Below, piece by piece: positions 1 through 53,347 of a DNA stretch of 53,347 nucleotides; position 1 is the first letter of the stretch; the number at the start of each line of letters is the position of its first letter. The stretch covers positions 1 through 53,347 of the forward strand of contig NZ_VOUA01000028.1 in NCBI RefSeq assembly GCF_024372725.1, in the 5' to 3' direction. This DNA comes from Methanosarcina sp. KYL-1 (lineage in GTDB: Archaea > Halobacteriota > Methanosarcinia > Methanosarcinales > Methanosarcinaceae). Both the position numbers and the translations under genes were made by a program. The notes under the pieces are model-generated. The model saw only the letters and a program-made list of their open reading frames with translations. It was not told where the DNA came from and did no database searches.

Positions 1-1
1 T

Positions 2-103
2 CATAATGAAGAAGAAATAGAGTCAGAAATATTGAATATGGAGGATATTCACTGGAAGATACTGAGGCTCATGGGAGAGAAATATGAAAATATCTATCTC
101 TAA
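2..103 (+). CDS. C-terminal end of a probable transposase (partial, 5' end outside window)
   Basis: An open frame runs in from the left edge and ends at TAA 101-103, leaving 33 residues rich in Glu/Ile that finish ...EKYENIYL. The stop lies 24 bases before a point (127) where a sequence shared exactly with 40794-40839 ends. At that second site the same sequence is the right end of a small transposable element with a target-site duplication. A gene ending this close to the terminal repeat is typical of a transposase. The IS family cannot be named from 33 residues, so the transposase call is inference from position, not from a catalytic motif. Confidence 0.5.
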   Translation, partial: HNEEEIESEILNMEDIHWKILRLMGEKYENIYL

Positions 104-127
104 TTACGTTAACCTGCCGAAGGCAGG
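82..127 (+). mobile_element. Right end of an insertion sequence (46-bp exact match to 40794-40839)
   Basis: The 46 bases are identical to 40794-40839. They end in the hairpin CCTGCCGAAGGCAGG (113-127), which at 40825-40839 forms the right terminal repeat of a non-autonomous element flanked by CTCTAT duplications. The rest of the copy here lies left of the window. If the call is right, the element ends at 127 and the bases from 128 (ATAAAA) should be repeated at its other end. Confidence 0.6.
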
Positions 128-208
128 ATAAAAGTAATCGGGGACTATATATAAATACAGCAATCGACGGATAAGAGCCGAGCAAATTTAAGTATCACGT
201 GGGAAAAC

Positions 209-517
209 ATGAACGGAAGAGCCGGAAACGATGATTTTGTTATCTCTAGAAATCGACTGTTAAGGGACATTGCCGATTTAGATGCAGAACTTAAAGATAG
301 ATTGAAAGGTAAGCGTTTTAGACCGCAGGAAGGCGATATGATAAAAATACAATATATAAAAACTCGCCTCGTGGCTATGCGTTTAATCAATGATGTGCTA
401 AAGGAAATCGAGTTATCAGATCTGGAAAAGGAAGTAATAGAACTCCGGGAACTGATCCTTAAGCAGCAGCAGAACCCCGGGCAACCCTGGCACCCCGGGA
501 TAGAGGCGATACAGTGA
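209..517 (+). CDS. Small coiled-coil protein of the integrated element
   Basis: 102 residues starting at ATG 209, with a weak GTGGGA ribosome site upstream. The family is not recognised. The sequence is charged and strongly helical, with heptad-like stretches around residues 15-35 and 75-92, and has no signal peptide. The stop overlaps the GTG start of the next ORF by four bases (GTGA at 514-517), so the two are probably translationally coupled. With the next two ORFs it precedes a tail tape-measure gene. That is the position where tailed viruses carry small tail-assembly or chaperone proteins, but no motif proves such a role. Confidence 0.6.
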   Translation: MNGRAGNDDFVISRNRLLRDIADLDAELKDRLKGKRFRPQEGDMIKIQYIKTRLVAMRLINDVLKEIELSDLEKEVIELRELILKQQQNPGQPWHPGIEAIQ

Positions 518-738
518 CCGCTACCCTATCACAGTTGAAAAGGGAGTTAATCGAACTCCGGAAGCTTGTGGACAGGCAGAACCCTGGAATAGACCCCATT
601 ATAATTTATGATCCCCTGAGAGGAAGCCCCGATTTAAGCGGGCTTCCTGATGCCGTGTATATCTGCCTTCCTGCTAAAGACGGGGAAACCCTGGGGATCT
701 GGGAAGGCCCTTACCTTCTTGCTCAGGCGGTGGTGTGA
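514..738 (+). CDS. Small hypothetical protein, coupled to its neighbours
   Basis: 74 residues from GTG 514. The N-terminus (QLKRELIELRKLVDRQNPG) is a short amphipathic coiled coil. It resembles the end of the preceding protein (VIELRELILKQQQNPGQPW) and the start of the following one (QLRREIEQLKQ), which suggests three related small proteins or domain shuffling. The C-terminal half is non-helical, with a PDAVYICLPAKDGE stretch. It overlaps both neighbours by a few bases. Function unknown; the context is a virus-derived region. Confidence 0.6.
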   Translation: MTATLSQLKRELIELRKLVDRQNPGIDPIIIYDPLRGSPDLSGLPDAVYICLPAKDGETLGIWEGPYLLAQAVV

Positions 739-941
739 TGGCCACAGCAGCACAATTAAGGCGCGAAATAGAACAACTCAAACAGGCATACAAAGTGACC
801 CGGGCAACCCTGGAACCCCTGATTAAAATATTCCATCATGACGAAGGGGAAGATAACACCCCTGAAATTGAAGAGTACCGCCGATCACATCCTGGAACCC
901 GGATTCTAAACTTTATAGATGCAGATTGCGGAGAAGATTAA
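738..941 (+). CDS. Small acidic hypothetical protein
   Basis: 67 residues from ATG 738, whose A is the last base of the upstream TGA; the GTG just before it (735) is a possible alternative start. Residues 5-25 form a coiled coil, and the rest is acidic (HHDEGEDNTPEIEEY) and ends in DADCGED. It is the third gene of an overlapping cluster 209-941, which is followed by 115 A/T-rich bases before the tape-measure gene. No known family seen. Confidence 0.55.
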   Translation: MATAAQLRREIEQLKQAYKVTRATLEPLIKIFHHDEGEDNTPEIEEYRRSHPGTRILNFIDADCGED

Positions 942-1056
942 ACCCTTTCCCCGATTCTCTTTTTTGTGAATACAAAAGTAAATAGACTATTAATAACATA
1001 ATAGAAAGTAGTTGAAAACATAATTATTCTCTAAACTATAGAGGAAGTGCTAGATA

Positions 1057-2910
1057 TTGGTAGAAGTCGGAAACATTAGAATAAAATTGGGGATAAACTC
1101 AACCCTAAATACTGACGTTTCAAAGGCAGGAGGGGCACTTGAAAAGCTCAGAGCGAATGCAAAAAAGACAACCTCGGACTTTAAGACCCTGAATGCTTCC
1201 CTTGTGGACACTTCAAAAAGCTTATCCCTCAAAATATCTGCCCCTATCCTGGCTTTGGGTGCAGTTATGACCAAAGGGGGCGAGGATATCGAAGACTACA
1301 GAACCGTGTTAACTAATTTGTACGGCGATGAAGTCCGGGCGGGGAAAGCCCTTTCCCAGCTCCAGCAGTTTAACGATAAAACCCCCTTTGAGCTTCCAGG
1401 GATCATGGACGCGGCGGTCAAATTACAAGCCTATGGAATAGCCTGGGAGGACACTCTAAGGACCGTAGGGGATGCCTCGGCGGGCATGGGGAAACCCCTG
1501 ATGCAGGGAGTTGAAGCCCTGGCAGATGCACAAACGGGCGAATTTGAACGCATGAAAGAGTTTGGTATCAAAGCCGTTGAACTCACAAAGAGCAACGCGG
1601 AAGCCCTGGGCGCGTCTCTCGGAGATGTTGGAAGAACGGCTTTAACCTACACGGATAAGGCGGGAAATCAAACCCTGCAGGTAGTTGATAGAAATAACCG
1701 GGCCATGGTCCAAAGTACTATTCTGGCTATCTGGAATGAGAAGTACGCGGGTGCCATGGATCAGCTTTCACAAAACATGACCGGGATCTGGTCAAACATA
1801 AAGGACAACATCACGAAAGCTTCCCTTTCTGCCCTGGGATGGAATCAGCAACTCGGAAAATTCGGGGAAAATAGCGCATTTGAAAAGATAAAATCATTTG
1901 CCGCGAGTGTCAGGGACGTAACCGCGGGAATTGCCGGGATGGACGCCCGGATACTTCAGGCAGGCGCGGTCCTGGCAGGCTTGGCAGCCGTACTTATCCC
2001 CCTCCCATTTGTAGTGGCGGGACTTTCGGCAGCGTGGGGAGTGGCAGCCGGAGCAATGACAGCCACAATTATACCGGCACTTGGAGCAGTTATCCCCCTG
2101 CTTTCTACTGTGGGCTTACCCGTGATAGCCCTTGCAGGCGGGCTTTACATTTTAGAAAAGAAATTCGGGACGGTCACAACCGGAATAACGTTTTTTAAGG
2201 ATACCCTAACCATAGGGCTTGATGTTGTGAAAAAGGCAGGTATAGTCATTAAGGATTATTTGGCGGAGAAACTGGAAAAGGTAAAGGAAACCATAGCAAA
2301 AGTTACCGAAGGATTTGCTTCATTATTTGAATTTCTGGAACCTCTGGGCGGCGACCTGGGCGGGAAAATTGGGGAAGCGTTGGATAATTGGCACGAAAAA
2401 GCCGAAGCCATACGGCAGGCCAATCAGGGAGTAACCGCAGGGATCAAGGAGCAAAAAAGCGCACTTGATACTCTTTACAGCACAACCCCCCCGGATGCAG
2501 CCGGAGCAGGTGGAACCGGTGGGAATATCCCAGATTACGCAGGGAAACGGGCTTCATATGAAATGATTATGGGAGTAGATGCAGCCAAAAACGCGGGTCT
2601 TGCCGGGTGGTATGGTTCAGCCGGGCAACCAACGACAACCACAGGAGCCGAGCAGACAGCCGTAACAATGGCAGCAGTGACCCCAGCAGCGCCTACGCAG
2701 GGGAAACAGGACAGCATAGAACTCGGGAAAATATCTGACATCCTAAAACAGATCACGGATAGAGTACAGGAAACAAAATTAGACATCGTGAAGACCCTCA
2801 AAGAGGAACCCCGAAAAATAGAAATCGAAACCACTGTAATAAATAATGTTGCCGATATAAAAGAACTTACTAGGAAAATAGAACAGGCGGGACGAACTAG
2901 TGTGATGTAA
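1057..2910 (+). CDS. Phage-type tail tape-measure protein
   Basis: 617 residues from TTG 1057, with a GAGG ribosome site at 1041-1044. The architecture is that of a short tail tape-measure protein. It has an N-terminal helical region with a GGEDIEDYRTVLTNLY segment, then repeated alternation of amphipathic helices. A cluster of long Ala/Gly/Leu hydrophobic helices follows at about residues 295-370 (IPLPFVVAGLSAAWGVAAG), then coiled coil at 400-460 and a low-complexity Ala/Gly/Thr/Pro stretch at 470-555. The family sets tail length during assembly and usually carries such membrane-active helices. Only this gene identifies a tailed virus; no capsid, terminase or portal is in the window. Confidence 0.85.
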   Translation: MVEVGNIRIKLGINSTLNTDVSKAGGALEKLRANAKKTTSDFKTLNASLVDTSKSLSLKISAPILALGAVMTKGGEDIEDYRTVLTNLYGDEVRAGKALSQLQQFNDKTPFELPGIMDAAVKLQAYGIAWEDTLRTVGDASAGMGKPLMQGVEALADAQTGEFERMKEFGIKAVELTKSNAEALGASLGDVGRTALTYTDKAGNQTLQVVDRNNRAMVQSTILAIWNEKYAGAMDQLSQNMTGIWSNIKDNITKASLSALGWNQQLGKFGENSAFEKIKSFAASVRDVTAGIAGMDARILQAGAVLAGLAAVLIPLPFVVAGLSAAWGVAAGAMTATIIPALGAVIPLLSTVGLPVIALAGGLYILEKKFGTVTTGITFFKDTLTIGLDVVKKAGIVIKDYLAEKLEKVKETIAKVTEGFASLFEFLEPLGGDLGGKIGEALDNWHEKAEAIRQANQGVTAGIKEQKSALDTLYSTTPPDAAGAGGTGGNIPDYAGKRASYEMIMGVDAAKNAGLAGWYGSAGQPTTTTGAEQTAVTMAAVTPAAPTQGKQDSIELGKISDILKQITDRVQETKLDIVKTLKEEPRKIEIETTVINNVADIKELTRKIEQAGRTSVM

Positions 2911-2969
2911 TGGCGGGGGACTCTACGGAAAAGGCGAGATGGTATAAAACATGGTTTTTATACGATTAA
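2910..2969 (+). pseudogene. 19-codon ORF overlapping the tape-measure stop; probably a truncated gene
   Basis: ATG 2910-2912 shares a base with the tape-measure TAA. The frame reads MAGDSTEKARWYKTWFLYD and then stops. A start placed this tightly is expected for the next tail gene, but it ends after 19 codons and A/T-rich non-coding sequence follows. The simplest reading is that the tail operon was cut off here by deletion. Confidence 0.4.
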
Positions 2970-3130
2970 GTGGAGAGTTTTGAAGAATTTAATAAAATAC
3001 TCTTAGCAAATGGAACACCTAGAAAAAAATCGAAAAATTAAAGACACTTTGAAGAAATCACTTGAAATATCTATAAAAAATAAAAACGTTTGAAAGATTG
3101 AACTGTTATCATGACAGTGGGTGTGATTCT

Positions 3131-3772
3131 TTGGATCTAAAAATATCAAAAGTGATAAGTATTCTTTTAGTCATCACGCCAATTCTTTTCTTTTCCGGGT
3201 GTACCTCTTCGTCTGGCGATCAGAACGGCGCGTTGGCGGACCCCGAGAGTGCCGTAAATCAAACCGTGGAAGAATTAGAAAACGTGGAAGATGTCACAGA
3301 AGAACCGCTTGGTGTCCCTGAACTAAAAATAATGTCCGTAACACAGATTGATGGAAATCTAAACATCAAAGTCAAAAATGTTGGTAATGGTACTGCAAAG
3401 GATGTATATTGCGGTGTTATCGTACTCGACGGTGACTATGTAAAACCCAATCGTTTCGATGGGACGGCGGACAGTGGGATATATTTAAGCTATATCCCAG
3501 AAGACGAATATAACCTCGCCTATGTGTATGAAGCGGCAGTGATGGCGCTTGATTCCCCCACTCCCGTGTATGTGGATACACAGAATACCACAAATACCTA
3601 CTACGGTGACCGAGCCTTGGTGATTAGGGGTGAAGTCCTCACAAAAGATTATCTTGGTGACGTCGCCCCAGGAGAACTAAAAGAAACTTCGATGGGGATT
3701 GTGAGTCCACACCACGCCATATTCGCTAAAATGGCATGGACAGACGACAAAAGCCAGATCGCCTTTTACTAA
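3131..3772 (+). CDS. Lipoprotein with a FxLYD/CARDB-like beta domain
   Basis: The frame is open from TTG 3098, but TTG 3131 has a GGTG ribosome site (about 3119) and gives a proper signal peptide: Lys, a hydrophobic run VISILLVITPILFF, then the lipobox FSGC, so about 213 residues. After the lipid-anchor Cys comes an acidic linker, followed by LKIMSVTQIDGNLNIKVKN, the start of a beta-sandwich of the FxLYD/CARDB type. The protein would sit outside the cell, anchored by lipid. It stands alone between the tail-gene remnant and the divergent regulatory genes and may be a surface-modifying (lysogenic conversion) gene; that last point is inference. Confidence 0.65.
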   Translation: MDLKISKVISILLVITPILFFSGCTSSSGDQNGALADPESAVNQTVEELENVEDVTEEPLGVPELKIMSVTQIDGNLNIKVKNVGNGTAKDVYCGVIVLDGDYVKPNRFDGTADSGIYLSYIPEDEYNLAYVYEAAVMALDSPTPVYVDTQNTTNTYYGDRALVIRGEVLTKDYLGDVAPGELKETSMGIVSPHHAIFAKMAWTDDKSQIAFY

Positions 3773-3799
3773 AGTTGAACTGCTCCGAACAACTTTAGT
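3768..3799 (+). terminator. Hairpin overlapping the lipoprotein stop codon
   Basis: ACTAAAGTTG (3768-3777) and CAACTTTAGT (3790-3799) form a perfect 10-bp stem with a 12-base loop that includes the stop codon region. No long T run follows, so it could equally be a structured 3' end. Confidence 0.5.
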
Positions 3800-3936
3800 A
3801 AGTGAGTAAGCCTACAAAATTTATATATCATCAAATACATATATAGAAGTGCTGAAATCTAATGAGAGATGAGCAAAAAGTATATTTCCGGCTTTCCCTG
3901 GGGACCCCCCGGCAGTCCCTGGGGACCACTTCCAAA

Positions 3937-4329
3937 TTACTGTTTTTCCATGGTGTAACCTTTTTCCTTGTTTACGCATAGTACATGTCGTTCATCTAGT
4001 TCAGCTTCTCTTGGGTCTCTACCTGCTTTTACAGCTTCTTCCTTGTCATATATTATTAAATCTCCTTTGAACATCGTCTTGCATATTGAGAAATTAGCTC
4101 GCTTGACGTCTTTGCTGTAGTATTTTTCGTATATGTGATCCTTTAACTTCACGGCATCCAACAACCATTTAAAAACTTCCATATCCCCTGGCGAGATAGA
4201 AGGGTACTTTTTACGAAGCAGCCCTTTTATTTCGGCGTTTATTTCTTCCTGTTCTTTTTGCAATTGTTCTGTATGTTCGATCAACTCTTTTATTCTTGCA
4301 ACGTCTCTCTTTTCGGTTTTAGCTGACAT
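3937..4329 (-). CDS. Hypothetical protein with N-terminal coiled coil
   Basis: 130 residues. Residues 5-42 form a charged coiled coil (IKELIEHTEQLQKEQEEINAEIKGLLRKK). The remainder is a mixed alpha/beta region with no recognised motif. It starts one base after the stop of the upstream HTH gene (4331), so the two are co-transcribed. Together with the next two minus-strand genes it faces away from the plus-strand cluster at 4963-5992, like the regulatory arm of a provirus or plasmid. Function unknown. Confidence 0.6.
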   Translation of the reverse strand: MSAKTEKRDVARIKELIEHTEQLQKEQEEINAEIKGLLRKKYPSISPGDMEVFKWLLDAVKLKDHIYEKYYSKDVKRANFSICKTMFKGDLIIYDKEEAVKAGRDPREAELDERHVLCVNKEKGYTMEKQ

Positions 4330-4330
4330 C

Positions 4331-4582
4331 TTAATCTCTTTCCTGATCTGGCAGCCTGAACCCCCAAGCCTTGCCCTTTAATTCCCCTTCCAATTTACCT
4401 TCTTCTTTCAATTTTAGCAGCCGGGCCTTTGCAGTCTGAGAGCTACAGCCGAGGATATCTTTCACTTCATTAACTGAAACAGTGGCTTTCCTTAAGGCTT
4501 CTTCAACTGCGTTGATAAAATCCTCATCGCTCCATTCCTGCGCGAACCTGGCGCCATTCTCAGTTCTTTCCATATTGTCCAT
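4331..4582 (-). CDS. Small winged-helix/HTH DNA-binding protein
   Basis: The frame is open from 4684, but its first 34 residues are a hydrophobic run that reads like translated non-coding DNA. ATG 4582 follows an AGGT site and gives 83 residues. The segment VSVNEVKDILGCSSQTAKARLLKLKEEGKLEGE is a helix-turn-helix with a following wing (GKAWGFRL), matching the winged-helix repressors common in archaea and their viruses. It probably controls the minus-strand genes or the divergent plus-strand cluster. No ligand-binding domain is present. Confidence 0.7.
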   Translation of the reverse strand: MDNMERTENGARFAQEWSDEDFINAVEEALRKATVSVNEVKDILGCSSQTAKARLLKLKEEGKLEGELKGKAWGFRLPDQERD

Positions 4583-4641
4583 AAATAACCTGTTCTCTAT
4601 TAAAAGTAATCTGTTAACAGCAATCAAAAAAAGAAAAAAGA

Positions 4642-4827
4642 TTATTCGGAGACCGGAAAAAGAAAAGCTGAATCCACTTTGCAAATGTCCCCGTCATCGA
4701 ATTTTACCAACGTTTCAAAAGTTCCCTCGGAAATCACGTTACCTTTTCCTCCTACGTTGCCGAACTTTACCCTTTCGCCTGATTTAAACATCCTTGAAAC
4801 CTCTATTACTGTTATATGCTTACACAT
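4642..4827 (-). CDS. Small beta-rich protein, SH3-like
   Basis: 61 residues. The core (MFKSGERVKFGNVGGKGNVISEGTFETLVKFDDGDICKVD) has the alternating pattern of a small SH3/KOW-like barrel, as found in many short phage and plasmid proteins that modulate other factors. It overlaps the raw upstream frame of the HTH gene but not its likely start at 4582. The region upstream (4830-4890) is very A/T-rich and has several TATA-like stretches that could serve promoters in both directions. Confidence 0.55.
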   Translation of the reverse strand: MCKHITVIEVSRMFKSGERVKFGNVGGKGNVISEGTFETLVKFDDGDICKVDSAFLFPVSE

Positions 4828-4962
4828 AACAGTATGTTACTAATAGTATTTAAACTTATATCTGTTATCTATTAATTAATAATAGATAATGATATATAGG
4901 ATGAGGTATATACTGTTATTTGTGGAAGGGGGCTGAATCCCCCTGATACAGGAGGTGAAGAC

Positions 4963-5253
4963 GTGGAAGAATTAGTCGGAAAAATTGAAGCCCTTGAAGC
5001 TGGAAACCTGTTTTTCCTCGGGCTGGATGTCTGCGGAGTCACAGCGGCGACCACTACGGAAGACCTGACGCAATTCAAGGCCATGGAAGAAGAAGGGAAG
5101 CTAAAAATCGAATGTGAAAGACCCGCAACACTTGCGGATTTATGGATGCTATATCCCGACGAAATGAAGGCGGAAACCGGGAAACCGGTACAGTGGAGTT
5201 TGACCCGGGAAACAGGAGAGCGACCTAAAAACAGAGCCCCGGCGGGCATGTAA
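4963..5253 (+). CDS. Hypothetical protein heading a plus-strand cluster
   Basis: 96 residues from GTG 4963, with a very strong site GGAGGTG at 4951-4957. Mostly helical and acidic (EELVGKIEALEAGNLFF... TTEDLTQFKAMEEEGKLKIE). No recognised domain, signal peptide or membrane helix. It is the first gene of a set of small plus-strand ORFs running to 5992, opposite the HTH regulator, which suits an accessory module of an integrated element. Confidence 0.6.
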   Translation: MEELVGKIEALEAGNLFFLGLDVCGVTAATTTEDLTQFKAMEEEGKLKIECERPATLADLWMLYPDEMKAETGKPVQWSLTRETGERPKNRAPAGM

Positions 5254-5385
5254 TCGAAGTAACGAGCGACCTTTTAAATTGGAGTTGACGCAGGGGAAAA
5301 ACGGAAGAGCGACGAAAAACGGAAGCGACCACTTTTTTATTATTCCCTGGTGGGCGTTTTTGCCTTTCATAAAGGAAGTGTGAAA

Positions 5386-5517
5386 ATGCTGTTTAGATGC
5401 GATTTAAAGCCCTTTTCGATTGGGAAAGGGGAATGTATGGCAGGCAGAAGAACGTCAAACTGTGGGGAAATTATGCAGCCCTGCGGGGAGTCTATGACAT
5501 GTGAGGGGATAGCGTGA
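5386..5517 (+). CDS. Cys-rich 43-residue small protein
   Basis: ATG 5386 with a GGAAGTG site (5374-5380) opens a 43-codon frame ending at TGA 5515-5517. The GTG of the next gene (5514) overlaps this stop, as in the other couplings of the cluster. Five cysteines are spaced C5, C17, C26, C33 and C39, suggesting a metal-binding knuckle. The overlap and the strong ribosome site are the evidence that it is real. A weaker 32-codon frame (TTG 5285 to TGA 5383) lies just upstream and is not called. Confidence 0.45.
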   Translation: MLFRCDLKPFSIGKGECMAGRRTSNCGEIMQPCGESMTCEGIA

Positions 5518-5720
5518 GGAAAGGAGCGCAAAAGCTCACACTCTCAAGAGCTCCGGACCTTCCGGGAGTCCTTGATGTTGTGGACGTGGAACCCTGTGGT
5601 ATCTTTCTTTTAGGCGTGGAAGATCCCGGCTTCATCTATCCGGGAAGCTGGATAAGAGAAAGCGAAATAGACACGATTAAAGCCGGGATGCCCTGGCTTG
5701 CGGTGGAAGTGGTGGCATGA
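5514..5720 (+). CDS. Hypothetical protein, coupled small ORF
   Basis: 68 residues from GTG 5514, beta-rich (GVLDVVDVEPCGIFLLGVEDPGF), with a PGSWIRESEIDTIKAG ending. The stop overlaps the next ATG by four bases (ATGA at 5717-5720). No known family. The phrase PDLPGVLDVV... resembles the short segment PDLSGLPDAVYICL of the ORF at 514-738. The similarity is weak, but it hints that the two clusters belong to the same element. Confidence 0.6.
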   Translation: MRKGAQKLTLSRAPDLPGVLDVVDVEPCGIFLLGVEDPGFIYPGSWIRESEIDTIKAGMPWLAVEVVA

Positions 5721-5992
5721 GCGCGGAGAAGTTCACAAGCCCCCTTATGATCCTTGAAAACGTGGACCTTGCGGCAATCGAAGCGGCGGCCCTGAAACAC
5801 CTAGGCGAATGGTACCCACGTGGTTTACGGGGAACAGATGCCCCGAGCGGCATATGCTGCTCAATCCTGGAAACGGCTGGAGCGATTGATAGGGCAGAAG
5901 CTGCGGTCCTGGAGAAGTTCGGGGAAGAGATTAAGCCGGAAGATTACCCGGAAGCTGTCCGGCTTGCGCTTGCATATTTCAGAGGGCTTTAA
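5717..5992 (+). CDS. Hypothetical helical protein, last of the small-gene cluster
   Basis: 91 residues from ATG 5717, translationally coupled to the preceding gene. Predicted mostly alpha-helical, with an internal LAAIEAAALKHLGEWYP segment and an acidic C-terminal half (EKFGEEIKPEDYPEAVRLAL). No domain recognised. It ends 44 bases before the first copy of the GATTACTTAAAACTT repeat block, so the cluster stops at a possible element boundary. Confidence 0.6.
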   Translation: MSAEKFTSPLMILENVDLAAIEAAALKHLGEWYPRGLRGTDAPSGICCSILETAGAIDRAEAAVLEKFGEEIKPEDYPEAVRLALAYFRGL

Positions 5993-6035
5993 GAGGTCCT
6001 CTACTTCTTTCTTATGTGTTTTTATATTTTACAAA

Positions 6036-6130
6036 GATTACTTAAAACTTTTTTTACCTATTTTTTAAGCCGCATGATACTGATTACTCAATTACTCAAG
6101 CGTTTTCGGAAAAGTTTTATTTTGAAAAGA
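6036..6130. repeat. Left copy of an iteron-like block (also at 7255-7355)
   Basis: GATTACTTAAAACTT (6036-6050) and TGATTACTCAATTACTCAAG (6081-6100) are followed by GTTTTCGGAAAAGTTTTATTTTGAAA. The order and spacing match 7287-7355, where TACTTAAAACTTTTCAGCCG and TGATTACTTAATTACTTAA are followed by a near-identical tail. The two blocks enclose the YozE-like gene. The remaining gap 6131-6580 holds no gene I can support; a 22-codon frame 6480-6548 ends at GTGA 6545 but has no good ribosome site. Confidence 0.6.
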
Positions 6131-6580
6131 TGGGAAGTTTCCCTTCCTTTCTTCATCTGATTGGATCTCCTAGAAAGATCCATCTTCCTTTTTAACCTGG
6201 ATCATCGTGCAGTTGTGGTCATGATCTCCGGGGAAAGTCCTGTTATCAAGTATATTCCTTGCACATTTCACAGGACGGGGAACTATACAGGATAAGGGCA
6301 ACCCACGAGAAGCCTTAAGAAGCGAATTTAAAAGACCTATGAATCAAATCATAAGCATCCTTTGAAGAAAACCGTTTGTAGGGGAAATCTGAAAGCCTGC
6401 TTTTTTACAGTGAACTGATAAAATTTAAGCAGTAAAATGTATATAACAATGCTGAAAACATTTACTTTTGTTAAAAGGCGTGGATGTTGAGAACTATGAA
6501 TATTCAGCCCTTGGGGACATTGACCTAAAACAGGAAAATTCACAGTGACTTTGAAAGAGGTAAGAAGAAGGTGGAAGCCG

Positions 6581-7201
6581 GTGAAAATTACAGTGTATAA
6601 AGATTGGATTAAGAAATTTGAAAATGAAAGTTCACCTATTGGAGACTTGGCCCGCGACATAATTCACGACAAAAATTTCCCTAAATCCAAAAGCAAGTCA
6701 TACATATTGAGATATTTGTATAACAAACCTGCATGTAAGGACGCGATTGACACATTTACAAAATCTTGGGATTTATATAGAAAAGAAAACTGTGGGGAGG
6801 GGGGCGCAGACATGCCTTTATCACAAGCTCTTGAATTTATTAAAAAATGGAACCCTGAAACAGGGACAGTGTGCGATTTAGAAGGTCCTTATACAAGTGC
6901 ATATATGAAGACCCGTAATCTTTGCAAAAAAGAGAATACTCCAGAAAATGAAGCCCTGCTAAGAAAAGTTGTGAAATATCGGAAGCACATCCCCAATCAA
7001 GGAGTGGCGGATTTAAATCGTCGCTTGTATCGGGAGGGAAATATTCTCCGTGCTAATAGAATAATTGCATCGGACCACCAGGGGTATTGTTTGTTACACA
7101 GAGCGATTGACGAGGACGGCAGACCTAAAAATACGCTGTTTCAAATTTACACTCTTAAAGAAGTTGAAAGAAGATTGGACAATCGGAGGAAAGCTGAGTG
7201 A
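6581..7201 (+). CDS. Protein with an N-terminal YozE/SAM-like domain
   Basis: The frame is open from GTG 6545, but GTG 6581 has a GGTGG site at about 6570-6574 and starts right at the domain, giving 206 residues. Residues 5-68 (YKDWIKKFENESSPIGDLA..., then FPKSKSKSY and FTKSWDLYRKE) match the YozE SAM-like fold: D/SPxGDLAxDI, a DxxFPK turn and a closing FxxxWxLY. That fold is known mostly from Firmicutes and phages and has a proposed DNA-binding role. The remaining 140 residues, with an SQALEFIKKWNPETG segment and a basic C-terminus, are unrecognised. The gene stands alone between repeat blocks. Confidence 0.7.
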   Translation: MKITVYKDWIKKFENESSPIGDLARDIIHDKNFPKSKSKSYILRYLYNKPACKDAIDTFTKSWDLYRKENCGEGGADMPLSQALEFIKKWNPETGTVCDLEGPYTSAYMKTRNLCKKENTPENEALLRKVVKYRKHIPNQGVADLNRRLYREGNILRANRIIASDHQGYCLLHRAIDEDGRPKNTLFQIYTLKEVERRLDNRRKAE

Positions 7202-7254
7202 ATTGGTATCTCGCGGCAAAACTTTTTTTGCCATTTTTCAAGCCTCTTGATGAC

Positions 7255-7509
7255 GATTACTTAAAACTTTAAGTAATCATTACTTAAAACTTTTCAGCCG
7301 CCCGTTACTGATTACTTAATTACTTAACCATTTTCCAGAAAGTTTTTTTTTGAAATTTTCTATAGGTTTTCACTTTTTCGGTCAATTTTTTAAGTAATCG
7401 ATAGCATTAGCCGGTTTTTCACATAAGTAAGTTTTAAGTAATCAATATCAAGAGACGTTATCAAGTTTTAAGTAATTCCTTAGATTTTCTCTTTAATTTC
7501 TAAGTAATT
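7255..7509. repeat. Cluster of TTAAGTAAT(C) repeats in both orientations (iteron-like)
   Basis: At least nine copies of AAGTAAT/ATTACTT occur in 255 bases: 7255-7269, 7269-7278, 7279-7292, 7310-7327 (two), 7390-7399, 7422-7443 (two), 7464-7477 and 7500-7509. Several extend to GATTACTTAAAACTT. Such clusters are typical of plasmid or virus replication origins (iterons) or of operators for a repressor. The sequence on to 7926 has a C10 run (7567-7576) and a strongly A/T-rich zone (7660-7800, with ATATATATATATG near 7735-7746). No gene is seen there. Confidence 0.65.
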
Positions 7510-7926
7510 GCCAACTCATAATAGAATTTGCAAGCGTGAAACCAAGTTTCTTTTTTTCGTACATAACCCCCCCCCCATCTAAAAAATTGTGAGAACGTTG
7601 CCCGAAATCCACTCAACTGTCTAAATTAAAAATTATTAAAAATTATGGTGTCACGTGCTGATTATGAGAAAATATTAAAGAAAAAATCAATCTAAAAATA
7701 TCATATATACATATTAAAAGGAGTGGATATAGATATATATATATGTATATCTTACTTTATTATTAGTTAGTATAGGGGATTTTTGAAGATTATTAATTAA
7801 TTCTTTTTCTCTCCCTATCATGAGAACTGTGATATAAGTTCATTTTCCCATTTGTGAACGATGATTTAGGAATGGTGTATCCTGCGGCAAATAAAAAAAT
7901 TGAATCACACAATCGGGTTGTTTAGT

Positions 7927-8008
7927 GCGGGAGAAGGGATTCGAACCCCTGAACGCCTGCGCGATACGATCTTGAGTCGCACACCGTTGACCGCTTGGTT
8001 ACTCCCGC
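7927..8008 (-). tRNA. tRNA-Leu (anticodon CAA)
   Basis: Read on the minus strand, the acceptor stem GCGGGAG pairs with CTCCCGC. The anticodon stem TGCGA/TCGTA encloses the loop CTCAAGA, giving anticodon CAA. A long class II variable arm follows, then the T-arm AGGGG-TTCGAAT-CCCTT. There is no intron and no encoded CCA. The element-like region 200-7926 lies on its 3' side, the usual arrangement when an element uses a tRNA gene as its integration site. Confidence 0.93.
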
Positions 8009-8060
8009 ATGTTGTTGAATTTCTTTTTTTGTCTAAATAATATCTAGTCTTCCTGATTAT

Positions 8061-8100
8061 ATCTTGAGTCTGCCACCGTTGACCGCTTGGTTACTCCCGC
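8061..8100 (-). pseudogene. 5' half of a second tRNA-Leu (truncated in the anticodon loop)
   Basis: Minus-strand reading gives GCGGGAGTAACCAAGCGGTC, then AACGGTGGCAGACTCAAGAT. The acceptor 5' strand, D-arm, 5' anticodon stem and CAA anticodon are nearly identical to tRNA-Leu at 7927-8008, which starts 92 bases away. The anticodon stem and loop differ slightly (GGCAGA rather than GTGCGA), and after CTCAAGA the sequence leaves the tRNA pattern: no 3' stem, variable arm or T-arm. It is therefore a remnant, perhaps the original tRNA gene cut by integration in its anticodon loop. Confidence 0.75.
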
Positions 8101-8258
8101 GCTTATGAAAACAATATGGTAAGGATGGAACTAACATATAAAGGTAATCCTGTGGACACTTAATTCGAGAGCTTTTTTCCTTTTTTGCAGGTTCTCCGAG
8201 GAGAAAACGGAGTTTCTCCTTAATTCACTTCCGCAATATTCTTTCTTAACTTTGTTCT

Positions 8259-8363
8259 TTACTACTTTTCCTTACTACTTTTCCTTACTACTTTTCCTTA
8301 CTACTTTTCCTTACTACTTTTCCTTACTACTTTTCCTTACTACTTTTCCTTACTACTTTTCCT
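8259..8363. repeat. 13-bp tandem repeat, about eight copies
   Basis: TTACTACTTTTCC is repeated eight times with almost no variation, just 3' of cutA on its coding strand. Any open frame across it (for example 8252-8503 on the plus strand) is a product of the repeat. No other feature is seen between 8101 and 8406. Confidence 0.9.
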
Positions 8364-8406
8364 TACTGTTCTTCCCGTTTTTAGCCGAAATTTCTTCACC
8401 CTTAGC

Positions 8407-8727
8407 TTATGGGGCCTCTTCTCCCGAACTGTTTACCTGCACCCAGTCAAGGTACTCCGGCTCACCTTCGATTTCCCAGAACTCTATGGCAGGCAGTTCG
8501 TAAGTATGAAGAGCCTTTACAACTTTGCATATCTCCTCGAAGCGTGAGATGTCGGTTTTCACGATCATGGCGATTTCGTTTCCTTCCTCGATCTTTCCTT
8601 CCCACATGTAGACAGAGGAAATCGGGAACATGTTCACGCAGGCTGCGAGTCTTTTTGAGACCAATTCCCTTGCAATTTCAGATGCGTTCTTCATATCTCC
8701 GGCTGTTATGTATACGATCCCAAGCAT
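8407..8727 (-). CDS. cutA: CutA1-family divalent-cation tolerance protein
   Basis: 106 residues from ATG 8727, preceded by GGAGGGT; the ATG at 8745 has no ribosome site. The whole chain fits CutA1: YITAGDMKNASEIARELVSKRLAACVN, then SVYMWEGKIEEGNEIAMIVKT and a YELPAIEFWEI(E)G segment ending in YLDWV. CutA1 forms a tight ferredoxin-fold trimer in the cytoplasm and binds divalent metals such as copper. A direct role in metal tolerance is known only for some bacteria. It is monocistronic, flanked by the tandem repeat downstream and a long gap upstream. Confidence 0.93.
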   Translation of the reverse strand: MLGIVYITAGDMKNASEIARELVSKRLAACVNMFPISSVYMWEGKIEEGNEIAMIVKTDISRFEEICKVVKALHTYELPAIEFWEIEGEPEYLDWVQVNSSGEEAP

Positions 8728-8745
8728 TCGACAGAAACCCTCCAT

Positions 8746-9134
8746 AATAAATTGTCAGGTGATGTTAACAGACAGTTCATATCAAAAATATTGATTGGAA
8801 ACAATTTTTAACCAGTAAGCCTCATTTACTCTGTAATAGAATGGCGCGAATTATAAAAAAGGACGTCGATTCTAAAAAATAATCTGAATAGGGCTGAGCG
8901 TTTATATCTATAATTACATATGGATTTTTATATAATTATCATGTATTAATTTACAGGCCCCTGTTAATAATGAAGCCGCCAGTACTGTATCAAGGTCTGG
9001 CCTATAACATAATATAATAAAACGGTTTGATATAACATTAAATTGTACGGCATTAATGAACGCTACCTTTTTAAGACAGCAGCATTCATCTCAACATTCA
9101 AAATCAGTCAGCTGAATATTTTCGGAGAATTTCC
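8746..9134. other. Intergenic gap with promoter-like A/T-rich sequence
   Basis: 390 bases between the divergent cutA and the M50 protease. TATA-like runs occur near 8905-8945 and 9005-9030. There is no ORF, hairpin or RNA gene I can support. Confidence 0.4.
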
Positions 9135-10952
9135 TTGAGTGGCACAAGCATTGCATTGGGCATTTTTTTACTGTACTGGTTCCTCGTCTCCATTCTCGAT
9201 AGGCGGGGTATTCTGGAAAAGTATAATATAAGCACTTTCGGTCCTTTTCCCATCCTGATGATCAGGACCACAAAAGGGCTCAAACTGCTGGACATCCTGG
9301 CCCGCCCGCGGTTCTACTGGCGGGTTTTTGCAAACCTCGGGATCTGGCTTATGTTCGCGGGCATGATCGCCATGTTCCTGATTATTGTCCTCTCGGACAT
9401 TGCGATGTACACTTCTTTCCTGAACAACAATGTTCCCGAACCCAGCAGGTACAACGCCCCAAGGAACATCCTGCTGATCCCCGGCTTAAACGAGTTCATA
9501 CCCTTTACCTGGGGAGTAATCGCCCTCATAGTGACCCTGGTCGTGCATGAGTTTTCCCATGCGATCCTCTGCAGGGTAGAAGGTGTCCGGGTCAAGTCAA
9601 TGGGTATACTGCTCGCGCTTGTCCCCATAGGAGGCTTTGCGGAACCTGACGATGAACAGCTCTTCGGAAAGAAGGAAAGAGCAGTAGAAAAAGAAGAAGA
9701 GCCTCCCCTTACCGCCACCATCGAGGAAATTGAAGAATGGGAGCGGGAAGAAAAACAAAGGACAGAGCTGCAAAGGACAGAGCCGAAGGCTCTTAAAGTT
9801 GAGGAAGAAGCAGGGCCTGTAAAAACCGCAACACGGAACCAGAGGGCCAGGATCCTGGCAGCCGGGGTTATGGCCAATTTCTTTGTTGCCTTTGTTGCCT
9901 TCCTGCTTTTCTTCGGGCCGGTGCTCGGGGCAATTGCCCCCCTGAGCGATGCCATGGTTGTCGGTGTAAGCGAAAATTCTCCGGCCGGCCTTGCCGGGAT
10001 CCAGGAGAACATGGTCATCATACAGATAGATGACACGAACATTACAAACGCAATGGAGGTCCTTTCATACCTGGAGACCGTAAAACCCGGGGATACGGTG
10101 AGTATCCATGCGCTTCAGGACGGAGTTGCCTCGGTACATGAAGTAGAAACAGTGTCCCTTCCCGAAGGCTACATTAGCGGCGTGCTCGTGGGCGGGGTTG
10201 TACCGGAAAGCCCGGCTGAGGCTGCAGGTTTCGAGCCCGGGATGGTCATGCTCCGTATCGATGGCAGGGAAATGCACAGCGCAGCTGATTTCGTTGAATA
10301 CATGGAAAGCACCCGGGCAAACCAGACAGTGAAAGTGGAGCTCCAGCCTTCTGAAAATTATTCCGGCACCCTTACGGAGAACGGCACGGTTGTCCTTGAT
10401 GTAAAGCTGGCCCCGCATTACTCAGGAAGCGGACAGGGTTTCCTTGGGGTAAGCTATGGGCAAAACGGAGTTGTGGAATGCCCGAAGCTTGGTGTTTCCC
10501 TCTGGATGCCCCAGTCAAAGTTTTATCTTGATGCCCTGAAGCAGATCCCTTCCATGCTTACGAACATAGCAGGCTGGCTGATCCTGCTCGGGCTTCCGAT
10601 CTATGGGTTTGCAGGAGAAGGTTTCCGTGGCTTTTCCGGGACCATAGCCCAGTTCTACCAGCCCGTGGGCTGGGCCGAACCCCTGGGAGTCGGGATCTTC
10701 TGGATTGCAAATTCCCTGCTATGGATAGGCTGGCTGAACTTCTACGTGGGGCTCTTCAACTGCCTGCCTGCCGTACCCCTGGACGGGGGGCACGTTTTCA
10801 AGGACTATACCTATTCCCTGGTATACCGGTTTACCAGAAACGAAGCAGTCTCTGCAAAGGTCTCGAATTCAATTTCGGCAAGCTTTTCAATGCTGATATT
10901 GCTTTCGTTTATCTTCATGATCTTCGGGCCTTTCGTAGGGCAGTGGGTTTAA
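9135..10952 (+). CDS. Site-2-type membrane zinc metalloprotease (M50) with PDZ domains
   Basis: 605 residues from TTG 9135 with a GGAGA site. Membrane helices occur at about residues 3-20, 65-88 and 122-137. The zinc motif HEFSH (about 138-142) lies in the third helix. The second M50 motif NCLPAVPLDGGH is near residue 545, and its Asp completes the zinc site. Two PDZ-like domains lie between (about 270-420, with PAGLAGIQENMVI and PAEAAGFEPGMVML). A charged insertion (about 175-225, rich in Glu/Lys/Arg) follows the catalytic helix. The family cuts transmembrane substrates, often anti-sigma factors or transcription-factor precursors; the substrate here is unknown. Confidence 0.9.
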   Translation: MSGTSIALGIFLLYWFLVSILDRRGILEKYNISTFGPFPILMIRTTKGLKLLDILARPRFYWRVFANLGIWLMFAGMIAMFLIIVLSDIAMYTSFLNNNVPEPSRYNAPRNILLIPGLNEFIPFTWGVIALIVTLVVHEFSHAILCRVEGVRVKSMGILLALVPIGGFAEPDDEQLFGKKERAVEKEEEPPLTATIEEIEEWEREEKQRTELQRTEPKALKVEEEAGPVKTATRNQRARILAAGVMANFFVAFVAFLLFFGPVLGAIAPLSDAMVVGVSENSPAGLAGIQENMVIIQIDDTNITNAMEVLSYLETVKPGDTVSIHALQDGVASVHEVETVSLPEGYISGVLVGGVVPESPAEAAGFEPGMVMLRIDGREMHSAADFVEYMESTRANQTVKVELQPSENYSGTLTENGTVVLDVKLAPHYSGSGQGFLGVSYGQNGVVECPKLGVSLWMPQSKFYLDALKQIPSMLTNIAGWLILLGLPIYGFAGEGFRGFSGTIAQFYQPVGWAEPLGVGIFWIANSLLWIGWLNFYVGLFNCLPAVPLDGGHVFKDYTYSLVYRFTRNEAVSAKVSNSISASFSMLILLSFIFMIFGPFVGQWV

Positions 10953-11128
10953 AGGAGAGGGCCTGTTAAGGTACGCCATTGAGAAAGGGTATACGGTAAG
11001 AACGGGATACAGTAAGCGGGATAAAGTAAGAACGGGTATAAGATATTATTATAAGATATTCCCGCTTACTATATAAGAAAAAATAAGGGGATAAAAAACC
11101 AGGGGATAAAAAACCAGGGGATGTAGAG

Positions 11129-12172
11129 ATGTTGTCCTACCTTTCAAGAAAACCCGGCGGCAGGGCAAAGTTCCGTAGAATTATGCACAGGAGGCCCCAT
11201 GCAGCATACAGGTTTGCGACTTTGCTCATGGTCCTCATCTACATCCTCCTCTTTGAGTACCTGATGATCTGGGAAAACCAGCCCGAAAATGCAAACGCGA
11301 TCACGGCTATTTACTGGGCCACCTCCACCATTGCAACGGTGGGCTACGGGGATGTTGTCTTTCATTCCCAGATCGGAAGGCTTTTTTCAGTGATCGTGCA
11401 GGTGGTCGGGATCATCATGATTTCGGGTTTTCTGCTGTCCTATATCGTAATGCCCTGGATGGACAGGACGATCAAGTTCAGGATGCCCCGGAAGGCTCCT
11501 TCGGGCATGAAAGAACACATTATCATCTGCGGGTATAACCAGCTGGTAGAAACTCTTATCGACGAGCTGGCCGAGCAGGAGATCATGTTCGTAATCGTTG
11601 ATGATGATGTGGAACTGGTCAGGGAACTTGTGTATAAGGACATCCCCTGCATTTCGGGAAATCCCAGCGATAAACAGACCCTTATTAATGCCAGCGTCGA
11701 TAAAGCCCGGCTCCTTATTGCAAACAAGTCCGATGAAAGAAACGCAAACATCGTGCTTACGGCCCGCGAGTTTGCCCACCTGAGTATCATAGCCATAGTC
11801 GAGGACCGTTCCAATTCCAAATACCTCAAATACGCAGGCGCCGATACTGTTGTTTCCCCAAAATCCATGTTCGGGCAGTTCATCGGGAGAAAAGCCATGG
11901 ACAGGCTAGTAAGCAGGGTTACGGGGGCTACGGAAATCTTTGAAGGGGTCCACATAACCGAGTTTCCCATCTACCTCAAAAGCCCCCTGATAGGCAAGAC
12001 CTTAAGGGAGGTCTCCAGCCAGCACGTGACCGGCGCCCGGATCGTGGGTATCTGGAAAAGCGGAAGCCTCTCCTTTGACCCTAAAGAAGACGACGTAATC
12101 CGGGGAAATTCCGTCCTGCTGGCAGTGGGCACCCCTGAACAGCTTTCCAAGCTGAAGAAATTGACCCATTAA
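11129..12172 (+). CDS. Potassium channel with cytoplasmic RCK (TrkA-N/TrkA-C) domains
   Basis: 347 residues from ATG 11129. The two-helix pore has the selectivity filter TVGYGD at residues 70-75, with M1 at about 29-47 and M2 at about 84-107. An RCK domain follows: HIIICGYNQLVETLIDEL, where the nucleotide loop reads CGYNQL instead of GxGxxG, then FVIVDDD. A TrkA-C domain occupies about 265-345. This is the MthK layout, a calcium- or nucleotide-gated K+ channel. The altered glycine loop suggests the gating ligand is not simple NAD(H). The upstream gap holds a 17-bp AGGGGATAAAAAACC tandem repeat (11089-11120). A lone RCK gene follows. Confidence 0.9.
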   Translation: MLSYLSRKPGGRAKFRRIMHRRPHAAYRFATLLMVLIYILLFEYLMIWENQPENANAITAIYWATSTIATVGYGDVVFHSQIGRLFSVIVQVVGIIMISGFLLSYIVMPWMDRTIKFRMPRKAPSGMKEHIIICGYNQLVETLIDELAEQEIMFVIVDDDVELVRELVYKDIPCISGNPSDKQTLINASVDKARLLIANKSDERNANIVLTAREFAHLSIIAIVEDRSNSKYLKYAGADTVVSPKSMFGQFIGRKAMDRLVSRVTGATEIFEGVHITEFPIYLKSPLIGKTLREVSSQHVTGARIVGIWKSGSLSFDPKEDDVIRGNSVLLAVGTPEQLSKLKKLTH

Positions 12173-12308
12173 TCTGATCCATTAATTTCGAAGTCATGAA
12201 AATAAACAGAAACTGCATAAACCGAAACTGAATACAGAGAATGCATAAGTTATTCAAAAAGGATCTGCACTAAGAAATCCGGAAAAATTCGGGACTCGGG
12301 AGAGGAAA

Positions 12309-12986
12309 ATGGAAACAAAGGGGCATCTGGTCGTACTCGGATATGGGGATGTAGGGAAAAGTATAGTAAAAGTGCTCAGAGAATGGCCTTTTCGCTTTGT
12401 TGTTGTGGACTCGGAAGAAAGGGTTTTCGAATCTGTGGACTTCGAGCACATCGTAGGCAACGGTGCGGATGAGGAGGTACTTATCGCCTCCGGGGTAAAG
12501 ACCGCTTCCTTTATTTTTGTGGCCCTTAATGACGACACTAATGTCATTTTTGCGACCCTTATCGCAAGGAGCCTGAACCCGGAGTCCACCATTGTGGCCA
12601 GGGCTAACTCCGTAAAGTCCATTGACAAGATTTACAAGGCCGGGGCGGATTATGTAGGTTCCCTTTCCATCGTGGCAGGCCAGATGCTGGCCAAAATGAC
12701 TGCAAACTGTGTGGGGAAATCCTGCAGGATCGATGAAGATATCATGCTCTACGAAGGCATAGAGATCGAAAAACACCGCGTGGAAAAAGGTTCGTCCCTG
12801 GACAGGAAATCGATTGGGGACCTGGACCTTGAAAACAAAATCGGGTGCACCGTTATAGCCCTTGAGCGCAGAGGGCTTGTGATGACCGACATCACAAAAA
12901 AGACAATAATCCGGGAGGGAGACGTGATTGCTGTTGTCGGGAGCAATAAACAGGTCTCCGAGTTTAAGGAAGAGTACCTTAAATGA
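12309..12986 (+). CDS. Soluble RCK/TrkA-type K+ regulatory protein
   Basis: 225 residues from ATG 12309 after a GAGAGGA site. TrkA-N is residues 5-125, with an intact dinucleotide loop LGYGDVGKSIV (GxGxxG at 11-16) and the acidic strand-2 end VVDSEER. TrkA-C is about 145-225, ending EGDVIAVVGSNKQV. It has no membrane helix, so it must work with a separate pore. The channel gene just upstream carries its own but loop-altered RCK domain, making a mixed gating ring possible. That is inference from adjacency and the complementary motifs. Confidence 0.88.
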   Translation: METKGHLVVLGYGDVGKSIVKVLREWPFRFVVVDSEERVFESVDFEHIVGNGADEEVLIASGVKTASFIFVALNDDTNVIFATLIARSLNPESTIVARANSVKSIDKIYKAGADYVGSLSIVAGQMLAKMTANCVGKSCRIDEDIMLYEGIEIEKHRVEKGSSLDRKSIGDLDLENKIGCTVIALERRGLVMTDITKKTIIREGDVIAVVGSNKQVSEFKEEYLK

Positions 12987-13161
12987 TCTTCTGGTTTTGA
13001 GGAATGAATATATCTGCTTTAAAGATGTAAATGAAAACAGATCAACATTCAAAAAATGTATTACTTTCAGGATATAATGTCTTAAAAATATAATATTTGA
13101 CAGATACTATGTTCTAAAAATACTATGTTCTAAAAATATGATATTTTAACGATGTGATAAA

Positions 13162-13872
13162 ATGGAAAGCTTACCTACCGGGATAGAAGGGCTGGACGTG
13201 CTGACAGATGGCGGGTATCCGAAAGGAAAAAGCATAATGATAACAGGCCCGCCTGGTTCGGGAAAAACGATACTGGGGCTTCACTTCCTGCACAGGAATT
13301 GTGTGGAGGGCAGGAAATGCATGATGGTCCTGACCAGGGAACTCACAGAGGACGTCATAAGTCAGTCCAGAAGCCTTGGCATCGATCTGGAACCTTTCCT
13401 GAAGAACGGACAGCTTGGTATCAGGAATATCTTCGAGGACAAGATAAACAAGCTTAAAAGTGTCTCAAAATTTGGAAAGGGATTATGTGCCGTGGATATG
13501 GACATCATCGAATACCTGACCTCCATGTCCTCCGAAGTCGATGTGGTCGTCATTGACAATATCGGCGTGATGGCTATTGATCACGATATAAGGGAATTTG
13601 CTGACCAGTTCAGTTCCATCAGCATCATCCTCATGAAAAACGGTTGCACGAGCCTTTTCATTATGGATGAGGATTCCTACGAGCTGACCCACAGGCTTAC
13701 AGGGTATATGGTTTTCGGGCTGATCAGGCTTACGGTGCAGGAAAACCTCAGTGCGGGAAGGACCAGGCAGTACCTCTACATTGAAAAAATGAGGAATAAG
13801 CCACTTCCGGTTAAGTATTCCCTTTTTGACATTACCCCTGAAGGGATAAGAATCATAAATGGCATGAGGTGA
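13162..13872 (+). CDS. KaiC-like RecA-superfamily ATPase (single domain)
   Basis: 236 residues from ATG 13162 with a GATGTGAT site. Walker A is GPPGSGKT at residues 29-36; Walker B is DVVVIDNIG near 128-136. The opening LPTGIEGLDVLTDGGYPKG is the usual start of archaeal KaiC/RadA-like ATPases. One such domain is present, whereas cyanobacterial KaiC has two. It is close to the minus-strand KaiC at 20628-21350 along its whole length, with the same FIMDEDSYELTHRLTGYMV-type segment, so the two are paralogues enclosing a signalling locus. The partner and output are unknown. The upstream gap has repeats of TACTATGTTCTAAAAA. Confidence 0.88.
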   Translation: MESLPTGIEGLDVLTDGGYPKGKSIMITGPPGSGKTILGLHFLHRNCVEGRKCMMVLTRELTEDVISQSRSLGIDLEPFLKNGQLGIRNIFEDKINKLKSVSKFGKGLCAVDMDIIEYLTSMSSEVDVVVIDNIGVMAIDHDIREFADQFSSISIILMKNGCTSLFIMDEDSYELTHRLTGYMVFGLIRLTVQENLSAGRTRQYLYIEKMRNKPLPVKYSLFDITPEGIRIINGMR

Positions 13873-13969
13873 GTGGGGACAGGAGAGGCAGCCGGAATTT
13901 AACAGGCATTTCCGGATCTGTCTCTTTGCCAGAGGCGGAGTCCTCCTGAGACTGCATCCCTAAAATACA

Positions 13970-14098
13970 GAGGGGTCAGTATAAGATTTCCAGGCAATGT
14001 AAGATAGAGGAGTCAGTATAAGATTTCCAGAATATGCAAAAAAGGAGATCTGTATAAGGGATTAATTTACTGTTAGGGATTAATTTACTGTTAGGGTT
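13970..14098. repeat. Two tandem repeat families between convergent genes
   Basis: A roughly 46-base unit containing GTCAGTATAAGATTTCCAG appears twice (13975-14030), and GGGATTAATTTACTGTTA appears three times up to the stop of the histidine kinase gene. The last copy overlaps the final codons, so the repeat may have moved the kinase stop codon. Confidence 0.7.
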
Positions 14099-15855
14099 TA
14101 ATTTACTGATTGTTTTTTCCCTTTTTGAATAGATCTCAGTTTCATTACAAATATCGTCCCTGAGGGCCTGTTGTCCTCAACAGTAATGCTCCCTTCGTAG
14201 CGGTCTACTATTTTTTTGACGATGTAGAGCCCGAGACCGCTATTTCCGGTTTCTCCGAATTTGAATCCCTCTTCAAAAATCTTTTCTTTAAACTCTTCCG
14301 GGATCCCCTTTCCGTAATCAGCAATGCGTATCACGCAGAAATTGCCTTCATTTTTGATAGAGATATCAATCCGGTCTGTTTTGCCGTGGATGATGGCATT
14401 TCTTATGATGTTGTCCATCAGGGACGGAAAAGCTTCGTCAACAAGGGGCCTGCATGAGCCTTCCACCTTGAATTCCACGGGGTAATTTTCAATCAGCTCC
14501 CTGATAACTGCTTGAATATTGCAGGGATTAAGCCTTCCTCCTCTGGAAACAAGGTTCTCCATTTCCCTCATTTTATTTATTATGTCGGCACTTCTTTCAG
14601 TGGCTTTCAGGGCTTTTGAAACATAGCGCTCTTCTCCTTTCATCTGGAAGAGTTCCAGGGACATGGAAATCACATTAAGTTCATTGCTTACGTCGTGCCT
14701 TATAATTCTGTTTATAACCTTGAGAACGTCGGAATACTGTTCCAGCATTTTTCTGGAGCTTATGACTTCATGGTACTTCCGGGAATTTGAAATAACAAGT
14801 CCGCAAACTGCTGCAATGTCCACAGCAAGGCTCAGGTACCTGTTAACGTATTCGGGAAACAGGATTTCTTCTGCCTTCAGGACCCCGATCACCTCACCTT
14901 TATCCCGGATCTTGACCGAAAATCCTTTCCTGTCTCTAAGACAGCAGTTCTCTGATTCAAGGAAGGTTGTGTCGATTTCTTTCCAGAACCCGGCTTTGAT
15001 TTTCTCTCTTTTCTCCCCTTTGTCCTCTGGGATGTTTTTTTCACAGACAGCCCCGGTTTCTTCCTCTCCGGTTTTCGGGCCGTACTGCTGCTTTTCAAGG
15101 ACCTTCCCTTCTTTTAGGGAAAAGTATGTAATTTTTCCCGGGGCAAAGAGCAGGTTGAATATTTCACTTATCCCGTCGATAGCTTCGCTTTCATCTTTTG
15201 CTTCCAGCAGCTGTCCGAGGACTTCAAAAGCGACAGCATAAGAGGCACTTTTTGCTTCTGCCTTCTTCTTTTCTTTCTCAAGGCTGGCAGCGCTGCAGGA
15301 ATACAACAAATTTGCAAGAAACAGCTGAAAATAATCAAGGTCCACATCCAGGATTGTGCAGGCCAGCCCCGAAACCTTCGAAAGTTCCCGGGCCTTTTGC
15401 TCTATTTCAGGGCAGAAGCCGGAATTCAACAGAAGGATTTCGGATGCCGGGAAAGGGGTGTAATCGGCATTCCTTTCCGCTTCTTTTATCTCCGGAAAGG
15501 GAATAAGGGGTTCCAGTTGGGAAGGAAGAGCAGGATAGGCCCCTTCCCTGAGATACCTCCGGACCGCCGAGGGCCCTAGCAGGGCTTCTGCGCAAGAACC
15601 CAGCCTGTGGATATGAACCCTTCCTTTCCACTCTTCAGGAATTTCGGGTTCGTTTCCGGGGCAGAGCACGAGGAATTCCTCATATTCCTCTCCTCGCGTC
15701 TCCAGAAGTTCAAACAGGGTTTTACCGTCTGAGTTTTCCGTTTCGCAGGAAAGGATGCCGGGAAGATTCAGCCCTTTTACGTCGATGTTTTCAAGTGCGG
15801 CTTTTGATTCAGCTATCAAGGCTTTCGGGACAAGCAGGCAGAGTCCTTTACTCAT
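14098..15855 (-). CDS. Sensor histidine kinase with GAF domain, coupled to a methyltransferase gene
   Basis: 585 residues from ATG 15855, which overlaps the methyltransferase stop. Residues 1-130 resemble the DUF1638 pattern (FLVLCPGNEPEIP... RLGSCAEALLG... YLREGAYPALPSQL); that match is tentative. A coiled-coil linker at 180-205 is followed by a GAF domain at about 205-360 (LFAPGKITYFSLKEGKV... GVLKAEEI). The H-box IIRHDVSNELNVI places the phosphoacceptor at His387. The N-box DNIIRNAIIHG, G1 IADYGKGIP and G2 GNSGLGLYIVKKI are all intact. It has no membrane helix, so it is cytoplasmic. Methanosarcina uses soluble kinases such as MsmS to control methyltransferase genes, which fits this position. 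Confidence 0.9.
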   Translation of the reverse strand: MSKGLCLLVPKALIAESKAALENIDVKGLNLPGILSCETENSDGKTLFELLETRGEEYEEFLVLCPGNEPEIPEEWKGRVHIHRLGSCAEALLGPSAVRRYLREGAYPALPSQLEPLIPFPEIKEAERNADYTPFPASEILLLNSGFCPEIEQKARELSKVSGLACTILDVDLDYFQLFLANLLYSCSAASLEKEKKKAEAKSASYAVAFEVLGQLLEAKDESEAIDGISEIFNLLFAPGKITYFSLKEGKVLEKQQYGPKTGEEETGAVCEKNIPEDKGEKREKIKAGFWKEIDTTFLESENCCLRDRKGFSVKIRDKGEVIGVLKAEEILFPEYVNRYLSLAVDIAAVCGLVISNSRKYHEVISSRKMLEQYSDVLKVINRIIRHDVSNELNVISMSLELFQMKGEERYVSKALKATERSADIINKMREMENLVSRGGRLNPCNIQAVIRELIENYPVEFKVEGSCRPLVDEAFPSLMDNIIRNAIIHGKTDRIDISIKNEGNFCVIRIADYGKGIPEEFKEKIFEEGFKFGETGNSGLGLYIVKKIVDRYEGSITVEDNRPSGTIFVMKLRSIQKGKKQSVN

Positions 15856-16897
15856 TAGTTTTTTCCCCCGGGTACCGCCCCCATTTTTTTACTGCTTTTG
15901 AGAGGTCCATAAGGACTTCGTGCGGGACCTGCCAGGGGATTTCCCCGTGGTTATCTGACAGGATAAAGCCTCCACCTGAAGCTGCTTTTGAAATGGCAGT
16001 CCTTACCGCACTTTCGGCTGTTTCGGGGGTCCACCTGCACATCTCGATTGCGTTCAGGTTTCCCATAACAGTTACCTGTTTTTCACAGGCTTTTTTCACT
16101 TCGGCCAGGTCTTCAAGGGTGCTTGTCCCTACTATCGAAGTTCCGGTTTTGATCAGGTCTCCAAGGATGGGAAGGGATCTTCCGGAAGCCATATGGGTTC
16201 CCGTTGGGCCCTTGATTTTTGCAAGGGTCCTTTTTGCAACTTCAAATCCGGTTTTAAGGTACATTTCCCGGGGCATGATTGTGGTTGAGGATACGGGGTC
16301 AAAGTAACAGATAGCCGTTGCCCCGGCTTCGAGCTGGGCATTTGCCCATTCAACGCAAAAATCTTCATTTGCCTGCATCAGGGCTTCAAAATGTTCGGGA
16401 GCTTCGTAGATCAGGTCAAGGTAGCTGGAAAAGCCAAGCTGCATGACAGGCAGGGAAAAGGGGGACATGACAACGCCTATGATAGGAATCTCATCCCCGA
16501 CGTTTTCTTTCAGGATTGCAGTAGTCTCCAATACTTTCTGGAGTTTCCGGGTGTCGGGGACAGAGGGAGCCTCCAGGCTTTCTATTTCTTCAAAACTGCT
16601 GATTACTGGCCTTCCGGCGTTTGTCGGGCCGTCCTCATAAAATATTGCTTTCCCTCCCCAGGCTTCCAGTTCCAGGGCTGCGTAATAAAAAGAATACAGG
16701 CAGTCGTGCCCGTAGCGCTCCTGCATTCTAAGCTGTGCCCGTGCAACGTATTCGGGGTTTGAATAGTACTCCTTGATGCTCACCCCGACTTCCCTTGCTC
16801 CCTGTACGGTAAGTAGAAGGAAAAAAGGAACGTGGTCAGGCTCTTCAAACGAAAGTGTGCTGAGCACACGTTCCATGGGGCTCATCTCTTCTTTCAT
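15848..16897 (-). CDS. MtaA/MtbA-family (URO-D fold) methyltransferase lacking the zinc-site cysteines
   Basis: 349 residues from ATG 16897, which overlaps the corrinoid gene stop (ATGA) after GAGGAGAAG. The URO-D fold starts MSPMERVLSTLSFEEPDHVPFF and continues through PIIGVVMSPFSLPVMQLGF. Methylcobamide:CoM methyltransferases bind zinc through HxC plus a later Cys. Here the first position reads GTHMASGRS (Cys replaced by Ala), and the later segment reads GGFILSDNHGEIPW with no Cys. It is therefore unlikely to activate CoM-SH through the usual site. It may instead be an MT1 that moves a methyl group from an unknown donor onto the neighbouring corrinoid protein, as URO-D-family O-demethylases do. 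Confidence 0.85.
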   Translation of the reverse strand: MKEEMSPMERVLSTLSFEEPDHVPFFLLLTVQGAREVGVSIKEYYSNPEYVARAQLRMQERYGHDCLYSFYYAALELEAWGGKAIFYEDGPTNAGRPVISSFEEIESLEAPSVPDTRKLQKVLETTAILKENVGDEIPIIGVVMSPFSLPVMQLGFSSYLDLIYEAPEHFEALMQANEDFCVEWANAQLEAGATAICYFDPVSSTTIMPREMYLKTGFEVAKRTLAKIKGPTGTHMASGRSLPILGDLIKTGTSIVGTSTLEDLAEVKKACEKQVTVMGNLNAIEMCRWTPETAESAVRTAISKAASGGGFILSDNHGEIPWQVPHEVLMDLSKAVKKWGRYPGEKTNE

Positions 16898-17556
16898 AAG
16901 AACTTCTCCTCTGCCGGAAGGGAGGCACATCTCCATCCGTTTATGTGCTTTACGATGTCTGAAGAGTTTATGGCCATGGCATCCGCACCTATCTCAAGGT
17001 ACAGCTGAGGGTCGAGCTGAAAGGGGGCTCCTCCGGCAATAATTTTTGTTTTCAGCTTTCTGCTGTCTATAAGAGCCCTCAGTTCCTTTACCTTAAGGGT
17101 CAGGTTGAGCATTAAAATCGAAACCAGAAGGATGTCTATTTCTTCTTCATCCAGTTTTTTGATCAGGACGGCAGGTTCGTCCGTGCCGAAATCAACAACT
17201 TTAAACCCGAGGGACCTGAGAAAAGATATTACCATGCGTTTTCCTAAAAGATGGTGGTCTCCCAGGGTTGCTACTCCGATTTTCGGGTTGCGAGCCCTTT
17301 CAGGGGCTTCAGCGGGAAGAATGCTTTCTACGATTTCTTCGGAGATTTTGCAGGCCATATAGTTCTGGGCAAGGGCAATCTCTCCACTTTCCCATTTGCT
17401 CCCGATTCTTTCCAGGGCCGGAGCAATTATTTTTTCAATAATTTCAAAAGGAGAACTGAATTTAACCTCTCCGCCTATAAGCTTCCTGGCAGCTATCCTG
17501 TCAATTGACAGCAGGGCGGATTCAAAGTTTTCCGTATGTTTTTCATAAGAGACCAA
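16894..17556 (-). CDS. Corrinoid (methyl-carrier) protein, MtaC/MtbC type
   Basis: 220 residues. A four-helix cap (about 1-85, with KIIAPALERIGSKWESGEIALAQNYMA) precedes a B12-binding Rossmann domain. The cobalt-ligand motif DxHxxG is D100-H-H-L-L-G105, so His102 is the lower axial ligand. Later segments LLVSILMLNLT and IIAGGAPF are the usual B12 loop positions. The length is that of MtaC/MtbC/MttC/MtmC. It is first in a three-gene operon with ATGA coupling to the methyltransferase. No reductive activator (RamA) is nearby. The methyl donor it serves cannot be told from sequence. Confidence 0.9.
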   Translation of the reverse strand: MVSYEKHTENFESALLSIDRIAARKLIGGEVKFSSPFEIIEKIIAPALERIGSKWESGEIALAQNYMACKISEEIVESILPAEAPERARNPKIGVATLGDHHLLGKRMVISFLRSLGFKVVDFGTDEPAVLIKKLDEEEIDILLVSILMLNLTLKVKELRALIDSRKLKTKIIAGGAPFQLDPQLYLEIGADAMAINSSDIVKHINGWRCASLPAEEKFL

Positions 17557-17800
17557 GTTTCTCTTCCTCTTTAATTATTGGTATATTTCCAGTTAAGTTT
17601 TAGTTTCCTGAACTCTGCGGTATCAGGATTTTTTAGCCGGGAAGCTGTCTATTAGGCAGGAATCGGTTTATCCGGTAGTGAGTATGGTCAACTTCCTCTA
17701 ATTTTTATTTAGTTGGTAATAAGTGAGCTGGAACTTATGGATGATTAAAACCGGTTAATAAATCATTTGATGGTTTTGGAAAGTGAACTATAAATTTTTT

Positions 17801-17908
17801 CATTAACTTTGAGGATTTCATTAACTTTGAGGATTTCATTAACTTTGAGGATTTCATTAACTTTGAGGATTTCATTAACTTTGAGGATTTCATTAACTTT
17901 GAGGATTT
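17801..17908. repeat. 18-bp tandem repeat, six exact copies
   Basis: CATTAACTTTGAGGATTT is repeated six times without change, 245 bases upstream of the corrinoid gene start. It sits in the 595-base divergent region between that operon and the response regulator at 18176. It lies within reach of both promoters, and the A/T-rich stretch 17990-18125 beyond it has TATA-like sites. There are no spacers, so it is not a CRISPR. Confidence 0.9.
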
Positions 17909-18175
17909 AATTAATTTTAAAGTGTATTTCAACGGGTTCCGGGCCTCTAACTTTCAGAACTTCCAAAAATATATCAGTTCTTTATATCAGGCATATTTCT
18001 ATATTATTATAATAATAGTTGATTGAATATATTTGTATATTAGTTTACTAACTTTATATCGTATAAATATTTTATAGAATACCGATTATGTAAACATGAC
18101 AACATAATATTTATCATTAAATATTTTTAGTTGTTTGTTATGTGAGGGTTTTTGGAACGGACAGGAGTATTGATA

Positions 18176-18544
18176 TTGGTGAAAAAAATTCTGCTCGTCG
18201 ACGATAACGAAGATCTAATAGAGCTTCTGAAGGAGGTTTTGGCGGACTTCGATGTCGAAGACGCTAATAACGGGGTAAAAGCCGTCGAGAAATTTAGAAA
18301 ACAGAACCCTGACATTGTCCTGATGGATATAATGATGCCTGAAATGGATGGGATTGAAGCCACCCGAGAAATTGTTGGAATAAATCCCGGAGCAAAAATA
18401 GTAGGGCTAACTGCTTACGGATCTTGTAGAGGGGACCAGATGCTCAGTGCAGGGGCCTGCAGAGTTCTCTCAAAACCTGTCAAGTATACCGAACTCCTCC
18501 AGTGTATAACAGATGTCCTTTCTCAGGGGCAACCCTGCCCTTAA
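18176..18544 (+). CDS. Stand-alone response regulator receiver (CheY-like)
   Basis: About 122 residues. The frame is open from TTG 18152, but GGAG at 18164-18167 fits TTG 18176 or GTG 18179, which begin right before the first strand KKILLVDDNED. The acidic pair DD, the phosphoacceptor in VLMDIMMPEMDG, the Thr/Ala of GLTAYG and the Lys of LSKPVKYTELL are all present. There is no output domain, so it must act by protein contact or as a phosphate relay. It converges with the PAS protein gene 8 bases away and lies opposite the corrinoid/kinase operon. Confidence 0.88.
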   Translation: MVKKILLVDDNEDLIELLKEVLADFDVEDANNGVKAVEKFRKQNPDIVLMDIMMPEMDGIEATREIVGINPGAKIVGLTAYGSCRGDQMLSAGACRVLSKPVKYTELLQCITDVLSQGQPCP

Positions 18545-18552
18545 ACCTTTTT

Positions 18553-19695
18553 TCAAGGATTTTGTGGACCTTTCAGGCTGTCTTCCAGTTCTTCTGAATT
18601 TTTCCACTCTGTGTCAAGTTTGTTGAGAATATGTTCTATTTTTTCTATTTGCTTCAGGGATTTTATTGAATTTTCGGATTTTTCCAGTTCTGCAAGCAGC
18701 CGGATCACAGTCAGGGGATTCCTTATACTGTCAAGGAGAAAAGCAAACTGTTTCATGTTCCTTTCTAGCTGTTCCAAAGCGTGTTTATTTATTTCTTCCA
18801 TCTCTGCCTGGTGGGTTATCTCGTACCTGGTCTCAATTGCCCCTATAATTTTTCCTTCCCGGTTTTTAAGGGGGCTGGACTTCACATGCCATTTTCTCCC
18901 ATCAGGGGTTGAAAAATCGACTGATCTGGGCTTTAGAGTTTTAAACACTTCAGCTGCAGGACAGAATGTGCACCTGCTCTCAAAACCATGCAGGACTTCA
19001 TAACAGGGTTTGCCTATTAAGTTGCTGAGAATCTCTTTATAGTTTTCAGGGCTCCCCAGTCTCATTTTTTCAAAAACAGCCCTGTTGGCCCAGAGCAGGA
19101 GGTAGCCTGTATCGATTAAAACCAGGCCCTCATTCAGGGCATCAAGGATAATTTGTCTTTCCCGGCCCAGGTTCCGGATTCCTGCTCCTTCTTCCTTTAA
19201 ATCTTTCACTTCCCTGGCAACTGCAAAAAAAACCGTTTTCTCTTCCCATCTCCCCTCCGAGAGACTGATACTTACGGGAATTTCTTTTCCGCCTTTTGTA
19301 AAGAGGGACCGGGAAGTTTTCTCTATCTCCGGGTTAATAACATCCGGATTAATAGCATCCGGGTTAATAATCTCTGCCCGGTCCGGGAGCCCGGACCCGC
19401 ACAGGAAGGAAAAATCCATAGCTTCCAGTTCTTCCCTTTCATAACCCAGTTTCATTGCTGCCCTGCTCGCATAAAGTAGCCTTCCTCCCTTTCCAAAAAC
19501 AAAGACCATCTCTTCAAGAGCATCAAAAAAGGGTTGAGCTTCTTCAAAATAGCAGGATTTCTCTTTTTTACAGTTAATGCCCCCAAAGAACAGGTTTTCC
19601 CCGGAAATTGTTGTCATTTCAGGCAGGTAAACCCGGATACTTTGAAGTATTTTTTCCCTCAGGCTTTCTAGATTCAGGGAAGCTGGGAGGCTCAT
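18553..19695 (-). CDS. PAS-domain sensor protein with degenerate kinase core
   Basis: 380 residues. PAS1 is about 55-165 (FFDALEEMVFVFGKGGRLLYAS), PAS2 about 175-300 (IILDALNEGLVLIDTGYLLLWANRA). PAS2 carries a Cys cluster GKPCYEVLHGFESRCTFCP that could bind metal or act as a redox switch. The C-terminus has an H-box-like helix, LLDSIRNPLTVIRLLAELE, but the histidine of the usual HDIRNPL is missing and no ATP-binding domain follows. It cannot autophosphorylate by the normal route and may sense and signal by contact. No ribosome site is visible; a TATA box at the right distance suggests a leaderless mRNA. Confidence 0.82.
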   Translation of the reverse strand: MSLPASLNLESLREKILQSIRVYLPEMTTISGENLFFGGINCKKEKSCYFEEAQPFFDALEEMVFVFGKGGRLLYASRAAMKLGYEREELEAMDFSFLCGSGLPDRAEIINPDAINPDVINPEIEKTSRSLFTKGGKEIPVSISLSEGRWEEKTVFFAVAREVKDLKEEGAGIRNLGRERQIILDALNEGLVLIDTGYLLLWANRAVFEKMRLGSPENYKEILSNLIGKPCYEVLHGFESRCTFCPAAEVFKTLKPRSVDFSTPDGRKWHVKSSPLKNREGKIIGAIETRYEITHQAEMEEINKHALEQLERNMKQFAFLLDSIRNPLTVIRLLAELEKSENSIKSLKQIEKIEHILNKLDTEWKNSEELEDSLKGPQNP

Positions 19696-19717
19696 AAATA
19701 TTATTATTTAATGCTCT

Positions 19718-19728
19718 CTTATATTAGA
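19718..19728 (-). promoter_or_regulatory. TATA box placed for a leaderless transcript of the PAS gene
   Basis: Minus-strand TCTAATATAAG is centred 28 bases upstream of the ATG at 19695, the archaeal TATA-to-start distance. With no AGGTG-type site before the ATG, transcription probably begins at or near the start codon. Confidence 0.5.
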
Positions 19729-19780
19729 CTTTTTCTAAAGTAGAGAGCAAAAATTTCAGTTTTCCGAGCATGAGGGGCAT

Positions 19781-20638
19781 TCAGAGTGTTTTTAAGAGGA
19801 ACTCACAGCAGTCGTTCCTGTTCCCTATGGTTTTCATCGCTTCCAGGTCGCAGTGGGGTTCAACCTTCAGAGCTATGCTCGAAAAGATTTTCCTGGTAAG
19901 GGTGCACAAAATAGGGTTTTTGCGGGCTTCTTCCCCCCTCCAGGGGCACCTGGTTCCTTTGATGACGTAAATAGCTTCATTATCTCCGTTTTTCGCAGTA
20001 AAATTCCCTCCAAGCTGGTTCATAATGTCAGCACATACCTTACTTGCGCTGGATATGTCCATCTTCCCGTTCTCAAAGCGGTACATGTCAAAGAGGGTCT
20101 TTTCAACCATTCCTGTCATCTGGTTGATAATTATTTTCTTCTGGTCGGGGGAAACTTCCTGGAGAAGGGTGGGAATGATTGCGGTCAGGATATTCTGGAC
20201 CCTGTTCTTTATTTCCAGGCTGTCGCGTTCGGCCACTAGCTGGTCGTGGAGGCTCTTGACCCGGAGCAGGGATTTAACCCTGGTTTTGAGTTCCAGCCTG
20301 TTTATGGGTTTCGTAAGAAAATCATCAGCTCCTACCTCGATGCCTCTTATCCGGTCTTCGAGCTCCGAGAGGGCTGTAAGCATCAGGACCGGGATGAAAC
20401 GGGTCTCAGGGCCGCTTTTGAGCAGTTTGCAAACTTCGTACCCATCAATTTCAGGCATCATAACGTCCAGGAGGATAATGTCGGGTTTTGCTTCTTTTGC
20501 CAGCTGGAGAGCTTCTTTTCCGCTGTGTGAGGGAATGACCTCATAGGGCTCCGACATGAGATAGGCTTCCATCAGTTCTACATTTTCCGGCAGGTCGTCG
20601 ACAATGAGGACCTTCGGTTTGCTTTCTTCACTCGACAA
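19781..20638 (-). CDS. Response regulator with methanogen-type Cys output domain
   Basis: 285 residues from TTG 20638, which has GGAGGAGG just upstream inside the KaiC gene; the longer frame from 20689 would overlap KaiC further without a site. The receiver is complete (KVLIVDDLPEN, phosphoacceptor in IILLDVMMPEIDG, LTALSE, LTKPINRLEL). A coiled-coil linker (VAERDSLEIKNRVQNIL) joins it to a C-terminal domain with GTRCPWRGEEARKNPILC and TIGNRNDCCEFLL. Those four cysteines mark the output domain found in methanogen regulators (named methanogen output domain 1). The start overlaps the KaiC stop by 11 bases, so KaiC and this regulator are coupled. Confidence 0.88.
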   Translation of the reverse strand: MSSEESKPKVLIVDDLPENVELMEAYLMSEPYEVIPSHSGKEALQLAKEAKPDIILLDVMMPEIDGYEVCKLLKSGPETRFIPVLMLTALSELEDRIRGIEVGADDFLTKPINRLELKTRVKSLLRVKSLHDQLVAERDSLEIKNRVQNILTAIIPTLLQEVSPDQKKIIINQMTGMVEKTLFDMYRFENGKMDISSASKVCADIMNQLGGNFTAKNGDNEAIYVIKGTRCPWRGEEARKNPILCTLTRKIFSSIALKVEPHCDLEAMKTIGNRNDCCEFLLKTL

Positions 20639-21350
20639 GACTTCCTCCTCCTGGCCCCTGGACTTTGATCCCATCCGACGTGATCTCAAAAACTGACATC
20701 TCGGGAGAGACGGCTGTGCTGCGCATCTTGGGGATGTTCAGGTAGCGTTCCATTTTTCCTAAATAAGAGTTTTCTTTTACCAGAAGACGGATAGACCCGT
20801 AAACCGAATACTCCGCAAGCTGGTGGGTCATATTATGTGCGGCTTCATCCATTATGAAAAGGGTTGTGCAGCCTTTTTTCCTCAGAAGGTAGCTCAGTCC
20901 GTCAAACTGGTCCCTGAACCTCCTTGCCTGGATCCGGATGGCAAACACTCCTATATTATCGATGACAAGGCATTCAATGCCTTCAGGCACAAGTTCTATG
21001 AGTGTAGGCAGTTCGATATCAAAACTTTCGGGCTTGAACCCGTATCTGGTACTCCCTATTTTTTCCGAGCGTTCCTCAAAGAGCTTTTCGATGATGAACT
21101 GTCCGCTTTCATAGTAAGGTTTAAGGTCACGCCCCAGAAACTCTGCCTGGTGCAGGAGGTCTTCAGGGGTTTCTTCGGTTGCGATCATCATGCATTTCCT
21201 GCCTTCGAGACAGGCCCGGTAAAGGAAATGAATACCGAAGATGGTCTTTCCGCTCCCGGCTATGCCAGTGATCAGGGTTACTTTGTTCATGGGATAACCC
21301 CCGCTTAGTTTTCTGTCCAGCTCATCAATACCTGTTGAAACCCTTTCCAT
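20628..21350 (-). CDS. KaiC-like RecA-superfamily ATPase (second copy)
   Basis: 240 residues from ATG 21350 with an AAGGGTG site. Walker A is GIAGSGKT (about 29-36), Walker B ECLVIDNIGV. It follows the same plan as the plus-strand KaiC at 13162: MERVSTGIDELDRKLSGGYP..., CLEGRKCMMIATEETPED, FIMDEAAHNMTHQLAEYSVYG. Its end overlaps the response regulator start, so the pair is likely made together. In Methanosarcina such KaiC-like proteins occur beside two-component genes, but their biochemical output is not established. Confidence 0.88.
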   Translation of the reverse strand: MERVSTGIDELDRKLSGGYPMNKVTLITGIAGSGKTIFGIHFLYRACLEGRKCMMIATEETPEDLLHQAEFLGRDLKPYYESGQFIIEKLFEERSEKIGSTRYGFKPESFDIELPTLIELVPEGIECLVIDNIGVFAIRIQARRFRDQFDGLSYLLRKKGCTTLFIMDEAAHNMTHQLAEYSVYGSIRLLVKENSYLGKMERYLNIPKMRSTAVSPEMSVFEITSDGIKVQGPGGGSLVE

Positions 21351-21781
21351 TTTTACACCCTTTCACCTTACACATTGGCCTTTCATTCTTCCCGCACCCT
21401 TCACAGAAACCGAATCGTCTGCCTTCCTACTAGGTATGTCAAACTATAAGTAAATATTTAAATACACTTCCCTAATTTAATTAAAAATAATCTTCCTATT
21501 TAACTTTGTTGATTTGCCTAACATTATATTAATCATCTAATTTTTATTTATTCATAATAAGTTGGCCGCATATAAATTAGTTTAATTCTATAATTTCCCT
21601 GTTGTAAAGTTATTCCACCAGGCTTTGAGGCCTTTCCGGCTCTCTTTCCTGTCCCCTTTTCCTGCCGCGATTTCTCTTCTTACACCCCTTTTCTCCCCTT
21701 TTACTCCATTTTCTCTCCCTTTTCTTATATTTTAAGAGAAACCTTTAATATGGATAGATCCTATCACTACTGCTGCACCGC

Positions 21782-21875
21782 GGGCCCGTGGGGTAGCCAG
21801 GATATCCTAATGGGCTTCGAAGTAAGTCGCTTACGAAGACACCCATTGACTCGTGTTCGAATCGCGGCGGGCCCG
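21782..21875 (+). tRNA. tRNA-Arg (anticodon TCG) with a 20-nt intron
   Basis: The acceptor GGGCCCG pairs with CGGGCCC, discriminator G. The T-arm is TCGTG-TTCGAAT-CGCGG. The anticodon stem ATGGG/CCCAT encloses a canonical bulge-helix-bulge: right bulge ACA, 4-bp helix CTTC/GAAG, left bulge GAA, then helix GTAAG/CTTAC with loop TCG. Cutting after the second base of each bulge removes 21821-21840. The mature loop CTTCGAA then has anticodon TCG, with the intron between positions 37 and 38, the standard archaeal site. A TATA-like TTTAATATG lies near 21746-21754. Confidence 0.92.
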
Positions 21876-21904
21876 TTCCGTGTTTTTATTTTAAAATTAA
21901 CTTT

Positions 21905-22060
21905 TATTCTTTTTTTTGTTCTATATTTTTTGTTCTATATTTTTTATTCTGTGTTTTTTATTCTGTGTTTTCTATTCCGTGTTTTCTATTCCGTGTTTTC
22001 TATTCCGTGTTTTCTATTCCGTGTTTTTTTATCCTGTGTTTCTTATCCTGTGTTTTTGGT
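21905..22060. repeat. T-rich tandem repeat downstream of tRNA-Arg
   Basis: About ten units of 14 bases grade from TTCTATATTTTTTG through TTCTGTGTTTTTTA to CTATTCCGTGTTTT. Drift from one end to the other suggests expansion by slippage. The T runs may also serve as the tRNA terminator. Frames across it are artefacts. Confidence 0.85.
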
Positions 22061-22209
22061 ACATCAACTTCAAATTAAATCTTCTTTTGTGTTTATTTTT
22101 TACGTCAGGTCCTTTTGAAGTTTTCAGTTTACTCCCCGGAATCTGATTTCTGCCCCTCCCGGATATTATATTGAAAAAGTATTTATTCCGCCGGGTTTTT
22201 TTCCCTGGG

Positions 22210-22713
22210 ATGTCAGGCTGCAAAAATAACAGGGAAGAAGTTCAGAAGTTCGAACCAGGACATGAACAAGAAACAGGTCCCCTGCTCAGGGTCAGATGGA
22301 CCGACGGGAACTGTGCAGAAGCCCTGGAGGATGCCTACCAGGTTCGCAGGGAGGTCTTCATTAAGGAGCAGGAAGTTCCCGAAGAAGAGGAGATCGACGA
22401 GGCGGACTTAAGTTCCCACCACGTTATAGTGTATGAGAATACCAGGCCAATAGCAACAGGCAGGCTTGTCCGGGATGAAGAAACCTGGCTCATGGGCAGG
22501 ATTTCCGTCCTTAAGGAATACCGGGGAAAGCAGGTCGGCAAACTCGTGGTCGAAAAACTTCTGGAAAAGGCCGCGGAGTTAAAGGCAGGAGAAGTCCATA
22601 TTCATGCCCAGACCCATGCTGTGGGCTTTTACGGGAAACTCGGTTTTGTATCTTACGGGGACACCTTCCCTGAATCGGGGATCGAACACATCTGCATGAA
22701 GAAAAAGTTGTAA
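22210..22713 (+). CDS. GNAT-family N-acetyltransferase (ElaA/YjcF-like)
   Basis: 167 residues from ATG 22210. The frame is open from TTG 22171, but the extra residues look non-coding and neither start has a clear ribosome site. The GNAT core runs from about residue 30: YQVRREVFIKEQEVPEEEE, then H-H-V-I-V-Y, GRLVRDEETWLMGRISVLKEYRGKQVGKLVV (acetyl-CoA loop RGKQVGK) and FYGKLGFVSYGD. The R-x-x-VFIxEQxVP opening is that of the ElaA/YjcF subgroup, whose substrates are poorly known. Single gene, plus strand. Confidence 0.85.
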   Translation: MSGCKNNREEVQKFEPGHEQETGPLLRVRWTDGNCAEALEDAYQVRREVFIKEQEVPEEEEIDEADLSSHHVIVYENTRPIATGRLVRDEETWLMGRISVLKEYRGKQVGKLVVEKLLEKAAELKAGEVHIHAQTHAVGFYGKLGFVSYGDTFPESGIEHICMKKKL

Positions 22714-22836
22714 CCCGGAAGGCTTTAACTGAAAAGGCTGCAATTGGAATGGCTGTAATCAACTGCTAACGATTGGCAAACTGTCAAAATTTTGTGCATA
22801 TGATACTTACTTATTGCCCGAAAAAGAGTTCTTATT

Positions 22837-23910
22837 ATGGGCTGGTATAGCATAGATGCGGTTGACAGGGCTTTTTCAAGGACAAGAAAAGCTCTTTTTG
22901 AACCTTTTGACTTCTGGAAATGGGCAAAACTTGCGCTCATCATCTTTCTGCTTGGCGGGGTAAGCTCCAATTACGGGGGCTCGGGCACGAACTACCGGAT
23001 GAGTTCCGAAGATTTCGGAGACACTTATCCCGGGATAGGCCCGGACAGGATGCCGGAACTGCCTTTTGATGCGAACGGGTTTGACCCGGCCCAGATGCAG
23101 TTTCCCGAAATTGCCGGGTTTTTGATTGCGGGAATAGTTATCCTTTTGCTAATCGCCCTGTTTTTTTCCTATGTATCCAGCGTAATGGAGTTTGTATTTG
23201 TGGAGGCCCTGGTGAGAAACGAAGTATATTTCTGGGCATATTCGCGAAAATTCCTGAATAAAGGGTTTTACCTCCTGCTTATCCGCTTCGCCCTGGGGCT
23301 TGTTTTCCTTGTTCTCTTCGGGATAGCCCTGTTGCCCCTCTTTCTCAGAATGCTTGAAAGCTCTCAGGATTTTTCCTGGCCCGTCCTGGTCGGGGGAATT
23401 TTCTGGTTCATCGGCGTAATTGCGGTGCTTGCCCTGCTCGGGTCGGCGATCAATTCCTTTTTGGGCCTTGCAATTCCCGTATCCATTTACCGGGAGACCG
23501 GGATACTTTCGGCTTTCAAGCTGGTCTTCGGGAATTTCAGGAAAAGCTGGCAGGAAGTCCTGGTCTACTGGATTGTCAGGTTTGTTCTGGGGATAGGAGT
23601 TGCCATCCTTGCCGTAATCCTTGTCGTGCTACTTATGCTGGCTTTCGGGCTGGTCTTCCTTATCCTTGACGGGGTCCTCTATTTCCTCTTCTCGGCCTTC
23701 CTATCCGGCCCTCTGCTCTGGGTGCTCCTGATCCCTTTTGTCCTGGTAGAACTGCTGCTGGTATTCATAGTCCTGCTCCTGCTGAACGTGCCCTTTGCCA
23801 CCTTCATTAAATATCACATGTTGAGCTTCCTTGATATGTGGTATGCGGAAGCAGGAATTCCTTTCTTTGATAAACTTTCCGTAGAGCCGGAATATGAGAA
23901 TAGTTTCTGA
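22837..23910 (+). CDS. Multi-pass membrane protein (DUF7544-like)
   Basis: 357 residues from ATG 22837. An N-terminal amphipathic part (WYSIDAVDRAFSRTRKALFEPFDFWKWAKLA) enters the first helix, followed by a Gly/Pro/Asp-rich external loop (about 45-90). Then come about six long hydrophobic segments between 92 and 335, and a short cytoplasmic tail. The opening resembles a family of archaeal membrane proteins of unknown function (DUF7544); I assign it from the pattern only. There are no transporter or enzyme signatures. A hairpin terminator begins at the stop codon. Confidence 0.75.
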   Translation: MGWYSIDAVDRAFSRTRKALFEPFDFWKWAKLALIIFLLGGVSSNYGGSGTNYRMSSEDFGDTYPGIGPDRMPELPFDANGFDPAQMQFPEIAGFLIAGIVILLLIALFFSYVSSVMEFVFVEALVRNEVYFWAYSRKFLNKGFYLLLIRFALGLVFLVLFGIALLPLFLRMLESSQDFSWPVLVGGIFWFIGVIAVLALLGSAINSFLGLAIPVSIYRETGILSAFKLVFGNFRKSWQEVLVYWIVRFVLGIGVAILAVILVVLLMLAFGLVFLILDGVLYFLFSAFLSGPLLWVLLIPFVLVELLLVFIVLLLLNVPFATFIKYHMLSFLDMWYAEAGIPFFDKLSVEPEYENSF

Positions 23911-23929
23911 GTCCCCCTTAAAGGGGACT
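23910..23929 (+). terminator. Hairpin terminator after the membrane protein gene
   Basis: AGTCCCC / GGGGACT form a 7-bp stem with a CTTAAA loop, directly at the TGA, followed by T-rich sequence (CATGTTTTGTTT). Confidence 0.65.
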
Positions 23930-23955
23930 TCATGTTTTGTTTCGGTGTGAAGCTA

Positions 23956-24013
23956 TTCTCAGAAACTCTTCTCAGAAACTCTTCTCAGAAACTCTCCTCA
24001 GAAACTCTCCTCG
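23956..24013. repeat. 13-bp tandem repeat (CTCAGAAACTCTT)
   Basis: Four to five slightly varying copies lie between the membrane protein gene and the next small gene. The rest of this 198-base gap holds a promoter-like A/T stretch (24040-24080). Confidence 0.8.
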
Positions 24014-24108
24014 GAATCTATTAGCAGGAACTTTGTTTTTACAATATATATCTGGGTTGATATTATATTTGATACGGAATATAACTCCCTAAGTCCTGAC
24101 GTGATCTC

Positions 24109-24333
24109 ATGGGGGTTGTAGCATCAGGGGGTGATAGGATTAAACAGGAATTCATTGAGAAGTATTATCTTGGAAAGGAAGTAGAAATCGACATTGGCGG
24201 AAGAAATACATATCGTGGGATTGCTGCTGAGTGCAAGGACGGAGTCCTGAGCCTCAAGTGGAACATAAAAGAAGAGGGTTATACCCACATCAATATCGAG
24301 AGTATTGCCGCCATGTGGAAAATCCTGAAATGA
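24109..24333 (+). CDS. Small beta-barrel protein, Sm-like
   Basis: 74 residues from ATG 24109 with a weak GTGAT site. After a helix (RIKQEFIEKYYLGK) come short strands EVEIDIGG, TYRGIAAECKDGVLSLK, and a closing THINIESIAAMWKI. Helix plus strands with a G-x-x-A-E-C-x-D-G turn and a terminal I-x-x-I-A-x-x-W-x-I resemble an Sm/LSm fold. That would suggest RNA binding or simple oligomerisation. This is a fold guess only. It is a conserved-looking single gene with its own TATA-like region (24043-24070). Confidence 0.65.
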   Translation: MGVVASGGDRIKQEFIEKYYLGKEVEIDIGGRNTYRGIAAECKDGVLSLKWNIKEEGYTHINIESIAAMWKILK

Positions 24334-24506
24334 ACCTTTAACAGGATTACGGTTATAGCTAGATCCCAACGTTTCTAACCAACAGCTCAAGGTTCCTTAT
24401 TCACTCAAGGTTCCTTAAAATCTTCAAAGCTTTGATTTACGGTCAGTTAAAATCGTTCGGTACCTGGCTATGACCAGTAAATTCAAGGTAAAATGGAGTG
24501 GGAAAT

Positions 24507-24935
24507 ATGAAAAATATAGTAGAAACAGCGATTCAGGCGGGAGCGTTCAATACCCTTGTTCAGGCGATAAAGGCCGCAGACCTTGTCGAAACCTTGAGCA
24601 TTGAAGGGCCTTTTACGGTTTGCGCCCCGACAGATGAGGCTTTCTCAAAGCTTCCCAGCGGGACCATAGACAGCCTCCTCAAGGATAAAGAGAGCTTGAA
24701 GCAGGTTTTGCTCTATCATGTAGCTTCAGGGCAGGCCATGTCCCGTGATATTGTGAAGCTTAAGTCAGTCAAAACCCTGCAAGGGGAGGAACTCAAAATC
24801 GACATCACACATGGGGTGAAGGTCGGGGACGCCCAGGTAACCCAGCCGGATATCGAGTGCTCGAATGGGGTTATCCATGTAATAGACAGGGTGTTGATTC
24901 CCAAATCCGTGCATATGCATGCTGCACCTCGCTGA
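24507..24935 (+). CDS. Fasciclin (FAS1) domain protein without signal peptide
   Basis: 142 residues from ATG 24507, preceded by GGAGTGGG; the GTG at 24498 is part of that site. One complete FAS1 domain: [28 protein letters not shown], then [17 protein letters not shown] (H1 motif), a YH dipeptide (LLYHV) and [12 protein letters not shown] (H2 motif). Such proteins are normally secreted adhesion proteins. This one has no signal sequence or anchor, so it is probably cytoplasmic or exported by another route. Monocistronic, with a strong terminator downstream. Confidence 0.92.
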
Positions 24936-24946
24936 AATCTCTACTT

Positions 24947-24966
24947 AAGGAAGGGAAACCTTCCTT
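24947..24966 (+). terminator. Hairpin terminator after the fasciclin gene
   Basis: AAGGAAGG and CCTTCCTT form a perfect 8-bp stem around GAAA, followed by TT and A/T-rich sequence. Confidence 0.75.
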
Positions 24967-25038
24967 TTAAAATTTAACTCCGGATACAGGAAGCCCAACC
25001 TGGTAGCCTGGAAACCTTCTGCAATTTTGGAGTAAGGC

Positions 25039-25131
25039 ATGGATAAAAGTGAATATCTTGTATTCCAATTTCTCATAGGGCTGTTTATATTCTTGGTTAC
25101 TGTCCTTTTCGTGCGGATGCTTTTAACTTGA
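25039..25131 (+). CDS. 30-residue single-TM microprotein
   Basis: ATG 25039 has GGAG at 25029-25032. The 30 codons read MDKSEYL, then a membrane helix VFQFLIGLFIFLVTVLFV, then RMLLT and TGA. Charges at both ends and a good ribosome site support a real gene. Direct repeats of ATGCTTTT.CCTGAAG follow it. Function unknown. Confidence 0.45.
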   Translation: MDKSEYLVFQFLIGLFIFLVTVLFVRMLLT

Positions 25132-25230
25132 AGTGCTTTTTTTGTTATGCAGATGCTTTTTCCTGAAGACTGCTTTTTCCTGAAGCTCGAAAGTGGCTCG
25201 GAAAAGCTCGAAACGGCTTATTCTGGCGTC

Positions 25231-26922
25231 TCAAACTTCCTGCCATTTTTCAAGTTCAGATTTCTGAATTTTTTCGGGTAAATACTCAAAAAAGGCCCCC
25301 ATCCGGGATGCGGTCCTGAGGCTGTTAAATACGCCTTTTACCGTCGATTTTTTGACGTAGGCTTTGCTGTCTTCCATTTCAACGATCTCCCAGAATTTCC
25401 CTTCAAGGGTGAAAGCCTGGCCGTCCCTTATGCAGTTGACCGGGAGCTGAACTTCTCCGATTTCTTTTCCTGTCCGGGCGTTTACGGCTTCAATGGTCCG
25501 CACAGGAGAGATATTGGAATGAAGTGTTCCTTCCTCTCCGAGGTTCATGATGAATTCCGAGGCATAGATTTTCCTGTTTCTGGAGCTTACCAGGCCGGCT
25601 GCCAGCAGCTCTTCTATAATGCTTTTCAGGTCTTCGTACGCACAGAAGTTGTTAAACAGCCCGTACAGGTAGTCTTCATTCACTCCCCTGGGGCTTGAGT
25701 ACAGGACCGAGAAAATTTGCTGGACTGCAACGGACAGGTCCGGGGAGTAAACGCTGCCTTCAAGGTGGGCCTGTTTTGTATAATCCAGCAGGAGTTCGAA
25801 CAGGGTTTTTAACCGGCTGTCACACAGGAAAAATACGTTCACGAAGCCTGTCCTCCTCCCGGCAGTCCCTATCCTTTGCACGAACGAAGACAGGTCAGGG
25901 GGAACCCCGCCAAAAACTATGGCGTCGAGGTCGCCTGCCTCTATCCCTATCTCCGGGGGCATGGCTGAAACGCAGGTCCCTCTTACGGAATTTTTCATAA
26001 AATTCTCGGCCTCGTCCCTTTCCCATTTCGAGAGGCCTTCGTGGTGGACAACGACTTTGGAAGGGCCCGGGAGTTTCCCGAGAAGGGCTGCAATTTCCTC
26101 TGCTTTCTCCCGGGTGTTGCAAAAAACGAGCACTTTTTTCAGCTGCCTTTCCCTTGAGAGTTCAAAGATTTCCTCAAATGAAGCCGTATATGCCGCATTT
26201 ACTTCCCTTTCCCCTCCAGCCCGGAGGACCTGGAAATCGTCCATGTACCTTTCCCCAGGCTGTATCGCGTCCCCTGAAACGGCTGAAAAGGCATAGACGG
26301 AAAACTTTCCCGCAATCTCCCTCAGGCGCTCGAGGAGGAGGCGGACCTGGTCTCCCCTGCAGCTTCCGTCGATACTGTGGATTTCATCAAGCACTACAGC
26401 CTGCAATTCTTCAAAAACCCCCGGATGCCTGCAGAGCAGGGAGTCCAGGGACTCGGGGGTTGTTATGAGGATGTCCGGGGGGTTTTCTTCATTTATGTCC
26501 GGCCGGGTCCCTGTTTTTTTCGAGACACGCAGGCCGGGCCGTGCATTCTGCTCGCGGAGCATGTTAAAGATTTCACCTGCAAGCGCTCCTGTGGGCACAA
26601 GGTAAAGCACGGCAAGTCCCCTTTTCCCTTCCTCAAGGAGCTTTTCACACAGGGGGGCCAGGACAGCTTCGGGAATCCCGCCGGCTGCAGGAGAAACGAT
26701 AAGCGCATTTTTTCCCTCAAGCACAGGCAGGACCGCCATTTTCTGGGCCGCAAGCAGGCTTCCTGCCTGCCCGAAAAAAGTGCTCCATGTCCGTCTCAGG
26801 CGCCTCTTCAAGTCCTGGTTTTCCACCTTTTCAGTTCCGGCCTGCACATTTCCTGCAGGGCCGGTTTCCGGATTCTCATTCATATTCAGGGCTTCAGCTC
26901 CTTCTTTATCTGAGGACATCAT
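25231..26922 (-). CDS. Lhr-like superfamily 2 helicase with degenerate Walker A
   Basis: 563 residues from ATG 26922, whose first 17 bases overlap the upstream ATPase gene; the frame is open to 27030 but that part lies inside the ATPase. SF2/Lhr motifs in order are: I SPAAGGIPEA (normally APTGSGKT; the Lys and Thr are gone), Ia LVPTGALA, Ib ITTPESLDSLL, II LDEIHSID, III SAVSG, IV KVLVFCNTREKAEE, V PPEIGIEAGDLD, VI QRIGTAGRRTG. A winged-helix-like region and C-terminal domain follow. Motif II is intact but ATP binding through motif I should be poor. The Lhr-like helicase beside BrxD-type ATPases recalls BrxHI of BREX type 2. Confidence 0.85.
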   Translation of the reverse strand: MMSSDKEGAEALNMNENPETGPAGNVQAGTEKVENQDLKRRLRRTWSTFFGQAGSLLAAQKMAVLPVLEGKNALIVSPAAGGIPEAVLAPLCEKLLEEGKRGLAVLYLVPTGALAGEIFNMLREQNARPGLRVSKKTGTRPDINEENPPDILITTPESLDSLLCRHPGVFEELQAVVLDEIHSIDGSCRGDQVRLLLERLREIAGKFSVYAFSAVSGDAIQPGERYMDDFQVLRAGGEREVNAAYTASFEEIFELSRERQLKKVLVFCNTREKAEEIAALLGKLPGPSKVVVHHEGLSKWERDEAENFMKNSVRGTCVSAMPPEIGIEAGDLDAIVFGGVPPDLSSFVQRIGTAGRRTGFVNVFFLCDSRLKTLFELLLDYTKQAHLEGSVYSPDLSVAVQQIFSVLYSSPRGVNEDYLYGLFNNFCAYEDLKSIIEELLAAGLVSSRNRKIYASEFIMNLGEEGTLHSNISPVRTIEAVNARTGKEIGEVQLPVNCIRDGQAFTLEGKFWEIVEMEDSKAYVKKSTVKGVFNSLRTASRMGAFFEYLPEKIQKSELEKWQEV

Positions 26923-29506
26923 CCGGAATGCTTTCGGGATGGTAGCGCAGGAGGTCAAGCCCTTCCACGGCAGCTTTGACAAATGCCCTGGGCCTTTCAA
27001 GGGGGAGATAGGAAAAAAGGTCTCTTTCAACCGAAAAACCGTAGGCTTCGAAGTAGATTTTTTCTATGTTCCCTAGCAGGGCCTGCAGGGAAAGCTCGTC
27101 CAGGGTCTCAAGTTCTATCCTGTCCAGGCCTTCTAAAAGAGAGGCCATTTTTGAGTACGGTTCCAGGGATTCCAGCATTTCCGGCACGAAAGAAAAGATG
27201 AGTTTCAGGCCCGGTTCCCTCTCCCAGAGATACGGGACGGGCTGCTGCGTCATCTTGCTGTAGATCAGGCCGCTTTTCGTCCCCTTGTTTTCAACGTCCG
27301 GAAGGTCATCCAGGAGGGAAGCGTCGGAATTGCTAACCAGGACGAGGCCCCTGAAGGTGTTGAGAGCTTTGTCGAATTCGTAACCCGTATACCAGTAGGG
27401 GTCAAGGGTTTCTGCTTCATCAAAAAGGACCAGGATCCCTTTTAGCCCCAGGACATTTTTCGCAGCCCAGCCGAACCCGCTGAGCAGGTTGCTGTAAATG
27501 TTTGCTGCGGTCTGGTGCTCGTAAAGGGCAGGAAAACCTGCCGGGGCTTCCCTTCTCCCTTCGATCCATTCTAAAAGCCACTCCCTGTCCTCTCCGGCAT
27601 TCCAGGCCTGCAGCAGCCTGCCGAGATACGGGTGGGCCCGGAGTTTCTCTACTTTCGAATTTCCTTCCTCGTTCAGGCGGCTCATAAGGCGTTTCAGGAA
27701 GGCCCTGAAATTCAGTACGGCCCCGTTTTCCGTGCAGCGGAAATTGTTCACGAAACTTTCGTACAGTTTATGCGGCTTGTGGAAGGGTGATTCCTGCTCA
27801 TCGATTTCGATCCTGGCAACTCCCCAATTTTTACTGAGTGCGGTTTCCGAGACCAGTTCCAGGAAATGGGTTTTTCCGCTCCCGTACTCCCCGGTGACTA
27901 CCAGGGAGCCCTTGCCTGAGTCCAGCCATCTGCAGGCCTCAAGGAATTCTTTTTCCCTGCCTACCGAAAACTTTTCAACCTGGGACGGAGGCACTCCTCC
28001 CAGGCGGAGGGACTCAATGATCCTGCGGGCTGCAACTACCGGCTCAACAGGCTCCACATAAGGGTTTACCTTTCCCGCCTCCCTCCAGGCTCCGGAAATA
28101 TTTTCTTTTCCCATATCCCCGGAACCACCTGTTCCCATAAGGTGAATTTCCCTGGCTTCGCCTGTAATTTCAGCAATCGATTTCAGAAGCTGGTCAGGGT
28201 TTGAATTGCCTGATTTTCCGGGTTTTTGTCGGAAATCCCGCCCGGAAAAACTTCCTGGCAGGGAATGATTTCCTGATAGAGAAGGGTTTCCTGGTAGAGA
28301 AGGGTTTCCTGATGGAGAAGTACTTTCAGAAGGATTTCCTGATTGGTTCCGGTTTTCTTCTTCGGGGCCTGTGAGAGTGTCAATCAAACTTATGGAAGCA
28401 AGTAAATCGGAAATTCCTGCAGAACTTTTCTTTACCTCTGTTTCCTCAGCTCCTTCCGGCGCTTTGCCTTTTATGGTATCCGGGGTATTCAGCAGGTCCA
28501 GGATCTCTGCCAGGACCGGGGGTTTTTGCTGGCTCTTTGAGTCCTCTGCTTTCTCTGTCTTTTTGGGATCTGATGCCCCAGGTTTCGGAGCCTCTTTGGG
28601 GCCTGCTTTTAGAGGCTCTTTCAGAGGCTCTATAAGTTCCCCGGAATTTGTAAGCTCAGGGAGTTTCAGGGTTTCTACGGAGCCCGTGATTTCTTCTAAG
28701 TCCACTTTTATGGCAGTCCCTTTGTCTCCGGAATCCGGAACTCCGGCTGTACCCGTATTATCTGCAGGGATTTCTTTTGATAAACCCTCTTCTACTGAGT
28801 CTTTTACCTTTACCGGGTCCTTTATCCGTACTGTATCTTTTACTTTTTCCGGGTCTTTTGCTTTTATCGGGTCTTTTGCTTTTATCGGGTCTTTTGCCTG
28901 TAAAGTGTCCTTTTCCTGTATTGTGTCTTTTACCTCTACCGGATCTTTTACCTTTACCGGGTCCTTTACCTGTATCATGCCCTTTACTTCTTCGGGCTCT
29001 CTTTTATCCGGCTCCTTGTTACCCACCTGGTCGGCGGCTTTCAGCAGGTCCGAGATCCCAAACAGGTCGGGAGTTGCTTTTGGTTCAGGTTTTTCCGTAG
29101 AATCAGAGGTTTCTGTCAGGTCCGGGACTCCAAAAAGGTCCGAAGCTGCTTTCAGGTTCTGGAAGCTCATTCCAGAAGATGCGGTCGGGCGTAAAGCAGT
29201 TTTCGTAGGGAAGCTGATTTTTTCTGCTGCGCAGCCTTCCGAGTCCAGAAGGCTTGTCTCCGAAGGGAGGGGGACAGATAGGGTTTCAATTGTTTCTTTA
29301 AAGGACTCAACTTTCTGCCCAACCTTTGGTTTTGCTCCCCCTTTTACTTCAGGGATCTTTTTTGCTTCAGGGGCGATTTTTGTTTCCCTCTCAGCTTCTG
29401 CCTTCGAAGAGCCCCTAAAAATCCATCGGCTCAGTTTGCTAAGGGTCTCAGTGATTTTTCCAAAGTCAATGAATTTCTCAAGTCCGAAAAGTTTTTTTCT
29501 GGCCAC
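26906..29506 (-). CDS. DUF2791/BrxD-like P-loop ATPase with long disordered N-terminus
   Basis: 866 residues. Residues 1-40 form a basic helix. About 40-475 are low complexity, including a KDPVKVKDPVEVKD-type repeat (about 180-240) and an NPSLPGNPSLSGN repeat (about 395-415). The ATPase domain begins near 480 (VAARRIIESLRLGGVPPSQVEKFSVGRE). Walker A is GEYGSGKTH, Walker B ILVLFDEAE, and an SPFHKPHKLYESFVNNF segment lies between, as in the second ATPase. This is the DUF2791 family (BrxD in BREX), distantly related to Orc1/Cdc6. It is third in a four-gene operon, and its stop overlaps the helicase start. Confidence 0.87.
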   Translation of the reverse strand: MARKKLFGLEKFIDFGKITETLSKLSRWIFRGSSKAEAERETKIAPEAKKIPEVKGGAKPKVGQKVESFKETIETLSVPLPSETSLLDSEGCAAEKISFPTKTALRPTASSGMSFQNLKAASDLFGVPDLTETSDSTEKPEPKATPDLFGISDLLKAADQVGNKEPDKREPEEVKGMIQVKDPVKVKDPVEVKDTIQEKDTLQAKDPIKAKDPIKAKDPEKVKDTVRIKDPVKVKDSVEEGLSKEIPADNTGTAGVPDSGDKGTAIKVDLEEITGSVETLKLPELTNSGELIEPLKEPLKAGPKEAPKPGASDPKKTEKAEDSKSQQKPPVLAEILDLLNTPDTIKGKAPEGAEETEVKKSSAGISDLLASISLIDTLTGPEEENRNQSGNPSESTSPSGNPSLPGNPSLSGNHSLPGSFSGRDFRQKPGKSGNSNPDQLLKSIAEITGEAREIHLMGTGGSGDMGKENISGAWREAGKVNPYVEPVEPVVAARRIIESLRLGGVPPSQVEKFSVGREKEFLEACRWLDSGKGSLVVTGEYGSGKTHFLELVSETALSKNWGVARIEIDEQESPFHKPHKLYESFVNNFRCTENGAVLNFRAFLKRLMSRLNEEGNSKVEKLRAHPYLGRLLQAWNAGEDREWLLEWIEGRREAPAGFPALYEHQTAANIYSNLLSGFGWAAKNVLGLKGILVLFDEAETLDPYWYTGYEFDKALNTFRGLVLVSNSDASLLDDLPDVENKGTKSGLIYSKMTQQPVPYLWEREPGLKLIFSFVPEMLESLEPYSKMASLLEGLDRIELETLDELSLQALLGNIEKIYFEAYGFSVERDLFSYLPLERPRAFVKAAVEGLDLLRYHPESIPDDVLR

Positions 29507-29685
29507 GGCACCACCCGAATGGTCGTAATGTTAAAAGCTTAAAATTTAAAGTTTGATTTTTCAAAATTTCAGGGTTGATTTTCCCATAATTTTATGGAGT
29601 TTATTTTTCAGAATTTTGGAGTTTATTTTTCAGAATTTTGGGGTTGATTTTTTTCAAAATTTAACGGACGCTTTAACTTTGCTTA

Positions 29686-30930
29686 TTAACTTTGCTTATT
29701 TTCTCCCTCACTTTCCCTGCTTTTTGTTCTCAGGGCATGGAAGGAGGGGACGATAAGCTGGACAAAGAGGCGGTTGTAGGCAATTTCCCCGTAGCTCTCC
29801 TGGTCGGCCTTTTCAGCTGCTTCGCGGATTGCTTTTTCCAGTTCGACTTCGTCGAACTTTACGGCATATGCGACTTCATAGATTTTAGCCAGCTTTGCCC
29901 CGATTTCCCTTAGGAGGTCTACGGGGTCTTTTGAGAGGTTTTCAAGGTCGATCCTGACGCCTGTGGGGTTGATTTCCCCTTCAAAGGTGGTTGAGAGGCG
30001 CTGGTTGAGGGCTTCGTAGACGTGGGTCCTGCCTTCAAGAAAACCCTCGTCAGGTACGGCATAAAAGACCATGGTCCCTTTCAGGGCTCCCCGGCTGCAG
30101 GCGTCCACAAGTTCCCTGAGGTTTTGCAGCAGAGTACTCCGCTCTCTTGTGCTCATGCTGGGGGTCTGTTCGGCTTCGTCCAGGAGGACCACAAGCCCCG
30201 AATACCCGAGTTTCAGGACCCACTGGACCAGGCAGCGCAGCATCCTGAAGGCAGTAGACCTGTCAATTTTTTCGTATATGTGAAGTTCGCCAAGCCGGGC
30301 TGAAGAGGGGTTTTCTCCTTTCAGCCACTGCACGATGAGGTCAAAAAGGTCTTCATTTTTCCGGTAAAGTGCAAGGAAGGCGTTCTTAATTGCATTCTGG
30401 AAGCTGGTGCTTTCAAAGGGGCCGAGGCTCCGGAGGTAGCTTTCTACCTCGGCGTCCAGCCTGTGGACGGGGATCAGGGCCAGGCCGCTCATGGACTCCC
30501 TGTGCCATTTCCTCAAAACAGCCTCTATTCCTTTTTCAGGCTCGTTCAGGAGGGCAGCGGGTTCCTGGGGGTAGATCAGGTTGGAGACAACGGCCCTGTA
30601 TACCTCTTCCAACTTGTGGAAAGGAGCGGAGTTGGAACTCAGTTCGATGTAGGAAGTGATGTAATTGTGTTCCCAGGCTTTTCCCAGCACGTTATACAGA
30701 AAATGGGTCTTTCCGCCTCCGTAGGCGCCGACGACCATCTTAAAAGAGCTGCCTCCGCATTTTATGTAGTCTTTCAGGTACTCGGCTTCGATGGTTTCCA
30801 TGTACCTGTCCAGGCCGGCCGTAAAAAACTGGTACCCGTACAGGGGAGGCTGTCCGGTCCCTCCCACCTCGTTGATGATGCGCTTCGCTAAGGTCCTGTC
30901 GAGACTTCCAAATTCTATTTCACCAGACAT
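29686..30930 (-). CDS. DUF2791/BrxD-like P-loop ATPase
   Basis: 414 residues from ATG 30930 with GGGAG seven bases upstream; the 30948 start lacks a site. The domain starts with FGSLDRTLAKRIINEVGGTGQPPLYGYQFFTAGLDRY. Walker A is GAYGGGKTH, the SAPFHKLEEVYRAVV segment is the family's helical insert, and Walker B is GLVVLLDEAE, followed by a sensor-like MVFYAVPDEGF. This is a full-length DUF2791 protein with intact catalytic motifs and no extra domain. In BREX type 2 the BrxD ATPase acts with the Lhr-like BrxHI; here two copies flank no other BREX gene. Confidence 0.9.
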   Translation of the reverse strand: MSGEIEFGSLDRTLAKRIINEVGGTGQPPLYGYQFFTAGLDRYMETIEAEYLKDYIKCGGSSFKMVVGAYGGGKTHFLYNVLGKAWEHNYITSYIELSSNSAPFHKLEEVYRAVVSNLIYPQEPAALLNEPEKGIEAVLRKWHRESMSGLALIPVHRLDAEVESYLRSLGPFESTSFQNAIKNAFLALYRKNEDLFDLIVQWLKGENPSSARLGELHIYEKIDRSTAFRMLRCLVQWVLKLGYSGLVVLLDEAEQTPSMSTRERSTLLQNLRELVDACSRGALKGTMVFYAVPDEGFLEGRTHVYEALNQRLSTTFEGEINPTGVRIDLENLSKDPVDLLREIGAKLAKIYEVAYAVKFDEVELEKAIREAAEKADQESYGEIAYNRLFVQLIVPSFHALRTKSRESEGENKQS

Positions 30931-31062
30931 TTTTTTGCTCCCGTGCATTCAGTCCTGAGGCCAGGTGATGTGAGCTAATGCAAAATTCTTCTTTTTCCCT
31001 GAAATTCTTCGGTTTTTATGAAATCACCCGGTTTCCCCGAAATAATTCTGTCTCTCTGAACT

Positions 31063-31905
31063 TTATTCGGTTTCCCTGAACTTTATCCTGGATACGGACT
31101 CGCCAAGCCCTTTCCCGGAACGCGGAGGGATCCAGAGGAATGCCGACTTTTTCTGGGTTTCCGCCCTGGTTGCGGTAATCAGCCTGAGTTCGAAACCTTC
31201 GGTCTTCCGCTTCTTCAAACGGAAGAGGTCATAACTGAACATTATGCGGCTGTACTCACCATAATATTTCTTCAGGGGGTTTTGCAGGAATTTCTGGTCC
31301 TGGGTTACAAAAGAATAAGCCGATATGAGTTCGGAAACCGGGATTTCGGAATCATTACTCCTGTTACTCCGGAGCAGGCAGATCCTGTAAGCCTCAAGCA
31401 GCTTGCCCAGGAACTCTTCGTCATCGAAGGCTCTCCCGGTTACGGCCCTATCAAGGTCCAGCAGCTTTGCTGCAACCACTTCAGGGCTTGCCTTAACCGT
31501 TTCCATTTTCTCAAATTCGGGCCCGTAGTAAATGTCCACCTTATTTGCATCCAGTTTTACCACAAAGGTATAGAGGGAAGTCCTGAGCCGCGGGTAATGC
31601 CCTTCCAGGGAAAAACCGTGTTCTCCCAGGTTTTCGGCCAGCTTTCGCCCGAAATCCGCCTTCACCCGGGTTTCAAGGTCTGAAATCTCCTTTTTGAAAG
31701 CTGCAAGTTCCGCATTTATCCTGGCCTTAAAAGAAGGGTCAAACAGGCAGTTTTCCATGTACCTGTCCATCTTTTTCACTTCATCTTTCAGGATGCTCAA
31801 ACGCCTGGAGGGATTCTCTTCCGGTTTGCCAATTTTTTTCAGGGACAAACTCATGTTTTTTGCTAATGCGGCCTGGCTTCCAAGTTGTTTGATTACGTCT
31901 TCCAT
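31063..31905 (-). CDS. Hypothetical protein heading the DUF2791/helicase operon
   Basis: 280 residues. Residues 1-95 are helical with coiled-coil propensity (RLSILKDEVKKMDRYMENCLF... ELAAFKKEISDLETRVKADF). The middle is an alpha/beta stretch (LYTFVVKLDANKVDIYYGPEFEKM). The C-terminal part, with QDQKFLQNPLKKYYGEYSRI, then FSYDLFRL and FELRLITATRAETQ, is basic and may bind nucleic acid. I do not recognise the family. It lies 132 bases upstream of the first ATPase on the same strand and is probably the first gene of the system. No TM helix or signal peptide. Confidence 0.7.
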   Translation of the reverse strand: MEDVIKQLGSQAALAKNMSLSLKKIGKPEENPSRRLSILKDEVKKMDRYMENCLFDPSFKARINAELAAFKKEISDLETRVKADFGRKLAENLGEHGFSLEGHYPRLRTSLYTFVVKLDANKVDIYYGPEFEKMETVKASPEVVAAKLLDLDRAVTGRAFDDEEFLGKLLEAYRICLLRSNRSNDSEIPVSELISAYSFVTQDQKFLQNPLKKYYGEYSRIMFSYDLFRLKKRKTEGFELRLITATRAETQKKSAFLWIPPRSGKGLGESVSRIKFRETE

Positions 31906-32035
31906 TCAAACCCTCGCGTCCTGATCTCTCAGCAAGTTATTTTTGATGCTGTACATAAATCTGTCTATATTTTTATCCAATGTTAATAATTCAATTATAT
32001 TTATATTATCTTGTACTGTTTTTCCCCTGGAAAAT

Positions 32036-32160
32036 CATAAATTCACAAACTCCCGAATCCACAAACTCTCGAATCCACAAAACCCCAAATCCACAAAACC
32101 CCGAATCCACAAAAGCCTGAATTCACAAAAGCCTGGATCTGCGAACTCCTTATTCCCGCT
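32036..32160. repeat. 15-16-bp tandem repeat (AATCCACAAAACCCC)
   Basis: About eight drifting units of the type TCCACAAA(A)CCCC(G)AA lie upstream of the operon start. The rest of the gap to 32690 holds no gene I can support. A 62-codon minus frame (32374-32562) has no ribosome site. Confidence 0.75.
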
Positions 32161-32694
32161 GACTGAATAAGTACATTGGAATAACTAAAAAGGTCATCCC
32201 GGTGACTGTGAAATCTACGGGATAACCAAAAAGGGGCTCCGTAGAAATCCTGTTATGTTTCTTGAAATGGCCCTTGTTTGTGATCGGTCTCAACCCAGAT
32301 TTCAGGTTAGGTCTTTATCCTTGATCGTTCCCGGGGCCCTCACAGCTTTAGAAGAAAGCGGCGTTTTCCAAAATCACTGAAAATAGGTCGTGGGGTGAGT
32401 TACTAAAAACCGTAAGCACTCGAACTCTGCGCACTTATGAATAAACATGGAGCATGGTTGATGTTTGCGTTTTTCCAATTTGATCAATGACTGACCCCCC
32501 GACCTGAAAATAAATGATTGCAAAATAAACAGCTGACGGAGTTCTACACTCTGATTCGACATACATTTTCAATGACACTCATAATTTGAGAAAAAATTCT
32601 ACAAAAACGAAAAAAGTAAAAGCGCTCAAAAAAACGGCAAGGGTTCAAAAAGCAGAAGCGAATACAGCCTGAGAATATTCTCTTTTAAATCTCT

Positions 32695-32990
32695 TATTCA
32701 TTTCTTTTTGGAGAGGCGCCGCCAGACAAGCTGGCGGGGTAATCCTTCTTTCAATTGGACTGAAAAACTGTTTTTGGGTTATGCAAGTGCTTCCCAGGTA
32801 AACTGGCGGGGGATTACTCTATCGCCTGGCTTGAAAACTGTTTTCGGGGTCTATGCAAGTATTTCCCAGGCAAGCTGACGAAGGATTCCTCTATCGCCCG
32901 GACCGAAAGACGGTTGCCAGGTTCAAGGAAAGTACTTTTCGGGTCAGGCGGTGTGTTTCTCCGGAGTATTCCGGTTCTTTTCATCGAATC
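32695..32990. repeat. 72-bp tandem repeat with CCGCCAG/CTGGCGG hairpin (also at 50940-51060)
   Basis: Units begin CCAG.CAAGCTGGCGGGG at 32722, 32794 and 32866, exactly 72 bases apart. A shorter fourth start lies at 32917. Each unit carries a GAAAACTGTTTTCGGG-type dyad and an ATGCAAGTATTTCCC end. The first is preceded by a 7-bp stem hairpin (32719-32725 with 32731-32737). The same flank, hairpin and one unit recur at 50940-51060. The stretch to 33420 also has ATCCAGGCATCAAC repeats (33150-33182) but no gene. Confidence 0.85.
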
Positions 32991-33429
32991 ATATCTGGTT
33001 TTGTTTGCTTTATTCTTTCCTGGCTGGCAGGCAGGTCCCTGATGCATGGTCCCGGACACGTGCGGCGGGGGGAAAGAAACTCAGTATTACTATTTACGGC
33101 CCTGCCGGAATCATCTCAACCGATTAATAAGGAAACACCAGAGTATCAACATCCAGGCATCAACATCCAGGCATCAACATCCTTAAAATTTCTAACATAA
33201 AGGACCGGCCCGAAGCCGGATTTGCGGCGTTCAGCAGGCCTTTTTACCGGGTATATAATAAAGCTTAAATTGAGTGCCGTAATTACTGGATAAACTGTGC
33301 TGAATAAACGGATTATGCAGGCTGAATAAGCTGGTTATGTCAGGGCGGGTTCGTTTACTCGTTAGATATTAGTTTAACCTCAGCCGTTCATATGCCTGTC
33401 AATACGTTAGAATGCCCTTTCTCTCTCCG

Positions 33430-33555
33430 AAGAGAGCAGATTAACCGGCAGCTTACTAACTCAAAAGCTTAACTCAGCGGCTGACCAGGCAGCTTATTAA
33501 CTCAAAAGCTTGACTCGGTGGCTGGCCCGGCGGCTGGCCCGGCGGCTTACTAACC
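33430..33555. repeat. Imperfect tandem repeat upstream of ileS
   Basis: CGGCAGCTTACTAACTCAAAAGCTTAACTCAG recurs with changes (33446 and 33489 onward), followed by GGCTGGCCCGGC twice. It fills the leader region of ileS, so it may affect that gene's mRNA, but there is no sign of a tRNA-sensing element. Confidence 0.7.
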
Positions 33556-33593
33556 TTATACCTTAAATTTATCGTTCACAGGGAGACCCCCAC

Positions 33594-36500
33594 ATGATAA
33601 AAGAAATTACTGCCAAATACGATGCAGACCAAATCGAGCAAAAGGTAATGCAGTTATGGGACGAAAGCGATGCGTATCGGAAGACCCGGGAGCACCGCAA
33701 GACCGGAAAGAGGCTTTTCTTCGTAGACGGCCCACCCTACACCACAGGGCACATTCACCTGGGGACTGCCTGGAACAAGATTATTAAGGACTCCATTCTC
33801 CGCTATTATTCCATGAACAACCGCTACATCATGGAGCGCCCTGGCTGGGACATGCACGGGCTGCCAATTGAGGTCAAGGTAGAGGGCGTTCTGGGCTTTA
33901 AGTCCAAGAAGGACATCGAGAGTTTCGGGGTAGGGAATTTCATCGAGAAATGTAAGGAGTTTGCCATAAACCAGAAGCAGGCAATGACCGAGCAGTTCGA
34001 GAGGCTCGGGGCCTGGTTGCAGTGGGAAGACCCCTACATGACCCTCAAGGACGAGTATATCGAAGCTGCCTGGTGGACCCTAAAACAGGCCGAGGAAAAG
34101 GACCTGCTTGACGTGGGCAAGCGTGTGGTCAACTGGTGCCCCCGCTGCGAAACCGCGATTGCCGACTCTGAAGTCGAGTACGCGGACAGGACCGACCCGT
34201 CCATCTATGTCAAGTTCAAGGTAAAGGGAGAGGAAAACACCTTCATAGTGATCTGGACCACAACCCCCTGGACCATCCCCTCAAACATCGCAGTTGCTGT
34301 CCACCCGTCCTTCGAATACGCGAAGTTCAGGGCAGTCCGCCAGGACGGAAAGGAAGAAATCCTGATCGCAGCAACCCCTCTTATTGAGAACGTGCTTCGG
34401 AAGGGCAGGTACACGGACTACGAAATCCTTGAGACCATGCTAGGAGAAGACGTCGCGGGCCTGGAATACGAGAGCCCCCTTGCGGACCTGGTCCCGCGCC
34501 AGGCTGAATTCAAGCACAATGTCTACGAGGCCGAATACGTAACCGCAGAAAACACCGGCTGTGTGCACATTGCCCCCGGGCACGGGATGGACGACTTCAA
34601 TGTCGGGGTCAAAAACGGCCTGCCGATTTTCTGTCCCGTAGGCCCGAACGGTTCCTACACCGAGGAAGCCGGCAAGTATGCAGGCATGAACATAAGGGAC
34701 GCAAATGCTGTTGTCATCGAGGACCTCCTGGAGCGCGACAGGCTCCTTGCCGAGGGGACCGTGGCCCACAGGTACGGGCACTGCTGGCGCTGCAAGACCC
34801 CGATCATCTACCTGGCAACCGAACAGTGGTTCCTCAAGATTACCGATCTCAAGGAAAAAATGCTCGAGGAAATCGATGCTGTTGACTGGTACCCCGACTG
34901 GGCAGGCTCGGCCCGCTTCAGGACCTGGGTGGAAGGCGCAAGGGACTGGTGCATCTCCAGGCAGCGCTACTGGGGAATCCCGGTCCCGGTCTGGAAATGC
35001 CGGAAATGCGGCAAGCTCGAAGTCATCGGGACCAAGGGAGAACTCATTGAAAAGTCAAGCAACGCCGGAGGAGAAATCGAACTGCACCGCCCCTACGTGG
35101 ACGAAGTGGTCATCCCCTGTGAGTGCGGTGGGGAGAAAAAGCGTGTGGAAGACGTCTTTGATGTCTGGTTCGATTCGGCAGTCGCTTCCTGGGCAACCCT
35201 TAAGTTCCCCCAGAGCCGGGAAGCTTTTGACGAATGGTGGCCCGCCGACTTCATCACCGAAGGGCACGACCAGACACGCGGCTGGTTCTACTCTCAGCTG
35301 GGCGCCAGCATGGTGAACTTCGGGCGCGCCCCTTACAAGAGCGTGCTCATGCACGGGTTTACCCTTGACGGGGCAGGAAAGAAGATGTCCAAGAGCCTTG
35401 GAAACGTCATCACCCCGCAGGAAGTAATCGACAGGTTCGGAGCCGACACCCTAAGGGCCTACGTGCTTTCCGCAAGCGCTCCCTGGGAAGACCTTAAGTT
35501 CAACTGGGAAGAGGTCGCAACCGTCAACAGGTCCATAAACATCCTCTGGAACGTTTTCCGTTTCCCGCTGCCCTACATGGCCCTGGACGAATTCGACCCC
35601 ATGAAGGTGTCCCTGGACTCCGTTAAAGATGCCCTCAGGGAAGAAGACAGGTGGATCCTTTCAAGGGCACAGTCCCTGATCAAGGCCGTGGACGAAGCCA
35701 TGAGCGGGTACCTGCTCCACAAGGCGGTCCGTGAGATCCTTGAGTTCACGCTCGAAGACCTTTCCCGCTGGTACATCCAGCTCATCCGCCCGAGGACCTG
35801 GACCGAAGCGGACGACCCGGACAAGCTTGCAGCATACTGTGTGCTTTACGAAGTCTACGTGACCCTCACAAAGCTGATTTCTCCCTTCATGCCCTTCCTG
35901 GCCGAAGAGATGTACCAGAACCTGATAAGGAATGCAGACCCGAATGCCCTCGAGTCCGTCCACATGGCCGACTGGCCCAAAGTCAACGAGGCTTACCTTG
36001 ACCCCGAACTCGAAGCTGCCATGGACACCGCCCGCTCCATCGTGGAAGCCGCATCAAACGCCCGCCAGAAGGTCGGAAGGAAACTCAGGTGGCCGATTTC
36101 CCGGATTGTCGTAAGCCCGGAAACCGAAGCAGCCGCAGCAGCAGTCAAGATGCTCCGCTCCGTCCTGATGGACCAGACCAACTCCAAGGACATCGTCCTG
36201 ACCGGAGTCGGAGAGAGCTGGGACGAACTGGGCCTCGAAGTAATCCCCGACCCCGGCAAGATCGGCCCCGTCTTCAAGAAGGACGCCGGAAAAGTCGTCC
36301 CTGCCCTCAAGGAAGTCGACGGTGTAACCCTGAAGAAGGCCTTTGCCGAAGCCGGCGAATACGCCCTCACCCTTGCCGACGGCAGCACGGTGACCGTAAC
36401 CCCCGGAATGGCAAACTTCAACGAAACCCTCCCCGAAGGCACAGCCAGTTCCGAATCCGACGCAGGCCTGGTCTACGTGGACGCCAACCTGACCCCCGAA

Positions 36501-36773
36501 CTCGAAGCCGAAGGCTTCACCAGGGAAGTCATCCGCAGGATCCAGGACATGAGGAAGGAACTCGACCTCGTGGTAGACGAAAACATCATAGCCCTGGTCC
36601 AGATCGATGACGACAGGGTCCTTGACCTGGTCGACTCCCTTGGCGAACTCCTCGCAGAAGAAGTCCGGGCAAGCTTCCTCGAGATCTCCAACGAAGACGA
36701 CATCACCGGAGACCTCGTTAAAGACTGGGAAGTCGAAGGCATTGCCATGAAGATCGGAATCGCAAAGGCCTGA
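33594..36773 (+). CDS. ileS: Isoleucyl-tRNA synthetase
   Basis: 1059 residues from ATG 33594 with a GGGAG site. It attaches isoleucine to tRNA-Ile in the cytoplasm. The class I signatures are present: HIGH as [10 protein letters not shown] (about residue 52) and KMSKS as [10 protein letters not shown] (about 600). The CP1 editing domain contains [16 protein letters not shown] and a GHGMDDF segment. Cys pairs (CPRCETA, CWRCKT, CRKCGK) suit zinc binding. The length and C-terminal extension are those of the archaeal/eukaryotic type. The codon usage is G/C-rich, as expected for a highly expressed gene. mptE follows 60 bases downstream on the same strand. Confidence 0.97.
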
Positions 36774-36832
36774 ACGGGATCAGGCAACTGAAAGAATAAG
36801 TAACTAACAGCAATTAACAGCAAAATGGAAAA

Positions 36833-37525
36833 TTGAGCAACCGAAGGAAATTAGCAAATTGGAGAGTGATTAATCTGGACTTTGCTGCCTGGGAACCGAT
36901 CTACGAGCGAATCCTGGACGATTTCGGCTTCGACCGCACCGGTGATGAAAAGGCAGCCCGCTTCCTATCCCAAATGCTGACCGACTCAAACACGGCCAGT
37001 CTCTCCGAACTCGAAGCCGCAATTTCCAAAAAGCCCGTCCTTGTCTGCGGAAACGCTCCCAGACTCAGGACAGAGCTTTCGGAACTCGACCTCTCCTCTT
37101 TTGTAATAATTGCAGCTGACGGAGCCGCCGCCGTCCTTACGGACCTCGGCAGGGTTCCTGAAGTCATCTGCACCGACCTTGACGGCAATTCCGAAGCCGA
37201 TATAGAAAAAGAGATCCTCGCCTGCGAAAAGGGCGCTCTCGTCCTCATCCACGCCCACGGGGACAACATGGATAAGCTTGAAAAATACGTGCCCCGTTTC
37301 AAGCGCTTTATAGCCACGACCCAGGCTGAGCCCTTTGATAAGGTGTACAATTTCGGCGGGTTCAGTGACGGAGACCGTTGCGTCTTTGTTGCAAAGGAAT
37401 TTGGTGCAGGGAGCGTCAGGCTTGCGGGGTTTGATTTTGAAGATCCGGGGGTTAACCCGATTAAGAAGATGAAGTTGAAGTGGGCGAAGGAATTGATTGA
37501 GATGTGCGGGATTTGCGGGATTTGA
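36833..37525 (+). CDS. mptE: 6-hydroxymethyl-7,8-dihydropterin diphosphokinase (archaeal MptE, DUF115)
   Basis: Up to 230 residues. MptE transfers pyrophosphate from ATP to 6-hydroxymethyl-dihydropterin in tetrahydromethanopterin synthesis, the C1 carrier of methanogenesis. Family motifs seen: PVLVCGNAPRLRTEL, IIAADGAAAVL, VPEVICTDLDGN, LVLIHAHGDN, TTQAEPFDKVYNFGGFSDGDR. The start is uncertain. TTG 36833 has no clear site; a GGAGAGTG lies at about 36860-36867, just before the conserved NLDFAAWEPIYERI, where only GTG 36866 or a non-standard ATT/CTG codon is available. It probably shares the ileS transcript. Confidence 0.92.
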   Translation: MSNRRKLANWRVINLDFAAWEPIYERILDDFGFDRTGDEKAARFLSQMLTDSNTASLSELEAAISKKPVLVCGNAPRLRTELSELDLSSFVIIAADGAAAVLTDLGRVPEVICTDLDGNSEADIEKEILACEKGALVLIHAHGDNMDKLEKYVPRFKRFIATTQAEPFDKVYNFGGFSDGDRCVFVAKEFGAGSVRLAGFDFEDPGVNPIKKMKLKWAKELIEMCGICGI

Positions 37526-38011
37526 GAAAACGGTTGGTCTATATGTCTTTTAATCGCTTCTTCTTTTTTGATTCTGCGTTTATGGTTTGTTTTGTTATTC
37601 TTATCCGATACTGCCGTAATGGCGTATTCAAGCCGTTTTGTCTCGCTCTTTTACGAGCGCCCTCTACTTGTTTCTAACCACATATTGATTTCCAATTTTG
37701 TAGTTGACGGAAATTATAATAAAAATAACACGTTTGTAACCATTCGTATCTTAACCGAAGGCAAATAGATTTCTGTTACCTCTAAACCGTGGTCATAAAA
37801 TAGATGTCCTGAAAACATGTGAAGTGATCAACGATTAGATACTTATTCCGGCAAAGCCAATGAAAATCTATTGAAGACCATATTGGTCAATAGGGTAAAT
37901 ATCAACTACTTCCACCTGCTAATTCCGGCAGATCGGAACTGTTGAAGATGGGGTATCCTGCTTAGTAGGCTTATTTTTGACCCTGTAGCCAGGTGGAATC
38001 TGTGGGGATAT
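37526..38011. other. Intergenic gap, nothing supported
   Basis: 486 bases. A 66-codon plus frame (37568-37768) lacks a ribosome site and has the composition of non-coding DNA. No RNA gene or repeat is recognised. Confidence 0.4.
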
Positions 38012-38317
38012 GTGACTGAAATGTTGACTGCTGAAGTAATCCCGATAAAAGAGAAAGAGATTATTGGCATCAAGCTTCAGGAAGCCGGGTTTAATATTGT
38101 TTCCATCGGGGAAACGATTACAATTGGAGGCACCCCGGAGCAATTTGAAATCTTTTTTAACATGAAGCTTGAAAAAACATCCCGAGCCGTGATCCCCGAC
38201 CTCAGTAACTCGGCAAAAATGGAGTATTACAGGCCGCTTACAGTTCCTACAATCCCAGAGGATTTCAGGCCCCTTATTAAAGAGGTCTTATTCCCTGAAC
38301 CTCCTGAGTATTTTTAA
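38012..38317 (+). CDS. Stand-alone protein resembling the prodomain of the neighbouring subtilase
   Basis: 101 residues from GTG 38012, with a GGTGGAA/GGGG stretch upstream. The sequence follows the N-terminal region (about 48-140) of the subtilase at 38417-39874: LQEAGFNIVSIGETITIGG against LQDLGFRILHVGVFSISGE, a shared EQFEIFF / HLWESTF segment, and IPEDFRPLIKEVLFPEPPEYF against IPEKLSKLVERVYPQKPPNFY. It lacks any protease domain. A free prodomain-like protein may inhibit or help fold the protease. The gene is convergent with the protease gene, 99 bases away. Confidence 0.65.
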   Translation: MTEMLTAEVIPIKEKEIIGIKLQEAGFNIVSIGETITIGGTPEQFEIFFNMKLEKTSRAVIPDLSNSAKMEYYRPLTVPTIPEDFRPLIKEVLFPEPPEYF

Positions 38318-38416
38318 AAATAGATTCAGGTTTTAAAAATGGGCAGGAAAGAGAGCCAGAGAAACCGGCACTCTTGCATGTGCACACCTTTATTTTTTTA
38401 AATCATTTGGGATTCC

Positions 38417-39874
38417 TCACGCCGGCGGTGGGATGGTGAAACGTGACCTTATCTGAACGGAGCGGGCGAGTTTGTAGGCAGCGTAGGCATCCACAAGTCC
38501 GGCCCCTGTTGCACTGTCAAAGCCTTTTCCGGCCCTGTCCCCCATCTGACTCGAACCTTTTTTCACGTCCCTTGCGGAGGCGACCAGAATTTCTTTTACC
38601 AGGGCGGGCGAAAGGCCGGGTTGAACCTGTTTTAGCAGGGCGCACACTCCTGCTATCTGGGGAGCTGCAGCACTTGTACCGCTTATTACGGCCCAGCCGT
38701 CTTTAGGTTGTGTCATATCCCCGTTCGGATAGGTTCCCCCGGCAAGTCCCTGGTCGATAGAACAGCCCGGCTGCAGAGGCAGCATTATGTAAATGCCTCT
38801 GGGCGTCATTCCCACCAGGCCACAGACGTCTGGAACTTTCCTGCCGGGATATACGTTGCTGGTGAAGCTTGAAGAATAGTTGGAGGCTTCAAGTTCCAGG
38901 TCCTCGCCTGCGAGGTTCTTGTGGGCATAGACCCCCCCGGCAGATATGACCTCCGGCATCTGGCCCGGGAAACCATATTGGCCGTTTCCTGCCGAAAAGA
39001 CGACGGTTATTCCCAGGTTCTTTACCGCATAAATTACCGCGGCTTCAAGGGGCTTTAAGGTGTTTGGCAGAGGGCCTTTCTGGATGCTCCAGCCCCAGCT
39101 GCAGGTGATGATTGCCGGGTTGAGGTCCATGGCTTTCTTGAAACCCAGGGTCGCATTCGGGCCCATCTTGACACCCACGAAGTCAATATCGGGGGCCGAT
39201 GAAAATATGTTTGCTGCTTCCGCGGTCCCGTGGCCGTAGTCGTCACTTTCCAGGTCCACTGCGTCTTCGGCTATTGTTCGGTTATAGCTGTACCCCCGCC
39301 ATTTATAAAACTCGTGGGCATAAAATCCGGTGTCCGGCATTGCTACCATCACTCCTTTTCCGGTAATTCCTTCCCGGTTTACCTTTCCGGCCCGGAGGAC
39401 AAGGGACACGTCTCCGGGGACATCCAGATAGTGGTAGGGTACGCTGGGTGGCAGAGGTGACTCATAGAAGTTCGGAGGTTTTTGCGGATAAACCCTCTCC
39501 ACGAGTTTGGATAGCTTCTCAGGGATTTTGAATGGCGCCCCTCCTTTATGATAAAGATAGGTCCTTTTCCCTCTATCGGGGTGGTTCTCGTTTATTATCT
39601 CAGTAACACTCTCTACTTCCGTTCCAAAGGTGCTCTCCCAAAGATGTCGGGGGGCTTCCCCACTGATGCTGAATACTCCTACATGTAGGATCCTGAACCC
39701 CAGGTCCTGGAGTATGTGCGCTGCTTCCTCGGCGACTCCCCCTTCGGGAATAAAGCTCTCGATATTTTCCGGGGTCAGGTATTGCTCCGCTTCAAACATG
39801 GATTTCCCCGTCTTGCTTTGGACAACAGCTTCAAAACTGACTACTTCTCCTTCTTTCGTTCCGTCTCTGCGCAT
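38417..39874 (-). CDS. Subtilisin-family serine protease (S8), no signal peptide
   Basis: 485 residues. Residues 1-145 form a prodomain-like region ending in YPQKPPNFYESPLPPS. The S8 triad is complete: Asp in VMVAMPDTGF (about 187), His in DDYGHGTAEA (about 223) and Ser in ISGTSAAAPQ (about 415), with oxyanion Asn in FSAGNGQYG. No signal peptide or anchor is visible, so it seems intracellular. The start is unsure: ATG 39874 lacks a site, while an AGGGGG lies 32-41 bases upstream followed by in-frame SEEISVKPS-like codons with no standard start. The adjacent prodomain-like gene is a likely partner. Confidence 0.9.
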   Translation of the reverse strand: MRRDGTKEGEVVSFEAVVQSKTGKSMFEAEQYLTPENIESFIPEGGVAEEAAHILQDLGFRILHVGVFSISGEAPRHLWESTFGTEVESVTEIINENHPDRGKRTYLYHKGGAPFKIPEKLSKLVERVYPQKPPNFYESPLPPSVPYHYLDVPGDVSLVLRAGKVNREGITGKGVMVAMPDTGFYAHEFYKWRGYSYNRTIAEDAVDLESDDYGHGTAEAANIFSSAPDIDFVGVKMGPNATLGFKKAMDLNPAIITCSWGWSIQKGPLPNTLKPLEAAVIYAVKNLGITVVFSAGNGQYGFPGQMPEVISAGGVYAHKNLAGEDLELEASNYSSSFTSNVYPGRKVPDVCGLVGMTPRGIYIMLPLQPGCSIDQGLAGGTYPNGDMTQPKDGWAVISGTSAAAPQIAGVCALLKQVQPGLSPALVKEILVASARDVKKGSSQMGDRAGKGFDSATGAGLVDAYAAYKLARSVQIRSRFTIPPPA

Positions 39875-40516
39875 GGACGGTTTTACCGAAATTTCTTCTG
39901 ACGTACTTGGTTTCCCCCTTCATAATTTATTCAGATTAAATATATGTTCACTGGAAAAAAACGATTTTTATAAACATACATATATATATTCGGGTTCAAA
40001 ATATACCTTTTGGACACAAGATTTCTTACCATTAATTCTAATGACAAATCCGCATAAGTAATCGAAATTTCATGATGTGTTTTTAGATTACCACATTCAC
40101 TACCTGGTATAAATTATAGCAAAGTTACTATTGACTTTGGAGGGCTGGCCTGAAGGGCTTGATTTGAGGACCCTTACGTGAACCGAATCTGAAAATAGAA
40201 TCTTAAGTTGGCGAGAATTAATTGAGATTTGCGAGATTTGAAAATAGAGGCAGGTTTTTAAAAAATCTTTTCAGACTATTTTTTCGGGTTGGTTTTTAAC
40301 TCTCTATTTTCGTATTCTTTTTCGGGGCCGCTTTTAACTAATCTTTTCAAACTCTTTTCAGGGGCTGCTGAATATTGTATTCCCGTCGTTATTGTCCGCG
40401 CGAAGTGCGTCTGTGCAAAACTACACTAAATTTTTAGACAAATGAAAATTAGTTTACACAACCTCTGAAACGTATCATTTCCAGTCAAATGCAAATAATT
40501 TAACCGTTTTCTCTAT
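39875..40516. other. Intergenic gap before the transposable elements
   Basis: 640 bases with no supported gene. Short repeats of TTTTTAACT.TCTTTTC.GGG type occur at 40240-40370. A/T-rich sequence at 39940-39990 may hold the subtilase promoter. Confidence 0.4.
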
Positions 40517-40839
40517 CCTACGTTCGGCAGGTCGACATAAGAAATTAGAATATTTTTCTTGATGCCGTTTTTGAACATTAGCTAACTATATATTAGGTTT
40601 AAAGATAGTTAACCTGTGGCTCAACTCCCAAGACATATATAAACACTAAATCATTTTTTCATTAAAGTTTAGTATGAGAGCTTAATAATTAGACATATGT
40701 AAACCGAAAAACTACACATAATTATAGAGCATCATTTCAAAATCGCAATCATCAAAATTATTAGAATTTAAATGTCGACCTGCCGAGAGTAAGATATGAA
40801 AATATCTATCTCTAATTACGTTAACCTGCCGAAGGCAGG
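40517..40839. mobile_element. 323-bp non-autonomous element (MITE) with CTCTAT target duplication
   Basis: The left end CCTACGTTCGGCAGGT (40517-40532) pairs with the right end ACCTGCCGAAGGCAGG (40824-40839) as inverted repeats, 14 of 16 matching. The element is flanked on both sides by CTCTAT (40511-40516 and 40840-40845), a 6-bp target-site duplication. The last 46 bases equal 82-127, the end of an insertion sequence, so this is an internal-deletion derivative of that element. A second, closer copy of the terminal repeat lies inside at about 40772-40793 (ATGTCGACCTGCCG). No ORF. Confidence 0.82.
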
Positions 40840-40864
40840 CTCTATTTTCTGGAAAAACGATTTT

Positions 40865-40956
40865 GGCTCTTCGTCATTCTCTATGGATTAGGTGATTTTC
40901 ACTTCAAGCCCATATTTGTTTTTGTGATGGCTTCACACACAAAACAACGAAGAGCC
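40865..40956. mobile_element. 92-bp MITE with GGCTCTTCGT ends and 8-bp target duplication (ISL3-like)
   Basis: GGCTCTTCGT (40865-40874) and ACGAAGAGCC (40947-40956) are perfect inverted ends. The 8 bases ACGATTTT occur immediately outside both ends (40857-40864 and 40957-40964). Ends starting GGCTCTTCG and 8-bp duplications are features of the ISL3 family. It lies 25 bases beyond the preceding element. Confidence 0.8.
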
Positions 40957-41065
40957 ACGATTTTGATAGAAAAAATTCGGTTTATTTTTCTGCTTTCATC
41001 CGATTTCAAATGGTTTTTTGTCAACTTCTCTTTTTGCATGATCTCCTTTTTTATCAGGAAAAGAC

Positions 41066-41124
41066 CGGGCATGTGCCCGGAACAAGACAGGTTCAAGAAG
41101 GCTAATATGGTTGCTCCGGTTTAA
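41066..41124 (+). pseudogene. 3'-end fragment duplicated from the gene at 42172-44382
   Basis: The frame ending EQDRFKKANMVAPV-stop matches the C-terminus QDQDRVEKANTVALA-stop at 44382. The match continues past the stop into the minus-strand gene remnant (41161 on), copying 44335-44650. Nothing upstream of about 41066 matches, so it is only the tail of a gene copy. A CCGGGCATGTGCCCGG hairpin is at 41067-41082. Confidence 0.7.
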
Positions 41125-41160
41125 GTCCGGTACTCGTAACTCTTTCTAAAAACCCCGTTT

Positions 41161-41450
41161 TTATTCCCTTCTCCCAAGCACAAAAACCGCCCCTGCAACC
41201 GTTGCAATCCCCCACACCAGGCCAACGAAAGGAGCGCTTTCTGATTCAGTATCTGAACCCATATCTTCTCCTCCTTCTTCCGGCTCGCCTGCAGTACCAT
41301 CATCGTCTGGCTCATCTCCTCCCTGCCACTTCCCCTGCACTTTCAGTTCCTCAATCACAGCATCCCTGTCGGACACCGGGCGCTTTCCGGGAAAGCCCAC
41401 GAAGACGGTGAAGAGCTGGGCTTCAATCCGGGCATCTGTGCCGGTTTAGG
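41161..41450 (-). pseudogene. 5'-truncated copy of the secreted protein gene at 44408-45019
   Basis: The minus frame gives LFTVFVGFPGKRPVSDRDA, then VIEELKVQGKWQGG, an acidic spacer, and a C-terminal helix APFVGLVWGIATVAGAVFV followed by GRRE. It matches residues from about 120 to the end of the protein at 44408-45019. Further upstream it continues with a TGT-like remnant and then a stop, so the middle is deleted and the signal peptide is absent. It shares nucleotide identity with 44400-44680, in the same orientation. Confidence 0.8.
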
Positions 41451-41612
41451 TCCGGGATTTGATATATTAGGAACTATTGTTCGAAATATATTTTCTTCAA
41501 CTATTTTATTGATGCATTATTATATTTTGTTATCTATTAAATGCGTTGTAATGGTTACTGTTAGTTTTAGTCAATACTTGGCGAAGTATGTCAAACCAGA
41601 TGAGGCGAACAT

Positions 41613-42167
41613 ATGGACAAAATTATAGAAGTGAAAAAAGCAACATGTGAATCGGCGGTCAAGGCAGAAACGAGTGATGGGGGCGAAATGGTCTTGGTCA
41701 GGGTGCCGCAAGGTTACGATGCGAAAATCAACATTCGCATAGTTCCGGGGCATGATATCCATTTAACCCCGCGTATTCCTAGTTGCCAGCCCCGGCAAGG
41801 AGCATCACGCCGTGACATCCAGCCTGTTGCCCTGCCGGAGAGCCTTGCCGTTAAACTGGCCGAGGCCGACAAAATGGTCATCAACTGGCTCGCCCAGGAT
41901 GAGGCAAACGCTAAACTATACATGGAACAGCCGGTCGAGAGCCTAATCAAAGCGGGAGTCAAACTGACCCGCTCGGATCAAAAACTGCTCAAAAGAGCCC
42001 ACAGCATGGTAGAGGAGTCCAGTGTCGTCCCTCCAGGGGTTAAGGTTACGGACTTTTATGCCTCGGCAGACCCTAAGGGTCGTGTGGACGAGCTTGCACT
42101 TAGACCAATATTTAAAGATGGCGAAAGCGAAAATAATTGCAGTTGCAGACCTAGGAGAAAGGAGTGA
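41613..42167 (+). CDS. Hypothetical protein, first gene of a two-gene cassette
   Basis: 184 residues from ATG 41613. Residues 1-50 are beta-rich (MDKIIEVKKATCESAVKAET). From about 80 on the protein is helical, with a segment that has the look of a RiPP leader or docking region: MVINWLAQDEANAKLYMEQ, then PVESLIKAGVKLT (D/E-x-A-x-x-Y-x-x-x-P-x-x-x-L-x-x-A-G-V pattern). The C-terminus is basic with CSCRPRRKE. It ends four bases before the ATG of the large partner, with that gene's ribosome site inside its last codons. The family is not recognised. Confidence 0.7.
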   Translation: MDKIIEVKKATCESAVKAETSDGGEMVLVRVPQGYDAKINIRIVPGHDIHLTPRIPSCQPRQGASRRDIQPVALPESLAVKLAEADKMVINWLAQDEANAKLYMEQPVESLIKAGVKLTRSDQKLLKRAHSMVEESSVVPPGVKVTDFYASADPKGRVDELALRPIFKDGESENNCSCRPRRKE

Positions 42168-42171
42168 AAGA

Positions 42172-44382
42172 ATGGCACTCGATCGAACATCCGGTTTTGA
42201 CCTGCTCGTTCAGGTCTCTGAAAATGAGCTGAATAACCAGCTTGCCACAGCCTTCCTTGCAGGCGATGTTTTACCACCATCCATGAGCGCCCCGGTCGAC
42301 AGAAGCGGCGTCGTCGGAACGTTTGACATGAACTTCAACACTCCCGTCGCCGACCTGGACCGTCCCCGGCCTTCCATGGGCCTGACCGTTCCTTTCGCAA
42401 ATTCGCAATTCCGGGTCACCGCACCGATAACGCTCACTCTAGCGCCACTAGGTGGCACAATTACCATCGTCGACAGAATCGAGATGATCACCCAGGGCTC
42501 GAACCAGATTGCCACGATGGACTTTAATAACGGGGCGCCAACTGTCATGGTGGCTTTTGATACGGCCTCGCAAGCAATACTGACTCCGGTGCTGGATGTC
42601 ACCGGTCTGACGCTTGAGCAGGTGCAGAACATGATGGCAGGCATCATACTTCAGCAACTTCAAACAGGCGTAGGCCGAATAGATTTAACACCGCCGATTC
42701 CGGTTGTGAACGACACCGATCCTACCACGATCTTCGATATCGACGTCACAACTGTCAACGATACCACAGCCACCGACCGTGACTGTATCACCTTCGGCGT
42801 GCGCATGGCTAATGACTCCGGGGGCAACATTAATGGGGTCACGACCAGCTTCATTCCGGCAGGCAGCCAGTCTCTTGTCATGATGAGCAACTTCTGGCTT
42901 TTGGCTCGCGTGATGCGCCCGCGTTTAGCAGCGTCTCTCGGCCGGCCGGTGACTGATTTTGACACTCCACTCCGGCTGAACAGGAGTATTCCTGCACCAG
43001 GTGGTCAGGGAACGCTTACCCAACTGGAGGCGCGCGTAGAAGGGAACCGCATTCGTGTGAACGGTCAGGCCAGGGATTCCGGTACGGGTTGGTCGGCCAT
43101 GTCCAACTTTACTTTCTTTATCGATATCGCACTGGTCGACGGCTCATTAAGCGTTACGGCCACTACGCCCACAGTCGACACCAACGTCGACCTCGAGTGG
43201 TGGGTGTGGCTGCTGACCCTGGGGCTCGGCGCCCTTTTTGGAGGAATCATCGGTACCATCGTGACTGCAATTGTGCTGGCCATCGTAGAGGCGGTGGCCG
43301 AAGGCATCATCGACAACCTGGTTGGCGGTGGTATCGGCGATTCCCTTGGCGGCCTGCCGGCAATTCCTCTCGGTCCTATCGGAGGCGGGTTGACGCTCAG
43401 TACAGTGGTTCTCGATGATATGGAGCTTCGATGCTCGATTACCCGGTCTCTTTCCGTCCCCGTGAAAAACCAGGGGTCACATCTGTCGTCCACCGGTTTC
43501 AATGTCGATCTCGACACCGGCACTATCCGCAGCAGCGTTCTCCCTGAAACCGACCTGGTTTGGAACCCTTCCCGCGGCCTATCCGCAAACGGCCCTACCG
43601 GCTTGAGTGTCATAGGGACTTCTTTCAGTTCACTCACACCGGTGCAGGTCTCGAATCTCCCGCTCCTGAGCCGTGAGATTCCCCTGACGCTCATCCCGTT
43701 CACCTATCCTCCGTCCACTCCATTTGTCGAGCACGATGAGGTTGTATTCGGCGTACGGACTACGGATGGTCGTTACGCAAAAGCACGGGCCTGGAGGTCT
43801 TTAACCGCTGGAGGCGCGTTGCAACTGAGCTGGGTTACCTACGATACACCAGTGCCCAGGCTCGACATCGCAGCCCGCTGGTGGGTGATAGAGCGCGGGG
43901 AAGTGACCGAGTTCATTAGGCCGGACTGCTCGGTCTGCCGCTCTAGTCCGGTTCGATGGTGTGGCATGTTCGAAGCCTGGCCCAGACTGATGGCCTTCCC
44001 GATAGACTACCAGTGGTGCCTCTGCGGCAAGGTGCTGGAAGAAGGTGAGGGCAGTGTTTCCACACCTCACGGGCCGCTCGCCTACAAGTTAACGGGCCGT
44101 TGTCTGTGCATCGAAACGGAGATGGAACAGGACGTTGACTGCGAGCTGTGCGTAAGTGCAATCGACAGCCGCGGACAAGAGCTGTTCACCTGCACCCGGC
44201 TGGTGCAACAAGGTATCGAGACTCGATGCATGAAGTGCGTTCCCAAGGCACCTTATATGAAACTTGAAGTCATTCCAGCCGACCCGGCACTCAACGCATG
44301 GCGCCCTCTCATAGCTGCCAGAACGATGAAGACTCAGGACCAGGACAGGGTTGAGAAGGCTAATACGGTTGCTTTGGCTTAA
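42172..44382 (+). CDS. Large TULIP-like, membrane-associated, Cys-rich protein
   Basis: 736 residues from ATG 42172, with GGAGAAAGGAGTG upstream; the frame is open from 42022 but overlaps the previous gene. Residues 5-180 (DLLVQVSENELNNQLATAFL... FDMNFNTPVADL... LGGTITIVDRIEM) have the long amphipathic strands and ligand-tunnel pattern of TULIP/P47-type lipid-binding domains. Residues 343-395 are a glycine-zipper hydrophobic hairpin (GLGALFGGIIGTIVTAIVL). The C-terminal 150 residues hold at least six CxxC or CxC groups (DCSVC, WCLC, RCLC, CELC, RCMKC), probably zinc or disulfide sites. Arg codons are mostly CGN, unlike the AGR-rich neighbours, which hints at transfer. Function unknown. Confidence 0.72.
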   Translation: MALDRTSGFDLLVQVSENELNNQLATAFLAGDVLPPSMSAPVDRSGVVGTFDMNFNTPVADLDRPRPSMGLTVPFANSQFRVTAPITLTLAPLGGTITIVDRIEMITQGSNQIATMDFNNGAPTVMVAFDTASQAILTPVLDVTGLTLEQVQNMMAGIILQQLQTGVGRIDLTPPIPVVNDTDPTTIFDIDVTTVNDTTATDRDCITFGVRMANDSGGNINGVTTSFIPAGSQSLVMMSNFWLLARVMRPRLAASLGRPVTDFDTPLRLNRSIPAPGGQGTLTQLEARVEGNRIRVNGQARDSGTGWSAMSNFTFFIDIALVDGSLSVTATTPTVDTNVDLEWWVWLLTLGLGALFGGIIGTIVTAIVLAIVEAVAEGIIDNLVGGGIGDSLGGLPAIPLGPIGGGLTLSTVVLDDMELRCSITRSLSVPVKNQGSHLSSTGFNVDLDTGTIRSSVLPETDLVWNPSRGLSANGPTGLSVIGTSFSSLTPVQVSNLPLLSREIPLTLIPFTYPPSTPFVEHDEVVFGVRTTDGRYAKARAWRSLTAGGALQLSWVTYDTPVPRLDIAARWWVIERGEVTEFIRPDCSVCRSSPVRWCGMFEAWPRLMAFPIDYQWCLCGKVLEEGEGSVSTPHGPLAYKLTGRCLCIETEMEQDVDCELCVSAIDSRGQELFTCTRLVQQGIETRCMKCVPKAPYMKLEVIPADPALNAWRPLIAARTMKTQDQDRVEKANTVALA

Positions 44383-44407
44383 GTTCATCCCCTCTAAAAA
44401 CCCGGTT

Positions 44408-45019
44408 TCATCCCCTTCTCCCATGCACGAAAACCGCCCCTAAAACCACTGCAAGCACCCATAAGGGGCCAATGAAAGGAGCGTTTTCCGATTCCGGGGA
44501 TGGAACCTCCTCTCCATCTTTTTCTTCTCCTTCCGATTCGCCTTCAACCCCATCTTCGTCGGCCTCATTTCCTTCCTGCCACTTCCCCTGCACCTTCAGT
44601 TCCTCAATCACGGCATCCCTGTCGGACACCGGGTGCTTTCCGGGGAACTCCACGGACAATTTGAAGAGCCGGTCCTCCAGGTCTATGTCCCTCAGCATGA
44701 GGAGCACTTCTTCATTTTCCTCGAACTCGGCCTGGTCTTCGGTCCAGACGCCTGTGCCGGTTTCGGTTCGGACTTTGATGGTTTCGGTGGGCAGGGGGTT
44801 GTAGAGCCATTCTTCTACTGTGATTGTGAAGATGGTGTAGTCGTAATGCGGTTCGATATCGCTGACCGTTCCGATTGCTATGCGGTCAGAGTTGTTGACC
44901 TGGTAGGGGATTTCAGAGGCTTCCTGGATCAACTCGGCTGCAGCGGGGCTTGCCGACAGGGCCAGCAGGGAAAGCAGGCATAGGGATAATATGCTTAAAA
45001 TGACAGGTGACTGTTTCAT
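44408..45019 (-). CDS. Secreted surface protein with C-terminal anchor helix
   Basis: 203 residues from ATG 45019 with CCAGGAGA upstream. Signal peptide MKQSPVILSILSLCLLSLLA, with cleavage after SPAAA. The mature part has a beta-rich domain (RIAIGTVSDIEPHYDYTIFTITVEEWL), a DLEDRLFKLSVEFPGKHPVSDRDAVIEELK segment, then an acidic low-complexity spacer. The end, ENAPFIGPLWVLAVVLGAVFVHGRRG, is a membrane helix followed by Arg residues, the layout of archaeosortase (PEF/PGF-CTERM-like) anchors. It is convergent with the TULIP-like gene. A truncated copy lies at 41161-41450. Confidence 0.8.
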   Translation of the reverse strand: MKQSPVILSILSLCLLSLLALSASPAAAELIQEASEIPYQVNNSDRIAIGTVSDIEPHYDYTIFTITVEEWLYNPLPTETIKVRTETGTGVWTEDQAEFEENEEVLLMLRDIDLEDRLFKLSVEFPGKHPVSDRDAVIEELKVQGKWQEGNEADEDGVEGESEGEEKDGEEVPSPESENAPFIGPLWVLAVVLGAVFVHGRRG

Positions 45020-45199
45020 AAATATCTCCTGGATAGTTCTCGGGCTAATTTTCCGGGTGGTTCTCTGGAAAATTTTCTAGATCCTGTTATTGGTTCTTTT
45101 ACCGGTTAAGTTAAGTATTCTCTACATCCAACTTATTTATCGTTTTTTTAAGGTACGGTTTAATTCGCAGTTAAGGTTTGCAGTATTCCGGGGAATATG

Positions 45200-45248
45200 G
45201 GAGTAGTAAGGGAGTAATAAGGGAGTAATAAGGGAGTAATAAGGGATC
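45200..45248. repeat. 11-bp tandem repeat (GGAGTAATAAG)
   Basis: Four near-exact copies in the 407-base divergent region upstream of the methyltransferase gene at 45427. A TATA-like AATTAAATATATATTG at 45370-45385 is the likely promoter of that gene. Nothing else is seen in 45020-45426. Confidence 0.85.
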
Positions 45249-45426
45249 TAAAAAAGGGATCGAAAACCGGATAAAATAATGGTCAAAAGAAAGGATGGAA
45301 AGTTAACTGGGTTACGGATTTATGGATTTCCGTGAGTTTTCAGGCTCGCTTTCAACTTTGAAAAAAACGAATTAAATATATATTGCTTGTATAATTGTTG
45401 AATATATTGAAAAGGAGAGTTAAAAC

Positions 45427-46464
45427 GTGTCTGTCGAAATGACATCCAGGGAAAGAGTCCTTGCAATGCTTGAAAGGAAGCCCGTGGACAGGTTTCCCGT
45501 GATTACGGGGTCCTGCATGGTTGCGGAATACATAAATCGAAGCGGGGGGTTCTGGCCCGAATACCACAGCAATGCGGAAATGATGGTCGATGTGGCCGGC
45601 ATGATGCATACGGATGCCGGAATGGATAATATTGTCGTGCCTTTTGGCATGTTTGTGGAGGCTGTTGCCCTCGGGCTTGAGGTCAATATGGGAAGGATCA
45701 CTATCCAGCCCTCGGTCAAAGGTTTTTTCAAAAGGCCTGAGGACGTGAAATGCGAAAGGTTCCTGAATGACCCATACGTCCGGACCACTCTCAAGGCAAC
45801 AAAGCTTGCGAAAGCAAAGTTTCCCGATGTTGCGGTTACACCTTTCCTCGTGGGGCCTGTCACTCTTGCAGGCTACCTTATGGGGGTAGAAAAACTCTCC
45901 GAGATGAGTTACAGGTGCCTGGATGACGAAAAGCTCATGGACGAGATTGTCGAGTGGTTTTCCATAGCGCTTGAGATCAACCGGCTTTATGCCGGGGCCT
46001 GCATCGATTCCGGGGCTGACGCCCTTTATTACTCCGATGCTTCGGCTTCCCCCAACCTGGTCATTCCCGATTTCTACTACCGTGTAGGCGTGCCTGCGGA
46101 AAAGGAACTCGGGGATTTCATTCACTGTCTCGGCTGTCCCTGGGAACTGCACATCTGCGGAAACACCATACCAATTATCGAAGGCATGGCCTCCACCGGG
46201 GCAAACTGCCTGAGCGTTGAACAGGCCGTGGATATGAGGGAAGTTGTCGAGATCGCAGGAGATGTGCCCGTGGCCGGGAACGTAACCCCTCTCATGATGG
46301 TTGAAGGCACGGAAGAACAGATCATTGCAGAAACCCGGAAGGGACTCGATGGGGGAGCAAAAGCAAGTATGTTAGGCTGCGGTACTCCTTCTCTCAGCAC
46401 CCCGGACAGGCTCAAGTTATGGTCCGGAGCCGTTGCGGAATGGTCTAGAGAAAAACTTGGTTGA
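45427..46464 (+). CDS. Methylcobamide:CoM methyltransferase (MtaA/MtbA family)
   Basis: 345 residues from GTG 45427 with a GGAGA site nine bases upstream. The enzyme moves the methyl group from a methylated corrinoid protein to coenzyme M, the last step of methylotrophic CoM methylation in the cytoplasm. The zinc ligands are complete: WELHICGNT (HxC) and SMLGCGT (Cys). The URO-D fold begins MTSRERVLAMLERKPVDRFPV. The N-terminus differs from typical MtbA as I remember it, so whether it serves methanol, methylamines or methylthiols is open. No corrinoid protein is adjacent. A 13-bp tandem repeat follows the stop. Confidence 0.9.
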   Translation: MSVEMTSRERVLAMLERKPVDRFPVITGSCMVAEYINRSGGFWPEYHSNAEMMVDVAGMMHTDAGMDNIVVPFGMFVEAVALGLEVNMGRITIQPSVKGFFKRPEDVKCERFLNDPYVRTTLKATKLAKAKFPDVAVTPFLVGPVTLAGYLMGVEKLSEMSYRCLDDEKLMDEIVEWFSIALEINRLYAGACIDSGADALYYSDASASPNLVIPDFYYRVGVPAEKELGDFIHCLGCPWELHICGNTIPIIEGMASTGANCLSVEQAVDMREVVEIAGDVPVAGNVTPLMMVEGTEEQIIAETRKGLDGGAKASMLGCGTPSLSTPDRLKLWSGAVAEWSREKLG

Positions 46465-46481
46465 AGAACCGGTGAAAAACT

Positions 46482-46562
46482 ATAGTGAAAAACCATAGTG
46501 AAAAACCATAGTAAAAAACCATAGTGAAAAACCATAGTGAAAAACCATAGTGAAAAACTGCA
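46482..46562. repeat. 13-bp tandem repeat (GTGAAAAACCATA)
   Basis: Six copies directly after the methyltransferase gene. The hydrophobic minus-strand frame over it (46122-46535) is produced by the repeat. Confidence 0.88.
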
Positions 46563-48742
46563 GTGAAAAGCTCAAGTTTTTTTAGGCTGTCTGCAGTTTC
46601 TTCTTTTTATATAAACGGTGTGAAGCGAGGTTGGCGGGTAAAGGTGGAAAGGTTCTAAATCACTGAAAAGCAGGATGCAAACCACTTTTCATACCTCTTA
46701 TTCCTTGAGTGCCGGATTCCAGAGGCTGAAAGCGCGTATCCATTAGAGCCGCATAAACATTTGAGGCATTCGCTATACGACACTTGAGGCTTCAGGATAC
46801 AGAATTACTCCAAACTTCCTTCAGTTTACCTTTCCACCGCATCCAATAAGGCCTATGGGGCCTTATCTACCACTTTCTTATACACCAATTGCCCAATTTC
46901 TTTTAATCTTCTTCGCCAATCAAAAGAAACGACCCACTCTTTAAACGCCAGGGTGGAGTGATGATCGTTACGATATGACGAAGAACTTTCCTTTGTATTT
47001 CCGCGCCCGGAAATACAAACAAGATTGGCTTTTATTGTTATAAATATTTTTTCCACATTTGAATTTTTATGAACTCAATTTAGCTTGACTTTACAAAATC
47101 CTTTTTGACAGGATAAAATATTATTGCACACTCTGTAATTTTTAGTATTCCGTTCGATTGATTCCGGCTCATTGCATATAGAATTTTTGAATTTAACTCC
47201 TGAAATAATAAAGGAAACGAGGAGTTGTAAGAGACGAAAAATAGTTACGGGGGTTAAAAGTCACAGGAGATGAGGGCTAAAAGTCGCAGGAGATGAGAAA
47301 AGTTGGGAAAATGGGAATATAGTTATCTAACTGGAACTATGCAAGATATGGAAAAGAAATGGGAAAGGTCTGAAAAATAGTACCGCTGAAAGCAAACTCT
47401 TCTTTTTTGAAAGGCTTGCCAGCTTTGAGGCATCAAAGGTGCTGCACAGCCTATGAGGCATCGTTGAAGAAATGTTTTCGTTTGCTTTCCTTTCTATTTT
47501 TCTTCCCGCAGGCAAGTTCCGGCTTTTGCTTCTCTACCACAAAAAGCATTAAGCTTATGCCTGTTTTTCTTTCCCAGTTCTTTGCCCATAGCCAGAACTG
47601 ACACACTCTCAGTTACGCCAGGGGGTGTGAATATTCAGGATATGAGTGAAAGAACCTTTCGTATTCCTGCACAGCAGAAACACGAAGGCTCATAGATATT
47701 TCAGATATATATAGTTTTTTATAAAAACGACATTTTATAAAGTTACGTGTTACTCGCCCCCTCTCCGGAGAGTCTGTAAAACCGGTCCCTTTTCGGGTTT
47801 TGGAATGAAAAAAAGAATGAAGTGGAAAGGTCGAAAAAGCAAATACAATAAAGGCAAAAGCAGGTCGGTTTTCAACCCGAATGGTTCAGAAAAAATTTAT
47901 GAAGCAGGGCTGAAAGTCCGGGATCTTTGAACTTGCTGTACTGTTGGGAGACATCTTTTGTTGTACCGCATGCTGAGGCATCGTTCAGGAAAAGATTCCG
48001 TTTTGCTTCACGTCCTTTTTGTTTTGCCTTTCCTCCCGGCCCCATCAGGTCTGCAGGATCATGTGAGGCATGTCCACTCTTATGTTCACTCTTCTATCAC
48101 TCAGAGTGCCTGATGGCCGTTTTTTCCTTTCCTGTCCCTCGCCCATTACCGGAAAGACTCCTCCATTAGCCAGGGCGGAGCGATGGTCGGGTGATAAGGC
48201 GAAGAACTCTTCCTGCATTCCTTTATATTCGGAATACAACATCTTATTTCCTATATCTAATATATATAAATTTACAGAATAAAAAAATCCTAACCAATTT
48301 ACCCGGGTCAGCATTAACGCTTGAACGTTTTCTCTGCTGGGTGGCTTTAAAGTTTGGGCTTTAAAGTCTGGGCTTTGAGCTTAAATGCTGAGTTGCAAAA
48401 GAAAGGAATGTTTAAAGGGAAGCTTTAAAGGGAAGCTTTAAAGAGACGTTTTTTGGGTTCTTCGCAGCTTTGTGTTATAAATTTTACCGGTTTGTTTGTT
48501 GTGGAAGGTTTATTGTGGATACACAAGGCGAAGAACCCCGCATCTTCCATTAAATCGAAAGAATACGATAGCTTCTTTCCTACTTATTTATATATATAAA
48601 TTTCGATCTGATTTTTATACCTGAGCCGGAGTCCCCTCTGTCAGGGCATAGCACTGGCCGAAGAAGTAAGGAAAAAGCGCGAAATGAAGTTTCCATCCGA
48701 TCATGGGAACAGACGAAATGCTTATGAACGTTTCTTGCAAAA
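46563..48742. other. 2.2-kb gene-poor stretch with decayed transposon ends
   Basis: No gene I can support. Recurring elements are visible. CCAGGGTGGAGTGATGATCG...GACGAAGAAC (46949-46985) has a homologue at 48166-48198 (CCAGGGCGGAGCGATGGTCG...GGCGAAGAAC). TGAGGCAT occurs at 46764, 47428, 47454, 47971 and 48063. The GTTCTTCGC / GCGAAGAAC ends resemble the ISL3-like ends at 40865. Minus frames 46853-47056 and 48045-48314 share a similar S-x-D-H-x-S-A/T-L-A segment only because they cross the homologous DNA. Confidence 0.5.
48455..48538. mobile_element. 84-bp palindromic transposon remnant
   Basis: GGGTTCTTCGC (48455-48465) and GCGAAGAACCC (48528-48538) are perfect inverted ends. Further matching inside (TTTGTGT / ACACAA) makes the element largely foldable. 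No target duplication remains. The ends are similar to the GGCTCTTCGT ends of the MITE at 40865-40956. Confidence 0.6.
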
Positions 48743-48772
48743 GTGCCTGTACTCACGTCTCACGGGAATAAC

Positions 48773-49327
48773 ATGAATACTGAAAAAGAACGTATTGACA
48801 TCTTCTTTCGGGAAGCAGAAATAGAAGACCACCCTCAAATCCAGGCCTTCATAGAACTCGTGGACCCGGAGTTTTATCCGCCCCTTTCCGAAAGGCCCGG
48901 AGGAATTGACGGAAGGATCGAAAATTCCCTCGCAAAACCCGATGCGAACTTCCTCATAGCGGAAGGCAGCTCAAATTCAGAGCCCGGCCCGGTGTCAGTC
49001 TCCCACCCGGACAGAACCGCAGGACCTGACAGGATCGCAGGCCTCATCAGTTACGAGCGGCAGTGGGAAGGGGAAAATAATGCATACATCTCTTTTGTTG
49101 CAGTGAACCCGGAGTTCCGAAACCTGGGGATAGCCTCAAAACTCATATCCCTGCTGGAAGAACAGATGCAGTCTGCCGGAATGGAACGAATGTACGTCTG
49201 CACCTGGTCAACGAACCATTCTGCTCTGGCACTTTACGAAAAAAAAGGTTTTTCAACGGACAGGGTCATAAAAAATGCCCGGGGGCCTTTTGTTGATACT
49301 CTGTACCTGGTGAAAAGTATAGGTTGA
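48773..49327 (+). CDS. GNAT-family N-acetyltransferase
   Basis: 184 residues from ATG 48773 with a CACGGGA site; the frame is open from 48743. The core runs FFREAEIEDHPQIQAFIELVD, a variable Ser/Pro/Arg-rich insertion (about 65-85), then YISFVAVNPEFRNLGIASKLI (acetyl-CoA loop RNLGIAS) and NHSALALYEKKGFSTDRVI. The fold resembles RimI-type enzymes; the substrate is unknown. The DUF4143 ATPase gene begins 62 bases later on the same strand. Confidence 0.85.
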   Translation: MNTEKERIDIFFREAEIEDHPQIQAFIELVDPEFYPPLSERPGGIDGRIENSLAKPDANFLIAEGSSNSEPGPVSVSHPDRTAGPDRIAGLISYERQWEGENNAYISFVAVNPEFRNLGIASKLISLLEEQMQSAGMERMYVCTWSTNHSALALYEKKGFSTDRVIKNARGPFVDTLYLVKSIG

Positions 49328-49389
49328 AGAACATCGTTTTATAATGTGTGAACATTTTTCCACATAATTCTGAATTCCACGTGGATACA

Positions 49390-50859
49390 ATGCAAAAGCC
49401 CGAACTCCTCCGCATAATCCTCTCCCAGCAGTCCTTCTTTCAAAAGGAACAGGACATTATCCCCCGCGACCTGAAAATAGACTCCCACCTGGAGGGCAAC
49501 GAGACAGTCATGATCTGCGGGATCAGAGGCTGCGGGAAAACTTCTTTTCTTAAGTGGATAGCGGACAGGGTGGATGGGATAAAAGTTTACATTAACTTTG
49601 AAGACATCCGGCAGGAAGATTTAGAACTCCGGAATATTCAGGATATTCGGGATGTTAAGGATATTTGGAATTTTCAGGACATTTTGGATATTGTTTCAGA
49701 GCTTTACGGAAATTTTGGAAAAGAGATTGAAGAGAGTGAAGAGAATGGAGAAAAGCAGGTCTACTATTTTCTGGAAGAAATCCAGCATATCAGGCTCTGG
49801 GAGAGGTGGCTGGACAACCTTTATGAAGACGGCATAAAGGTTTTTGTTACCGGCTCTAACTCAAATTTCCTTAACTCCGAAAACGGAACCTTCCTTCAGG
49901 ACCGGGCCAGGCAGCTCAAGCTTCTTCCCTTCTCCTTTAAAGAATCCCTGCGCCTGAAAGGAATCGAAATACCTTACCTTGACTTCCCTAACTCCCCTAA
50001 CCCCCCTAACCCCCCTAACTCCCCTAACCCCCCGGATTCACCGGGCTCCTCTGACTCCCTGGACCCGTCCGGGGAAGATGGAATCTTCTCCCTGTTCCTC
50101 CGTTATTTCGAAAACGGCGGTTTTCCGGCTGTAATCAAAAATGATGATGCCGGACTTGCAGGGAAATATTTTGAAGAAATTCTTCAAAAAGAGGTCATTG
50201 CCCGGTATGACATTGAGGATCCCGGGGGGTTAAGGGAGCTTGCAGTGTTCCTTATTTCAAACGTGGCTTCGGAGTATTCTTTCGAAACGCTGAAAAGAGT
50301 GAGCGGGATCGGGAGTGAGGGGACTGTCAGGCGCTACCTGGACTATCTGGAGGAGGCTTTTTTGCTGTACCGGGTCCCGATGCTCAACCATTCGCCGGAA
50401 AAAGAGGGATCAGGGATGGCAGTGGGACCAGGGGCGGCAGAAAAGGCGGCTTCCCGCAAGGTCTATGCCGGAGACACGGGTTTCTTTAAAGCAGTGGCTT
50501 CCAATTACCCGGACAGCCTGGGGCTGAGGTTTGAGAACCTGGTGTTTCTGGAACTGCTCAGGCGGAGGAAAGAGGTATCCTATTTCAGGGACCGGAAGGA
50601 ATGCGACTTCGTGGTCAGGGAAGCAGGAGCTGCGAAGATCACAGAGGTGATCCAGGTCTCGACTTATTTCGGGAACCCTGCTGTCAGGGAAAGGGAGCTT
50701 GCAGGGCTTCTGGGGGCGATGAAGGAGTACGGGCTTGGAGAGGGGCTTATCCTGACCCTGGCTGATGAAGAGGTTCTGGAGCTGGAATGTGAGGGTTGGG
50801 GTGGGAAAGAGAATAGGAAAATAGTGGTTAAGCCGGTGTGGAAGTGGATGCTGAATTGA
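49390..50859 (+). CDS. AAA ATPase of the DUF4143 family
   Basis: 489 residues from ATG 49390; the frame is open from GTG 49348 and neither start has a strong site. Walker A is GIRGCGKTS, Walker B YYFLEEIQHI, then VFVTGSNSNFL (sensor). The DUF4143 C-terminal domain follows: VRRYLDYLEEAFLLYRVP, a GLRFENLVFLELLRR helix, and RDRKECDFVVRE, a PD-(D/E)XK-like core. A PNPPNPPNSPNPPDSPG repeat (about 205-225) and an RNIQDIRDVKDIWNFQDI repeat mark slippage inside the gene. The family is common in archaea, possibly linked to toxin or DNA-related roles, without proven function. Confidence 0.9.
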   Translation: MQKPELLRIILSQQSFFQKEQDIIPRDLKIDSHLEGNETVMICGIRGCGKTSFLKWIADRVDGIKVYINFEDIRQEDLELRNIQDIRDVKDIWNFQDILDIVSELYGNFGKEIEESEENGEKQVYYFLEEIQHIRLWERWLDNLYEDGIKVFVTGSNSNFLNSENGTFLQDRARQLKLLPFSFKESLRLKGIEIPYLDFPNSPNPPNPPNSPNPPDSPGSSDSLDPSGEDGIFSLFLRYFENGGFPAVIKNDDAGLAGKYFEEILQKEVIARYDIEDPGGLRELAVFLISNVASEYSFETLKRVSGIGSEGTVRRYLDYLEEAFLLYRVPMLNHSPEKEGSGMAVGPGAAEKAASRKVYAGDTGFFKAVASNYPDSLGLRFENLVFLELLRRRKEVSYFRDRKECDFVVREAGAAKITEVIQVSTYFGNPAVRERELAGLLGAMKEYGLGEGLILTLADEEVLELECEGWGGKENRKIVVKPVWKWMLN

Positions 50860-50939
50860 AATAGGATATGGGCTGGAATAATAAACTCATCATCCCATGT
50901 CTTTTCGAAAAATATTCGCTTTTAAGTATCTTTTTCATT

Positions 50940-51060
50940 TCTTTTGGGGAGGCGCCGCCAGGCAAGCTGGCGGGGGTATCCCATAAAGCCAGGATTAAAA
51001 CCGGTTTTCGGGGTCAATGGAAGTACTTTCCAAGCTTTCAGGCTCTCAGGCCAGGCGGAG
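50940..51060. repeat. Second copy of the CCGCCAG/CTGGCGG repeat (see 32695-32990)
   Basis: TTCATTTCTTTTGGGGAGGC, then the hairpin CCGCCAG-GCAAG-CTGGCGG (50955-50973) and one unit ending GGTTTTCGGGGTCAATGGAA. This follows 32690-32790 and 32837-32860 closely. The rest of 50860-51381 shows no gene; short repeats of CCTTGTAGAAA and GCGCAGAAACCC occur at 51330-51380. Confidence 0.8.
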
Positions 51061-51381
51061 TATTTCTCTGTAATATTCAGGTTTTCTCCACTTAAAGAAT
51101 AAGAGATGCCATCTAAGGATACTTCGAAAATATCAACAGTTTAATGGAGGACACATGGAGGAAACCGGAATTTTCCAGGGCACAAAAAATAAAAGCAAAG
51201 ATGTAGAACAGAAAGAAGCCCGGAGCACTTTGTGATCCGGGACACAAATTCGGGGTCCGGACCTGTCCCTCTGGACTGGTGGAACTTTCCGGGGACATTT
51301 TCGGACCTCTTCGGCTGAAATTCTTCGCGCAGAAACCCTCCGCGCCAGAGCTCTCCTTGTAGAAACTTTCCTTGTAGAAAA

Positions 51382-52911
51382 TCAGGCGCTAATTTCGGCA
51401 AGAACAGCTTCTTTTTCTGAGACTCCTTTTTCTACCCTGCTTTTTGCTTTTGCTTCTCTCTGGGAATAGAACCAGAGGGGGATGTAGAGGCAGAGCACGA
51501 AGAAGCCTACGCCGGTCGTTGCCCAGCCGAGTTCGAGGCTGTTGAGGTAGATGATTCCTATCAGGAAGAAGGGGATGTTCAGGAATGCGGTTGCCAGGGC
51601 TACGTTTTTCCAGCCGCGGGGGGCTTTGAAAGGCCTTTCGAGCTTTGAGAGTTCGGGGTCATTTCTCACCTTGACGTAGGTATAGAGGCTGATCCCGTTT
51701 GCAAAGATGTACCCTATTGCGGAAGCCGCCAGGATTGCCGTTGGGGTCCCGAGCAGGATCAGGAACATGTTGAACATGGCATCTGCAAGCATTGCGTTCA
51801 TGGGGTGCCCGTGGGAGTTCAGTTTGCTAAGGACTGAAGGGAGGTTGCCTTCAACTGACATCGAGTAGATCGACCTTGCTGAGGAGAGGAAGGCGGTCTG
51901 GATGATCAGGAGCATTGCCCCTATCAGCATGATGATTGAAATCGAGGCCCCAAGGCTGCCCAGCGTCATGTTGGCAATCGGAAGCATCGGGGAGACCGGT
52001 TCGGCAAGTACGCCTTCGACTCCCAGGGTCCCGATAACCGAGGTCTGGACCAGCACATAGAGCACAAGGCAGATCCCCCCGCAGACCAGCAGGGCTTTTG
52101 GGGTGTCGGTGTTGGGGTTCTTATACTCGGGCCCGTAGATTGCTGCGGTTTCCCAGGCGCAGGCGCTCCATTCGGCCATTGCGAAAATCCCGAAGAGGAT
52201 CAGGATATGTTTCATGTCCCAGGTCCAGTCAGTCGGGAACCAGGAACCGGTAATGTTGGCCAGGTGGAAGTCTCCCGTAAGGAAGGGGGCAACGGTGATT
52301 GCCAGAAGGGGAACAAGGGACACCACTGCAAGGATATATCCGGCCGTTGCCCCGTTCTTGAGCCCTTTTGAGTTTATAACGGCAAGGGATCCGAAAATCA
52401 CTGCCCCGACCGTAAGGGAGAGCAGGGTCTCGGGAATGGCGGAAAAAGAGGGGATCAGGCCGTGCAGGTAACTCCCTATGAGGATTGCATAGATCGCAAG
52501 CACCGGGCTCCAGCCGAACCAGTAGCTCCAGGCACTGAAACCACCGATGAATTTTCCGAACTTGAATTTCCCTCTATTGTTTTTGTCGGAATTCGAGCCA
52601 AAAACCGTTTGCGTATAGCCTGGCAGCCCCGAAGCCTTCGGGAAAACGGTTGCAAGCTCCCCGAATGCAAAGTTCTGGAAAAATCCCAGGAAGATGGTCA
52701 GGACCCAGACAATAATAGAAAAAGCCCAGACATAACTGGTAAAATAGCCTATGGAAGGCAGGATCAGCAGCGGCACACCAAGTGCTATTGCCAGGCCCTG
52801 TTTCCAGTCAATACTCCGTTCCAGTTCTTTCGGGTCGCAGCTCGCCCGGCTGCATTCCGACCCGTGCTGCCAGTCTACCTGCGAATAGGGAGGATGGGTA
52901 TCTTCGTCCAT
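51382..52911 (-). CDS. APC-family permease, probably for methylamines
   Basis: 509 residues from ATG 52911, with an AAGGTGAT site; the upstream part of the frame to 53064 looks non-coding. About twelve membrane helices begin at ALGVPLLILPSIGYFTSYVW. Amino acid/polyamine permease features include the GxPxxTPKALLVCGG segment and QTAFLSSARSIYSMS. It lies 233 bases downstream of mtbB on the same strand, the position of MtbP/MttP-type permeases in Methanosarcina methylamine operons. Substrate dimethylamine or another methylamine is inferred from this context, not from residues. Confidence 0.88.
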   Translation of the reverse strand: MDEDTHPPYSQVDWQHGSECSRASCDPKELERSIDWKQGLAIALGVPLLILPSIGYFTSYVWAFSIIVWVLTIFLGFFQNFAFGELATVFPKASGLPGYTQTVFGSNSDKNNRGKFKFGKFIGGFSAWSYWFGWSPVLAIYAILIGSYLHGLIPSFSAIPETLLSLTVGAVIFGSLAVINSKGLKNGATAGYILAVVSLVPLLAITVAPFLTGDFHLANITGSWFPTDWTWDMKHILILFGIFAMAEWSACAWETAAIYGPEYKNPNTDTPKALLVCGGICLVLYVLVQTSVIGTLGVEGVLAEPVSPMLPIANMTLGSLGASISIIMLIGAMLLIIQTAFLSSARSIYSMSVEGNLPSVLSKLNSHGHPMNAMLADAMFNMFLILLGTPTAILAASAIGYIFANGISLYTYVKVRNDPELSKLERPFKAPRGWKNVALATAFLNIPFFLIGIIYLNSLELGWATTGVGFFVLCLYIPLWFYSQREAKAKSRVEKGVSEKEAVLAEISA

Positions 52912-53144
52912 AAAAATCACCTTTTTTATACTTTTAGTTTTTAAACCAGGATTGTTCAAAAAATGAATATAAAATGGGCCCGGTCCCTGGAAATATTCCA
53001 GTACCCGACACCGTTTTAAAAAACAATACTCTTTGAAAGTAATCTCCACGAATACTTTTTTCAAAAAGCTTTCAATCAGCCTTTTTCAATCAGCCTTTTT
53101 CAATCAGCCTGTTTTTAAGCAGTCGGCTTTTAAGCAGTCGGCTT

Positions 53145-53347
53145 TTAAGCAGTCTGTTTCCTGAAGAGGTCGCAGGAGTTGATGTTGATGTCGAGAAGCT
53201 TTTCTATGTTCATCTTTGCAGCAATGCCCTTTGCAGCTCCCGGCACGGAAGTGATCACGCCGATGTCAAGCTCCTCACGGAGTTCGCGCATAACGTGTTC
53301 GTCCGAGAGGTCCATTGTGTCTACATTGAGCTTCTTTGCCACGTATT
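53145..53347 (-). CDS. mtbB: Dimethylamine:corrinoid methyltransferase MtbB, C-terminal end (partial)
   Basis: The frame enters from the right edge and ends at 53145. The visible 66 residues include [19 protein letters not shown] and [20 protein letters not shown], ending [11 protein letters not shown]. This matches the end of MtbB as I know it. MtbB moves a methyl group from dimethylamine to its corrinoid protein MtbC. The in-frame UAG that encodes pyrrolysine lies upstream, outside the window. Repeats of TTTTTCAATCAGCC and TTTTAAGCAGTCGGC (53080-53157) sit between it and the permease gene and may reflect slippage in the operon spacer. Confidence 0.93.

What the first reader, a model, noticed from the sequence alone, without database searches (positions are those of the whole stretch)
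25231..31905. Four-gene DUF2791/helicase operon without any other BREX gene
A coiled-coil protein, two DUF2791 (BrxD-like) ATPases and an Lhr-like helicase lie on one strand, with overlap between the last two. BrxD and the Lhr-like BrxHI are a pair in BREX type 2, but here there is no PglX, PglZ, BrxA, BrxB or BrxC, and the ATPase is duplicated. The set looks like a self-standing DNA-processing or defence-like system whose first gene (31063-31905) has no known family.
Basis: partly seen in the sequence, partly recalled or inferred. Interest (0 to 1): 0.75.

Follow-up and report, generated by a model that had tools for sequence, protein, structure and literature searches.

The report
Four-gene BREX/Shango-like helicase-loader system
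The window holds a real, unnamed four-gene set (a winged-helix protein, two different ORC-like ATPases and a helicase) that recurs in the same order across archaea and bacteria, is a sister of helicase-ATPase pairs used against viruses in BREX and Shango, and in this methanogen lineage has a helicase whose ATP-binding site has been lost.

Summary
Observation confirmed. Four same-strand genes lie at 31905→25231: g1 (no Pfam, NCBIfam or PADLOC family), g2 and g3 (PF10923 BrxC_BrxD ATPases) and g4 (BrxHI/SngC-like helicase). Homologous sets keep the order g1-g2-g3-g4 in 31 of 42 examined loci from archaea and several bacterial phyla; most others are cut by contig ends or have members elsewhere in the genome. 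The ATPase is not a recent duplication: g3 is an ancient paralogue, usually with an N-terminal PcrA/UvrD-type Tudor domain that is missing here. g1 is predicted as a helical bundle plus a winged helix nearest to that of ORC1. The set is neither BREX nor Shango: no Pgl/Brx core genes, no TerB protein, an extra ATPase, a separate helicase clade. Its order parallels Shango's; a distant version sits beside a complete BREX locus on a cyanobacterial conjugative plasmid, another on a small Desulfomonile plasmid. Against pure defence, in Desulfofervidales the genes are near-universal but dispersed in housekeeping operons. In this methanogen and its sister genus the helicase lost Walker A but stays under purifying selection. 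Best reading: an ORC-like helicase-loading DNA-surveillance system, probably immune in origin. Role unproven.

The parts
31063..31905 (-). g1: 280-aa protein of no Pfam/NCBIfam/PADLOC family; helical bundle (res. ~2-94), small beta region (~101-138), winged-helix C-terminus (~162-280)
   Evidence: No family. AF2 pLDDT 93.2, C-terminal part alone 93.9. Top VIA rows for the C-terminal part are ORC1 winged helices, Z 7.0-5.8. g1 homologues precede g2 in 39 of 42 loci.
31066..31422 (-). g1 predicted winged-helix region (residues 162-280)
   Evidence: AF2 secondary structure; 8s0e_A ORC1 Z 7.0, rmsd 3.1, 78 aligned; below the Z 8 caution line, so suggestive only.
29686..30948 (-). g2: 420-aa BrxD-like (ORC/Cdc6-class) AAA+ ATPase, intact Walker A/B
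   Evidence: PF10923 1.3e-46; BrxD 1.3e-39, SngB 6.5e-19. Walker A GAYGGGKT at 30706-30729, Walker B LLDEAE within 30169-30192.
26906..29506 (-). g3: 866-aa second, paralogous BrxD-like ATPase; ATPase domain in the C-terminal ~370 residues with intact Walker A (27869-27892) and Walker B (27410-27433)
   Evidence: PF10923 4.1e-18 at res. 493-617; separate g3 clade; coordinates.
28067..29506 (-). g3 low-complexity N-terminal extension (~480 aa) with KDPxxx hexapeptide repeats (28787-28966), in place of the PcrA/UvrD-type Tudor domain of most relatives
   Evidence: Tandem repeat 28799-28971; relatives' N-termini.
25231..27030 (-). g4: Lhr-core/BrxHI/SngC-like SF2 helicase (start codon uncertain: TTG 27030, ATG 26922/26919 or ATG 26883)
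   Evidence: DEAD 4.7e-24, Helicase_C 5.6e-10; BrxHI 1.1e-55, SngC 1.1e-46; start candidates.
26668..26694 (-). g4 motif I: SPAAGGIPE in place of S-x-T-A-S-G-K-T-E (Walker A lysine lost)
   Evidence: Alignment of 35 helicases; all compared loci outside this lineage have GKT; coordinates.
25852..25878 (-). g4 motif VI: QRIGTAGRR in place of QRIGRGNRR
   Evidence: coordinates.
26377..26391 (-). g4 motif II LDEIH, retained here; DGVH in three of the four sister-genus genomes compared

Best explanation
The four genes encode one DNA-processing machine. Two ORC/Cdc6-class AAA+ ATPases (g2, g3), with a winged-helix DNA-binding adaptor (g1), form a loader that recognises a DNA substrate and places an Lhr-core/BrxHI-type helicase (g4) on it, as proposed for the BrxD-BrxHI dyad of BREX-2 and expected for SngB-SngC of Shango. 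In most lineages g3 also carries a PcrA/UvrD-type Tudor domain that could dock the complex on a partner protein. The most likely role is surveillance of abnormal or foreign DNA (innate immunity in origin), with domestication as a chromosomal function in some lineages. In this methanogen clade the ATPases are intact but the helicase has lost motif I, so there it can only act as a DNA-binding or structural subunit, and ATP hydrolysis by g2/g3 must drive the machine. Shown: gene content and order, family relations, co-occurrence when unlinked, loss of helicase motifs with purifying selection. Inferred: complex formation, loading, DNA surveillance, immune role.
For: Conserved order in 31/42 loci, often with 4-bp stop/start overlaps. 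g1 and full-length g2 occur in the same 5 of 60 relatives (p about 2e-7 if independent, relatedness ignored). Correlated distances of g1-g4. Retention when unlinked: ANME genomes with g4 elsewhere; Desulfofervidales g1 6/6 and g2 5/6. g2/g3 belong to BrxC_BrxD; BrxD is described as an ORC-Cdc6 AAA+ with a proposed helicase-loading role (PMC12839542). g4 resembles BrxHI and SngC, helicases placed with DruE and DpdJ in a possible antiphage-specific SF2 clade (PMC12278908). Shango has the parallel order TerB-SngB-SngC. A distant set lies 172 bp after a complete BREX locus on the Aulosira conjugative plasmid, and one is on a 27-kb Desulfomonile plasmid. g1 winged helix is nearest ORC1's. Tudor: PF21196 in 6/15 g3 N-termini, and the leading PDB profile hits are PcrA/UvrD-type helicases, at weak E-values.
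Against: No direct functional evidence. The winged-helix match is weak (Z 7, no Foldseek match at E <= 0.001). Most loci are not in obvious defence islands. In Desulfofervidales the genes sit in housekeeping operons, and in the sister genus the operon is present in 4/4 genomes next to ileS, unlike typical mobile immunity. Loss of helicase catalysis here shows that helicase activity is not always needed.
Confidence: 0.5

Rival explanations
1. Housekeeping genome-maintenance machine: the set is a chromosomal repair, R-loop or replication-transcription-conflict system, recruited through the Tudor domain to RNA polymerase or another partner, and only looks like BREX/Shango because those systems recruited related loader-helicase pairs.
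For: Present in 6/6 Desulfofervidales genomes, with g1 in an hps-phi-g1-panE-hpt operon, g2-g3 beside rpe/selA or a TldD-type gene and g4, where found, beside dnaE (gene names read by eye from the protein sequences). Present in 4/4 sister-genus genomes at one site. Low dN/dS for g1 and g2 (0.03-0.19). PcrA/UvrD-type Tudor domain, which in PcrA is an RNA polymerase interaction domain (PMC5397179).
Against: Patchy elsewhere (1 of 31 genomes of the window's genus, 7 of 17 in an ANME family, many MAGs incomplete); archaeal and bacterial branches mixed; plasmid copies, one directly beside BREX.
Confidence: 0.3
2. Divergent Shango: g1 replaces SngA, and a second ATPase was added, but the system works exactly as Shango.
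For: Parallel gene order; g4 and g2 match SngC and SngB.
Against: g1 shows no detectable similarity to SngA/TerB proteins; helicases of the four-gene sets form a clade apart from SngC and BrxHI; g2 scores better with BrxD than SngB; true Shango exists separately in other genomes of the window's genus.
Confidence: 0.1
3. In this methanogen lineage the operon is a decaying remnant: the helicase is a pseudogene in the making and the set has no function.
For: Motifs I and VI lost in g4, DExH lost in three of the four sister-genus genomes; g4 dN/dS 0.2-0.3 against 0.13-0.16 in active lineages; g3 fast-evolving; Tudor domain lost.
Against: All reading frames open in the window despite dS about 1 to the sister genus; dN/dS clearly below 1 for all four genes; g2 and g3 nucleotide-binding motifs intact.
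Confidence: 0.1

Closest known systems
BREX type 2 BrxD-BrxHI dyad
   Same: BrxD-class ATPase and a BrxHI-class helicase in one operon; best PADLOC matches of g2 and g4 are BrxD and BrxHI.
   Different: No PglX/Y/Z or PglW among the flanking genes scanned; g2 scores 135.7 against the NCBIfam BrxD cutoff of 350; extra ATPase g3 and g1; g4 is ~525 aa in the main family and lacks the ~170-aa C-terminal part of BrxHI/SngC (retained in the Aulosira and Desulfomonile versions).
Shango (SngABC)
   Same: Gene order: first protein, ATPase, helicase; homologous ATPase and helicase.
   Different: SngA is a TerB-domain protein of about 500-1050 aa, not detectably related to g1; only one ATPase; separate helicase clade.
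ORC/Cdc6 helicase loaders
   Same: AAA+ class assigned to BrxD in the literature; g1 winged helix most like ORC1's.
   Different: Winged helix is on a separate protein; the partner is an SF2 helicase, not MCM.
PcrA/UvrD Tudor domain
   Same: N-terminus of g3 in most relatives matches PF21196 weakly.
   Different: Fused to an AAA+ ATPase instead of an SF1 helicase; absent in the window's lineage.

Membership tests
PF10923 BrxC_BrxD (ex-DUF2791) | Score above the curated cutoff (22.2 bits) | tested here: met
   g2 159.8 bits, g3 65.9 bits.
BREX type 2 | BrxD equivalog score (NF033438, cutoff 350) | tested here: not met
   135.7 bits for g2, 67.4 for g3.
BREX type 2 | PglX, PglZ, BrxC/PglY, PglW in the locus | tested here: not met
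   None among ten flanking window genes scanned with PADLOC; the rest of the genome was not searched for them.
BREX type 2 | Helicase with C-terminal Lhr-CTD-like domain (~700 aa) | tested here: not met
   g4 matches only positions 24-523 of the 698-position BrxHI model.
Shango | SngA TerB-domain protein | tested here: not met
   g1 has no PADLOC hit; hhalign probability 0.15% against three SngA-type proteins.
Shango | SngB-type ATPase and SngC-type helicase | tested here: inconclusive
   Matches at 6.5e-19 and 1.1e-46, but BrxD and BrxHI score higher and g4 forms a separate clade.
Shango | Three genes in the order A-B-C | tested here: not met
   Parallel order, but a fourth gene, g3, lies between g2 and g4 in all intact sets.
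Active SF2 helicase | Walker A GKT in motif I | tested here: not met
   Window SPAAGGIPE, sister genus EGISE; GKT in all other loci compared.
ORC-type winged helix (g1) | Winged-helix fold | tested here: inconclusive
   Top eight VIA rows are ORC1 winged helices, Z 7.0-5.8, below the Z 8 caution line.
Anti-virus defence system | Protection against viruses or plasmids | not testable with these tools
   Needs an experiment.

The most novel reading that the evidence does not exclude
A third, previously undescribed class of ORC-like loader plus SF2 helicase machine, standing beside BREX-2 and Shango and shared by archaea and bacteria. It is mobile immunity in some hosts and a domesticated, dispersed core genome-surveillance apparatus in others, and in Methanosarcinaceae it works with a catalytically dead helicase.
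Probability: 0.35. Interest if true: 0.85.

Novelty: new variant of a known kind. Interest (0 to 1): 0.62.

Why it matters
The role of BrxD-BrxHI in BREX-2 and of SngB-SngC in Shango is unresolved. A compact sister system without methyltransferase, phosphatase or TerB protein isolates the loader-helicase part, in a clade where nature has already removed helicase catalysis, and in another where the genes became near-universal and dispersed. That makes the helicase-loading hypothesis and the origin of these immune modules directly testable.

Tried and rejected
g1 as a TerB/SngA homologue: no profile similarity. g1 as an MIT domain or other named fold: MIT domains lead the whole-model list (Z 9.9), but such scores are common for helical bundles; Foldseek found no PDB or viral match at E <= 0.001. 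Sequence search of g1 in the PDB gave only weak, mostly helical or coiled-coil matches. Viral origin: no relative in viral contigs for g2 or g1, nor in phage records for g2. Local gene duplication of the ATPase: rejected by the tree. Consistent defence-island context: flanking genes include scattered GmrSD, Type I specificity, reverse-transcriptase and other hits, but many housekeeping genes; there was no background control, so no enrichment is claimed. Literature: no paper in the held library mentions DUF2791, or BrxD-like/BrxHI-like/Shango-like systems under those terms; the NAR 2026 BREX survey reports no archaeal type-2 BREX and treats BrxD-BrxHI as a BREX-2 dyad (PMC12839542; passages read, not the whole paper). 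The Ter-systems paper was not held. The first helicase tree did not finish; FastTree was used.

Full report
What is there. Four ORFs on the minus strand, 31905 to 25231, encode proteins of 280, 420, 866 and about 540-600 aa. g2 and g3 score above the curated cutoff of PF10923 BrxC_BrxD (the former DUF2791, from general knowledge), and g4 is an SF2 helicase closest to BrxHI and SngC. g1 matches no family in Pfam, NCBIfam or PADLOC. Ten flanking genes scanned show no BREX or other convincing defence gene; the neighbours include ileS (named by eye), a fasciclin protein, a DUF7544 protein and a GNAT acetyltransferase.

Conservation of the set. A scan of one genome per species with a g2 profile returned 34 loci, from ANME archaea, Methanoperedens, Methanodesulfokora, Brockarchaeota, Cloacimonadota, Poribacteria, Brocadia, Caldatribacterium, Desulfofervidaceae and others. 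MAG taxon labels can be wrong; one 'Deltaproteobacteria' contig (L032) nests among the ANME sequences. Across 42 loci, counting extra ones from whole genomes and plasmids, 31 hold g1-g2-g3-g4 in that order, often with 4-bp overlaps; the rest hold subsets, several at contig ends. In two loci (L057, L076) g2 is split in two reading frames. Distances of the four genes across 23 loci are strongly correlated (Mantel r 0.73-0.91). In 60 relatives of the window genome, g1 and full-length g2 occur in the same five genomes.

Linkage is not the only tie. Where the cluster looks broken, missing members were sought in the same genome. Three ANME genomes keep g4 on another contig. In the order of Desulfofervidaceae, g1 is in 6/6 genomes and g2 in 5/6, yet g1 sits in an hps-phi-g1 operon, in most of them followed by panE-like and hpt genes, g2-g3 between rpe and selA or beside a TldD-type gene, and g4, where found, beside dnaE (gene names read by eye). 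In one single-contig genome g1 and g2 are about 100 kb apart. Retention despite dispersal argues for one shared function. It also argues that in this order the set is a core chromosomal feature rather than a mobile cassette. Two of these genomes gave no g4 above 1e-20.

Relation to BREX and Shango. Shango loci read TerB protein, SngB, SngC, the same frame as g1, g2, (g3), g4. g1 is not detectably related to SngA. In the ATPase tree all g3 proteins form a branch apart from g2, SngB and BrxD, so g3 is an ancient paralogue (the root is a midpoint, and the long Aulosira/Desulfomonile branches are uncertain). In the helicase tree the g4 proteins split from SngC plus BrxHI with support 100 (FastTree, few SngC/BrxHI rows). 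True Shango is found in two other genomes of the window's genus, in one of them next to BrxL and PglZ. On the Aulosira laxa conjugative plasmid a distant g1-g2-g3-g4 set follows a complete BREX locus (BrxA, BrxC/PglY, PglX, PglZ, BrxD, BrxHI) by 172 bp; Desulfomonile plasmid pDESTI.01 carries a similar set. These are the strongest contextual arguments for an immune role.

Domain anatomy. AF2 models g1 with high confidence (pLDDT 93) as an N-terminal helical bundle, a small beta region and a winged helix. The C-terminal part alone ranks eight ORC1 winged helices first, Z 7.0-5.8, which is suggestive but below the tool's caution line. BrxD is described as an ORC-Cdc6 AAA+ ATPase without DNA-binding domains, with a proposed helicase-loading role (PMC12839542); a separate winged-helix protein would fit a loader whose DNA-binding part is supplied in trans (inference). 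Most g3 proteins begin with a ~45-residue domain that matches the PcrA/UvrD Tudor family (PF21196 in 6 of 15, best 6.6e-4). In PcrA this domain binds RNA polymerase (PMC5397179); whether it does so here is unknown.

The window's lineage is unusual. The window and its sister genus (4/4 genomes) keep the operon between ileS and the DUF7544 gene. In at least 14 other genomes of the window's genus the same two genes are only 0.6-2.4 kb apart, against 9.7 kb here. ileS is 90% identical between the window and the sister genus, as high as to its nearest congener, so shared descent with loss in the other species, or transfer by recombination with flanks, are both possible. In this lineage g4 has lost Walker A (SPAAGGIPE or EGISE for ASGKTE) and motif VI is altered; three of the four sister-genus genomes also lost the DExH box, while every other lineage compared keeps GKT. 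Yet g4 remains open in the window with dN/dS 0.22-0.32, above 0.13-0.16 in active-helicase lineages but well below 1. The Tudor domain of g3 is replaced by about 480 residues (about 650-710 in the sister genus) of low-complexity sequence. g2 and g3 nucleotide-binding motifs are intact. A further Lhr-like helicase of 1003 aa with only partial similarity is elsewhere in the genome.

Mechanism. The most economical account is a loader-helicase machine: g1 plus g2/g3 recognise and open or encircle DNA, and g4 is placed on it. In Methanosarcinaceae the motor would be the ATPase pair alone, with g4 as a structural or DNA-binding part. The biological role is between immunity (homology, plasmid and BREX context, patchy distribution) and genome maintenance (dispersal and near-universality in one order, fixed site in another genus, Tudor domain). 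I favour an immune-type DNA surveillance origin with domestication, at 0.5, and rate genome maintenance 0.3.

Novelty. No held database names the set or g1, and no held paper was found that describes it; subscription papers and preprints were not searchable. It is filed as a new variant of the BrxD-BrxHI/SngB-SngC kind, not as BREX or Shango, because defining features of both were tested and not met.

Noticed in passing
window 31906-33593: A 1.7-kb region without a clear gene between g1 and ileS holds several short tandem repeats (16 bp x 5.7 at 32040-32130, 72 bp x 1.9 at 32764-32898, 41 bp x 2.2 at 33447-33535).
   Followed up: no
L086 (Deinococcus psychrotolerans plasmid NZ_CP034187.1) 3978-17011: Two tandem BrxD-like/BrxHI-like sets with long coiled-coil hypothetical proteins as first genes: another apparent variant of the same architecture.
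   Followed up: partly
L023 6377-17496 (G009) and L022 6493-12225 (G021): Complete Shango (SngA, SngB, SngC) in other genomes of the window's genus, in G009 close to BrxL and PglZ.
   Followed up: yes
L036 7056-8022: A foreign gene (~245 aa, resembling RhuM-type proteins by eye) inserted between g3 and g4 in a Cloacimonadota contig.
   Followed up: no
window 18553-21350: KaiC-like ATPase, response regulator with Methanogen output domain (MetOD1) and PAS protein in a row.
   Followed up: partly
window 49348-50859: AAA_14/DUF4143 ATPase.
   Followed up: no
plasmids collection: 681 plasmid records match g2, mostly Klebsiella (447) and Salmonella (143), at under 60% identity and mostly partial coverage; which system these belong to was not examined.
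   Followed up: no
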